Shown here: one piece after another, positions 1 to 64,000 of the stretch
Layout: each line of letters opens with the position of its first letter
Position numbering within the stretch: the stretch's first letter is position 1
Assembly (NCBI GenBank): GCA_963669155.1
Contig: OZ022589.1
Span: forward strand, 13,828,741 to 13,892,740
Source of the DNA: Arbacia lixula
Taxonomy: Eukaryota; Echinodermata; Echinoidea; Arbacioida; Arbaciidae
DNA: 64,000 nt
Reading direction: 5' to 3'
Made by a program: the position numbers and the translations under genes
The notes under the pieces: generated by a model
What the model was told of the DNA's origin: nothing
What the model saw: the letters and a program-made list of their open reading frames with translations, nothing else
Databases searched by the model: none

Positions 1-181
1 GGGCTCCTACTTGATCTCCATCCTCACCTGCGCCGTAATGTGGGCGGTCTCGGCAATCCTGTTCGCTGCCGCCTTCGCTCTGCATCGCCGTCGTCTCCGA
101 CTACGATCAAAGAGGTCTGACGAAAAACACGATCTCGACGACATACATGAATCTAAGAACGCCATGTCCCAAAACTTGTAA
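1..181 (+). CDS. C-terminal end of a multi-pass membrane protein (partial)
   Basis: An open frame runs in from the left edge (first full codon at base 2) and stops with TAA at 179-181, giving about 59 residues. It starts with a hydrophobic stretch (GSYLISILTCAVMWAVSAIL and following) of one transmembrane helix. A basic cluster (HRRRLRLRSKR) follows, then a polar, acidic tail ending AMSQNL. A last helix, positive-inside arginines and a hydrophilic cytoplasmic tail are what the end of an MFS-type transporter looks like, but no family signature is visible, so the family is inference. Its C-terminus does not resemble that of the SLC22 gene downstream. An AATAAA at 643-648 is a possible polyadenylation signal. 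Confidence 0.6.
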   Translation, partial: GSYLISILTCAVMWAVSAILFAAAFALHRRRLRLRSKRSDEKHDLDDIHESKNAMSQNL

Positions 182-460
182 GACTCGACAATCTATTGCT
201 GACTTGACTTACAACATGAACCAAGGGATTTGAGTAGATGCGTAGGAAAAGACGATAGCCCGTATTCCGCACAAAGGCTAAGCACCGTCATTATCTTCCT
301 TTAAAGCTGTACTTAAGACCTACTTGTTCACTAATTAGTTTCGTGTTTCTATTAATGTAATGTAACAATGTAAGCTATATGCATTTTGTATATTCTGCAA
401 ATATTAATGTGACGCGCGTAGAGAACCGTCATGTTTATAATGCGCTATATAAGCTTTACT

Positions 461-486
461 TATTATTATTATTATCATTATTATTA

Positions 487-526
<40 letters not shown>

Positions 527-590
527 CATCATCATCATTATCATTATTATTACTATGATTAGGATTAGGATTAGGATTAGGATTATGCTT
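461..590. repeat. (ATT)n microsatellite with a GATTAG tail
   Basis: An imperfect ATT/ATC trinucleotide run is followed by about five copies of a six-base GATTAG unit. The apparent poly-isoleucine frame on the minus strand is a by-product of this run. Confidence 0.9.
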
Positions 591-642
591 ATGACTAAGC
601 ACAAACGCCATACTCATCCTGGACTGATATTATAGGACGCCG

Positions 643-648
643 AATAAA
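643..648 (+). promoter_or_regulatory. possible polyadenylation signal AATAAA
   Basis: This canonical hexamer lies about 460 bases after the stop of the gene that enters from the left edge. It is the first clear one after that stop. There is no transcript support. Confidence 0.3.
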
Positions 649-1763
649 ACAACGTGAAATATACATCATTATTGATTCAATATAATTGATTGTGTCTTCG
701 GAATCACTATGGAACATTGAGTTTGTCCGCATAATGGTTGCAGCAAATAATTTCAATCACCAACTATTGTGATTCTGTGAGGAAAATTCATGATTTAGTG
801 ACAGCATGAGATTATCATTTTGCGCCCCACAAAGTTAGTAAGTAAAACCATCGTTGTGTATACGGGCCGATGACTATTTTGACTACTTTTTTTATCATTT
901 TTGATTACTTGATATCATTGGCATGTAACGACAGTGTCAGCAAAAAATGATTATAAAAAGAGGGCAAATAATGCCGAGTAACATATCTTTTGTTAAATTG
1001 GGTTGACATCTTTTATTTTACACAACTGTAAAGAAAGTTCGTGGGACTCATGTAAGTTAGTCAAATGGCTCCTTTTTTACAGTCATAAAGAATCGTAAAA
1101 AAAATCGTGCTATCAGGCGACTCATTCAAGTTAGTCATACCCTATGACATCATAATGATCATGGTGAATGATCATCAAATGGTCATCAAATTATATGACA
1201 TTACTGAAATGGCACAAAAAATAATAATCACTGACACACACAAAGAAAGACTGTAAGCAATCGGTGCTCCTTATTTTTTTTGTAATGGTTCCGTTATCAC
1301 ATAAATGATACTTTTATTACGTTAATGGTGCCGTTACCACGTTAATGGTCCCGTTATCACGTAAAAGATCACGACATCATGGTAACGATAATGGCTCAGT
1401 TATCACAAACAGTAATAATCGATAGGATTAATTATTATTTTAAATATTCTCTTTTAATGAAAGACTGTTTCAAGGATTCTGACATTACAGATTGATATCA
1501 TATCATTGATAAGGCAATTAATCGAAAATGAATAGTTCTACATAGTAATTCGTAATTTGGCTGTATATAGGCCTATTCTATATATCCATTCTATATTGAT
1601 TCGTGTAATCATGTCCATCTATTTTGCAAAGGTAATCAAGGGAATGATGAATGGTAAATGATTATGTCGATGAAGATGGTAGTAAACAATGGTGCTGATG
1701 CGGGTGGTGATCATAGTAGTACATGTAGTAGGAGTAGTAAGACACTATAGTAGAAGGAATAGG

Positions 1764-2005
1764 AGTTGGAGTCGTAGTAGTAGTAGTAGTAGTAGTAGTA
1801 GTAATAGTAGTAGTAGTAGCAGTACATGTAGTACATGTAATTGTAGCAGTAGCAGTAGTAGTAGTAGTAGTAGTAGAAGTAGTAGCAGAGGCAGTAGCAG
1901 CAGTAGTGGTAGCAGTAGTAGTAGTAGCCGTAGTAGTAGCAGGGGTAGTAGATGTAGTAGTAGTAGTAGTAGTAGCAGCAGCAGAAGAAGAAGTAGTAGT
2001 AGTAA

Positions 2006-2058
<53 letters not shown>

Positions 2059-2060
2059 AT
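1764..2060. repeat. (AGT)n microsatellite
   Basis: About 300 bases of AGT repeat with interruptions (AGC, GGT, ATGT). The poly-serine and poly-valine frames across it are artefacts of the trinucleotide. Confidence 0.95.
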
Positions 2061-2105
2061 AGGGGTAGTAAAAGTAGTAGGGGTAGAAGCAGAAGTAGGA
2101 GTTAA

Positions 2106-5100
2106 AACTGATTTTGTGATTATTTGTGCTTTATCTGTGGTCTTGTTTTTGTTTCGTCAGCTTTACCGCTAAATATTAGTTGTTCATCACAGAGAATGTG
2201 TTTATTACGTCAGCGTAAAGGGTTGTGAGTAAGATTGCACGTTAACAGCATTTGTTGTGAAAAGTATACGCTATTGTATAAGGTCAATCGAACTTTATTT
2301 TCACTTGGAAGAGCTTATCCTATGCGATTATGTCTCATGACTGCGTCTTTGTAGATACATGTATACATGTATATGTTTTGTCCTTTTAACCATGGACATA
2401 ATATGAAAGTGTTACTACTCAATAAATAAGTTTTTCCTTTGGAATCAAATAAACACGCTGTATTTGTTTGGTTGTGTAAACCTTTACGCGTACATTTCAT
2501 TTGGGTGCTGATCTTTAACTCAGCGGGTTCGTCAAATTTGAAAGTCTGCGCGTGCGTCAATATTTTGTGAGCAAATATTGCAAAAAAACATGACTATCTT
2601 CAATCGATCATAGCTCCTCAGAATGACTGGTAACCCTATTTTTATTTTTTTTTTAGTATTCTGAAAGAGTATGAAATGTAGATGTGATTTCATGTCTCAT
2701 GTAGCCGTTAAATATATCGTGAAGACATCGTATTGCCATATGAATCGAAAAAAGAATTCATGTATGACGTCATGAACTTTTTTACCTGTTTGAGCGTACC
2801 TCAGTAATCCGGTTTTTATTTTCTCACAAATTTCAGTATGTTGTATCTGAGACCTTACTCTATAGTTACTTTGCCTTTGCTTTTCATTTTGATCAAGTCA
2901 TCGTGGTGTAAATCTTTATTATAGGCATTATTTCAAAATCAGACGTATGTACGTTTGTATGTCAATGGAAGGGGCATGTATTTCCAATCATGTAATGACA
3001 TGACGGTCTTCCACGAGCTGTATCTCGCTCATGTTAAGATAATTTTATATGCTGTAGCTGAGTCTACTAACTTTCGTACATGTGGTCTCCGTTTTTTAAT
3101 CAGATGTTGGGATCATGGCAAAATTTCAGATTGAATATCGATTTCTAAATCATTCTAGCCCCTGCTGTGCATTACGTGTTAAATGAAAAGGAAGATTTGT
3201 GGATGAATTTGTTCAGCCGCTGTTTTCAGAACGCGCGATCCCGGTTCGATTCCTGGTGTGGGGAAGGTCACTTTTTCATTCCTTTTGCAATGTTTATTTT
3301 GCCACCTTCTTGTGTTCTATCGGTCACTTGTCATTCTCTTTGAGATTTTCTTTTCCCACTTTCCTCTCGCCCCTTTCTGAAATGACTATTAAATCACATG
3401 TTGTTAGCATATAAACATGTGATAATTTAGGCAAGTCTCTGAAATGTTAGAATGTTGTAGGTGCGCTATGAGCTTTCTTGAGCGTTGCCTCTGATTTCTA
3501 TTGAATAGATTGCCATCGTGCATTTACCGGCCCATGTCTGTGTATGAATTTACAAATACAGCTCACCTTATACTTGTCCATAAGTATGGCTTGTATTGAT
3601 TTTCATGATTCATTCAAAACAAAATAAAGTCAATTACAGTGCATGTATATAAAGAAAAACAATCAAAAAAAGCAAAAATACAATTGAAGAAAAAAGGGGG
3701 AGAAAAAGATGCACTATCATCTAATGATCAGAAGTGGTACATGTAGTTGTGAAATCATCAGTACTAGCACAACCCTGTCACATCATGCAACCTCGTAGGA
3801 GAAGGGGTTGAAGTTGATAGTCCTTATGGTATGGAAGATATGAAGGACTGATCACGTGTCTTTTTTTAACAGAATCTTCACGCTTGACAGACTTTGAAAA
3901 ACGATTTATTTTCAGATACATATGCATAACTTCAGATGCTGACGAATAAATCCAGAAAGTTTGGATGATATCAGAGATCAGGGCCATGTTGCAGATAGGT
4001 TTTCAATTATTGTATTATACCATCAATGGTAACTTCCATGATAACAGCCAATGAGCTCTCATCATTGCACCTATTTCCATGGCAGTTAATATTGATGGTA
4101 AGTTACAATAATTGAAAACCTATATGCAACATGCTCCAGGAAAGTGTGGAAAATTGATGGATAAAAAACGAATAGAAATCAATAATACTTTTTGTTAATC
4201 CTCTCTAGGCAGGGCTGTTTCTATGTACCTTTGTCCGCTATTCTTTTTATCGTCCGCCTCTTCTCCCACACACATTACGCCACAGATTCACATAGTGCGC
4301 ACACCGAGCCATTCCACTGATCGCGGGACTCCACGAATCTGTCCGCCCGAGAAAAAAAAATATTTCAGGGTGGAAAATTGTTGTATGTGATGCGCCATCA
4401 ACGTTCGTTGTCGGCGGATTGCTAAATACTGTCCAGGGGGCGGACTACTATTGCAGTGAAGCATGTCAATAAAGACGGCTCGAGAAGACCTCAAATGCCA
4501 TATTGTTAGATTGGTGGTCTTTCTATACAGGTAGTCCTAAAGTAGGTTTTACTGCGGTCTTTATAAACAGGTGGTCTTTATGAACAGGTCTTTAACCCTG
4601 ACTGGGCTTTTTGAAAGCAGGTTTTGACTGGGGGGTCAGTTTGCCCCTCCCCCCCCCCCTTATTATTTCTGCCACGGAACGTTGTATTGACGCGAAATTT
4701 TGCACAGAGATAAAGGAACATGTTAAGATTGCGACTGCTTATTTTTTTTAATGTATTCAATTTTGTGTAAATTATGATTTATGCAAATTAGATGCATATC
4801 TTACAAAATTATTCATATTTAATTTAAAAAAGATGAAATGGAAGTCAAACTTTTTCCTATATGCCGAGTAGCATAATCAACAATATCATGTGAAAAATGA
4901 AATTTTAAATCAATTCTTATGTATTTTATTGCTTTTCTAAATTTTTATGATTTCTTTTGCTTCAGATTATGTATTTTGATCAGTTTCATAAACACTGTGA
5001 TATAGGAGAAGGCCTAGACGGCACAATTAACAGTGATATAGAGCAGTATCGGAAAAGCAGTATTTTGTACACAAACCTATGCGAAATTTTGCTTTTTGAT

Positions 5101-5350
5101 CAGATTTTGGTCTGACATGCGATTACATGATGTTGCGTAATACCCCCAACTCACTAGATGGCGATTCCGCTGCGATCGTCAAAAATCGATAAAGCGTGGT
5201 ATATCGTAGCTTGATCGTGGCTTGATCTTTCCAGTCTTCTCCGTCGTACCTTGATCTTTTCTGAAGCGGTTAGGATCGCCACCATCTTCCTGGTCGCCAC
5301 AAGATTTTGAACATGTTCAAAAATTACGTAGCGAGAGCGCGGAGGTGCTA
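2106..5350. other. intergenic sequence
   Basis: No gene was recognised. It holds one hairpin element (3985-4133), poly-C near 4650 and otherwise unique-looking A+T-rich DNA. Confidence 0.5.
3985..4133. mobile_element. short inverted-repeat element (MITE-like)
   Basis: The left end reads catgttgcagataggttttc and continues to ...aattattgta. The right end is its near-perfect reverse complement (tacaataattgaaaacctat, then atgcaacatg). The arms are about 28 bp and the loop about 90 bp, with internal 'accatcaatggtaa' palindromes. It has no coding capacity. The internal palindromes resemble those of the elements at 45148 and 48482. Confidence 0.7.
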
Positions 5351-5699
5351 AAGCGCATCACAATTGAGTCATGAGCGTATTACAAACTACATATTCGTAG
5401 CTGTAACGGAGCTCCAACGCATAAAGTGTAGTAGAAGCGCATTAAAAGCAGCACCGATCGCCCGTGCTTTCAGACCCGTTCCCAAGACAATACTGCCACG
5501 CTGCTTCCGTTTACAAGGCGACTGCCTTGCGCTCGACACACTTCACACCGCTTCCACCGCGACGCTTTCTTCTTTGGGTGGCATGTGGCACACGTTCTCA
5601 GCCTGCTGCAGGCATTCGCGTTGCGCTTTTGCTGCGCCGCTGATGACTGGGCAGCGATTGCGCGCAACGACCGTCCGCGCTGCTATAAAACACCGTTCC

Positions 5700-5985
5700 G
5701 ATGGTGGCGGATTATCATATTTGCAACAGATTACGAGGCGATACCACGACGTTTTCAAACACGCCTGCCCAAGCTACCCCTGCTGGCCAGCGCGCGGTCC
5801 AAGAGAAAGAACAAGAGGTTATGGTGGCGGTAGAGGAACAGGAGGAAAGTATGGTGGAATGTCTTATTGACAATCCGGTCATGTACAACAAGAAGATGCG
5901 AGATTACCAGGACATATCAATGAAGGAGAGACTGTGAGCGGCCAAGGCTGCTGAAATTGGCATGGACTAGCGTTTCAAGAGAAAT
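5700..5985 (+). pseudogene. decayed MADF-like (transposon-associated) ORF
   Basis: The frame starting at 5701 has a charged linker (VQEKEQEVMVAVEEQEESM). It is followed by MVECLIDNPVMYNKKMRDYQ, DISMKERL, a TGA in place of the expected tryptophan codon, then AAKAAEIGMD and TAG. The order 'LI-x-x-x-P-x-hydrophobic-Y/W-[DN]-K-x2-x-D-Y-x-D...K...[stop]A...A..[IL]G' matches the MADF DNA-binding domain common in PIF/Harbinger-type second ORFs and in regulators. The G+C content is higher than in neighbouring DNA. The internal stop and the lack of a matching transposase nearby suggest a relic. The assignment rests on pattern recognition only. Confidence 0.4.
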
Positions 5986-7130
5986 CGTTTCAAGAGCCCA
6001 TCATGAACGCAACACAATAGCTCCATTCGTAGCATAAGCGTAGCGAGGTCCTTATTAGCGTATGAGCCTCGTTGTACGGTAGCTTTGATCGCAGAAGCAG
6101 CGCATCACATCTGCCTCGAATCGTGGCAAGAGAGTGGCAGCGTCGTACTATCAGCGTATTACCATCGCCTTCAGCGCTGGTCGATCGCAGCGAAGTTGCA
6201 GTGCAATCGCCTCGCAGGCTAGAAATAGAATTCGAGGAAGATTCTGCTACGCCTTGCGGGATTTACACAGATAGCCATGGTCGCTATGATCGCCTTCCTA
6301 GTGAGATGCGGGTGTTAGGTTCCATTTCTCCTTGGTGTGATATGTGAGTATTGCATTTCCTATGCATTTGACACGAGGTGTGTGGTCTGACCTCATGTTG
6401 CCGACACAGTCTCTGATCCATAACACGTGACTGGCGCGTGTTCTTGCTGTCATTGTGGATGTGAAGGTGATATTTGGATAATCAGACAACCTTTCAAGCG
6501 TCCGTGCTTTTTTTATATCGTTATATTTATGGGTGAGTTTTTGACCAGTTTCCTGCTTTTGGAGTTCACTTTAGTGAGGACTGGGTCTGATGTTTGCAAA
6601 ACATCTGAAGATTTCTTTCAAAAGCTAAAAGTTGTTACGTGGCACGACATGGTATGTGAACACAAGGGAGGTAGCTACGGGGGACCGGGGGGTCAGGTGC
6701 CCCCCCCCCCCCCCCAACATGATTCCCATAGAGCAGCATTTCATCTGGCACACAATATTTTGGTGCCCCCTACAAAATTTCAAGCCCACCCCCCCCCCTC
6801 CCCGCTGAAAAACCAGTAACGAGCATTGTAAAGTGTCCCGTTTCAATTTCTGCCCTCAAAATCTTATCTGATTCCTAGTGGTAGGAGCGTTCCCCTGATG
6901 CTCCCAAAATGAAACAAATATGAATAGTGAGTAAAGCTGGACCAGAAGAACGTTGCGCTTCTAAGGCGCAGGTTCTGTGAAGGAATATAATACAGTGATA
7001 TCCAACGTATTCAAATGATTATTGCTTGGTAGGATATCATTAATCTTTGAAGTTTTACAGAGCCTGCGCCCCATAGAATAAACATCCTTCAATTATGCAT
7101 TTCAGTTTCACCTTGATCTGACCTGTATTT
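5986..7130. other. intergenic sequence with poly-C/poly-G tracts
   Basis: At 6000-6400 the G+C-rich tail of the MADF-containing block continues. Around 6680-6810 there are several homopolymeric C and G runs. I see no gene. Open frames here have no recognisable domain. Confidence 0.4.
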
Positions 7131-7864
7131 TTATTTATTTAAGTGTCACATTTTGTTTGTTCTTATTTGGGTCACCCGGAATCTGGAGAGACTTGTGTAT
7201 AGTACTGGTATGAGAGTGGGAAAGTGGCACATCATTAAATATAACATATGCCTGCAATATACACAGAATTGTTTATCATAACGAATTCATAGCAAACAAC
7301 CATCAACCAATTAAACTGGAGTTGCAACACAATGATGTATTCTGCACAACCTTGCGCAGAACTCGATCGCTGATTCGTCGTATGCGAAGGCAATTTCTAT
7401 CTTCCGATCAACAATTTCTGTCGCAATACCAGTCTATTCCAACATTTGTACAGTGCAGACTGTACTTGTTATCCTCCACATTACCCTATATTCATTATCT
7501 GTCAAATCATCCAAACTTTTGCCCTTTTAGTGCAATCAAACAATTGCGACTACATTACTGTTATTGAAGCAAATATTTACTGCTCTTGACATCTCTAAGT
7601 ATATATATTTATCATCGTTACGCAAAGGCTCAAAGCTCGAATGTCAAGGGGACATAACACTCAAGAACCCCAGGAATCTTCTTTGTCCGATACAGGACAA
7701 ACACACGTTGACAGCGACCATCAGATAATCTCAAACTGTTCCGGGCTGGACGTGATGACTTTAGTCAGCACCGTCAGTATAAACCCCAGACTCAAAAGCG
7801 ACCAATATCGATATCATAGCGACACGGGGTTTAGAACGGTACGCGTAACTCCCTTCATTCCACG
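7130..7864 (+). promoter_or_regulatory. promoter / 5' flank of the SLC22-type gene (duplicated at 25.2-26.1 kb)
   Basis: This segment immediately precedes the SLC22 start codon. It is recognisably similar, in blocks, to 25230-26123, which precedes the orphan exon 1 copy. Shared words include 'gacagcgaccatcagata' / 'ggcagcgaccatcagata' and 'aaccaatatcgatatca'. Conservation of non-coding sequence upstream of both copies shows that the promoter region was duplicated with the exon. No TATA box could be assigned confidently. Confidence 0.5.
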
Positions 7865-10800
7865 ATGGCCTTTGATGATATTTTAGCACAGATTGGCGAA
7901 TTCGGACTTTACCAAAAGTTGGTTTACGTCGTTATTCTGGTCACTTGGTTTCCGGCAGGCAGTAACGTTCTTAGTATCGTCTTTATAGCGTCACCATCCG
8001 ATCATTGGTGCGCAGTAAGTACCTTCACCTTTCTCCTTTATGCTGTACCAGGTAATATAATTACAGCTGTACATGATTTGTATTATACTACTAGGTGCTT
8101 CAAAAAAAATTGTCATGTTTGAAGACTGATTTTTAAAAAGCTACAGCTCGATATCATGCTGAAATTTACACATCGTTAGTCGAACGATGTCAAATGTTAA
8201 GAGCAGGTTTCGTGACAATTCATTTATTATTATTTTTGGAAAAATTCTTGGACTATGTAATTTTTAAGAAATTTGGACCTAAATGTCCTTTATGTATCTT
8301 ACCGTGTACATGTATCATATTTTTTTCAGACATTTTTCTATATGTACCTTTAACATGTATTTAGTTTTTGTTTCTGTTTTTCTTGAAACATTACATGTAT
8401 ATTTCATTTAATGGAATTATGAAAGATTGATGGTGTCAGGCTCGACTAGCACTCGTGCTACACTCTGGTTCCTTTTTAACAACAATATCTCTCATATTAT
8501 TTTTACTATTGTAATACTGTAACTTATCCATAACTTTGGTTAAATAATGCATATTAGGTACATGCATGCAGGGTACATTCTATGTATTCATATTTATCAT
8601 ATGTATTCTATTATTACTTAATATAATGTTAGTGTTTAAATCTGTAGGTTTTATACTAGAATTGTTACTTAATTCTCTGATTTTTATGTTGTTATTGTTA
8701 ATGTTGTTAAAACATTGTTCTTGTTATTGCTATTGTTGTTAAATAAACTCAAACTCAAAAGCACCATACATCCATAATGACACTGCGGTGATATTTAGAA
8801 GTGGATTGACACGTGTGTGTCTTCCATCCCAATATTTTTCAATACATTTCAATTTCTATCTTTCTCTTTTCCTCACTTTATTTCCCAAATCTCCTCCGTC
8901 TTATGAAACCGACTCAGACTCCAGAATGGGACTCCGCTAACTGTTCCGGTCTCGCCCTATCCGAACAAGAATGTACAGCTTACAAGAAATTCCTCTCAAT
9001 CCCGTACGATACGTCATCGACTAACGGCAGTGCGGTTTACGCGCGCTGTGAAAAGTATGACGTCACGGGACTCGCCTTTGAAGACGCAGTGGAGCGCGCG
9101 GAGAGTGGATTCAACGGAAGCGACTGGGGTTATGACGTCATACCATGTGATTCAGGCTGGATTCACGACAGAGCATGGTCGGAGTACACCATTGTGCAAT
9201 CGGTGAGTTCGCTTTCGTTCATTTTTTTCATTTACCTAACATTTTTTTTTTCTTTAGAAATGAAGACATGAGGTAAGGTCCAGTGAAATAATTAATACCA
9301 GATTATTTTTGAGCTCATGTTGATAGCTTTCTTTTTTTTTCTCTCTCAGTTCGACCTGGTGTGTGGACGCAAACATTTGATCAACCTGTCTCAGTCGCTC
9401 TTCTTCTTGGGAGTACTTCTTGGGGCTTTCATATCTGGAGCATTTGCTGACAGGTACGTTTATACCTATGCTTACCTCCTCCCTCCCCAAATTTCAACCA
9501 CCGCACTTGTTACGATGTGCCCTCTCATAGTCCTTCGTAAGAAATTTAAATACATATTCATATATTTGTATATTTCTTGTTATATGTATATACATATCTA
9601 AATATATGTAAAACAAAGAAGACTATATGAGGTTGCGATGGCGCTGAAAATGTACGCGTAAGCAAAACCAATTTAATAAAGACTCCGAAGAAGAAAAATA
9701 TTTCAAAACGTCGGTCATAAACCTTTATAAAAAAAAGGAATGATGATGTTTGAACATTCTGTGGACTTTACCATGTACTTGACCTGTGCGCTTGTAATGT
9801 TTTTCATTCTTGCCTTTACCTGACCTACGTAACAATGTATTATATCAGCATCTTCTAATGCGCTTCTCATAGTAGAAGTACGCAATCGTGTTTATATGTT
9901 GATTGTTCAAACATCATCATTCTTGATTTATTGTTTGTGTTAACATTAATCATACACGTGATTATATATATAACTATAAATATATACATAGTAATATCAT
10001 AAATATTACAACATATCTATATATTGTATATATCAAAAATGTAACTGGTCTTCCGTTTCAAGCTCCTTATTGCGAAAGTTCGTTGATCCGAAGATTCGTT
10101 ATTCGTGAGGTTCTAATGCTCTGAAAGTTAATTCCGAAGGTTCAAGATTCATCCGGTCCGTTCTACCGATCGTTCTATAGTCCTGAAATAAAAAATGATT
10201 AGTTTATCCGAAAAATTAAACAGGGGTCGTTAATCCGAAAATAAAGACTATACCGTGTTTTTGGCTAAACATTTCAAACGTTATTGGGGCGCAATTTTAA
10301 ATCGATAATTCACACTATTCCCATGAGTGTGGCAGAGAAGAAGAGAAAGCAGTTGATTTCAGTTTTCGGATTAACGAACCTTTGGAAAAATACAACAAAT
10401 ATTCCGATAAACGAGCCCTGTTTCGTTTTATTAGTTAGAGCAGGTGGTTTAATTTTTTACTTAACAGTCCCTATCTTATTTTTGAAAATTGAGTTCTGTT
10501 ACATTTCGGATTAACAAACTGTGGATTAAGGAACTTTTATAACAAGTCTTCGAATGAATGCAACATATGCGAGAATAAATGAACCCTATTTCATTGTCGG
10601 ATAAATCAGCCCCCAAGTTATACGAAATGTGTGTGTCCGGATTAAAGAACGTTCGAAATAACAAGCATCACACTGTCTTGCTGGCTGTTCAAATATAGAG
10701 CAAACAAAGTCAGTTTTCAATATTTTGGAGGATCATTACTAAGATGACCATTCTTTACCAAATGTTGATTTTTGTCTATATTTTATGGCCAATCTGTTTC

Positions 10801-13800
10801 ACTGATATGCCATGTGTTATTTGATTTCAATTTATATCATTTCCATTATCTATATTTATATTTCTTTGCCTCATCAAATCGTTTGTTTATTCCAAAGATT
10901 ATTACTTGCGATAAGGCTGTTAATCAGCGGAAAAGGAAAACAACTTGAAAATACCCAAATGCAAATATACATGATATGTTATTTGCTTTTAATTTACTCG
11001 TGTTTCCCATTATATTTTTCCAATATGCATTTTGCCTCATTGAATCGTTTGTTTAGTCCAATTACAATTAGTATGTACATTTATTTACAATTAATCTGTT
11101 AAATACACATAATATTAGCTTGGCTTTCAGCCTGAACTATCAACCCTATCTAGCCCGGGGGGGGGGGGGGGGCAAAAACAGCTCCCCCCCCCCCCCCGAC
11201 ATTTTGCGTGATAAATTTTTAACGCGAAAAGATCGTGCCGCGACGTTTCATGACTTTTTTCATCCAAGTCTCACGCAGCTTTTAAGACCAAATTTGCGAC
11301 GCGGAGGTATCCGCTTCCGAAGTTGCGTAACATTTTGTATGTGCATGTCAGATCAAAAATTGCTCAAAAGCGTGATTTCATGTACAAATCCAATGCAAAT
11401 TCTGTATCTAGCCAAAATTCATAAATGTATCAGCATTTTTATTTTTTCTGATGAAAAGCTATAGATTTCATGTTACTTATGACTGAAATAATGTTGCTAA
11501 TGATTTCCATCGAAAAAAAACAATGAAATACATCAAGTCCAAAAAACAAGGAAATACATAAGCAATTCAAAAAACAACAAAATACATAAGAAAAAAATTG
11601 AAATTGCCATTTTTTAACATCTTAATTTGATAATAATCCTAAGAAGAGTCTCCGGACTGAAATCTGGCCGTTTTAGGACTGTATTTAAAGATTTACAGCC
11701 AAATTATTAGTTTATGCATTCATTAGCATAATTAATTAAGAATAAATTGTGGAGATTACGTCATGGGTGACGTATGTACCAATTTTCGTCGCGATTGCGC
11801 GATGAACGGTCGAGATCTTAGGGGAAGTGTGTTTTTGCCCCCCCCCCCCCCCCCCCCCCCCTCCGGACTATGTAATTTCAAAATAGCTCGGGCTATATAG
11901 AGTTAAATATAGAGGGCTGGCTGCAATACACGATATCTTCTCGATTTCTTTCCTGCAACAAGGAAAGAAAGAGAATGATACAAATTCCAGTGACTAGTCC
12001 TAGAGTACTAGACTCTATTTTTATAATTGGATCAGACATATCGAACATCCGGAATCCAGACAACAAAATACATATAATTCCAACTTATATTGGTGTGGTA
12101 TTTGACCCCACGGATGCTAAACATTGTCATCTTTGCGCAGGTACGGAAGGAAGCCAACTGGAATAGTATGCAACGTGGCCATTGTAGCCTTGGGGGTGGG
12201 GTCGGCCTTCGCCCCAAATTACGTCACCTTTGCCGTAGTGCGGATATTCTTAGCCGCCGCCTGCTGGGGCCTTCTCATCTCTGTGTGGGTTATAGGTTGG
12301 TACATGAATAATCCACTAAATTCCGAGTCTTGTTTTCACCCATCATAAAACATATATGGAAAGGGTAATTGCGACTGGGACTTGGTAAATAATTAAAACT
12401 ATCAATACTCCCTCGGCTTGCGACCTTGGGATTATAATATTTGTTTAGAGCACCTGGTGCCTGTAATAGTTTTAACCATGTACCTTAGAGTAGAATCTAT
12501 TTGTATATTATAAACAAAGAAACCGATCATAGATACCTTTCACCAGTTGCACATGCTACCATGTTCACGTTGTATATTTATTTATTGAGAGATGTGGAGT
12601 CGCCCTTGTCATAGCCAAACTGATGTTTAGTTAGAATGATCCATTGTGAAATGAAATTTGATTTTGTACAGGCCTTTATTTCCCCCAAACATTACAAAAG
12701 ATGGGCATAGGATGAATTTGTGTGCATTTAAAAATTCATGAAAAATATTTTTGTAATTGTTGAAATCTGCAGAGGAAAGACATGCATCGAATATATATAT
12801 ACAATATGCAGGTTTTGAATAATCTTGGATTCGATTACATCACACTCTGAATTGACAATTATGTTATTCTTTCTGGCTCACTTCCGTTCGCATACAGACG
12901 TCCATTGTACCGGAAGTGGGTATGACATTTTCCTCATAAGCAGTAGGGAGAATTAATGTTCCATATTGTTGTTATTTTGTCCTTACCAGGAACTGAGTTT
13001 GTCGGCCCTTCCTGGAGACCATTTTGCGCTGTGTTCATCTGTATGGCCTTCTCTATGGGCTATATTCTCCTCTCCGTCTGCGCGTACTTCATCCGAAATT
13101 GGAGACATCTTCAAATCGCAGTAAACGGTAGCTTCGCCGCGATTATCGTCTGTCTCCTGTAAGCAGTGATTGGAAGGGCGAGGGCGATATTTGGGTGGTA
13201 GCCCCCACTTTTCACCATTTTCATCATCTGGTTTAAGTCGATATCTTGTAATAACTAATACTCTTCCTACCGTGGGCACAATAAAAATGCTCAGCTTCCT
13301 CGAAATTTGAGCTTCTTGATATGATTCAGGAATCTTCTGGTCATCACTTAAGAATGGCGGGAATAGGTGTAAGCAGTCACGGTTGCCGCAATGTTTTTCA
13401 ATTAGTTAAGACACCCTTCTCTCGATGTACTAGTGCTCCTCTTAAGATAACAAGTTAGGATACAACTTCTTTGATTAACATATACTCCTGATCCCCCTCC
13501 TTCATTTAGACTAAGTGTGCAGTCGGGTAGCTCAAACTACACATTACCACCTATATTAGCGAAAAAGTAGAATACGAATCTCGAGCATGATTTTTTGTTA
13601 GGATTAGATACACAGGACGTCCTCCAGATTAGAATGAGGACAAACTGGGGTGGAGAGGTGATCATAACTCTGACCCCTATCTTATCGATTACAGTCCGAT
13701 ATTCCGCAGGTTCGTTTATTCCGAAGGTTCGTTATTCCAAAGGTTCGTAATTTCGAACCACGTAAATTGCCTATACCTCGATGCTCGTTAGTCCGAAAAC

Positions 13801-14266
13801 GAAAAAGGGATCGTTAATCCGAGCATTTATCGCGTAACGTTCGGAATAACGAGCCTTCGGAATAACGAGTGCTTCCCATCTTATCGATAAATTTCGGTTC
13901 TTAAATATCGAAAGAACAGTTTAGAGAATACGATCACCACTATTTTTTATTTGTTGCAAGCTTCATACCAGAGTCAGTCCGGTGGCAGATGTCGATGGGC
14001 CGCTTCGACGACGCAGAACGGACCGTCAAACAAGTCGCCAAAATCAACAGAGCTAAGCTTCCCGAAAAAATCTTCAGTCAAGAAGACTATGAAACGGTGG
14101 TAAAACAAATATTTAGCTATCAATGTTATTATCATTTTTTTCTTCGCTCCTTCATTTATTCTATTCATTGTAATGCCTTATGATCAGCTCCGTTTCGTTA
14201 TCTTCTTATTATTTTCTGTTCTTATATATCTATTAGGCAGTGCTATGGAATGAAGGTGTGTTTGAA

Positions 14267-14346
<80 letters not shown>

Positions 14347-14924
14347 ATTAAATCACATTCGTAACTGGGTCAGCAATTGTTCATGAAAGCGCGAAGTCTA
14401 GTAAGAATGGTCAAGGAAATGATTCTCCTGGCATATATTTGTTTGAAGAAAATGAGAAGATTGCATGCGTACGTAAGTACTTTGTAAATGACTGGCTTCA
14501 TGATATAATAAAAGTAAAAATGTAAGTAATGATGTGATTAATGTATTTATTAACGTACGAGGTAGGCGGACACATAGCTGGTTAACTACACGTAACTACT
14601 AACTAATTTCCAACTATCTCATGAATGAACTACTCACCAAGTTAGTAAATATGAAACTAAAGATCGATTAACAATGTTAGCTACTAGCTAAGTGATTAAT
14701 CTGCGAATAATCTGCTAAAACAAATCAAAATACCACGCACCTCTCAATCATTGGTCAGAACTAGCTATATTAACGAGTAAATATACTACATCATTTTTTT
14801 AAATACACGCTGTAAATTTTACCTTACAGGAATCCTCAATACGCCAACCGAACGCTTTCGATCTGTTCCGGACGCCTAATCTTCGGAAGAGAACTGCTGT
14901 GCTAATGTTGCTATGGTGAGTCGG

Positions 14925-14963
<39 letters not shown>

Positions 14964-17900
14964 AAGTGTCTAGGAGCTGGGACATAGCTGTCAGTTACAA
15001 GTCACAGTGGCCTACAAAGTCCAGCTGATGTTTCCTAATTGTTCTAAGTAATATACTTTGTCTGCCTGCCCTCTCTAAAACGGCTGTGTTTGATGTGTGG
15101 CTTGACCATGGGATCCTTAACATACGTCTGAGGAACCACATTTCTGTTGCTTGCAAGCGATTCCCCATTTCATTGGATATTGTCCAACACTCACATCCAT
15201 ATTTCAGAGTAGGTAGCACATAACAGTCTAGAATTCTTCTAGTCTAGATATTCTTCTCTTGATTTCACTGTCACACCTCCCATCAGATGTAATCCAGCTT
15301 CCAAGATAGTTGAATCTATTAAATTGATTCAGACTGACACCATGAATTTTGATGTTGCAGACAGGTACAACTTTCGGATTTGTAACAACAAGACACTCAG
15401 TTTTCTTGCCATTGATGTACAGACCTTTCTTCTCACTTTCACGCACAACTTTGATCAGTATCTGCTGGAGGTCAGATTCTGATGTTGCGATAAGAACTGT
15501 ATCATCTGCATAGCGAAGATTGTTGATTTTGGTGCCACCTATCACTACTCCTGGTAGTTCTTCTAGTTCCCCTAGGATCCATTCACTGTATAAATTAAAA
15601 AAGATCCGGGGAAAGAACACAACCTTGCCGCACTCATTTTCCGATTTCAACAAATTCACCTACATCATTACCTACTCTTATTGCTGCTGTCTGGTTCCAA
15701 TAAAGATTTCTGATGACATTGATATCATTCAAGATGTTCAACATCTCCTCATGCTTGACAGTGTCGAACGCCTTGGTACAATCAATAAAATACATATACA
15801 AGTTTTGCTTCATTTCAATAGCCCTCTCTGATAGCATTCTCAGCATGAATATTGCATTTGTGGTACCACAGTCCTGAACAAAACCACATTGTAACTTTGA
15901 TATTTTTGGTTTGATTTTACTCCTTGCTCTCTTCATCAGCACTATCAACAAGATCTTCTTTACATGGCTCGTTAAGCTTATTGTCCTGTGTAATTCACAT
16001 TGTACTGCTCCCGGTTCTTAAGCAGAGCAATAAAGATGGACTTGCTCGGTTCTGGAGGTATATCTCCTGAGTTATATATCTCATTCAACACATCTGTCAA
16101 CTTCACTATTCCCATCTCATCCAAACTCTTGATCACTTCAACACTTAACTCATCAGGTCCAATTGCTTTGTTGTTTTTCATACTTTGCACAACGGAATGT
16201 ACTTCAGTTTGTAGAATGTCTGGGCCCTCAATTTGCCGGTTGATTGTTGGCAAAACACCCCTATCATCAGCAAGCAATTCATTGATATACTCGGTCCACC
16301 TCTCAATGATTTGGTCTTATCTTCCTCCCTTTCATCTTCCAGCAATTCAAATCTGTTCTTTACTTCCACTGTGTACATATCTTTGATAATGCTGTCTTCT
16401 TTGAGTGTTGCATCATCAAGTTTCTTAGCCCCCCTTTGCTTCTGTAATGTCTTCAGTTCCAGAGAAATTTTGCTTATAACTGGAACATGGTCACTACTTA
16501 TGTCTACACCTGGATAGGTCTTTGATTCCTTTACTGCATTTCTGAATCGCTTTTTGATGGTGATAAAGTCTATTTGATTTCTGGCGTTGTCCCCTGGACT
16601 TTTCCATATGTACTTCCTTCTGGGTGGCTGCATAAACCACGTGTTTGCAATCATAAGGTTTGTTTACTGCATCATTCAATCCACCGATCTCCCCTTTCAG
16701 ATTTGCACTGTTTCATTGCCGTTTCCAGATCTCCATGGAAAGCAGCAATTTCATTCTCATCAGTGTCCGCAGTTGGTGGATAGGTTTGAATAATTGTAAG
16801 GTTGAAAGGACTTGCAGCCAGTTTAACTAGCAATATTCTGTCTGATACTCCTCAGTGATCTATTAGACTCTTGGATGCAACTTTATCCAACATGACTGCT
16901 ACACCTCTTACATGAGCAGTACCCCCTGAGAAAATAATGTTACACTCTCCTGATGTAAACATTCCACTATCCGTCCACCTTGTCTCACTTATCCCAGGAA
17001 TATTAACTTCGAGTCGATCCAGTTCTTTCATTAAGTTTTCCAGTTTGCCTGCCTGATACAATGTTCTTACATTCCATGTGCCAACTCTGAGTGTCATTTT
17101 TCTAAGATTCGTCTTTCTCTTTTCTGTGGTAATCTGATGACGGTCGGGACCCACCCACTGATCATGGGAAACCCTACCGAGCGAGAGACTGTCTCTAATA
17201 AGAGCATTCTTCTTTGCGCTGTTGTTGTCCATACAGTTTCTTGACATTTCATGGTTTAACTAGGCGAAATACTGTAGTGGTTCACAATTGCCTTACATGG
17301 TGGGCCAAGGGTAACCACCATTGCCTTCCTCCTCTTCCGCCAGGAAATTGCCGTTGACAAAGTGGAGATCGTAACTATCCGCCTTCACGACCGATGCTTT
17401 TATGCCGGCTCGGTAGATCCACCGTTGGTCGTCGCCGTAACCCAGGCCAGGGAGGCTAAGGGGGGTGCTCAGTCTTGCCCAAGGAACTGCCCCCAAGTCT
17501 ATGGAAAGGGGAGGGGCGACTCATTGTCCCCTCCACGGGTTGCCTGTGAAGGGTCCCGTGCTATACCCATTCATGTTCATGCATGAACAAATACATTGTA
17601 TTATTAAACATATATGGCATTCAAACTCAACATCAACCAAATATACCAAACATCATAAACATAGCAAAAATTAGGTGCGACAAATCCTTCTGAACAAATT
17701 ATTATTTAATTACATAAAGATATATATATGTGTATGTGCGTGTGTGTGTGTGTGTGTGGTGTGTGTGTACTGATAAATGTTATATAGTGATCAATTTTCT
17801 CGAACGTGTTAAAATCTCAATTGAAAATTTAAAAAAATCGTTTTCATAATGAATAGTTAAAAGGTAGAATATAAACTTGCTTCCCCTCAATATCGACGTG

Positions 17901-20900
17901 TTTTATCTTCAACAACGCGTACGATAATGATATTGATCATAACGAAATCAAAACCATCAATATCAATGAGTATAGTCTAGTAATGATAAGTCATAATGAG
18001 AAGATTGGGATAACAATCATAATTCAATACATACGGTCTTCGTGTTCAGGCTCATATATACTGTTTCAACAAATCGGTTCAAGGAAAGAAAAACATGTGG
18101 TCGTCATAGATGTTTCAAAACACTTGATCGCTAAAACATGATGTACTGCTGTAATAAGAAGTATGATGATGGTGATAGCAGTAATAATCTACTATCCTTT
18201 TCGTGTTGGACTGATCTAAATAGGGTAACAGACAGTTTAATTTACTATGGACTACATCTGGACGTGGGCAAGATTGGCGCCAATACGTATATCACTCTAT
18301 TTATCACCGGTGCCGTCGAGATTGCCGGCGTCGCCCTGTTATGTGCCATCATTTCTCACGTGAGGAGAAAGTCCTGCGTCATGTTCCTGCTGGCTACGGC
18401 TAGTGGCGCCAGCTTCATCAACATATTTCTAGGTAATAATAATTTATACTTCGGCCCGTACGTCTCGACGGCAATGATAATTTACGGATCACACTTGGGT
18501 GTCAATATGAAACGAACTATATAAGAAATGTATTTCTTTGAAACGTTGCATCGTGACGTAGTCAGTCCATAAAAATAAAAAAAGGTAAATCTTGTTTAAA
18601 ATGCTGCTGTTACGCACATTGATATCAAGTTATTTGTTTTCGTTCGGATGTTTGTATGAAACGAATGAAATTACTACGACTACGTCTACTGTTACTGCTA
18701 GTAGTAGTATTACTAATATTACTACTTTGACTATTACTACTGCTACTAATGCTACTGGAATATTTTTCACCAGTGAGTGGAATTGCCAAGACGGTGATAT
18801 CTATGATCGGGATGGTCGCTATCAACTTGTCCTGGAACGTCTCCGCTCTCTTCGTCATGGAGGTCCTCCCGACCCTATTGAGGTAAGCATCATGTAGTCT
18901 GCAGGAACAGACTAACTGTGGTACTTTCTCAACACATGTGCTTGTAAAATACGACTAGCCCCTGACTTGGCATTCTATCAACTAAACTGAACTGATTTGA
19001 ATGAGCTGGATGAAATTCACTTGAGCTAGATTTAACTGCATCTAGTTGCATGGAAATTAACGAAAGTGAGATGAATTGAATTGTACCAAAAGAGCTGAGC
19101 AAAATTTTATTTGACTCCAGCTGAATTGCATTTAATCACACTAAAGAAAATTGAGCTGAGCGGAGTTGAATTGATTAAATTCAAATGAATCTATTTCATG
19201 AACCTGAAATTAATCGAGATGGGTAGAATTGGATTTAGCTTAACTAAATCTGGTAGTTGAATGGCATTTAATCATAATGAACTGAGTTGACCTGAACTGT
19301 ACCAGGACAAAATTATCTAAACTTTAGTAGTATCTAGCTGAATTAAATTTATTTTAACTGAACGAAATGGAATTGAACTAAGCCGAGTTTAACTGAATTT
19401 AAGTCAAGTGATATAGATGAAAGTAAATTGAGAGGCGCTGATTGAATTGAAACTGAATACACATAGTTTGATATGACTTAATTTAATTGAGCTGGATGAA
19501 ATTGGATTTAGCCTAACTAAATCTAATGGAATATCTGTCACACTGGCCTGCATGCAATTTAACTGAATTGAACTGAACTTTAGTGGAAAGAGTTGAGCTA
19601 AGGTTGACTGCATCTTGGTAAATGGAATAAATTCAAAATGGACTAGATTAAATTGAATTGATTTAAGCTGAGCTAACTTGCATTGAAGCTACTGGAATAG
19701 AATCTAATCTAATCTAATTTGAATTTGATTGAGCTGAAAAGAGGTGAGCTAAATTCAATTCCATCTAGCATGGTGTACTTAAATTTCAATAAACTGACAC
19801 CCGAATGTAATGTCAAAATTAAGCTAATTCATCGAATTCTACTGAATTGAGACAGTTGAATTGGATTTCATTAAATCTAACTTACTTGGATTGAATTGAG
19901 ATGAAAACGTCGAGCTAGACCTAAATCTAGTTGGAACGAACTTAATCAAAATTAAATAGGCCAATCAAATCTAGCTAAATGGAATACAAATCAACTGGAC
20001 CGAATTGAATCAAATTGTACTGCATTGAGATGAATTTGCCTTGAAGATAGTTGAAAGGATTTTAATCAGACCAACATTTCTTCACTTGAAATGAAATGAA
20101 TTGGTTATAATTGCATATAATTCAATAAAACTGAATTGAATTGAGTCCAAGTGAACATGATTTAATCGATTTGAAATGCACTCAAATTGAATACAGCTGA
20201 AATTAATGAAATGGAGCTGAGCTAAATTTCATTTGCATGGAATGTAATCACAATGAACTGAATTGTACTGAAATGAGCCGAAGAGAAGTGAGCTGAGATG
20301 TATTGATTTAATGTACTTGAAAATAATATAATTCAACTGGACTAAATAAACTTCGATTGACTCAAAGTAAACTAGGCTGAGCTGAAATGAGTTCAATCTA
20401 GTTGAATGGATAGCAATCAAACTGAACGGAATTGGATTGAATTGATATCTTTTTATAATATATTCCATTTATTGCAACCACTTTACATCTATTTGTACAA
20501 ATGTCAACGGTTGTATTAAAAATACAATAATAATCATACATATAATGTCACAATAATTTTACCTATATTAAACACAAACCGAGTGAACTGAAATGAATTG
20601 AATCGAATTGAAGTGAACTGAACTGAAGTAAATCGATGTCATTTTCTCTTCCTAGGGCCGTCGGGGCAGGCGTATGCTGTACCGCGGCTTACATAATGGC
20701 CATCGCTACACCATTGATCCTAATGCTTTATGACGTATGGCCCCCTGGTCCGCTGGTTCTTCAGTGCCTTGCCGCTCTAGTCACCATGTTCCTCTGCTGG
20801 TTTCTCCCCGAAACTAAGGGCAAGAAACTGCCGGAAACTCTGGAGGAGGGAGAGAACTTTGGAACGTAAGGGTGTTATTCTGTTTTTTTGCCGTTTTGTA

Positions 20901-21290
20901 TGTTATCATACTTCCAGTCCTTGTCTTCCCCTCCCTCCGTTAACTTCCATCGAGAAGCCAAGTGCTCGCACCCCTCGTTGTTTATGTGTCTCATGCATGT
21001 AATAATATAATCATAAACAGATCACCACTTACTGTCTGCCTTGATTTGATATAAAGAGCAAGATTACAGACTATTCAACATATTGAAATACAACTTGAAT
21101 ACATTCATTGTAATCATGTTGGAGTGTTTTTCACACTCAATCAGATTTTGTATATTCTCCTGTTTTCCAAATCAGTTTCGTATCATGATTATACTGGTTT
21201 AATTGATTTCAGTAATGCTGTCATTATACTGTTGTCAGGAACAAAGGCGGCCGCGGTGACTTCACTTTGCTGGAAGAGGTCAAGGTTTAA
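7865..21290 (+). CDS. SLC22-type organic ion transporter, 11 exons, 555 aa
   Basis: Predicted coding exons: 7865-8014, 8918-9202, 9350-9453, 12141-12295, 12990-13158, 13961-14099, 14830-14915, 18224-18432, 18774-18882, 20656-20865, 21239-21290. The phases chain without a break (1668 bp including stop). The family is the major facilitator superfamily, SLC22 branch: plasma-membrane carriers of organic cations, anions or zwitterions; the substrate cannot be read from sequence. Visible hallmarks are TM1 (LVYVVILVTWFPAGSNVLSI) and a large extracellular loop in exon 2 with three N-glycosylation sequons (NCS, NGS, NGS). MFS motif A (GAFADRYGRKPTG) is split by intron 3. PESVRW follows TM6, then AFDLFRTPNLRKR before TM7, and PETKGKKLPETLEE after TM12. 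Length is typical. Exon 10 could instead read through to TAA at 20867-20869. I prefer the GT at 20866 because exon 11 continues the frame to a stop. The exon 6 donor could also be three bases earlier. Confidence 0.88.
8130..8760 (+). repeat. probable LINE 3' tail in SLC22 intron 1
   Basis: An A+T-rich segment ends in 'gttaaataaactcaaactcaaa', which resembles the short-tandem 3' ends of CR1/L2-type LINEs. It also contains the imperfect palindrome 'gactagcactcgtgcta'. No reverse-transcriptase coding sequence remains. Confidence 0.3.
10045..10660. repeat. dispersed 'TTATTCCGAAGGTTCG' repeat block
   Basis: Both orientations of words such as 'gttcgttaatccgaa', 'ttcgttattc' and 'cggattaacgaacc' recur through the block. 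It therefore has large-scale imperfect dyad symmetry. A shorter, better preserved copy lies at about 13690-13880. Confidence 0.6.
11138..11905. mobile_element. degenerate TIR element with poly-C/G ends
   Basis: The left end (atcaaccctatctagcccgg plus G and C homopolymers) and the right end (C homopolymer, then tccgga...gctcgggctatatagagtta) are imperfect inverted repeats. The layout is the same as in the elements at 21581 and 35312, including an internal segment on 'cgcgaacattttgtgtgcat'-like words and A+T-rich middle DNA. It is a divergent third member of that family. Confidence 0.45.
13690..13880. mobile_element. hairpin element of the 'ATTCCGAAGGTTCG' family
   Basis: The left arm reads cgtttattccgaaggttcgt and continues. 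The right arm has cgttcggaataacgagcctt then cggaataacgag. The arms are inverted and the loop contains further internal inverted copies. It sits in SLC22 intron 5 and is non-coding. Confidence 0.6.
14272..14342. repeat. (TA)n(TG)n microsatellite
   Basis: A pure TA run of about 28 bp joins a pure TG run of about 42 bp in SLC22 intron 6. Confidence 0.95.
15228..15659 (-). pseudogene. reverse transcriptase palm fragment of the antisense LINE
   Basis: The longest intact piece of the element, about 143 codons, spans the YADD catalytic motif and the following GLYINGKKTECLVV segment. RT family members carry the two catalytic aspartates in [FY]xDD, and here both aspartates are retained. Upstream and downstream pieces lie in other frames. 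Confidence 0.8.
16852..17247 (-). pseudogene. APE-type endonuclease fragment of the antisense LINE
   Basis: About 131 codons include the N-terminal strand motif (GTWNVRT), the conserved ISETRW (the catalytic metal-binding glutamate region) and VAVMLDK. The frame then stops. The C-terminal SDH-like motif lies further along, out of frame. Confidence 0.8.
17700..17775. repeat. (TG)n microsatellite
   Basis: A short TA stretch is followed by about 45 bp of mostly pure TG in SLC22 intron 7, just beyond the LINE 5' end. Confidence 0.9.
18955..20640. repeat. cryptic GAATT/GAACT repeat filling SLC22 intron 9
   Basis: About 1.6 kb is dominated by degenerate five-base words (TGAAT, TGAAC, TTGAA, TGAGC), for example 'aactgaattgaactgaact'. 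One ordinary A+T-rich interruption lies at about 20455-20580. No longer repeat unit is apparent. The pentamers are strand-asymmetric (plus strand purine-rich), and the minus-strand frames across it are artefacts. The array abuts the exon 10 acceptor. Confidence 0.85.
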
Positions 21291-21580
21291 ACCAAGCGAC
21301 TGGCGGTGCTTACATCCTAATCACCCAGTCAACCACGCACACGAACGTCGGGGACTTTGCCAGAGGTGTACCCAACATGACGTCTTCATTAGAATAAGAT
21401 GTTTATACTATCGGTGCTACGTCTTATATATGTGCAGCACTTTTAAACACGAAACACTTTTTAAGCACGAACATAACGGGTTGATTATCAATGTTTCAGA
21501 GCAGTGTCATAGTTGAGTAAAGATAGGCCGCAGGTAAAATGTATGGGGAATTTCATGAACTCGTAACAAGCACCTGGTAT

Positions 21581-22101
21581 CTTAACCCTAAGACGGCCGG
21601 AGGTGGGTTGAATCAACCCCCCTCGACGTTCCGTGCAATAATGCCGCAACGCAAGAACGACTCATCGCGACACTTCTTGACTCTTTTCTTTCAAGCCTTG
21701 CCTATCTTTTTAGACCAGATTTGCGACATCGGAGCCACGCCTGTTTCCGTAACGCATGTCATCCCAAAACGTGCACAATTTTGCAATTTTGTGTGCATTT
21801 CCTATGGAAAACAGTGCTCGTTCATAAAACACATAAAAGCCTAATCATTTTTCCATTTGATAATTTTGATTGATTAATTTGATGCTAATCATGCATAATT
21901 AATTAATTGAAATTAACAATTAACAATTTTGAAAAATATAACAAATTAATCTTGTAGATTATGACACAGGTATCGTGCGTGCCAAATTTTGTCGCAATCG
22001 CGCGACCGATGGCCGGGATCTCAAGGGGGGTTGAATCAACCCCCCCCCCCCCCCCCCCGACCACAGATCAGTCCAAAAAGCCCGGCCTGATTAGGGTTAA
22101 G
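21581..22101. mobile_element. 521 bp TIR element, CTTAACCCTAA ends
   Basis: The perfect 11 bp terminal repeats are CTTAACCCTAA and TTAGGGTTAAG. Just inside each end is a 'ggttgaatcaaccccc' palindrome flanked by G/C homopolymers. A second member lies inverted at 35312-36072 with near-identical ends and interior ('aacgcaagaacgactcatcg'). It has no transposase and looks like a non-autonomous DNA transposon. Confidence 0.75.
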
Positions 22102-23394
22102 AAATTGGCTGGTAACCTAAATCTCAGGTTTTACGAATGATTCATCCTGGATACTTGTTCTTTGTATTATGAGGCTTGGATGATAAAATAAGATACTTGT
22201 TTTATAAGTATTGCTAGCTTTGTTATTTATATTTATCCATGGTTGGCATATTTCTAAACTGTTCATAAATGTTCCAATTATGTAGCAGGACATTTTGTTT
22301 AAAGCTTAGCTTACTTATGTTTCGTCTTCAGACAATTTATTATTTAAAGGTATCTGAAATTTCTACATTTCTATTTATATTATATGTGGATTTTCTTCTT
22401 CTTCTTTTTTTAACAAACAAGCCTATGGGGAAATAGTTACAGGAATGTACACCATGCACCGGTGTTTAGATCAGCGACCTCCTAAGTGTGTCGACTAGTT
22501 CATTTGATAAAACAAGCACAATGAGCATGACTTTTAAGCCAATTGTCCACTGTATACCGTGGACGATAGGCTTCTTCTCTTGTAATAGCTCTTAAAAACG
22601 CTGCTCAGAACGCAAAATGGTGAATAGACAAAAAAAGAGCACACATATGTTGCGAGGAGGTAGTTCCGAACAGAATGATTGACCCTCGGCGTTGTCAAGT
22701 AATATATGTTGAATATATCTTTGTCAAAATATATTTTGTATGATGTTTGCATATCAATTGATTATTTGAGAAGAGTTCCCCATGAGGTGAGCAGGTGCTC
22801 AATGTTCCTAATACATTAAATGCCCGTTGACGTGGTGTTTGATATGATATGTCAAACACATACTCTATGAACGATTTATTTCCGTCAATTCAATAGCTTT
22901 TTAGTCGGCGTTGAGTCGAGATCACCACTGCACATCGGTTGTCACTGCTCTTTTGATCTTTAAAATCCCCACAAGGGCTTCGACAATTCGAAGGAGGCGT
23001 TTCCTTATTGCAGCCTCACCATTCGGTGCTGGGCACCACAATATATTGTTTTCGGTTTTATTCATATATATATATGAATACATTTCTTCATAAGATCGAT
23101 CGATATTGTTTTTGTTTGATGGTATGTATTACTTCTGTAATCATCTTTAAATGTGAAATCGGCGTTAAATCATCATTCGCAAATACGCTTAACATTTCGA
23201 TATTCTCATTTTGCACCCCTGATGTATTTCTTTTTTTTTTTAAAAAAAGAGGGAGTGTTTCTAATTTTGAAGTCTAAATAGTGATAGCTTGTACCTTTTG
23301 TGAAAGGCCCAGGTCGTGATTGAGTTCATAGTGATGGGTCATAACACATGGACAGCTGCAGGGAGCATTGTATTAGGTGCCCTGCCCTTTTTTG

Positions 23395-24290
23395 TTGTCT
23401 CGACCTAGTAATCACTTCCCTGTTAGTCCGTTAGTCTATTGGTCTGTTGGTCTGTTACAAAAAATGTTCAAGTGTTTGTTTAACTTCCTCTCATTTCTTT
23501 ATTTTTGCATCAATTAATCACACTTGGTACAATTGATCCTCAGGTAATACCACATGTGTCTTCATGAGGCTGTTGGGGTTAAAGGTCATCTAGGGGTCAA
23601 AAGGTCATATGCTATGAGGCCGTGCGTATCATTTTTGTCTCGCATGAACGAAGTTTGGCAGAGACCTAGTAATCACTTTTCCTGTTGGTCTGTTAGTCTG
23701 TTGGTCTGTTACAAAAAAAAATAAAGTTTTTGTTTAACTTGCTCTCATTTCTTTATTTTCTGCATCAATTAATCACACTTGGTACAAATGATCCTTAGGT
23801 AATGCCACATGTGTCTTCATGACGTTGGTGGGGTCAAAAGGTCATCTAGGGGTCAAAAGGTCAAATGCTATGAGGCCGTGTGCATCAATTTTGTCTCACC
23901 TGAACGAAGTTCGGCTGAGTAGTCACTTTTTCTGTTAGTCTGTTGGTCTATTGGTCTGTAACAAAAATGTTTTTAAAAATTGTTTAACTTGTTCTCATGT
24001 CTTTATATCTGCATCAATTTTGTTCATACTTGGTACAAATGATCCTTGGGTAATACCACATTTTTGTTGATGAGGATGATGCGGTCAAGGGTCATCTATT
24101 TGTCAAAAGGTCAAATGATATGAGGCGTAATTTTTCTTATAGTTTTCGTTTAACTTGCTCTCATTTTTTTTTAATTTCTGCATCATTTGTGTTCATACTT
24201 GGTTCAAATTATCCTTGGGTAATACCACACGTGTGTTGAGGACGATGAGTCAAAGGTCACCTAGGCACCATTTTAAACATATGAAAACAA
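23395..24290. repeat. tandem copies of a ~255 bp dispersed repeat
   Basis: Units start at about 23403, 23667 and 23917, with a partial fourth. Each contains 'ctgttggtctgtta', 'cttggtacaaatgatcct', 'gtaataccacatgtgtct' and 'aggggtcaaaaggtca'. The same sequence recurs once in XPB intron 13 (42478-42850). The 'ggtcaaaaggtca' core is a spaced pair of AGGTCA-like half-sites. Confidence 0.8.
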
Positions 24291-25229
24291 ATTTAGCCAT
24301 GACTATTGATTGCGAAATCAGGCGAGACTCGTGGTTCGCGAACCACCTTGTTTAAATTACGGGTCATCCCATCCCAGGGCGTCATTCCATGATCCGGCTC
24401 CCTTCTTGAGCAACATCGGTTACCATGGTTACTGGTTAAATGAATAAAAAAAAACACCAATATATTTGGACGAGCTGAAATGGGTCTTTGTATGAAGTAC
24501 AAATGATTTCCTGCCCGAAATTTATATTTGTGACGCTCATTCAATTTAATCATTCTTACCAAAGGCCATATTTAACCCTTACTTTAGCTGAACACGCATA
24601 ATACGGTGAATTGAATACAAGCAAGCAAAGTAGAAAAACAGATGAACAAGTGTTTGAGGAAAATCAGATATATCATAAGAAAGTTATGTATGTGTGAAAA
24701 TCATAGTAACTTGCACTGAATTCTGAGAATCAATCTTTTTGGGTGACTCGAGTGGTACGCAATGACATACGGTACGTCATTTTCACTGCACTTGTGTACC
24801 ACCCTTAACCGAGATCTACAATTACAGCGCTGGATTTTCAAACAGAAATAATTTTCTACTTTAATTACATTTTTCATTTCAGGTTTTTATTCCCGTTTTT
24901 GCAGGCAAGATAACAGGACGTATTTATACCGTTCTATCACATGCATTACGTAACTCGTTACACATTATCTCCGTTTTCCAAGTCTTGCTTTCGGCGATGT
25001 GGTTTGCGTCATTATGATAATATCTTCTCATTCATTTTTATTTGTACGCAAAGAAAATAAAACCGTTAGACGCCCTGAAATAATATTTGCTTTGTACTGT
25101 ATTATGAATTCTTGAAATAGAACAGAACGTGCGCCCAAGATAATTCACATTCTTCAGCTTTACAATGTTTGAATATCAGCTTGATTCGATTCTAAGCGTC
25201 GAGCTAATGTCAAGTTAAATGTCAATATC

Positions 25230-26336
25230 GTTTGTATTTCGGGTCGCCCGGGGTTTGGTAAAATGTGTGTCTCACTAGAATGAAAATGTGAAAATGGCAT
25301 ATCATTAGGCCCATGCCTGCAATATGCACTGAATTCTTTATTACAATGAATTAATGGCATACTACAAACAAACAACCATGAAGCAATCAAAGTGGAGCTG
25401 CGGCATTAACATCTAAACGCAACAAAAAAGTAAGCCCCCCCCCCCCTCCCCCTAAGCAAAATAGCATAACTCTTTATCGAAGAGGTTTCGGGCAGAATAA
25501 TTTGACAAGATTGTTCCTTAACTTATTGACTAACTTCTGTGTAAAAATCACGTTCATCCAATAAGTCATGCATGAGTGGGCAATGTCATTGGTAATTATT
25601 GTCCTTTTCCAAAAAAAAATGGGGGGGGGGGAGGCGGGTTGTAGGTCTTTTAGATGGGCGACTTGTTATTAGTAATTTTTGTTTCTTTTTTCCCCCAACC
25701 CCCCCCCCCTCCTCCTTTGAAAAAAGCTGATGACGACATTGTACCCTCAACACTTTCCTATATTCCTTATCTGTCTACGCACTTGTCCCCATTGGTTGCA
25801 ATGTCAAACATTTGCGACTATATTATCAAAAGCAAATATTATACTGTTCTTGAACTCTTTAAGTAGGCCTTGATATATTTGTCATCGGTACACCTAACGC
25901 TCAAAGCTCAAATTTCAAGAATAACACACAACGGGGATCTTCTATGTATAATACATGTCATATTCATGTTGGCAGCGACCATCAGATACTTATAAATTGG
26001 CTTGGGCTTGGCGTGCTAACCTCCGTCACCATCGTCATAATAAACCACAGACTCAAAAACAACCAATATCGATATCAAAGCAGCACGGGGATTTAACGTT
26101 TACATTTCTCCCTTAATACCAACATGACCTTTGATGATATTTTAGCACAGGTTGGCGAATTCGGACTTTACCACAAGTCGATTTACGTCGTTATTCTGGC
26201 CACTTGGTTTCCGGTAGGCAGTAACGTTCTTAGTATCGTCTTTAAAGCGTCGCCATCCGATCACTGGCGGCGAAACGTCGTGATCTTTTTAGATTCCTTG
26301 TTGATTATGCATTGCGAGACAAACGATTATCACTAG
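25230..26336 (+). pseudogene. orphan duplicate of SLC22 promoter region and exon 1
   Basis: The frame at 26124 repeats SLC22 exon 1 (MTFDDILAQVGEFGLY against MAFDDILAQIGEFGLY, then TWFPVGSNVLSIVF and SPSDHW). Homology also extends roughly 0.9 kb upstream. It breaks at about 26268, exactly where the real exon has its HWCA codons and gtaagt donor. The copy has no donor and runs to a stop at 26334-26336. No further SLC22 exons follow before XPB. This is therefore the remnant of a second tandem SLC22 gene or a promoter capture. Transcription is unknown. Confidence 0.75.
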
Positions 26337-26811
26337 CGATTATATACGCAATGGTTAACATATTTAGCAAATATAAACTTGTTGACAATCTGCCAGGGTA
26401 TAATTTTGTTTTGTAAAATAATCTTTGAAAAAATTGGGCTTATTACTTTATTTCATACATAGTTATAGCTTTCCAAAGTTTATACTTTGATATTAGCTAA
26501 AGCAATATTTTCTACACATTTCATTTCCGTTATACGGTCAACACGCAACGGTGCTTATTGGGTCTGCATGTCATTTGTGTCAAGAGGTGGGCCTATTGTA
26601 TCCACCGTTTTCTCGCAAAATGTAAGTTACCTTTGTCAACATATCAATATTTGGTACAGAGATGGGTAATCCTACTGGTGATGAAAAATACATTTACATG
26701 CAAGCCTGGCACAGGTCAAAAGCGCAAAGTGCGAAACATTCCTCAGTTTACAGGAGATAATGTAAATAAGTTCGTACACTTTCATGCCTATCAAATATGT
26801 TTTTATCATCC

Positions 26812-26982
26812 GGGGGGTGTTCCACCAAGCTGGTCGTAAGTTACGAACGACTTTACGAACGACTGGTTATCCCTTCTTGTGTTAAATGCGATACCACACA
26901 TGGTTCATTGAGAATCTGATTTACCAAAAGAAGGGATCACGAGTCGTTCGTAACTTACGACCAGCTTGGTGAAACACCCCCT
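26812..26982. mobile_element. 171 bp MITE with long terminal inverted repeats
   Basis: The left arm begins gggggtgttccaccaagctg and continues gtcgtaagttacgaacgac. The right arm is its reverse complement, ending 'aaacaccccc'. Arms of about 38 bp are nearly perfect. Confidence 0.85.
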
Positions 26983-27349
26983 GGTCCTGTATTATTTAGT
27001 GTGCGCTACATATAACTATATGAAATTATTACATTATGTGCCATACTGGCTTTGATATATCTTATGACACCACAACAAAAATATATGACTTCTTTACTTG
27101 GAGTTTACAATTGTCGTTGCAACTTCATTTGTGTTTGTGTCACTTTGCGAATTGCACTTTTTTTATGACATAGTATGTAATTTGGTCAAAACTTGTCTTT
27201 ACATCTGGCACCTATTTGTGCTGTCGTATTGTTTCGTATAAAATCAGTTACACATCTTTGAGCAGGGATCATCCTTACTCCAGAACAGTGCAATGGTGGA
27301 GCACAGATCGGTCTCTGATTGCATTCATGGGGACTTTATTAAAGGGATA

Positions 27350-27600
27350 GTTCACTCTGAAAATAATTTGGTTTCAATAAAAGCAGAAACATCAAAGAAA
27401 CATAATTATTAATGAGGGTTTGACGAAGAGGATAAAAAAAGTTATGATCATTTGAAATGTCAATTTTGTGACGTCACGTGCGAGGTGTGGAAAATTTATG
27501 GAAAATACATCCAAAAAATACTCTGTATCTGTTTTTGACAACGGAATAAAAAAAAAATCATACAGGCTTGACGTCACGTCTACTTACCGTACATTCCTTC
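27350..27600 (+). repeat. arm of an 'AAAGGGATAGTTCAC' inverted-repeat element
   Basis: It starts 'ttaaagggatagttcactctg' and continues to 'tgtgacgtcacgtgcgaggt'. The same family is complete at 53052-53866 and partial at 46285-46486 and about 60590-60727. It is a dispersed non-coding repeat. Confidence 0.7.
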
Positions 27601-27639
27601 TTAAATGGGAAAATTTCCCATCGTTTAATCCCCTCTCCG

Positions 27640-27934
27640 ACACCCCCCCTCCCCCTCCCCCCCCCCCCCCCCCCCATTTTTCAAAACGGCCACCATTGCC
27701 TACCTGGGCAAAATTAAAAAGGGCTCAATATCCAAATTTTCCTGGTTCATTTATTTCACGTGTGCCACATTCGGTGCTTTTAGACAAATTATCCATCTAC
27801 AGTGCCGTCACCAGCTTTTTTCAAGGGGGGTGCGTTTTGGGGAAAAAAGACACAAAGATTACCAATTCTGATGTCAGGCAGTGCTCGCCCATCTAATAGA
27901 CGTATAGCCCCCCCCCCCCCCCCCAAAAAAAAAA

Positions 27935-27985
<51 letters not shown>

Positions 27986-28251
27986 ATTAGATTAATAAAA
28001 ATAAATAAATAAATGAATAAATGAAAAGAAAAAGTAAAAAAAAAAGTCCCCTTCTAAAATGATAAGAAAAAATTGTGGTCTGGAGGGTGGTGCGTTCTCA
28101 CCCTCCGTACTCTCCCTAGTGACGGCCATGGATAGTATTTCGCCTAGATCTTTTTCAAAAGAGCCCTCAAGTATCCCTACCCCCCCCCCCCTCCGGTGTT
28201 TTTTTGTTGTTGTTTTTTGGTTCTGAAGGGGGGTGCGTTCGCACCCTCCGC

Positions 28252-28285
<34 letters not shown>

Positions 28286-28290
28286 TGGCG
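27640..28290. repeat. poly-C/poly-G and AAAT repeat cluster
   Basis: C homopolymers (about 27651-27675, 27908-27924 and 28252-28285) flank an (AAAT)n microsatellite (27932-27985). Two copies of a hairpin-forming segment follow ('gtgcgttctcaccctccg', 'gtgcgttcgcaccctccg', each followed by 'g[ta]gacggcc'). It lies upstream of XPB. The large proline- and glycine-rich frames here are artefacts. Confidence 0.8.
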
Positions 28291-28886
28291 ACGGCCCTAA
28301 TCTATGTCGCTGGATTTGTTGCGATGAAGAACATGACAAAATTCAGCCCGTCGCGCGTCACCGAAAACTGGAATGTCGCCATCTCGTGCCTGGTTTTAGT
28401 GATGCTTGTCACTGCGATGTCGACACAGTAAAGTAACTCCTGTGACGACGGATCGTGCTGAAAAACTGGCAGAATTTCGCCGATAAACTGAGTTGTGACA
28501 GAAATTACCAATCGAAGCTGAACTTATTTCATGCCAATGACAGCCACAGTGTTCAAGCACAGGCAAATATACGATACCAGTATTTTCCTGACATTTTATT
28601 GCTGATTTCAACGCCGCACTGTCAGTGGCCGTATGCAATCGGAACCAAACGACTCGGGCCTGCCCGGCCCAGCCCGCTGACTGTTCCTTCGGACTACGTG
28701 GACGGACGAGCCCCATAGCTTTGGCACGACCACGCACGAGCAACATATTCAGCCGGACAGTGAAACTGCTATCCATCATTTGTGACTCTAACGAAGCTAT
28801 AAAGAAATGAAGTAAAATTTGCATAAGTTGGAAAGGACAGAAGAAAATTTGCAACATTGGAGGAAGAGATTTTCTGAAGAAGAACT
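28290..28886. other. ercc3: presumed XPB promoter and 5' UTR region
   Basis: This is the 0.6 kb before the XPB start codon, more G+C-balanced than the introns. A purine-rich leader ('agaaaatttgcaacattggaggaagag') precedes the ATG. No TATA box was seen. An open frame of 153 codons on the minus strand has no recognisable domain and I do not call it a gene. Confidence 0.35.
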
Positions 28887-31800
28887 ATGGGAAAGAGGGA
28901 CCGCAAAGATGGTGGTAGGTTGACATTTTCCGACTACAAATCATGTACAATGAATTAAGATCTGACTTACTAGTAAATCTATTTTGCCCAACACTTCAGA
29001 GTTGTTGGCTCCTAGTACTAGTAGAAGCAGAAAAAAATTCAGTATGAAGTAAGTGGGTGTACATAACAATAGGACATTCTAAAATGTTGGTTTCATTAAA
29101 TGGCTGGCTATAGGACCCTATACCTACGGCTTGTTGGTGTCTTCAAGGGTTGACCTCGCTCAAGGTCAATGATGAAAATATTGATTTTTGTCAAATCAAG
29201 GGAAATCTTTCAAAAATAATTGTCCTCAAACAATGTGATATTCCAAACAATTCTAAATTCCAACAATTCATCTGCCGTGTGGATCTGATTTCTTTAAATG
29301 TTGACATAGGTTTTTCACTATTCATGTGCTACTACTATTTTTTTTCCCTTTTCTTTCATTTACAGAGTCAAGGAAATCAAAGAAGTTCAGAACAGAGTCA
29401 CCAGACTTGGAAAACGAAGACTCACAGGGTGCAGATGGTATGTATAGTAACCACATGCATAGCGGGTCTTGATACTAACAGGTATATTAGGTACATTAGG
29501 ACTCAAAGATCAGGAGCAACTATGGTAAAGTTCTCAACCAAGGATTTTGTTCCTTAGCGAATGGATCACGAAGTATATCATGCTTTGACTTAGAGGCATT
29601 TTCTCCTCAACCCATATTTTTTATAGATGCATAAATTGTTTGTTGACAGTTTTAACTAGCAAATTTTGCAATATGCACTTTGTATATAATATACACTGTA
29701 TACTAAAAGGACCCCCCTGAATGTCCCCATGAAGACATTTCGTTACAATCACTGATGGCAGAACCATGCCTTCACCGCTAGCGTGGCAAATGCAAATATT
29801 GTAGCATACGTAGCCAAGTCTGAGCTCCCAATCTCCCATGTTTAGCCAGCTTTGACAGCAAGTGTAGGAGTACAAGACATTATATTTTTCACTGAGAGTT
29901 ACAAAATACTTTGACTTTGACCAAGTATCATATCCAACCACCAAGTATTTACATGGATGTGAAATGGACACACCATTGAGGTAGAAGAATGATGAAGCAT
30001 GTTATAACAGTGCTAGTTGAGGCTTGATCATATCTGAGGTTGTCATTTGTCCTGGACAGAACAAAATCATCCAGCATTGAGCAAATTGAAAAGGCTTAGA
30101 TGAGGATGGTCAGATGGATGTGCGAGGTATCATGATGTGAGAGAAAGAGAAACGAAGACCTCCTCCAGTCAATGGGCCGGTTAAGGATAGGACAGGTGAT
30201 GAGAAAGAAGAGGCTGAGATGGTATGGTCATGTGGCGAGGACGAGGAGAGAAGAGACCCGCTGGCTTCAGAGATACTAAAATTCACAATTGTTGGGAGGA
30301 ATCCACATGTGAGACATCGCAAGACATGGGAGGGAACAATCAAAGAAGACAAAAAAATGTTGAACATTCCCCACATTGACCCAAATGAGAGGACAGTAAA
30401 GAGGAGAGCCATAATAGTAAAAAAAACGGTCCAACCTCACAAAGAAAGAAAAACAGATTTTAAACATTGCTAATGACGGTGATTGCTTTTTAAACATATA
30501 TGCTTCATTTTCACTTAAAGTACTCATCATTTATCCTGTATATTTTTCTCTCCCTAGCAACGTTCATTCCAAAGAACGCCAGTCGGCAGGCGGATGAGAA
30601 TGAGGATGGTGATGAGGATGAGTTTGGTGCCAAAGACTACCGCAGCCAGATGGAGCTTAAGAAGGACCATGGTTCAAGACCCCTGTGGCTGGTAAGTGCC
30701 ATGGAATTAGCAACCGTGGCTTTTCCCCTTTTATTTCGTCTTTTAAAAGTCTGTCTTTCCCCCATTTAAAAGAACTTCGCTCTCCATTCAAATTTGTGCT
30801 TTCCCACTTTTCCTACTTTCCATAAAAAAATCCTCTGATTAAAACTGCCTTTTCCCATTCAGTATTGTGCTTTTCCCCACCTTCAAACTTTGCAGTTTGT
30901 GATATTAAATATGATGTAAGATATATTTGTTCAATTTTTCTCATCAAAAACACAATTTCCAAGATATCAAAAATAAAAAAATTTATGTGTTGTTGGTTTT
31001 GGGGTTTTTTTTATGATATTTTGTTAATTCTTGTTATTCATTGTTTTAGTATTTTTGTTGTGTTGTTTTTACAAAATATAATCTTGGTCTGAATTCATTA
31101 GAAATCCTATATTATAATACACAATTCTTTATAAAGATTTTTTACTCTTTGAATCATGACTTTAAAAAAAAATTGTGATGTGCATTTCTTGAATATTTCT
31201 ATCAGTTTTTTTTTTTTTTGTATTGGTTGCAGGCTCCTGATGGGCACATCTTCCTGGAGTCATTCTCCCCAGTCTACAGGCACGCCCACGACTTCCTCAT
31301 CGCTATCTCAGAGCCGGTATGCCGACCAGAGAACATCCACGAATACAAGTGAGCAAAGGCGCTGTCAATAAAGATTATGTAAATGTCCTTTATTTACCTG
31401 CATCTGTTAGCTCCTTCAAACCTCTAATGATTACTGCAACAGCTCCCTCTATGACAAGACGTACGTCAACTCACTCATCACAGGTCTATCTGAAGAAGCT
31501 AATAGATCCAGTAAGCAAAAGCTCCCCGACAACAGGTTAAATTTCTTGTTTGTGTAAAAAGAACATTTTTATAGTCTTATTTTCTAATCAGATGACATTC
31601 TCTAGGGAGATCTCATTATTGAGGGAGACTTTGTGGTGGTTCATGTGTTCGCTGGTCGACATTCCTCTTTTGAACTTGTTTAATGCTGTGTTTCCATGAC
31701 AAGCTACTGTAAGGGATTTGTGTGTTATACTATTTTGTTTTCTGCGAGAATCAATTGACCAATCACGTTCCTAGAATGCTCATGAATATTCATAGAAGGG

Positions 31801-34800
31801 ATATAATGTCCCATATGCACCAACGGCACATCAAGAGTAATCCTGCTTATAATGTATTGTAAACTATAATATTCAGAAAAGTTTCATTATATGTACCTTT
31901 TCTTTCACGTTTTAAACAATGATTGATTTCTATATGGTGCATGATTTTATGGCGTAAAAATAGTCTTGTTTCTTTGAGTTATCCATGTGTTATGGGAATT
32001 TTTCACAACAGAGACACATGGAAGAACACCTGTATGTTGTTTTTTTATGTTTATATATGGCAGTCACTCAAAATGGACTATTAAAGCCATTCTCATTTTG
32101 AAAACAAGAAACAAAAAATTAAGATCTGTTTTTCCATGTCTGTAGACTGACGGCGTACTCCCTGTATGCGGCTGTGTCGGTTGGTCTGCAGACGAGCGAC
32201 ATCATCGAGTACCTCAGGCGGCTCAGTAAGACGTCCATTCCCGACGGCATTGTGGAGTTCATCAAGGTAAGACCACGCACTGTCCACTCTGCTTGTGCCA
32301 TGTATCCCTTGCATTGAAAGTCATACCCAGGGTCTTCTCCTTCTTCTTGTGCTGTTATCTATAGACCCATTCATATACCATAATCATGATAATACTGCTG
32401 TTACTACCGATACACGTCTATAAGAAAGTTTCCAGTGAGCTTCTAGAAGCTCCATTCATATACACAAAAAAAACACCTAATATTGCAATGTTTTGGACAG
32501 CTGGACTCTCTCCACATCCCTAGCTATAGCTGACACGCGATGCTGACATGTTCCAATAAGCCATACGAGCAGTGCGATCAGCGAGCCACATGCCAGAGCT
32601 TAATGCACCAGGAGCAAAATTTACAGCTAGTTTGCGGAAGAAGTTTACAAGATTCGCTAACCGCAATATTGCAGTATTACTACTAGGACTCGATCTGCAA
32701 AAAAGCCGCATAAGTAGTTTTTTTAAAGGAGGTTCAAGCAAATACCTCATTATATGAGTGATTCCCATTCATATACACCGCTATCGGTAATGCATTGTAC
32801 AAGTGCTGCAAATGTTTTGTATTTTGCGGGGGGTAATGTATATAAACGGGGCTTATATATGACATAGGTGACCATTCTGAGTCAGCTCGGTTCTGTGCGT
32901 ATTTGAGGAGTTCTAAAGTTGATTACCCACTCCATTCTGCAATTCTCTTGAGACAAACTTTTGTTTCAATCAGATGATACTCTTCGTCTATTTTGTACAT
33001 ATATTGTTTATGAACCTGTGATCACCAGATTCATCTTGGTGATTATTTTAAAGCATTTGCAAAGCAGTTGTCTGTTCGGATTTCCTTTCTAATTAGTACT
33101 GTTCTTTCATCCATTTGTTTCCTAGCTTTGCACCCTGAGCTACGGGAAGGTGAAGCTTGTTCTGAAACACAACAAGTACTTTGTGGAGAGTCCATTTCCA
33201 GTAAGTATAAAGTGGAATTTTGTGCACCTCCTCTGTATAACTTCTTCATTTATGAGCTGGTATTACCTCAGAGATGTTAGTTCGCAAGCACACGTCATAA
33301 GTAAAGTTTTAAACAATACATCAGGGTTCAGAGAGTTTAAAGGGGAGTAAACCGGAATGTGAAATAGAATTGAAGAAAAGTAGAAAGAGAAATCAATGAT
33401 ATATGTGCTTATTCCTGAATGGTTCCATTATGTTTAATTCTCACTTCCGTGTGTAAATTGTGTACTTTTGATGTTTTTACTTGCACTTGAACTTGACACT
33501 CAACCAGGCAAGAGCCTGTCAGAGCATGTATAGGTGAACATAATTGAAGAAAAGCCATCTGCTTTCTGGTGATACCTTGTATTCATTGTTCATGAAAAAA
33601 AATTATATTTTTCATTCATTCATTCATTTATTCATTTCATTCATTTGATATGTACAATTAAATATATATATATATACAACATTGAAACATGTATTACATC
33701 AGCATATGAATTAAAATATGAAAATATCAATTAATAATGACTGATCGGCAATAGTGACAGTTAATAAAAATTCGGCACAGCATGAGTATTTAGGGTGACC
33801 TCATATGTAAGTATAGACAATGAAGAAAAAGGTTTACCCGTAAAAGCCTCAGTAGCTTGATAAATTTGGTACACACGTTTGTTTGTTACATGAATAAAGA
33901 ATTACATCGAAACACCTGTTTAGAACATTCCCTCTCTGTCGCTTCCTTCCAGGACGTGCTGCAGAAACTCCTGAAGGACCCTGTGATACAGCAGTGCCGG
34001 CTGAGATCTGACGTGGATGGGGAGGAGACAGAAGATGGCCTATTGGTGTCTCAGCGGGCGGCCGGGGGGTCATCTGTGCTTAAGGTGAGGGGGTAGAGGG
34101 GTGATAAGATGGTAGATGGCCTATCGGTGTCTCAGCGGGCGGCAGGAGGCGTCATCTGTGCTTAAGGTGAGGGGGTAGAGGGGTGATAAGATGGAAGATG
34201 GCCTCTTGGTGTCTCATCGGGCAGCCGGGGGGTCATCTGTGCTTAAGGTGAGAGGGTAGTGGGGTAATAAGATGGAAGATGGCCTATCGGTGTCTCAGCG
34301 GGCAGCAGGAGGCGTCATCTGTGCTTAAGGTGAGGGGGTAGAGGGGTAATAGGATGGAAGATGGCCTATCGGTGTCTCAGCGGGCGGCAGGAGGCGTCAT
34401 CTGTGCTTAAGGTGAGGGGGTAGAGGGGTGATAAGATGGAAGATGGCCTCTTGGTGTCTCAGCGGGCAGCCAGGGGGTCATCTGTGCTTAAGGTGAGGGG
34501 GTAGAGGGGTAATAAGATGGAAGATGGCCTCTTGGTGTCTTTAGCAGGTAGAAAAGAAAGATTGAAAAAAGTACTGATTGAAAGAAGTCTGTATCAAACA
34601 TTTGATGTGTCTATGAGCTTCATCTGTGCTTAAGGTGAGGGGGAGCAGGATGATGAAATGGAAGATGGCCTCTTTGTTTCTTTAGTGGGTAGAAAAGAAA
34701 GATTGGAAAAAAAGTACTGATTGAAAGAAATCTGTATCCAACATTTGATGTGTCTATAAACTCCTTAGACAAATCCAATCAATTTTCATATTTAATTTGT

Positions 34801-37800
34801 GGCTCTGCTTTGTTTTGTTTGTATTTGTTGTTTTTTTTTGGTTCCAAGGGTGGTATTACAGAACGATAACTTAGGAGAAATCTTATCCTAAGTTTAGGAT
34901 TCTCCTAAGTGGTATTCCAGAACGATCTTAACTTTTCTCCTAACTCCGCTCCTAAGATTTCTCCTAAGTTTTCTCCTATCTTTATACAAATTTATGCAAA
35001 TCATAAAGTTAAGAGGATTGGTATTCCAGAATGCGCGTAAGAGAGGATTTAGGAGAAAACTTAGGAGAGCCTCTTCCCTGTCTTAGCCATTCATAACACA
35101 CGCAATAAAAAAGAGCAGCATTTATTTGCGCAAGCGCGCGTACATAATTGATGTGTGCGCACATAGTTGCGCGACCACTAAGTTAGGATCAATCCTAGGG
35201 GGAGGGCCCGATGAGATGCTGTGATTGTGATTGGCTGTTCATAAATGAAACACTTTCCTCCATTCGCTTATAAATGCGCGCTGGGTGGGGTCAAACCCTC
35301 CCTAATTTGCATTAACCCTAATCAGGCCGGGCTTTTTGGACTGTTCTGTGGCCAGGGGGGGGTTGATTCAACCCCCCCTTGAGATCTCGGCCATCGGTCG
35401 CGCGATTGCAACAAAATATGGCACGCACGATACCTGTGTCATAATCTACAAGATTATTTTGTTATATTTTTCAAAATTGTTAATTGCTAATTTTAATCAA
35501 TTAATTATGCAAATTTAGCCCAAAATTATATAAAACACTAAATAAAAACATTTAGAGGGTAATATTTGGTTTGTATATCTTTTATAATATGTTTCACAAT
35601 TGGTGATCAAAAAAACTTTGAAAATTCATTTTAATTTTATTTATTTCATTGTTTTTGGAATTTCTTATGTATTTCTTTGCTTTTTTACTTTTGTTTTTCT
35701 TTGTTTTTTTTATTGAAAATTGTCACTGACCACTTTTCAGCCATGATTAGCATCAAATCAATCAATCAAAACTATCAAATGGAAAAATAATTAGGCTTTT
35801 ATGAGTTTTATGAACAAGCATTCTTTTCCATAGGAAATGCACACAAAATTGCAAAATTGTGCACGTTTTGGGATGACATGTGTTACGAAAATGGGCGTGG
35901 CTCCGTAATGGTATGCATGGATGTCGCGAATTTGGTCTCAAAAGATGCGCAAGACTTGAAAGAAAAAAGTCAAGAAGTGTCCCGATGAGTCGTTCTTGCG
36001 TTGCGGCATTATTGCACGAAACGTCGAGGGGGGTTGATTCAACCCCCCCCCCCCCGCCCGTTTTAGGGTTAAGAGAGTCCTAGGAGGACGTTCTGGAATA
36101 CCAATTTCTTGCTCTCTTAGGCACCTCCTAACTCGGTAACTTAGGAGAAAACTTAGGATAACTTCTGTAATACCACCTGTGGACTATTTCAGATGATAAG
36201 CTATTTTTTGACAGTCACTACAAATTGTTTGCGCACCCCTCCCTTTACAGTTGAATGCACCCAACAGCAAGGGGCAGCCTAATGGCGCGGGACCTTCCAC
36301 GTCTCAGAACGGGGAGAATGAAACCTCGGGCGAAGGGGAAGCAGCAGGGGAGCAAATACCCACAGACATTTTTGACTTCTACGACAAGATAGACAAGGAA
36401 GAGGAGGATGGGGATGATTTGACAGCCGTTTCCTTTGAAGTCATCCAAGATGAAATTGAAAATCTGCAAAAGAGGTATCGTCTTTTATTGTTTTCCAGCT
36501 TATTAGAATTTGGATCAATATGACCTTCTTCTTATCAGTCTCCTGTTTCTTCTCCTTTTTATCTCCCTCTTCTTTCATCTTTACAATATTGTTTTTTTCT
36601 TTTTCTCCTTTTTCGTTCTGCTTGTTAATTTTCTTCTAGGAAAAGTAATCAGTATATTTCCTTATGTTTTGAAGAATCCTTGGTCTGTTTAAGTACTTAC
36701 CAGTGAACATTCAAAAGTAATCATTCATTCTCTCTCTCTCTCTCTCTCTCCTGTAACACAGATGCATTGAAATGAAATATCCACTTCTTTCTTCTTATCC
36801 TTTTTCTAGTCCTCCTCATTTTCATGTCATTCTCTGTGTAACTTGTAACATAGTGATCAGGGTATCAAAAAGAAAAGACTATCCAGAAGAAATTTGTCCT
36901 TAATTCATCATTAGTCCTGAGTAAATATAGGTAATAACTGAAATCATTGAAGCAGTATAGGAAGGCTCATTGAAAGATCAACCCTTAGATATCTACATTA
37001 TTAGGGGGTGGGGGCATTATTAATTTTTCTCCTCACAGTTACCCAACTGAGCATTTTTTTTCCTGTATCCAACAGCGCAGATTCTGTCCTCTACCTTAAT
37101 GTTCCTTTTATTCCTGCTTAGTTTCTCACGATTTTGATTTCATATGATTTATTACTTTCTGCATGACTTCCAATAAATCAAATGTACATACAGTGTCCAT
37201 CCATACATAGTGCAGATCTTGTTGAACATTGATGGAGCAAAAGAAATGAAATACCTGGTACCTTATTAGAAAGCTATAAACCTACTCAAAATTAGTATGT
37301 TTGTTGCTATATTTAAGTGCAATAAGATGTTATTTGGCATAAGTAATAGTTTGTATTTTCATTATTCTGTTTTAAGTATTGTAGGTATGCTTATCTTTGT
37401 ATTTTTAATCCAACTGTTGATATTTGTATAATTAGATGTAAAATGGTTGCAATAATATATGAATAATGAAAAGGGACTTTCATAATAAGCCAAAGCTTAA
37501 TGGAATGATATATTCTGCAGGTGCATTGAGCTGGAGTATCCTCTTCTGGCCGAGTATGACTTCAGGAATGATACGAGGAACCCAGACTTGAGGTGAGACC
37601 ACCTGCAGGCACTGAAGCATGGAATGGATATTTTAGTGCACATTCTTCTTCTTTCATTATCATTATTGTGGTCAGTCAAACGTGACTGTTTTAGCCATTA
37701 TCACTTTTTGTCCAGAGCTTAAAAATATACATCTCAATATGGAAACAATGACATTTCTACATTTTTCTACATTTCTGAGAACACAAAATTGATCACTACT

Positions 37801-40800
37801 ACCCCACTACTACCCCGTTAGCACCGCAGTTGAAATACAGTTTAAAAAAAATTAAAAAAACCTTGAAAAGAAAGCAATTTGACAAAATGGACCATCAGTA
37901 CAATACCCCACTACTACTACCACCACCACTACTTTAAAAGAAAACAGTTGAAATACAGTTAATAGCATTAAAAGTGAAAACCTTTAAAAGAAAACAATTT
38001 GACAAACTTGCTCACTTCCACCCCATGTTTACTACCCATTATCATGGATATGTTTGATTTCAGTATTGATTTGAAGCCAACCACTGTGCTGAGGCCGTAC
38101 CAAGAGAAGAGTCTGAGGAAGATGTTTGGCAACGGCAGGGCGCGGGCTGGTGTCATTGTCTTACCATGTGGTAGGTACGCTTTAGGTCTTTTAGTCCCAT
38201 AGGTGATGAATGGTGTTATGTTTAACACGGGACTATCATAATATCCTGAAAATGTTTGTGAAGCTATGACTGAGATTTCATACATGTCATTGATAGGGTT
38301 TAGTGTTAATCCATGCTGAATTTCATGACTTTCTTAAAAGGGCAACCATGTCTGTAGAGCCATTCAGGCTATGGAACTTTATACAGGGCTCCGCACTAAA
38401 AAAAAAATTCTCAAGAGGTTCAGACATCCTTGTTAGCGGGTATTGGCCCCTGTTTAATTTTCTACAGAGGTCTGGAGTTCTACTATGGGTGCATTAAATC
38501 TTAAATGCCATGAACACACTACAGCTTTGCCACATGTCCTCTTCCTAACTTTCTCCACTTTTTGGTCGTTTCTTGTGAAGGTGCGGGCAAGACGTTGGTG
38601 GGGGTGACCGCGGCGTGCACGGTGCGCAAGCGGTGCATGGTACTGTGCACTTCTGGGGTGGCGGTGGAGCAGTGGCGCGCCCAGTTCCGTATGTGGTCCA
38701 CGGTCGACGACTCCATGATCTGCCGCTTCACCTCCGATGCCAAGGACAAGCCCATGGGTGCGTGCACAGAAATATCAGTCGTTCACGTCACGTTGACCCA
38801 GGTTTCAATGTATACCAGTAACAGAAACCAGTCATGTTGACCCAGGTTTCAATGTATACCAGTAACAGAAACCAGTCATGTTGACCCAGGTTTCAATGTG
38901 TACCGGTAACAGAAACCAGTCACGTTGACCCAGGTTTCAATGTATACCGGTAACAGAAACCAGTCACGTTGACCCAGGTTTCAATGTATACCGGTAACAG
39001 AAACCAGTCACGTTGATCCAGGTTTTAATGTATACCAGTTACAGAAACCAGTCACGTTGACCCAGGTTTCAATGTATACCGGTAACAGAAACCAGTCATG
39101 TTGACCCAGGTTTCAATGTATACCAGTAACAGAAACCAGTCACGTTGACCCAGGTTTCAATGTATACCAGTAACAGAAACCAGTCATGTTGACCCAGGTT
39201 TCAATGTATACCAGTAACAGAAACCAGTCACGTTGACCCAGGTTTCAATGTGTACCGGTAACAGAAACCAGTCATGTTGACCCAGGTTTCAATGTATACC
39301 AGTAACAGAAACCAGTCACGTTGACCCAGGTTTCAATGTATACCGGTAACAGAAACCAGTCATGTTGACCCAGGTTTCAATGTATACCAGTAACAGAAAC
39401 CAGTCACGTTGACCCAGGTTTCAATGTATACCGGTAACAGAAACCAGTCACGTTGACCCAGGTTTCAATGTGTACCAGTAACAGAAACCAGTCACGTTGA
39501 CCCAGGTGTCAGTGTATACCGGTAACAGAAACCAGTCATGTTGACCCAGGTTTCAATGTATACCAGTAACAGAAACCAGTCACGTTGACCCAGGTGTCAG
39601 TGTATACCGGTAACAGAAACCAGTCATGTTGACCCAGGTTTCAATGTATACCAGTAACAGAAACCAGTCACGTTGACCCAGGTGTCAGTGTATACCGGTA
39701 ACAGAAACCAGTCATGTTGACCCAGGTTTCAATGTATACCGGTAACAGAAACCAGTCATGTTGACCCAGGTTTCAATGTATACCTGTAACAGAAACCAGT
39801 CACGTTGACCCAGGTGTCAGTGTATACCAGTTACAGAAACCAGTCACGTTGTCCCAGGTTTCAATGTATACCGGTAACAGAAACCAGTCACGTTGAACCA
39901 GGTACCTGTAACAGAAACCAGTCATGTTGACCCAAGTTTCAATTTATACCAGTAACAGAAACCAGTCACGTTGAACCAGGTACCTGTAACAGAAACCAGT
40001 CACGTTAACATTAGTTTCTATGACCAGTATACAGTGAAACCTGTCAGATCATCAAGATCACATTGTTTGTTTCACATGCACAATGTTTTTTATTGCATTA
40101 ATGTAAACTGTATATAAAAGCTGCCTGCTCATGCAGACCACATTTCTAGTCTCCTTGAGATCTCTTGACCTGATTGACTAGAGTATCTGATGTGTGCCCT
40201 GTAGAGATAAGATTATAGTTCTGCATGTTTGGAGAAAGTACGTGTAATAGGTGAAGTAAATTTACTACAGTGTGTGTTTAAGTATTGTGGTATTGCAATA
40301 TTCTTGTTATCAGACGAGTTAGTATAAGAGATTGAGTTTTAGAAAATTATCGTGGGTGGAATTGTATTAAAACATGGTGGAAAGTAAAAGAAAGTTTAAA
40401 ATATAAAGTTCTTTTCTTATTTTTTCATGCTTATTGTCTCTTTCTTTCTTCATTCTATTCTTTTATTTTTCTCCCTTTTGTTTTTTTTTTGTCTCCCTGG
40501 TCTTTTTCCTCTCAGGCTGCAGTATCTGCATCAGTACCTACTCCATGGTGGCCCACACAACCAAGAGGTCCTGGGAAGCAGACCAGGTCATGCAGTGGCT
40601 TCAAACCCAGGAATGGGGCCTCATGATCCTAGATGGTAAGCGCTACAACTGTGAAAACAGCCCCCCTAGAGTGATACCAATACCATACGAGTCCAGGCCC
40701 ATGGCAGGCATTCTGTGGTAGATACTAATACAGATCCTAGTTCCAGTACTAACACCATTTCCATTCCTCCAGGCACACTCCAAGCTATCTGCACTAGATG

Positions 40801-43800
40801 CAAATACCTGCCCCAGTCCCAGTACTGATACTAATACCAATCCCAGTCCCAGTACTCATACCGATACCAGTTTCAGTCCCAGTGCTAACACCATGACCAT
40901 TCCCCCTCTGCAGGGGTGCACACGATCCCTTCCAAGCAGATCTGCCGGGTGTTCAGGCCCACTGCAAGCTATCTATAATTATACCAATACCGATCCCAGT
41001 CCCAGTGCTAACACCATTTCCATCTCTCCAGGCACACTTCAAGCTATCTGCACCAGATGCAAATACCAATCCCAGTCCCAGTGCTAACACCATTTCCATT
41101 TCTCTAGGCACACTCCAAGCTATCTGCACCAGATGCAAATACTAATCCCAGTCGAAGCGCCAACACCATTTCCATCTCTCCAGCCACACTTCAAGCTATC
41201 TACACTGAATAAAAATGCCAATCCCAGTGTCAGTGCTAAGACCAATACTAATCCTAGTCCCACTGCTAAACCCATTTCGATTCCCCCTCTCTAGAGGTGC
41301 ATATGATCCCCGCCAAGCAGTTCTGCCGGGTACTAACCCAGTTGCAAGCATTGCATGTTATCTATATAAGATACCAATCCCAGTCCCAGCACTAACACCA
41401 CTACTATTCCCCTTATCCAGAGGTGCACACGATCCCTGCCAAGCAGTTCCGCCGGGTACTAACCCATTTGCAGGCCCACTGCATGCTATCTATATTAGAT
41501 ACCAATCCCAGTCCCAGCGCTAACACCATTGCTATTCCTCTTCTCCAGAGGTGCACACGATCCCTGCCAAGCAGTTCCGCCGGGTACTAACCCAGTTGCA
41601 GGCACGCTGCATGCCATCGATATTAGATACCAATCCCAGTCCCAGCACTAACACCGTTACTATTCCCCTTCTCCAGAGGTGCACACGATCCCTGCCAAGC
41701 AGTTCCGCCGGGTACTAACCCAGTTGCAGGCCCTCTGCATTCTTTCTATATTAGATACCAATTCCAGTCCCAGCACTAACACCATTACTATTCCCCTTCT
41801 CCAGAGGTGCACACGATCCCTGCCAAGCAGTTCCGCCGGGTACTAACCCAGGTCCAGGCACACTGCATGCTATCTATATTAGATACCAATCCCAGTCCCA
41901 GCACTAACACCATTACTATTCCCCTTCTCCAGAGGTGCACACGATCCCTGCCAAGCAGTCCTGCCGGGTACTTACCCAGTTGCAGGCCCACTGCATGCTA
42001 TCTATATTAGATACCAGTCCCAGTCCCAGCGCTAACACCATTACTATTCCCCTTCTCCAGAGGTGCACACGATCCCAGCCAAGCAGTTCCGCCGGGTACT
42101 AACCCAGGTCCAGGCACACTGCAAGCTATCTATATTAGATACCAATCCCAGTCCCAGCGCTAACACCATTACTATTCCCCTTCTCCAGAGGTGCACACGA
42201 TCCCTGCCAAGCAGTTCCGCCGGGTACTAACCCAGGTCCAGGCACACTGCAAGCTGGGACTGACGGCGACGCTGGTGCGGGAGGACGACAAGATAGCGGA
42301 CCTCAACTTCCTGATCGGCCCCAAGCTGTACGAAGCTAACTGGATGGAGCTGCAGAACCGCGGCTTCATCGCCCGCGTGCAGTGTGCAGAGGTCTGGTGC
42401 CCAATGACCCCAGAGTTCTACCGCGAGTACCTCGCCATCCGCACACGCAAGAGGCTGGTGGGTAACTCTCATTTTTTATCTCGCCTACAGGAAGTTCGGC
42501 TGAGACCTCGTAATCACTTTTCCTGTTGGTCTGTTGCAGAAAAGATTTTGTTTGATTTGCTTTCATTTCTTTATTTCTGCATCAATTGTGTTCATACTTG
42601 GTACAAATGAGCCTTGGGTAATAATACCTGTGTGTTGATGAGGCTGATGAGGTCAAAGGTCATCTAGGGGTCAAATGGTCAAATGATATGAGTCCATGTG
42701 CATCATTTTTATAAGTTTTGGTTTAACTTGCTCTCATTTTGTTATTTATGCATCAATTGTGTTCATACTGGGGTCATGAGACCATATTGCATATTTTATT
42801 AATCGCTAAATCAGGAGAAAGGTGCTTCCTGAACCACCTTGTTTGAGTTTCAAGTTGATTTATTTCCCATTTGTAAGATAAGAACAGAGTAATAGTATTG
42901 ACTTCAAACAAAAGTTGTCAAACAAGAAACTTCACAATACAATGTAAAAATAACATTATAGTACGATAAATTTAGGGAGTGATATTTCACCCTAAAATGG
43001 TGTGGGGGAGGGCCAAACAAATATTTTTATGAATTCCTTTTCATCTCGTGCCTTACAGCTTCTATATGTAATGAACCCCAACAAGTTCCGGGCGTGTCAG
43101 TTCCTGGTGCGTTTCCACGAGCAGCGAAATGACAAGGTCATCGTCTTCTCCGACAACGTCTTCGCTCTGAAGCACTACGCCGTCGCCATGGGCAGGTCAG
43201 AGATAGGATTATATATTCCTGTGATATATATGCTACATCCTGACGCATCGCCAGATGATGTCATTAGTACAGTGGTATACAGTCATTGAAAGCCTTTATT
43301 GTGTAGGCAGTTGGAAGTTATTCAAGTTATTTATTTTGAATGCCTGTTTCAGATTTTTAGCGGTCCTGTACAATTTCCCTTTTCTGACATAACAATAATT
43401 ACCTGTTTATAACTATAATCATACACAAGTAAAGCTTACAGGTAATATATGCAATTTATCCTTTCTACACTTTTGATGAACAACAAAAGAACATACTACT
43501 TATTTATTATTAGAAAAAAAAAAAAAATCCGTGTAACACGTTTGCTCATACATAACAAACAATATGCTATTTATAACTATAACTATAACTAAATATATGT
43601 CATGAAACATTACCGATTTGCACATTACAAATTGTGTTTAACCACTAGCTGTCCAACATGTTTACTCATATCAACTTTCCCGGGGGGTTTCCTTGCTCAA
43701 CACTGCATGCTGTTATTCGTAATTAAGAAACTACTATTGATTTTATAATTATGATCATGTGCCCCATCAATGCTTGACCACCCATGTAAACGGGTGACGC

Positions 43801-46800
43801 ATCATCTAGGACATTCATACGTGGAGTTTATACACATTTTGTATGTGTATCGTACAAAACGTGAATAACAGGATACAGCGTTCACATACTTTATATGTAT
43901 ATTTAGCTCCACTGGCAGTATAAGCACAGTGGAACCATAACTGCTAATCTGCGCATGTTGTTTTGGTTCCAGAAAGCAGCGCATGCTTTAAGTACACAAA
44001 GGACATGTCAAATTCATAAGCTCTGCCCTGTTGTACATGTATCACTACAGCCGGTCATTCACACGTCCGCTATATGCGTATTGCTAAACGAAGTACGTAC
44101 GAAACGCTGTATAAATGTCAGGATAGCTGTACGCGTTTCTGATGAAGTTCTTTGTACTTGGTCATTCAGATGGGGAAATTTATGTGGAGTGATTACGAAA
44201 CTCAGTACGAAATGCGTAGGATATGCATTCCGAAATAAAAGCACGTCTATACGCCCTATTCTTCTTTTCCCTGTCCGTTCAGACCGTACATCTATGGGCC
44301 GACCAGTCAGGGGGAGCGAATGCAAATCCTGCAGAACTTCCAGCACAATCCAGCCGTGAACACCATCTTCGTCTCGAAGGTAAAGTGTCACATGATGGTC
44401 ACATGATTCTCCTTAGAAGGGGGCATGAGGTGAATAAGCCTGCGCAATGCAAAAAAACGAGCCCCCCCCCCCCCCCCCCCTCGAGAATGACAAAACAACC
44501 CATTTTTTTTTTTTTTAAACGATCCATGTATGGTATAATGTAAAATAAGTTTCGAGACATCAGGTGTGAAATGTAGCCCAGTGAAAAAAAAATTCACCTG
44601 CAACCATTTGAAAGTTATATAGATTGTCACTGTGTCTTTATTCTCCCCCATTCTTAGGTTGGAGACAACTCCTTTGACCTGCCTGAGGCCAACGTCTTGA
44701 TCCAGATCTCGTCCCACGGCGGCTCCAGGAGGCAGGAGGCTCAACGCCTGGGCAGGATCCTCAGAGCAAAGAAGGGTGCGTTAGTAAGCAAATAATCAGC
44801 GTTGGTGAGGGTGATGGGACGAACTATCACTTCCGAGGCGATCTGGATGTAGCTATCTTTCCGAAGCGCAGCTGAGGAAAGATGGCGTATACATTCAGAT
44901 CGTCGAGGAAGTGATAGCTCGTCTCATTGCTTGAAACCAAAAGTTAATTATTTGCTTTATATTCCACATCTGAAACCAACTATCTATACCAAAAATGACA
45001 ATTTGACGTAAAAAGGTAATGTTTACTTATCTCCATAACCCCGAGCCGCTGCCATGGGGAACACGCATTAGGACGCGCATTAGGACGCGCGTTAGAACGC
45101 GTTAGATGTCAAGTGATAGTCCGAGTGTAATGCACTTTTATTTCGCGCGTACTCAAAACCATGCATTTCATCGGCTGTCAGGCAATGTTACCATGGTAGT
45201 TACCATTGATGGCAGAGTTACCATTAATGGTAAGTTTTATGCAACGGTGCCCTGAATGCATTATCAAACCAACATGAGGAGGCATCGTTATTGGCTCCAA
45301 TGCAAATGAAACGCATTATTTTTGCCAAATTATGCCAAAGTGTGGCAGGCCACTGTCTCTAACTGGCAAGCTTTTTTGCAACATGTTCCTTTGCAGTTGA
45401 CCCCCTAGCAACTTCCATGTACATTGCCCAATAACACCTCACGCTGCTACTTACTGCACTAGTATAAAAAATACACACCAGATGAGACTAGGAGAAAGCA
45501 TACATCCACTGCGGAATGTTGCTATGCTATATGGATGCGCAAGTAAGAGCGGCAAGAAGAATGTGACTATTTTGGAACAAACTCCCACCCTATCTTCAAA
45601 ACGCCACATCTATCAAATCAGTTAAACTCCACAGTTACTATGCATTGTATCACTTGTGTACCCCAGTATATAGTGTAGTGTCTATACATAGTCCCAATAT
45701 ATAGTGTAGTACTTATCAGAAAACCAGTGTGCCTAGAAGCGCCTTATAAAGCATGGCTTGTGTTCATTCACGCATGGAATATGTGTGTCACCCCAATTGT
45801 CAACCCTACAATTATTTGCAAAAGTTACAAAAGGTAAAATGCTCTCACAAATAACAGCTTATACAGTATGTTATACAGGATTCATAAGACTTTAAAATGC
45901 ATTTGAGATAAACTATATATGTGCTATATCGAATTATTATTATGATTTATTTTAACGTAGGGGCAGCAGCAGAGGAGTACAATGCCTTCTTCTACACGCT
46001 GGTTTCTCAGGACACGCAGGAGATGTTCTACTCCCTAAAACGGCAACGCTTCCTCGTCAACCAGGGCTACAGCTTCAAGACCATCACCAAGCTGGCTGGA
46101 ATAGACCAGGTACAGCATGCGGGGTCCCGTCTTATAAAGAGTTCCGATTGATTTGCCTCAATCGCAAGTCCAATCCCAAAGAGATATAAAATAAGAGACA
46201 GATGAATCACATGAAGAAAGCATTCTTAGCGTTACAAAAGCATTAATTTACAAACAAGTTTTAAATTTCAACCATCTGTTATATACATATTTACGATTGA
46301 TATCGAAGGCAAGTAACGTTGTGTTTGATCACAACCTCGCACGTGACATCACAAAATAAAAAAATTGTAATGATCATAAGTTTCTTATCCTCTGGCAGAT
46401 TTTCATCAAACCTTCACTAATATGTTTATTTTATGTTTCTTCTTTGATTGAAACCAACTTAATGATAGGGTGGACTATCCCTTTAACAATTGATTACTGA
46501 TTACACACATCATATTCAGAAAAAGTCCCCAAAATTAGCCAAGGTCTGTACTCTTCTGGGGACTGGGTAAAGCCAGTTGCTGTTTTCGAGGTAGGAAACA
46601 TGGGAAACGGCTCCTGTAGTAAAAAGGTTAAGGATTAAATTGATGTAAGTACATTTGTACTTCTTTCCTAGCAGTGAGTTTTTGAATGATGCTGACGCTA
46701 TGCTCTCTCTTCCTTGGTGCTGTTCAGGAGAACCTGAAGTACTCCACCAAGCAGGAACAGCAACAGCTGCTGCAGCAGGTGCTAGCTGCCAGCGACGTCG

Positions 46801-47530
46801 ATGCTGAGGAGGAACGGATACCAGGAGAAGGAGGCAAAGCTGGGTCCATGGTGAGTTTAGTATAGATTTATAGGTCAAATGTCACAGGCCAAGGTCAAAT
46901 CCTAAAACTGCACTTTTTAGGTGATAACTCAAGAAATATGAGACCAAACTCTACCAAATTTGGTACAATGATAACATACATTGAGACAATTAGATGATTA
47001 TATATTGTGGGTGAGGAAGGTCAAAGGTCATAGGTCAAGATCAAAGGTAACAGGTTACCGGTAAATCAAATTATGAAATGATGCTATAAATGGGGGAAAT
47101 ACCTTGTGAAATATTTTACCAAATATCACCAAACATGGTACAATGATGATATATGACAGTGAAGTAGTGTATCATAGCCAAAACGAAAGTTTTTCTGGCA
47201 TTGGTTGATGACTTTTTACTAATCAAGATTATAGCAATACTTCAGTTTCTGCAAGGGAGGGCAGAGGTATACCTGTAGACTGCACAGAGTAAAATTTCTC
47301 TAGTTTTTTCACTAGATGAGAGTTTGATATAGTAGAGCCCACTGAACAGAGCTAGGTGTTGCCCAGAAGTCTTTCCACAATGGATTCATCATCTGTTTTC
47401 TCTGTTCCAGGTTGTTCGTCGAGTCGGCAACATGAGTTCCATGTCAGGAGCGGACGACCAGGTCTACATGGAGTACCAGTCAAAGTCTGGCAAGCATGTT
47501 CACCCGCTATTCAAGAAATTCAGGAAATGA
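28887..47530 (+). CDS. ercc3: XPB/ERCC3, TFIIH 3'-5' DNA helicase/translocase, 19 exons, 796 aa
   Basis: Exons: 28887-28914, 29366-29437, 30558-30691, 31233-31348, 32146-32266, 33126-33200, 33953-34084, 36251-36474, 37521-37592, 38064-38170, 38581-38757, 40516-40635, 42189-42457, 43059-43195, 44283-44379, 44658-44775, 45961-46109, 46728-46850, 47411-47530. All phases join (2391 bp including TGA). XPB is the dsDNA translocase of TFIIH, opening promoters and repair bubbles. Seen: basic start [10 protein letters not shown]-terminal domain ([29 protein letters not shown]); Walker A GAGKT at residues 361-365; DEVH at 459-462, split by intron 12 after the Asp codon's next base; [10 protein letters not shown] motif at 490-492; [27 protein letters not shown]-terminal MSSMSGADD and HPLFKKFRK. 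Length is close to the usual animal ~780. The variable linker in exons 7-8 is acidic and Ser/Gly-rich. Catalytic motifs look intact. Several exon edges are tandemly duplicated (separate entries). Confidence 0.95.
30085..30375 (+). pseudogene. C-terminal LINE remnant in XPB intron 2
   Basis: Broken frames read [11 protein letters not shown], stop, then [17 protein letters not shown] and LRWYGHVAR. This pattern is typical of the C-terminal region of RTE/BovB-like reverse transcriptases. Stop codons and frameshifts show it is dead. It is in the same orientation as the host gene. Confidence 0.65.
34085..34634 (+). repeat. tandem duplicates of XPB exon 7 3' end plus 5' splice site
   Basis: After the true exon 7 donor (exon ends 34084), the last ~50 bp of the exon ('gaagatggcct...gtctcagcgggc...gtgcttaag') plus 'gtgagggggtagaggggt' repeat. 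The copied exon/intron junctions fall at 34166, 34247, 34329, 34411 and 34492 (period 81-82 bp). A diverged seventh, interrupted by an unrelated ~60 bp insert, ends at 34634. Every copy keeps cttaag|gtgag. The true exon read through its own donor reaches an in-frame TAG four codons on, so use of a downstream donor would truncate XPB. Confidence 0.95.
34849..36177. mobile_element. TIR element in XPB intron 7, split by another TIR element
   Basis: The outer ends are 'gggtggtattacagaa' and 'ttctgtaataccacc' (inverted). Inside each are many copies of 'cttaggagaaa[ta]cttagga' in both orientations. The element is interrupted at 35312-36072 by the CTTAACCCTAA element. Without that insert it is about 570 bp. 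It has no coding capacity. Confidence 0.75.
35312..36072. mobile_element. TTAACCCTAA TIR element nested in the intron 7 element
   Basis: The ends are TTAACCCTAA and TTAGGGTTAA, with 'gggttgattcaaccccc' palindromes just inside. It is the inverted counterpart of 21581-22101 and is longer because of about 240 bp of extra A+T-rich middle sequence. Its position inside another TIR element makes it the younger insertion. Confidence 0.8.
36728..36751. repeat. (CT)n microsatellite
   Basis: A pure CT dinucleotide run in XPB intron 8. Confidence 0.9.
38789..40006. repeat. 44 bp minisatellite, ~28 units, in XPB intron 11
   Basis: The unit starts cacgttgacccaggtttcaa, continues tgtataccggtaacagaaac and ends cagt. 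It starts 31 bp after the exon 11 donor. Variants alternate at a few positions (cacg/catg, ccagt/ccggt, gtttcaa/gtgtcag). Near 39500-39720 a two-unit (88 bp) higher-order pattern repeats three times. Two terminal units are shortened to about 34 bp. It contains no exon sequence. Confidence 0.97.
40670..42188 (+). repeat. tandem duplicates of XPB exon 13 acceptor and exon start
   Basis: Units contain a branch-point-like 'gctaacacc', a pyrimidine tract ('attccccttctccag') and, in eight copies, the first 67 bp of exon 13. Exon-like starts fall at 40914 (older; its first codon would be Gly), 41295, 41421, 41549, 41677, 41805, 41933 and 42061, before the true start at 42189. The last seven intervals are 126-128 bp, the final six exactly 128. 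Shorter units with an AG but no exon sequence end at 40772, 41031, 41107 and 41183. Copies nearest the true exon are most like it. In each copy the exon homology ends at 'gcaagct' or 'gcatgct' and passes into 'atctatattagatacc'. Confidence 0.97.
42478..42850. repeat. dispersed ~255 bp repeat copy in XPB intron 13
   Basis: It is homologous to the tandem units at 23395-24290 ('ctgttggtctgtt', 'cttggtacaaatgagcct', 'gtgttgatgaggctgatgag'). It starts about 20 bp after the exon 13 donor. It includes a perfect AGGTCAAAGGTCA at about 42651-42663. Confidence 0.8.
44462..44515. repeat. poly-C then poly-T tracts in XPB intron 15
   Basis: A run of about 19 C, a short spacer and a run of about 14 T lie just after exon 15. 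Confidence 0.9.
44813..44930. repeat. imperfect palindrome in XPB intron 16
   Basis: 'gacgaactatcacttccgag' and what follows ('gcgatctggatgtagctatctttcc') pairs with 'ggaaagatggcgtatacatt' and 'cagatcgtcgaggaagtgatagctcgtc'. The arms are about 48 bp and imperfect, with an ~18 bp loop. It could be an old MITE. Confidence 0.6.
45148..45253. repeat. half copy of the 'CCCCGTTGCATAAAA' MITE family
   Basis: 'aaccatgcatttcatcggct', 'ggtaacc/ggtagttaccattgatgg' and 'ggtaagttttatgcaacggtgccct' match the reverse complement of much of the element at 48482-48640. Confidence 0.6.
45530..45720 (+). pseudogene. possible LINE C-terminal tail in XPB intron 16
   Basis: The frame reads [20 protein letters not shown] then LHSYYAL. 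This is the 'WN.LP....N..S...FK..L' ending typical of CR1/Daphne-type LINE ORF2 proteins. Upstream coding sequence is not recognisable. Confidence 0.4.
46285..46486 (-). repeat. arm of an 'AAAGGGATAGTTCAC' element in XPB intron 17
   Basis: It ends 'tggactatccctttaa' and contains 'ctcgcacgtgacatcaca', the reverse complement of the family at 27350 and 53052. Confidence 0.65.
46880..47060. repeat. GGTCA-rich dispersed repeat in XPB intron 18
   Basis: 'aggtcaaatgtcacaggcca', 'aggtcaaaggtcataggtca' and 'agatcaaaggtaac' repeat AGGTCA-like words. It resembles the block at 54520-55040. Confidence 0.6.
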
Positions 47531-48130
47531 TGCTGCTTGCTCGCAAACTGCAGTTTAAAGACTGATGTGAGAGCAAAGTTGTTGGGCAATGACAATAAAC
47601 TTGTTCGCACTCTTCAAGAAATTCAGAAAATGATCAAGTCTTGTTTGGACCAGACGATTAGGTCTACATGGAGTACTAGTCAGTCCAACAACACATTCAA
47701 CACGCTCTGTAAGAAATTCAGAAAATGATGCTACTTGCTCGCAAACTGCGGCTGAAAGACTGACTTGGTGGTCTTGTGAGAGCAAAGTTGATGGGTAATG
47801 TCAACAAACATGTTCAACCGCTCTTCAGGAAATTCAGAAAATGATGCTCCCCGTTGGCGAACCATGACTGACTTGTTACGAGAGCAAAGCTGTTGGGCAA
47901 AAAGCTACAAGACAATTCATGCGAGCTTCAAGAAATTAAGAAAGAGCACAGATAGTGGGCTATGTCTGCAACCCTTCTGCCACCCGTTCTTCAAGAAATC
48001 AAGATAATGACATTCATCTTCTCCATCCACAACTTCAAATAGACTTATTGGTGTTGCAAGAACAAAGTAACAATAGTTGTTTGGGTGTTCACCCATTCTT
48101 CAAGAAATATACAAAGTTTGAAGATGTCGG
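47531..48130 (+). repeat. degenerate repeats of the XPB terminal exon end and stop codon in the 3' flank
   Basis: The end of the last coding exon ('ttcaagaaattcaggaaatga') and the ~80 bp after it ('tgctgcttgctcgcaaactg') recur imperfectly. Copies end near 47633, 47728, 47843, 47943, 48007 and 48115, at spacings of roughly 60-115 bp. Near 47665 even 'ggtctacatggagta' of the exon is copied. All lie after the true stop. An AATAAA at 47594-47599 lies in the first copy and could be a poly(A) signal. Confidence 0.8.
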
Positions 48131-48481
48131 GCTATATGTATGAGCACATATGAGCATATATGAGAAAATTCTGTCGTCAACAAAGAATGGTACCACGCCT
48201 GTTGAAGTAGAGAATATTTGAACGAATATGGATGTTTTCTTGAGAAGTGTATTGGAAATCATGATCAGTTATGATGATGGCAAATGTACGAGTGGCATCA
48301 GGTGTAAATTATTTTCTTGACAGAAAATTAAACTTTTTTTATGCTAAGAATACACCTTTTCTGCTTGTCATTTTTTTGTGGTGGTTCTACATCATTGTGT
48401 TCAGAAAGTCATTTCCTAATGCACAATGCCGAGATATCCAGAGATTTTGTTTTTTCTTGGCAGCCATACTGTACCACTTCT

Positions 48482-48640
48482 GGGCCCCGTTGCATAAAAT
48501 TTACCATTAATGGTAACTCTGCTATCAATGGTAACTACCATGGTAACATCGCCTGACAGCCAATGAAATGCATGGTTTTCATAGAAATTACCATTGATAG
48601 CACAGTTACCATCAATGGTAAGTTTTATGCAACGGGGCCC
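48482..48640. mobile_element. MITE with 'GGCCCCGTTGCATAAAA' ends
   Basis: The terminal inverted repeats are 'gggccccgttgcataaaatt' and 'agttttatgcaacggggccc'. Inside there are further 'taccat[ct]aatggtaa' palindromes. It has no coding capacity. Confidence 0.85.
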
Positions 48641-48755
48641 TGGTCTCATACACTAGTGCACTAGATCAGAATTGGACATGACTGCAAACAAAATATGAAT
48701 GCAGCTGCAAGGTGCATCATGGGAAGACTTTTCCTTACACTTACACATGTACATG

Positions 48756-49398
48756 TACAGTTGAGGCCAAAAGTTTACATACACCCGTGGAATTCAGTGA
48801 AATTTGTTCGCTTGTCAAACATCGTAGAATTTACTATATCTTCAGAAATATAAGTACGACCATGACGAATTTGGTATCAATGAAAGAGCATGAAGTCCTT
48901 TCACATGATTGGGATGCCGTTCGGATTAAATAATATTTCAGGTGGAATTTTCTATGAAGAAAAACAGTCACATGCCAAAGTTATTTTATTGTTTATTATA
49001 TATTTTCAAACATCCTTTCATAGAAATATATGAATATCAAATCTATGATTTATATTCCATTTTCTATTATGATATGTCACCACTGAACAAAAAAGTGTAA
49101 TCTGAAATGTTTGTGTTGAGAAGTAACCAGCACAAATATGAAATGTTTTAGTCAAGTTTTTATTTTTTATTAGTCTAAAATATGAAGATTTTGGAGGGAA
49201 AAATTACACCTAAATATTTTTTAGCTCCTGATGACAAAGCAATGTGATGAAGGGGCATGATATACTCATTTGTTTGATATCAAATTCGTCATGATAGCAC
49301 AAATATTTTAAAAGATACAGTAAATTTTATGGTGTTTGGTAAGTGTCGACCTTTCTTTGAATTTCCTGGGTGTATGTAAACTTCTGGCCTCAACTGTA
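48756..49398. mobile_element. non-autonomous Tc1/mariner-like element
   Basis: The ends 'tacagttgaggccaaaagtt' + 'tacatacacc' and 'ggtgtatgtaaacttctggc' + 'ctcaactgta' are inverted repeats of about 30 bp. They carry the 'CAGTTGA.G.C..AAGTTTACATACAC' pattern known from Tc1-like transposons and are flanked by TA (the Tc1 target). The ~580 bp interior has no transposase. Confidence 0.85.
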
Positions 49399-50246
49399 CA
49401 TGTATGGAGTATGGAGCATTGTTCAGACCACTGGACTCTATAGAAGGAGTGATTGTTGTGTATGATAAATTGTGTTGGTCTCAATGAAGAAATAATCAAA
49501 CATGTAAATCTACATCAAACACAAAAAAAGTTCCACAAGTCAAATGTCAAACAACTTCTTTCAAATCCACTTTATTCGAAGTGACCATGTACACTCATGA
49601 TATGATGTGGGTCAAAACGCACGCGTGGAGCTACGAGGATTGTCCAGCTTTCTTGCAGGATGACTTCCTGATACTTTTCACATACTCAGCACGATGAGCA
49701 ACCCGTATGTTATTCACATTTCAGCATTTGCCACATGTAATTGGGCAGATGATTCCATTTTGTTATGAGCTTAATCTTTTTAAATAGTTATCATTGCCAA
49801 TTTGCTAATTTGATAGAACCAACAAGTACTGTCAAATCTACTTTAATGCCAAATGATCATGTAGGCATGGTGCAGACTGAGTAATAACCGACACCAAAAT
49901 CTTTTCCCCATATTTCTAGCAGTATAATTTCATGATATTCACAATAACTTGAACCAGAATTATGAACAGAATTACAAGAGGTAGATCACATTTCCGCTTT
50001 TTCAATCACACTTTGATTCTTCACATGCGTAACTGGGTATGCAATGGATGCTTTATCCATAAAGAATGCAGATTCCATCTCCATATGAACTGGTATTGCC
50101 AATTTGATGCATCCTTCTCATAAGAATTGCATCAAGACACTGATGAGAATGTAATATGGAGGACAATTTACCCTGAAACAAGAAAAATACAAATAATTCC
50201 AATTCTTCTTTATCATATGCTGTTTACAGCTGATGGGAGTAACATC

Positions 50247-50406
50247 GGGGCCCCATAGCATAAAGGTTTGTGATCAATTGCAAATTTGAAAGACAAATTC
50301 TGATTGGTTACTGGTCTATCATTTGAACAAAAAGTGCACGCAACAATGATGTTGATTGGCCATTGCTATTTTGCGATTGATCGCAAACTTTAATGTTACA
50401 GGGCCC
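50247..50406. mobile_element. MITE with 'GGGCCC..A.CATAAAG' ends
   Basis: 'gggccccatagcataaaggt' + 'ttgtgatcaattgcaaa' is inverted as 'tttgcgattgatcgcaaact' + 'ttaatgttacagggccc'. The arms are about 38 bp and imperfect. Confidence 0.75.
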
Positions 50407-52051
50407 AGCAGATGCAACTTTCCTTTAAATAATTTCCCCACTGCTATATATCCTTCACCTAGGGTATAATATAAGGATATTATGCATACACAGAGTAGAT
50501 ATATATATCATACACCTTCAACCAATACATTATCATCAGAAACAGGATATTGGATTATCACATTACAGTGCATCTCCCATAATCTTCATTTCCCCTCAAT
50601 TTCCACATACCTACACTCACATATATTTTGTAGTATTGATATGTTTTTTAATTTCATCCTATTGTTAATACATGTATAATGCATTATTACTTCTAAGTAA
50701 ATATGAAAACTCCATTATCAACTCCCACACAGTGAGTGCATCACTATATGTAATTATTGCCCATACATGTAAGACCTCAAGTGTAATTGTACACTTTAAA
50801 CAATTAAAATGACAGACGAAACTCAATATTCTTCAAACATTTTTAAGGATTCAGCCAATTAAATTCACATATTTACCTTGCCTTCTGAAGACCTTAAATT
50901 TCTCATTGGTTTTAAACTGTATGAAAAAGCTTAGACCTTTTGTGTGATGCATACTCGACAGATGAACATAGCATTTAAAATAGCTGTACATGTACTTCAC
51001 CTCTGTTGTAACACAGTCTACTTTCTTAGTTGTACATTCAACTAGATGACAGATGTTTTGATTTCATAAACGTACACTCAAATATCAATTAATATGATCT
51101 ATGCCAGTACATCATAATTTGCAGCTGGTATTACTTCCCAGAAACTACTGCTTTAATGGTGTGTAAGCATGTACATGAATATGATAACGTGTGTTTCATA
51201 CCCATACAAGGCTATTGTAGAGTTGTTCAGTAGTACACGTACATTGTATACAAATTCACCTTTGTCATGAATTACTTTTCACAGCTATTTGAGGAAAATA
51301 TGACTACAGTTATGGTATGAAATGCACAAGTTATAAGTACCAGCAAAATTACTTTACTTAAAGAAGCATTTAGTAGGACTCAAATTAGAGACTGAATATC
51401 ATAAACCTAATCATCAAGATATCATCAAATAAGCATGTTTATTCCGATGCTAATACATATGATAGTTAATAGTGACACCAGTTGAAGAAAGCAGCCTATA
51501 GATGAGTAGACTCCACCTCCTTTTATCTTTGCATAATTTATCTTTCTCACTTTGATTCAGTAGGCACTGTAATATAAATTCCCATCTTTATGCTAGTTTA
51601 TTTGATATATCATTTGCATACACTACAATCAACACACTCACACCGATAAAATATACTACCAATATTTGAATCATCATATCACACATCACTGCTAGACACA
51701 CCACACTGTACGTTTCCTCGAAGTCGAACCTACCGTTTATTTCCCAACCCTCTCAGTTTGGTGGGCGCAGGAGATGTGTAATAAGTCCATGGGGTTTATG
51801 TCATGGTTCCCATCGGATTTCACATACACCAGCAAGACAGGAAGACATGGTTACTGGGATTGAAGTTAGGTGGCCTTGAAAGCCAGACGGCCTTTAGAGC
51901 TGATCTTTGTAGAGAGGTTTGAATGCATTTTTATGCTCTTTCTTAATATATAATGGTGCCCTTGGGGAAGCAGGGGCTACTGAAAATATAGAAATATTCA
52001 CAAATAAAAACATATTTATGACACCAAAATCATTGGTCTTAACATCTATGT

Positions 52052-52189
52052 TAGTGCCATTCTCATTGGGCTTAAAAAAATCGCAGTTAGAAAAATCGCA
52101 TGGTTAGGGTGAAAGTTGCCTAGCAACCATACCTCACCTCGCGATTTTTCTGACTTTGCAATTTTTTAGGCCCAATGAGAATGGCACTA
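52052..52189. mobile_element. MITE with 'TAGTGCCATTCTCATTGGG' ends
   Basis: 'tagtgccattctcattgggc' + 'ttaaaaaaatcgca' pairs with 'caattttttaggcccaatga' + 'gaatggcacta'. The inner arms repeat 'gaaaaatcgc'. The element is about 138 bp and non-coding. Confidence 0.85.
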
Positions 52190-52460
52190 ATGAGGCCTTT
52201 TTGATGAACAACAAATCATCAATCAAGATTCATTGCTTTGACTTATTGGTGCAATTGTTTTCTGTAAGAGTTAACGATCTTTTTGTTCACATGCGCCCAA
52301 AATATATGGACTTCTCAGTTTGATTTGTGTCAGACAATGCCCCAGTGAAAAATTGATTTGCATTTTTAAAATTAATATTCTGATGATAACATAAAAATCA
52401 TGTTAAAATTAGGTATTTTACCATTTATCCTGCCCTTAAAATAATAAAATGGAACATTCC

Positions 52461-52466
52461 TTTATT
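52461..52466 (-). promoter_or_regulatory. possible polyadenylation signal of the CISD3-like gene
   Basis: AATAAA on the minus strand, about 40 bases after the stop codon. It would give a very short 3' UTR. No transcript support. Confidence 0.35.
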
Positions 52467-52504
52467 AAAGGAACACATCCAAATGATACTGGTTGGCAGC
52501 TCTG

Positions 52505-55500
52505 TTATAAAGCGGTCTTGAGCTGCCCGGTGGCCGCTTGAAACATGACCTTGACGTGAGTCATGTCACAAAATGGCTGTTTGCTGGTCTGCTTGCAGCG
52601 GCACATGAGATACCTCTTGGAAGTATCCACCTCAAAACGCACAGGCTTGAATTCAGTACCCTTGTGGGCGCCGTCACAGAATGGCTGGTGAGAAATAAAG
52701 AATGAATCAGGTAAGATAAAATACCTTCGGGTGTTTGATTATAAATTCTATTAAAGGGGATATACTGTACTGGGAAGACAAAAAGCCTTCAAAAGGTTAT
52801 CGTGAGCAGTCTTCTTGCCAATGGTCTTAAATTCATGTATTGTCCATTTTAGAAACTTGCTGAAAGTTATTTGCCCTCAAATGATCCAAATTTGGAGTAA
52901 TTGGTGATTAAATCAAAAATATTCAGCCCGAACATATGAGGATATCAGGTATCTGAGTATATCCAAGTATCAGGATACACATTGGGAGTTGTATGTGAGG
53001 TAAGTTTGTGTATGTTTCTGATGAAGAAATGCAACAGAAGTGCACAAATGCTTAAAGGGATAGTTCACCCTGAAATCAAGCTGGTTTCAATAAAAGCAGA
53101 CACAGGAAAGAAACATATCAGTGAATTAAGGTTTGACGAAAATCTTTCAAAGGATAAGGAAGTTATGCTCTTTTGAAATTTCAATTTTGTAACGTCACGT
53201 GCGAGGTGCTCTCCAATATGATGTGTGCTGTATTATTCCATATATTGCTCTTTTTCTATTTTTCATGAAGGATGTTTTTTTCATAGAAGTTTGTATGTAA
53301 AATCAGGTTTCCAATGATGAATCAAGGTAAAATGATGCATATCCTTGTGAGAAAATTGACATTTTAAAAAATAATTGTACACAATATATAGGAGAGGACC
53401 TTGCATGTGACGTTACCAAACCAAACCTTCACTGATACGTTTCCTATGTCTGCTTTTATTTAAAGGGAATATACTGTACTGGGAAGACAAAAAGCCTTCA
53501 AAAGAGTGAGCGTGAGCAATCTTCTTACCAATGGTCTTAAATTCATGTATTGTCCATTTTAGAAACTTGCTGAAAGTTATTTGCCCTCATGTGATCCACA
53601 TTGGGAGTAATTAGTGGTTAAATCACAAATCCTCAAATTGCTCGGACCAACATTTCAAGAATTTGTGATTAAATAACTGATAACTCCGAATGTGGATAAT
53701 TTTTGAGCAAATAACTTTCAGCAAGTTTCTAAATTGGACAATACATGAATTTAAGACCATTAGCAAGAAGATTGCTCATGATCACCTTTTGTAGGAATTT
53801 TTGTCTTCCCGGTACAGTATATTCCCTTTAAAACCAACTTAATTCCAGGGTGGACTATCCCTTTAATGATAGCTCACCTGCTTCTTACTGAGTCCACACA
53901 AGCACCAGGAGTACTTCTTGCCAGCCTCCAGCTTCACCAGAGTGGGCACCATCTTGGCCACCACGGTCCCCTTGGGCCCCACTTTTAGGTGCCGCACCTA
54001 GATAAAGAAAGGGTATAGGTTGGGTAATTACTATTGTTTCTTCATCTGCTGGTATATAAATTTGCTGATTTTACAATAATTCACCATAAATCAAAACCCT
54101 AAAGAGGAGCCAGCTGCACAAGAGTGGGTACCATCTTGGTCCCCTTGGGGCCCCACTTTTAGGTGCCGCACCTGGATAAAGAGAGGGTATAGGTTGGGTA
54201 ATTACAATTATGTTTCTTCAGACAATTCACAATTTAAGTGCTGTACCTACATGATAAGAGAGTGTATAGGTTGAGTAATGATTAATGTATTTTTTCATCT
54301 GCTCGTATATAAATTTGTTGATTTTACAATAATTGATTGATAAATCAAAAGCCTATTGAGGAGCCAGTGCCCCCATAGTGGGCACCATCTCGGCCACCAC
54401 TTTCCCCTTGGATCCCACCTTTAGGTGTCACACCTAGATAAAGCGAGGGTATACCAGTAGGTTTGGTAATTATCATTTTACTTCTTAGCACCATTCACCA
54501 TAAATCAAGGGGGCATTCATAAACCTTTGACCTCTGACTTTTCAGGAATTTTACCCAAACTTTCACCAGTCTACCTTCATGAAGTGACACATCTCTGTAC
54601 CATGTTTGTTTAAATTGAATCATTAGATTTGGATTCAATGCGAAAAATAGCCAATTTTGGCAAAGTGCATTGACCTTTGACCTCTGACCTTTGAGAAATT
54701 TCACCAAAAATGTTATCAGTCTACCCCCAAGTAGTGATCCATCTTTGCACCATGTTTAGTTGGTAATGTACCGTTAGATTTGGATTTACTTTGAAAAATA
54801 TCACTTTGGGGGCAATTTTTAGGTAATTTTTGGCAAAGTTCATTGACCTTAGACCTCTGACCTTTCAGGAATTTTACCAAAAATGTCACCAGTCTAGCCC
54901 CAAGTAGTGATCCATCTTTGTACCATGTTTGATGAGAATTGTATCCTTGGATTTGGATTTAATGTGAAAAAGGTCAATTTTGGGCAATTTTTCAATGTTC
55001 AATGACCTTTGACCTTTGACCTCAATTAGATTTGACCCCAATTTTACACACTTCAATGGTTTTATGCAATACACACATGTATCAAGTTTGAAGCAAATCT
55101 GGTTCACGGTTTTCCAGATATTGCCAAAATGGATTCGGGACGGACGGAGGGACGGACGGACAACCCGAAAACATAATACCTATATTATTGTCATGTACTT
55201 TGAGGAAGAAATCAAATACGACTTAAAACAAAAAAAAAGTTACTTAATAAGTCCAACTGTGTTAAAAACAATCATATTCATTATCATATCATAATTCTAC
55301 ACACCATCCATCATCACCACTTATTATTTTCTTCATTATAAACATCATCATCAAAAGTACTGCCACCCGCATCATCGCCGCCAGTATTTGGTGTGTGATG
55401 AAATCATTCCAACTATTACAAATACAATAGAATAGTCAATACACTTGACCATGATGCACATGCGTACAAAGTGTATGTGAGCTGTGCTGTGTATTGTCAC

Positions 55501-56548
55501 TGTACAGTGAGCATACCTGCTACATGTGTACTATACTTGCTGTATAAATACACATGTTCAGGTCCATAGGGAATTGTGGATATTGTGCACATAAATTGCG
55601 GTTACTTCAAAACCATGAATTCTTGGACTGTTTAAAGTCTTCCAAAGATTCATACATTAATTCCATGCCCCCAAACCTTAAAAATAATATCAGCTTACCA
55701 ATTCATTAGGAGAAAATCCAAGATTTATTCCCGTTCAGCTTATGTAGTAGCGTCTGCTCTCCGCTATGTTTACACGTCGAATGAACGTATTAGCATACGA
55801 AAAGAAATTTCCACCGTGACTAGTCTTTATCAAAGTCTGATAGCATTATTAAGCTCGTAATTTGTAGAAGCTCATATGTCAAGTTTTGTAGCAGACAAAA
55901 AATAAAAACATTGTACCCAGGTTATAATCACCATTTACGTGTGTCATTGAATATAAATAAATAAAACTGCCAACTTAATGAGATTTTGTCATTTATTTCT
56001 AAATTATAAATCGTAACAACATTTAACCACAAATATTATCGCGAGGGCTATTGTGTGCACAGCCTGGATGTTTACAAACATGCTATCGGCACTTCTTTCG
56101 CTGAGCCCACTATCGTCCTCCCCGTTACGTGTCAAATAAGGGCTAGGGGGAGCTACGAACTTTTACACGAAAATTTCCTGAGGTTAGAAATCTGACGAGC
56201 GGTGAAACCTGATTAGCAAAACTACTTAGAATTGTGAGTAAAAGATTATGTCTTTCATTTTAATTTGCGAATCATATTCCAATTAGTGCAAGGAAGACGG
56301 CCTGCAAGTGATTTCAATTAATTTACGCAAGTTAAATAGTTATGCGTATTTGAAATTATAGGCCGTTCTGCCTTACTTCGTACACACGGCCTATGGAGTT
56401 TGAAGCTGGTGACAGTGAGTGAGACTACGAGTACGACTATGCCAATTAGGCTACAATAAATACTCACCAAATTCAGGTTTACCCCGGCAGGTCCGAGCAT
56501 CTTACAGAGTCCTCCGGTGAGAGACATCCTTGCAATCATATTTGCCAT
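52505..56548 (-). CDS. cisd3: CISD3-like mitochondrial CDGSH iron-sulfur protein, 3 exons, 126 aa
   Basis: Minus-strand exons: 56468-56548, 53878-53997 and 52505-52684. All junctions are phase 0 with gtgag/gtgag donors. The family binds labile [2Fe-2S] clusters, and CISD3 (MiNT) is the soluble mitochondrial-matrix member with two CDGSH motifs in one chain. Here residues 1-27 (MANMIARMSLTGGLCKMLGP and following) form a basic/hydroxylated presequence-like start. Motif 1 is CLCGLSKKQPFCDGAH, complete with the three Cys and one His ligands, and is split by intron 2 between KKQ and PFC. Motif 2 is CRCKQTSKQPFCDMTH: ligands are kept, but the glycine after Asp is Met. Length matches the animal family (~127 aa). 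A GTG 24 bases upstream is in frame, but the ATG at 56548 is preferred. The exon 2 acceptor side is duplicated upstream. Confidence 0.92.
52754..52980. repeat. half copy of the 'AAAGGGAATATACTGTACTGGG' hairpin element
   Basis: It matches the left arm of the complete element at 53461-53829 ('ttcttgccaatggtcttaaa', 'ttagaaacttgctgaaagtt'). It lies in intron 2 of the CISD3-like gene. Confidence 0.75.
53052..53866. mobile_element. 'TTAAAGGGATAGTTCACCC' TIR element, split by a second one
   Basis: The outer ends 'ttaaagggatagttcaccct' and 'agggtggactatccctttaa' are inverted. Beside them lie 'ctggtttcaataaaagcaga' and, on the other side, the broken 'ctgcttttattt...aaaccaactt'. The break is the insertion point of the inner element at 53461. 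Confidence 0.85.
53461..53829. mobile_element. hairpin element nested in the 53052 element
   Basis: The left arm 'aaagggaatatactgtactg' + 'ggaagacaaaaa' is inverted as 'tttttgtcttcccggtacag' + 'tatattcccttt'. The long arms include 'ccaatggtcttaaattcatg' and 'tagaaacttgctgaaagtta'. The element is almost entirely palindromic. Confidence 0.85.
54100..54480 (-). repeat. duplicates of the CISD3-like exon 2 acceptor side
   Basis: Two long copies (about 54105-54215 and 54361-54480) and a short one (about 54236-54285) repeat the 5' half of exon 2 with its acceptor and adjacent intron. In the nearest copy the minus strand reads 'ccag|gtgcggcacctaaaagt', as in the real exon; the frame shifts a few codons on. 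In the far copy the acceptor 'ctag' is intact but the second codon is TGA. They lie in intron 1, upstream in transcription of the true exon. Confidence 0.9.
54500..55160. repeat. tandem ~185 bp repeats rich in TGACCTTTGACCT
   Basis: Three imperfect units share 'tgacctctgacctt', 'ttcaggaattttaccaaaaa', 'ccaccatctttg[tc]accatgtttg' and 'agatttggatt'. They end in 'ggacggacggagggacggac'. They lie in intron 1 of the CISD3-like gene. The minus-strand frames across them are artefacts of the repeat. Confidence 0.85.
55170..56467. other. 5' part of CISD3-like intron 1
   Basis: Ordinary A+T-rich sequence with no recognisable exon, gene or repeat array. Confidence 0.5.
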
Positions 56549-57130
56549 ATTTATTTCTTTAAAATACCTCACTTCACGTTAAAATAGACCCAAAAAATGC
56601 GATTTTCAACATTGAACGTGCCAGCACTGTAGCAGCGGACAATGTTTACAAATAATAGGCTTGCAACCCAGTTGTTTCGCGGAGGCCCTAAATTCCTCTG
56701 AACAGAATATGATAGTCATTTGTAAGCAAACGCTGGGTTTTACAGACTAATAGCTCATCGAGACTGATATCGTGCGATCACTGTGATCGCGATATAGCGT
56801 TCCTTGTCGCGGTTTTACCGCTAAATCAGGCTATTAATTGCAATGCTTTTTCTTACGCTGCACACAACGGTTGGAAAGGCGATTATCATCCTCTTGGCAA
56901 GCATTCAACAGCACAATCAAACACAATCAAAATAATCAATAATGGAAGGGTAATTTTCGAGGTTACTTGGAAACAAAATGAATTAATAATAGATCAAGAT
57001 CACAACGAGATCCCACATTTCCTTGCAAGAGAAAACAACTTCTCATATCTAAATACATTGTACAAATCATTCGAGTTAATATCAACTGACTTTCGTGTAT
57101 TATTTATTTTAGATTTTGCATGTCTTCATT
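56549..57130. other. presumed promoter region of the CISD3-like gene
   Basis: Upstream flank of the minus-strand gene. No clear core promoter element was seen and no gene recognised. SPAG6 starts 2.6 kb away in the opposite direction, with LINE remnants in between. Confidence 0.35.
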
Positions 57131-57139
57131 GAGATAACT

Positions 57140-57625
57140 CAATTCAACTCAACTCAAGACCAGTCTCTTGTACGCCTTCTCCTTGAGTATGGCTGCATTG
57201 TCCTCACACAGTGGGATGCATACAACAATTGGAGATGGTCCAGAAACGAGCAGTGAGGTATGTGCTGGGCCCGGTGCTGGGTCACTACCACAACACCAGA
57301 GGTGTCTCGGAAATGCTATGCCAACTTGGATGGGTCTCCCTTGAAAGGAGAAGAGAAATCCGCTGTTTCACATTGCTCTACAAGATGCATCACTCTCTGG
57401 TAGACTTCAACACAAATCAGTACATCCAACCGGCAGACATCAACCGTACAACAAGAGTCACACGAGTGTTCTGCTTCAGCATCCCGCTTTCCAGGGCTGC
57501 TCAACACCAGCAGTCGTACTTCCCACGAACGGTCCGTCAGTGGAATGCCCTGCCCCTATGTGGAGGCCTTCCGTCACCACATTACTGAGGTATAAAACCA
57601 GTAATGGTCGCACTTTGCGAACTTC
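57140..57625 (+). pseudogene. C-terminal fragment of a CR1-like LINE
   Basis: The frame at 57211-57588 reads IQQLEMVQKRAVRYVLG, LGWVSLERRREIRCFTLLYK, FSIPLSRAAQHQQSYFPRTV and RQWNALP. This is the C-terminal signature (LE.VQ.RA.R...LGW.SLE.RR...SFFPR.VR.WN.LP) of many non-LTR retrotransposons. Just upstream a frameshift separates the related 'LLEYGC' segment. It has no RT core and is dead. Confidence 0.85.
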
Positions 57626-57654
57626 AACGGATCCTCTGCTTTTACAGATCCCAT

Positions 57655-57802
57655 CATTCAAAACAAAAGTAACGCTAGGTGATCGAGTGCAATTGCTTGT
57701 GTAGCCCCCGAGCTGTGGAATAGCTTACCCCTAGAAGTTAGGAAAGCACCATCCGTAAACAACTTTAAACCAAAGCTCAAAACACATCTATTTAATAAAT
57801 AA
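57655..57802 (+). pseudogene. tail of a second, different LINE
   Basis: An open frame reads VAPELWNSLPLEVRKAPSVN and NFKPKLKTHLFNK, then TAA at 57800-57802. It is the CR1/L2-type C-terminus ('APxLWNSLP...S...FK..LKTHLF') and directly follows the other LINE fragment. Confidence 0.75.
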
Positions 57803-57933
57803 CAAACATTTTAGGAGTCAATTAAAGCGCAGTAGAATATAAAATTTATGGAATAGTTTCTGTGATCTTTGAATGTATATATTATTTTTATCATTTTCAT
57901 TATTATTATTATTATTATTATCATTATTTTTAT

Positions 57934-57936
57934 CAT

Positions 57937-58016
<80 letters not shown>
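57934..58016. repeat. (AGT)n microsatellite
   Basis: A nearly pure AGT run of about 80 bp. The poly-valine frame across it is an artefact. Confidence 0.95.
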
Positions 58017-58149
58017 TGGAAGGAACGAAGTGATCACCCCATAGACACAGCTAGACTTGGACGACGACGAAATAATCACCTGCGCATCCTGTGTATGCAC
58101 ACACACATATATATCAGCAAGAATCTTCGAGATTGAAGGACGCGGATTA

Positions 58150-58195
58150 ACCCGAAGAAGACGAAGAAAAAGAAGAAGAAGAAGAAAAAAAAAAT
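58150..58195. repeat. (AAG)n purine microsatellite
   Basis: A GAAGAA/AAAAGA-type run followed by poly-A. Confidence 0.85.
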
Positions 58196-58669
58196 TTTCA
58201 ATTGAACTTCCCTCAGAATGTATTAAACAGTTTATTATGTTGACTTATCATGTCATGGATTTGTTGGCCGGTAGTCTAAACTATAGGTTTCTTGCAGTGC
58301 CTACAGATCCTTAGACTGAAAATCTCATTAGTTATATCAGCTATAGTGAATAATTATATTCTAACGACTTAGGGATATTATTTTCAAATGTTACATTTTT
58401 CTTTAGAGTTAACAAAATCATTGCATAGTAAATCGACAAACAAATAGATAATTGTTGCATCTCACACGAGTACGTGCTGTTTCCACTGTTTGCTTACTGC
58501 CTATATGTCTTTAGCATGTTTTGTTAAAGTTTGTTTTACTTACTACTTAAACTGTTCAAATACAATGTGAAACATTGTATAAAGGGGCTATAACGTAAGT
58601 TCGCAAAAAAGACACCTTCCCCTTTTTCTCTCTCTCCCGTCTCTTCTTCTATATATCTATACATGTCTC

Positions 58670-58702
58670 CCCATCTCTCTCTCTCTCCATCTCTCCCTCT
58701 CT

Positions 58703-58765
<63 letters not shown>

Positions 58766-58850
58766 CTTTCCATTTCTCGTTTTCTTTGACACATTTCGTC
58801 ATCATTATTTTTCACCCCCCCCCCCAAAAAAAAAAAAAAAAAATACGCAC
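58670..58850. repeat. (CT)n microsatellite with poly-C/poly-A tail
   Basis: About 80 bp of CT, then CTTT units, then C and A homopolymers at 58816-58844. It lies 260 bp upstream of SPAG6 exon 1. Confidence 0.95.
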
Positions 58851-59109
58851 GCACACACGCACGCACTCTTCTTCAAGGCACATGTATTTTGGCTACTTGA
58901 AAGTTTCGCACCGCGTGTCATGGCGCCCTATACCGCCCTTTGGTCAAAGCGATTATCGATAAACACAGGCCAGCATGATGGCATAGCAACAAAACAGTAA
59001 ACCTGTGTGAAGGCTACTACGAAGTTGTTGCAACGAAAGAGCGCTCATATTTATTATTGTTTGTAAAGAATTTTTAAGAAGCATAAAGAAATATTATTTA
59101 GGAGGAAAC

Positions 59110-60164
59110 ATGAGTTCAAGACAGGTGCTACAAGGTAAGTAAATATTAACTTCCCAAAAGGGAAATTAACCGCCTTTATTTTGAGTGAGTATGTGTGTGA
59201 CTTGCGGCCGATCGTGCCCCCCAACTTCACACTGGAACTGATGGCGGGATGCAGCCAGTACATTGTCCATGTACTGGCGGGGCTCGGGCCGGGCCAGGGC
59301 CATGTGAAAGGCAGAAAGCACAAACTTGATCAAGAAATGTAACAGCTAGAGTCACTTGCCCGTGTTTGGGACGAGAATGGTGCTTTTTGTTATGATTTTA
59401 GCATGTGCCATTGCATTGTCCAGCGAGTGAACTGTCTTATCTATTTCCTATAGCAGCATAAATTTTTGGGCCGGTTCCACGGCTGCTGTCCATGATTTGG
59501 TCACAAGTCAGCAGGAACTCATATTTTTCTTCTGTTGTGTCAGCTTATGTGTCAGCGTTGGGGAAAATTTGAGCTGATATTCATCAGTAACAACAGTATT
59601 TAACAAACTACTCAGATCATACACTGTAGTCTATGCCCGCAGTAATCTCAAAACATTGGCTATGGCTTAGACCGAAAAATCAGTCTCTGTAGGATGTTGG
59701 ATCCACTGAGATTGCATCTGACTCCTCTGAACGATTCGGGGGTATGTCCAAAAATGTTATCTTGATTAAAGAATGCCCCGAATGAGACGGTTGTTCCTGT
59801 CTAGTTATGGCTATGCTCTAAGTACGAAATTAAATATAGACTATGTACATATTCATGATCTTCGGCTGACTCATTGACTGAGGATTAAGCAAAGTATTAA
59901 AATATCTGTTGCTGTAGTTTCATATCCCTCAAAGCAGTCTACATTTGCATAGCACATTAGCATACATTGATACAACATTGAGTAGACCTAGAATAGATGC
60001 AATGATTGTTGTCTCACAAACTATTAAACTAATGGACTTTTTCATGTTTTTTTCCTTTTTATTTGCAGTGTTCGAGCAGTACCAGAAAGCTCGGACCACT
60101 TTTGTTCAGACTGTGGCAGAGCTTGCATCAAGGCCACAAAACATTGAAACTCTGCAAAATGCAG
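59110..60164 (+). CDS. spag6: SPAG6, axonemal central-pair armadillo protein (5' end, two coding exons)
   Basis: Exon 1 is 59110-59134 (MSSRQVLQ plus one base, donor gtaagt). Exon 2 is 60069-60164 (VFEQYQKARTTFVQTVAELA then SRPQNIETLQNAG, donor gtaagt). SPAG6/PF16 is an armadillo-repeat protein of the C1 central-pair microtubule of motile cilia and flagella, about 510 residues long. The first ~40 residues here match the conserved SPAG6 N-terminus (Q[RV]VLQVFEQYQKAR.....VAELA.RPQNIETLQNAG). The remaining exons are not found up to 64000 and presumably lie beyond a gypsy-like insertion that enlarges intron 2. Upstream DNA is a CT microsatellite. Confidence 0.9.
59155..59340 (+). other. unexplained coding-like stretch in SPAG6 intron 1
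   Basis: An ATG-less open frame of about 65 codons ends at TAA (59339-59341). It includes the segments PIVPPNFTLELMAGCSQYIV and HVLAGLGPGQGHVKGRKHK. G+C and apparent codon bias are well above the surrounding intron. I do not recognise a family. It could be a fragment of a mobile element or an old exon. Confidence 0.25.
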
Positions 60165-60589
60165 GTAAGTAGTTCTTAATATCCATGATACCACCTTATC
60201 AAGATTAAACTAAACAAGAATAAATTAATGAATTCATGTAGAGTGTAGTTCAAAAAGTTTCAGAGTTTCTGATAAAAAGCTAGGTCAGTCTTCCTTTTGT
60301 ATGCTCCACTGAAATTGGAAAAAAAAAATACAGGCTTTGTAATGATTTACCAAATATTATTCATTGATTCTTTAAATACCTTTGATTAGTGGAGAGAATT
60401 TTGAGCAAAATTGTTTCCCATTTTTATTGTAATCCATTGAATAATGCCTTCGATTAAAGATATTGATTTTTCCTTTGATTTTGTTTGTTGTTTAATTTGT
60501 ATAATTTATGTTGATTGCTATGTAAAAAATAAATTGTATTCATATTGTACCTGTTAGTATTCATGTTTTTACATACATACCTGTATAAA

Positions 60590-60727
60590 AAAAATACCAT
60601 TCACTTGTCAAAAACAGAAAAAGAGCTGTTTATGGAGTCTTACAGCACATAACATATGGGAGAGCATCTCGCATGTGATGTGACAAAATTGATATTTCAA
60701 AAGATCATAAATTTCTTATCCTTTTCT
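60590..60727 (-). repeat. truncated 'AAAGGGATAGTTCAC' family copy
   Basis: 'ctcgcatgtgatgtgacaaa' and 'cataaatttcttatcctttt' match the family at 53052. The copy breaks off at about 60727, where the LTR begins, so the LTR inserted into it. Confidence 0.6.
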
Positions 60728-60729
60728 AA

Positions 60730-62636
60730 CCCGCTGCAACCCCCTGCTTCAACTGTGGGTACAGTGAAGAGGAGTACCGAGAAGGAACAAGATATTATGG
60801 TCTGTTAGCTTTGCGGTTCGCTGTTCCAACTCGGGCAGGGGAATAGCCAATCAAAACCACCGTTACTTAAATTTATTTAAATCACAGAAAGACAACGTAA
60901 ATAAAGTGCCAAAACACAAGGGTAAATTAAAGTATCACTTGGTTAATGATTTATTAGTAAAATATACGCAAATGCTTTCTCTTCTTTGTGACCGTAATTC
61001 ACAATTCTCACAATTTTGACTAACTTAATTATGACTAACTTAACCGTAAATTATTATTCTTAAACTACAAAAGGGGAACGTGCACTTGGAGGGGAATTGG
61101 TTAGTGGGAGGATGAATATTAGTTTGTGGCCACTTACTACTGTTCGCGAAAGTCTCTTCTCTTACTTGATCGCGATACGCTCGTGTCACGCTCTTGGTAG
61201 ATCAGGAACGGGGCTCGGGGACATCAGAAACGCAGGGTCGACTGGAACAAGTCAGGAACGGGGCTCGGGAACGTCGGGAAAGCAGGAGGCCAGGAACAAT
61301 TCAGGAACACTGGAACAATCTGGTTACAATTCTCGAACTTAGGAACAATGAAGCAAGAGTCTGACTTGGTGATTTAAGACTCTGTCAATGCAATGCTGGA
61401 GGACTGTTGAAAACTCTCAAACTTTTAGAGTCTGATGATAATTCTGTTGCTGGAGGAATGCTGAAAACTCTAAGTTCCAAATTTAGCTCGAAGATACTTC
61501 TGTTGCAGTTGATTCGTAAAGTTGCAGTTGTTGCTTAATAATTAGTAATGGTGGTGTTAAAGTTGAGTGGGAGCCAGTGTGCAGGGGAGACCAAGTGTGC
61601 AGGGGAAACCAAGTGAGGATGGGAGACCAAGTGTTGGGAGATGGGAACCAAGTGAGGGAAATAGGGTTGGGGACTGGGGTTTTATACCTAATTACATATT
61701 CAAACAGCATCTATTCTAAAATCACCCTCCATATACTTTGCATTGGCAAGGCACTCACTACCTGCCTGTCCATCACCTAATAATTAGGAGTGACTACATA
61801 GATACAGATAATTCATTGGCTACAAGTTATAGGAAGTAGGCGGGACAAGAAAAGTACAATATCATACATTAAAGGTTACTTGGAATTCTACTACTGGACA
61901 TGGACTCTGTATTTCCTAAAATTCCTTTGTCCCATTCATCCTGTTTGGTCATTCTTAAGATATACTAAATCTCTCAGTCCAGATGATTTAAGACAGCATC
62001 CAAAACCCACTAAGGTCAAGTAGTAAGAATCCGCCCACACATAATTGCCAGCGAACAATAATGTTTACAAGTTTCTATCCTCTCTTTTTAGGGTGGGACA
62101 TTGTGCCTCCGTGTTAATCTGTCAACACAGCACAAGAGTAACACTCCTCAGACCTCCTTAATTCATACTCTGGACATCAACAATAGTGCTTAAGCTGCCC
62201 TAATCATAATCTCCTCTTTGACATATCAGCTACCTAATTACTTGTGAGAAGCTTTTCCAAGTTTCTACTGGACTAACTATTATATTATCTGTTTTTGCTC
62301 AAAACAAGGAAAATCAAAGATGTACCTGTCACTACCAGGTGTCTGGTATATATCACAGAAGAAACAAAAAAAGAGATAGATAGAAATCGGAAGTAGTCAA
62401 AGGTGAATAACCCAATGGGCAAAGAAGAGGGTCAGAAGTGTGGGGGTGTGAGAGATAGAGAAAGAGAGAGAGAGAGAGAGAAAGAGAGCAAACAGAAACT
62501 AACTTACTTCCTGTCCATACAGGAATGTCCTTAAGTCTTAACATTTATATGATACATTTATATCGATATTCTTACACTCCCTATATGTGAATATAGTCGT
62601 TATCATCTATATAGCGGTATATTCATACCCGCTACA
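60730..62636 (-). mobile_element. 3' LTR of an antisense Ty3/gypsy-like retroelement (~1.9 kb)
   Basis: On the minus strand the LTR begins TGTAGCGGGTATGAATATAC at 62636, directly after a purine-only tract. The other edge is near 60726-60740, where a dispersed repeat is broken. Inside are short imperfect internal repeats ('gaacggggctcggg[ga]ac' at 61205-61290; 'agaccaagtgtg' at 61590-61640). Its identity as an LTR rests on the polypurine tract, the TG start and the adjacent polyprotein tail. The 5' LTR is outside the window, so LTR-LTR comparison is not possible. Confidence 0.65.
62458..62488. repeat. (GA)n microsatellite
   Basis: A short GA run inside the LTR. Confidence 0.9.
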
Positions 62637-62652
62637 CCTTCCTCCTCTCCAC
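62637..62652 (-). other. polypurine tract of the gypsy-like element
   Basis: The minus strand reads GTGGAGAGGAGGAAGG, immediately 5' of the LTR's TG. This is the position and composition expected of the plus-strand primer of LTR retroelements. Confidence 0.65.
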
Positions 62653-63492
62653 TTAAATGACGACCTCGTCATTTGCTCACCATGTTAAAAGTGTGTCAAT
62701 CACTTTGAACATGACTTACAAATAACCTTAAAAAAAAACGTGATACATCGCTAATACCAAGTGATACTTGCACAACATTATAAAACGATGAATACAAAGA
62801 CATCAACTTAACCACACTTCTATAACTACCTACTTATCATCCTTACTCAAATTTCTGCTCAGTACTTGAACAAATAATATAACATAATGTATGTCTTCAG
62901 TCAAACTGTTAACGAGTTTATATTGAGGACAAAATTCCTTTAACTAGAAACGTATAAGATACACGTATCATCTTCATGATTAAATGAATAATGACCATTA
63001 ATTGCTAATGATTAAATGAATGCTACAACGTAATGTACATAGATACATCAAAACATATATTTCCGTTTCTATCGCTCAACTTTGTGAACAACGTTAGCTA
63101 TAAACAGTTCATGACTGTATATCACAACATATAAAAGCAAATGTCTTAAACATTTGTCATACTTCTAGCTTCTTTGCTCGTTATCCTAAGCGATCTCGGC
63201 ACAAAACAACAGTAATAAAATGACGATCCTGTGCCACTTATTCCGTGTTAACCTACATCCTTTCCATCTCTTACCTGAATCTAATTTCCTCTTTGTTCCT
63301 TAAACATCTCTGCTATGCTCAACTTAGACCTAACATATTAAATCACGCAAAAGACTGCATACAGCAAACCTTAAAATGCACTTATTTGGGGAACAATACA
63401 TATCAATATCCTAATCATTCTAGAATATGTGTATTCTGGATTGTGCTTCCATCACACAACATGACAACATTTACGCTTAATCAATTTCTGAT
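62653..63492. other. internal non-coding segment of the gypsy-like element
   Basis: The DNA between the polyprotein stop and the polypurine tract. It is A+T-rich, and I see no gene in it on either strand. Confidence 0.5.
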
Positions 63493-64000
63493 TTAAGAAC
63501 TTTGTTTGTACACTCTACCATGTTTTGTCATACTTGTCTTCTTTCTCCGTACACAAGACTGTGAATGTGACCTAACTTGGTCCGTCACTGAACTTGAGCC
63601 CATTCTCTTTGTCTTGAATGTTTCAGACAGCGAAGAGAAATGCTCTACCAAAGCGGGATTAGATGCCAGCACGGCGTACATCAACAGTATTCCCACACTC
63701 ACAACAATTTCAATCACTGAAAACATAAGGAACACAATTTTCACCAACATTAGCACCAGCATCAAGTACATGGTCCAACATGCAAATTCATTCTGGCCTA
63801 ATTGTTTCACAATCTGACTGTGATACACTAGCCTATCGGGTGGGCGCTGGCGTCTTTGTGATCGTCTCGGGGGACAATCCTCCTCCTCAGAGGCAGCCTC
63901 TTGCTCATCGATAGGGGAAGGGGATGGGGCATTTTCACTGGGAGTTGGATCACAATCCCTTTCTTCTTCTTCTTCTTCTTCTTCTTCTACACTAATTTCA
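63493..64000 (-). pseudogene. C-terminal end of a gypsy-like polyprotein (partial)
   Basis: The minus-strand frame enters from the right edge with a glutamate run (from a TTC microsatellite at 63959-63987). It continues with an acidic Ser/Pro linker and 'RRSQRRQRPPDRLVYH', the basic motif that ends many Ty3/gypsy integrase polyproteins. It then extends about 100 residues, including a strongly hydrophobic segment (MYLMLVLMLVKIVFLMFSVI), to a stop at 63493. The rest of pol lies beyond 64000. Between this stop and the polypurine tract, about 0.85 kb has no recognisable coding sequence. Activity cannot be judged. Confidence 0.6.

Follow-up and report, generated by a model that had tools for sequence, protein, structure and literature searches.

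A ladder of duplicated 3′ splice sites before exon 13 of the sea urchin XPB gene, best read as a neutral boundary-spanning minisatellite

The window analysed here, a stretch of 64,000 nucleotides from Arbacia lixula (GCA_963669155.1, contig OZ022589.1, positions 13,828,741 to 13,892,740 of the forward strand), carries the gene for the helicase XPB, which was located by tblastn using a human XPB sequence as the query. Exon 12, placed by tblastn and inspection of the sequence, lies at 40516..40635 on the forward strand, ends in GATG and is followed by the donor GTAAGC at 40636 (score 9.0; one donor table was used for all such scores). Exon 13 in its true copy occupies 42189..42457 on the same strand (269 nt, 87% identity to human XPB by tblastn), encodes the second part of the DEVH motif together with the RED motif, and is followed by the forward-strand donor CTG/GTGGGT at 42458 (score 7.9). 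The AG of its acceptor is at 42187-42188. The proposal of the initial annotation that exon 13 starts in the middle of DEVH is borne out, as D-E-V-H spans the junction between GATG at the end of exon 12 (40635) and AGGTGCAC at the start of exon 13 (42189).

Upstream of the true acceptor the intron holds a ladder of 12 further acceptors, referred to here as decoys. TRF reported a 128-bp array of 7.9 copies at 41245..42255 on the forward strand (91% matches, score 1651), in which the unit consists of a branch-point-like site, a pyrimidine tract, an AG and the first 66-67 nt of exon 13. Before it lie 3.4 copies of a 76-bp unit (TRF, 40986..41244, forward strand) and a 30-bp array (TRF, 40812-40904), and the oldest part of the ladder (40772..40913, forward strand) has a short-type acceptor at 40772 and an old exon-bearing acceptor at 40913 that carries a 13-residue peptide. 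The exon-bearing acceptors, given by the last G of the AG, are at 40913 (old), 41294, 41420, 41548, 41676, 41804, 41932, 42060 and 42188 (true), with one step of 126 followed by six of 128 from 41294 onward; the short-unit acceptors are at 40772, 41031, 41107 and 41183. Both the seven repeats of 126-128 bp before exon 13 and the single older exon-bearing copy with four shorter units upstream had been claimed in the initial annotation, and TRF and the acceptor positions agree with this. In the 76-bp units the copied exon segment still has a GCACACTGCAAGCT-like end; they look like the 128-bp unit from which about 52 bp of exon, lying between two CCAG motifs, has dropped out. All 13 listed units end in AG, the units having been picked by motif. 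In 4 of the 12 upstream acceptors the 23-mer from -20 to +3 is the same as that of the true site, and a branch-point-like CTAAC is kept in six decoys, as CACTAAC in 41420, 41676, 41804 and 41932 and as the CGCTAAC of the true unit in 41548 and 42060. The 16-residue exon peptide, said earlier to be still encoded by several copies, is intact in four of the eight upstream exon-bearing copies (41548, 41676, 41804 and 42060).

Each unit used for comparison joins the intron end to the exon (61 nt intronic and 66 nt exonic). On this basis the last decoy differs from the true unit at 2 of 127 positions, the next five decoys at 4-9 and the oldest 128-type unit at 35, and the difference increases with distance (Spearman 0.79, p 0.03, n 7), the coefficient being 0.67 (p 0.15) with the oldest unit omitted. 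When the true unit is lined up with the six copies closest to it, 11 of the 61 intronic positions and 11 of the 66 exonic ones are variable. Of the 40 coding changes counted over seven decoys 14 are synonymous, the random expectation being 24%; inherited changes enter this count repeatedly. Since the two halves vary alike and the synonymous share is of this size, no coding constraint on the decoys is visible by intron/exon divergence and synonymous share, a test that has little power.

When exon 12 was spliced in silico to each upstream acceptor, a premature stop was reached before RED in 12 of 12 cases. This upholds the earlier claims that an upstream acceptor gives a truncated XPB devoid of RED and that XPB production requires the last acceptor. 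The accompanying frame argument stands only in part: a 128-bp step does shift the frame and stops are reached, but the total offset is divisible by three at six of the 12 acceptors (40772, 40913, 41183, 41294, 41420 and 41804), and stops occur there too. Such truncations would be expected to trigger nonsense-mediated decay (NMD). It may be noted that a poison exon is a cassette with its own acceptor, donor and stop, and that OGT-type decoy exons likewise have their own donor. On the donor table used here no GT in the interval 40700-42273 reaches a score of 5, so the decoys fall outside this definition, no well-scoring donor being paired with them to make a decoy cassette exon. Judged from the sequence, use of a decoy would lengthen exon 13; a separate cassette exon seems unable to form, and 'poison exon' is therefore an unsuitable term.

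The same gene has two other arrays at exon edges. The tail of exon 6 with its donor AAG/GTGAG is repeated in units of 81-82 bp at 34031..34540 on the forward strand (TRF and sequence), the true donor following 34084 and the decoy donors following 34166, 34247, 34329, 34411 and 34492, with a sixth decoy after 34634 that falls outside the regular array. These seven donors make a mirror image of the exon 13 acceptor ladder, and readthrough past the true one gives V-R-G-stop. Also, a 30-nt tail of the last exon (..HPLFKKFRK*) is present in seven copies at 47501..48119 on the forward strand, of which the first is genuine and the others are 67-87% identical at 63-116 bp spacing, the stop codon being lost in some. 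An exon-8-like piece at 36759 was discarded as too weak (30 nt at 80%, E 7e-4), and a 44-bp array in intron 11 (38787-40006, about 30 nt past the donor) was set aside with no exon sequence seen inside.

Exon-edge arrays were also looked for elsewhere in the genome at 74 loci taken best-scoring first (30 of 53 DEAD, 30 of 31 MCM, 6 of 21 proteasome and 8 of 19 AAA matches; none came from the 60 TCP-1 matches), of which 73 were usable after leaving out L084, a truncated locus. The script flagged 4 of the 73, and three were retained on inspection: a DEAD-box gene (L022) with a second acceptor ladder of four decoys before an exon of 285 nt, all four leading to a stop, an MCM gene (L056) with a decayed donor copy 192 bp downstream, and an AAA gene (L085) with three donors. 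The fourth, L070, was dismissed as its repeat is confined to the intron. An AAA-ATPase locus has three donor copies on contig C21 and five on the unplaced contig C423; the two share 87% identity across 1665 columns and are possibly two haplotypes or paralogues. The figure of 3 in 73 is only a rough rate, since four of the loci (L023-L026) represent one sequence in near-identical form and some others, having long open frames, may be transposons or contaminants. The 17 exon segments of XPB hold three arrays, which exceeds this sampled rate and is a point against a neutral reading, in a comparison biased by the choice of XPB for its array. Random placement gave 7.4 ± 2.25 flagged loci (6.8 ± 2.2 without simple repeats) against the 4 observed, which is no clear difference, a number as low being reached in 9-15% of random draws; random placement falls mostly on intronic positions, and coding exons are less prone to repeats. 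Because random placement gives about as many or more, exon edges are not a preferred site for arrays; there is no sign of enrichment in the survey, and depletion is not shown either. Selection against harmful arrays is possible.

These data bear on several readings of the ladder. One is that the decoys compete for exon 12 and, under regulation, divert part of the XPB transcripts into NMD, array length or a trans-acting factor setting the proportion. The stops from all 12 upstream acceptors, the four decoys locally the same as the true site, the six with CTAAC and the decoy exons known to act in OGT intron detention (PMC12017769) are in keeping with it, but unrelated genes have similar arrays, exon edges are not enriched in them, the decoys show no sign of constraint, and no paired good donors are available for a decoy cassette exon. 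We found no positive evidence for such regulation and consider it improbable; more improbable still is its extension whereby polymorphic array length sets the fraction of XPB lost to NMD, making an inherited TFIIH dosage dial with the exon 6 donor ladder as a second one. Also considered was recursive (ratchet) splicing, in which a decoy is used first and its GAG/GTGCAC then serves as donor to the next CCAGAG, the copies being removed seamlessly. The required arrangement exists as CAG/AG/GTGCAC in six decoys and the true unit and as TAG/AG/GTGCAT in 41294, and splicing from GT to AG at matching points would bring back GAT GAG GTG. A recursive site is, however, an acceptor abutting a good donor, and here the score is 3.3 for GAG/GTGCAC and 4.7 for the form in 41294, against 4.7-11.0 for seven in-register known donors on the same table, the 41294 form equalling the weakest known donor listed; the likelihood of this route is slighter again.

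The least probable reading is a false repeat expansion in the assembly, for which one amphioxus array of the boundary-spanning type, or 'mirage', reported as aberrantly assembled in a draft genome, is a precedent (PMC3087553). Against it, individual units have private differences, further loci of this kind exist, and HiFi reads, which should span the 1.5 kb array, underlie the published assembly, with back-mapping above 99% (PMC11310861). Exon 13 DNA matches only this locus in the 607-Mb assembly (nine of nine scored matches), and among the scored matches no second haplotype or paralogue of the array was found.

We therefore favour, with a probability of roughly 85%, a neutral boundary-spanning minisatellite, a mirage, in an echinoid. 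The initial annotation had left the choice between neutral noise and a poison-exon device, and the evidence favours its neutral side, as similar arrays occur elsewhere at no more than the random level, the intronic and exonic halves diverge alike, and the decoys have no good donor; the poison-exon term does not hold for the last of these reasons. In the proposed course a 128-bp segment across the exon 13 acceptor would have been copied by repeated tandem duplication (unequal exchange or replication slippage). The 3′-most unit would stay attached to the remaining exon 13 and keep its role as acceptor, while displaced units would turn into intron, the older upstream ones decaying, and loss of about 52 bp of exon sequence in some would give the 76-bp units. 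Because several decoys locally equal the true site, the choice of acceptor must rest on context, most likely through exon definition, the last acceptor being the one with a good donor at 269 nt, against 397 nt or more for the others. With a decoy in use, the premature stop would fall about 200 nt or more ahead of the next exon junction, and the array may be tolerated because occasional decoy transcripts would be cleared by NMD.

In the literature searched we found no case of an echinoderm mirage. Taken together, the amphioxus mirages and the urchin XPB array suggest that the process is wider among deuterostomes than amphioxus. The locus also offers a natural experiment, as a single intron sets locally identical acceptors in competition and the gene also has a ladder of donors, opposite in polarity: leakage would be expected from the acceptor ladder but not from the donor ladder if transcription order decides, and from neither if exon definition does. 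Boundary-spanning arrays have been proposed as raw material for intron gain (PMC3087553), and for the potato RdRp gene intron gain via tandem genomic duplication was proposed (PMC4974935). The XPB array resembles the latter as a tandem duplication within a gene, a proposed source of new introns, but the potato gene has a claimed new intron whereas the XPB decoys show no sign of becoming an exon or a new intron boundary. As with the OGT decoy exons and detained introns, non-productive intronic splice sites in XPB could compete with productive splicing, except that the OGT decoys are described as exons and those of XPB are without a good donor (PMC12017769). The closest likeness is to the amphioxus globin genes, where minisatellite-like tandem units also lie across an exon-intron boundary with splice signals kept. 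In BflGb6 the 3′ end of an intron and the 5′ part of an exon are repeated in units of 150-160 bp, six and three in two haplotypes, and BflGb9 duplicates the 3′ boundary of an exon; AG/GT signals are kept in many units, with homogenisation within the cluster (PMC3087553). Both boundary types are thus affected in amphioxus as in XPB (exon 13 acceptor ladder and exon 6 donor ladder), and the XPB units of 128 and 76 bp fall within the reported mirage range of 10-160 bp (PMC3087553). The host differs, being an echinoid rather than a cephalochordate and an essential helicase rather than a globin. RT-PCR suggested regular splicing of the amphioxus mirages (PMC3087553; PMC3902484) and haplotype length variation was seen in the globin genes, whereas the XPB ladder is known from genome sequence, with one array in the assembly. 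Further amphioxus mirages, again in another host lineage than that of XPB, were reported in Adh3 (10-72 bp units), PGBD5 (60 and 108 bp) and troponin C; they cover 5′ or 3′ splice sites, and for Adh and TnC aberrant mRNA was reported not to result (PMC3902484). With 13 acceptors, the true one and the short units included, the XPB ladder exceeds the repeat counts quoted there for Adh3, TnC and PGBD5 (PMC3902484).

XPB/ERCC3 lies on the + strand with its exons between about 30.5 and 47.5 kb of the window, as located by tblastn with a human XPB query. The last bases of exon 12, up to 40635, are GATG, and the first of exon 13, from 42189, are AGGTGCAC, which puts the junction inside the DEVH motif. 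TRF identified an array of 7.9 units of 128 bp (41245-42255, + strand) and another of 3.4 units of 76 bp (40986-41244, + strand) in front of and into exon 13. Exon-bearing acceptors are present on this strand at 40913, 41294, 41420, 41548, 41676, 41804, 41932, 42060 and 42188, the last being the true one, and short-type acceptors at 40772, 41031, 41107 and 41183. This anatomy agrees with the initial annotation, which had described repeated 128 bp exon-bearing modules with shorter units further upstream, and the acceptor ladder is a real and striking structure. In appearance, the short units derive from the 128-bp type by loss of some 52 bp of exon sequence lying between two CCAG motifs, with a GCACACTGCAAGCT-like end retained. 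On searching the assembly (606,990,701 bases in 590 contigs, with the window on C14) with exon 13 DNA, this was the sole matching locus, with 9 scored matches in all. The published genome report gives a nuclear assembly of 607.91 Mb in 22 chromosomes and 676 unplaced scaffolds, built from HiFi and Omni-C data (PMC11310861); the queried assembly falls slightly short of this in size and contig number, and may therefore lack some small scaffolds.

In-silico splicing of exon 12 to each upstream acceptor gave a stop in 12 of 12 cases, 9-68 residues past the junction and never reaching the RED motif. The furthest stop (42060 acceptor) is near 42230, about 227 nt ahead of the exon 13 end, and NMD of decoy-spliced transcripts would therefore be expected. 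The decoys at 41676, 41804, 41932 and 42060 equal the true site at all bases from -20 to +3, three of them from -23 to +16; judged on these bases, local acceptor strength cannot distinguish the true site from these four. Scored against a donor table, every GT in 40700-42273 stays below 5, compared with 4.7-11.0 for seven known XPB donors taken in register, making an independent decoy cassette exon unlikely. Use of a decoy would instead give an exon of at least 397 nt, against 269 nt for the true exon 13. Tandem growth would keep the 3′-most unit joined to exon 13, and so would be nearly invisible to the protein if the last acceptor wins. From general splicing knowledge, the likeliest reason for its winning would be exon definition, since the last acceptor alone is followed by a good donor at 269 nt.

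A second XPB ladder (34031-34643, + strand) carries seven donors, each with the exon 6 tail and AAG|GTGAG, mostly in 81-82 bp units. Here the true donor at 34084 is followed by six decoys, and readthrough past it gives V-R-G-stop. Its polarity is opposite to that of the exon 13 ladder, the true site being transcribed first among the donors and last among the acceptors, and this pairing makes exon definition testable. Seven copies of the C-terminal tail (47501-48119, + strand), not all of them with the stop codon, begin in the last exon and continue into what is presumably the 3′ UTR. Most of intron 11 is taken up by an array of a 44-bp unit in about 27 copies (38787-40006), which starts about 30 nt past the donor and in which no exon sequence was seen. 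Also, 30 nt at 36759-36788, about 760 bp upstream of exon 8, are 80% like its start (37518) and are possibly a very old exon copy.

Compared with the true unit over 127 sites, the nearest decoy shows 2 differences, the five before it show 4-9 each and the oldest 128-type unit shows 35. The further a unit lies from the true one, the more it differs (Spearman 0.79, p 0.03, n=7); without the oldest unit the coefficient is 0.67 (p 0.15). Two sub-types, ..GGTCCAG.. and ..TTGCAG/A.., are intermixed along the ladder, as would be expected of unequal exchange. With the 41294 unit set aside, the true unit and the six copies closest to it vary at 11 of 61 sites in the intronic part and 11 of 66 in the exonic part, and 14 of 40 coding changes over all seven decoys are synonymous against a random expectation of 24%; neither count gives a sign of selection keeping the decoys coding. 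The decoys probably encode the 16-residue stretch because they are young. A regulatory reading of the ladder, raised in the initial annotation, is possible but found no positive support. The mean difference among the true unit and six nearest copies, hand-worked from the difference matrix, is about 6%, somewhat above the heterozygosity of 3.5-4.4% given for A. lixula in the genome report (PMC11310861), and length polymorphism of the array is therefore plausible.

Exon edges outside XPB were surveyed in 74 exon loci obtained via Pfam (the best 30 of 53 for DEAD, 30 of 31 for MCM, 6 of 21 for proteasome and 8 of 19 for AAA), of which 73 were counted after leaving out the truncated locus L084. 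A self-comparison script flagged a tandem duplicate over the match edge in 4 of the 73, and 3 were kept on inspection; L070 was rejected, as its repeat lies in the intron only. One is a second acceptor ladder, in a DEAD-box exon (L022, contig C5), having 108/127-bp units at 1049-1555 of the locus, decoys at 1049, 1176, 1284 and 1392 and the true acceptor at 1500. Each decoy reaches a stop after 26-32 codons, and the exon of 285 nt, against at least 393 nt were a decoy used, fits the exon-definition pattern. The others are an MCM exon (L056), 192 bp downstream of which lies a decayed copy of its donor, and an AAA-ATPase exon (L085, C21), presumably of proteasome type, with two decoy donors. At least one tandem duplicate occurs in 42 of the 73 loci, and random exon placement within each locus flagged 7.4 ± 2.25 (6.8 ± 2.2 without simple repeats) against the observed 4. 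Exon edges therefore show no concentration of arrays; draws as low as 4 made up 9-15%, and the low count is no proof of depletion. L084, on unplaced contig C423, matches L085 at 87% over 1665 columns but carries five donor copies where L085 carries three. The two may be haplotypes that differ in the length of a mirage (a tandem repeat spanning an exon-intron boundary, as named in amphioxus genes), or L084 may be a paralogue. In what we take to be a katanin-like AAA ATPase (L083, about 1501-1930; C10:4472412-4472810), the Walker A region is coded by a pair of neighbouring, homologous exons, each bearing splice sites, that look mutually exclusive. The AAA or DEAD matches on contigs C172, C573 and C181 fall within long single open frames, and these may be contaminant or transposon contigs.

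Among the matches listed in the open-access literature on sea urchins, echinoderms or splice-site repeats, none describes an echinoderm mirage. In amphioxus BflGb6, the intron end and exon 2 start are reported to be repeated in 150-160 bp units, with 6 units in one haplotype and 3 in another, and RT-PCR suggested normal splicing (PMC3087553); comparable structures are reported for PGBD5, Adh and TnC (PMC3902484). The XPB ladder has the structural mirage features examined, as in these amphioxus genes, and is most likely a neutral, new echinoid member of the class.
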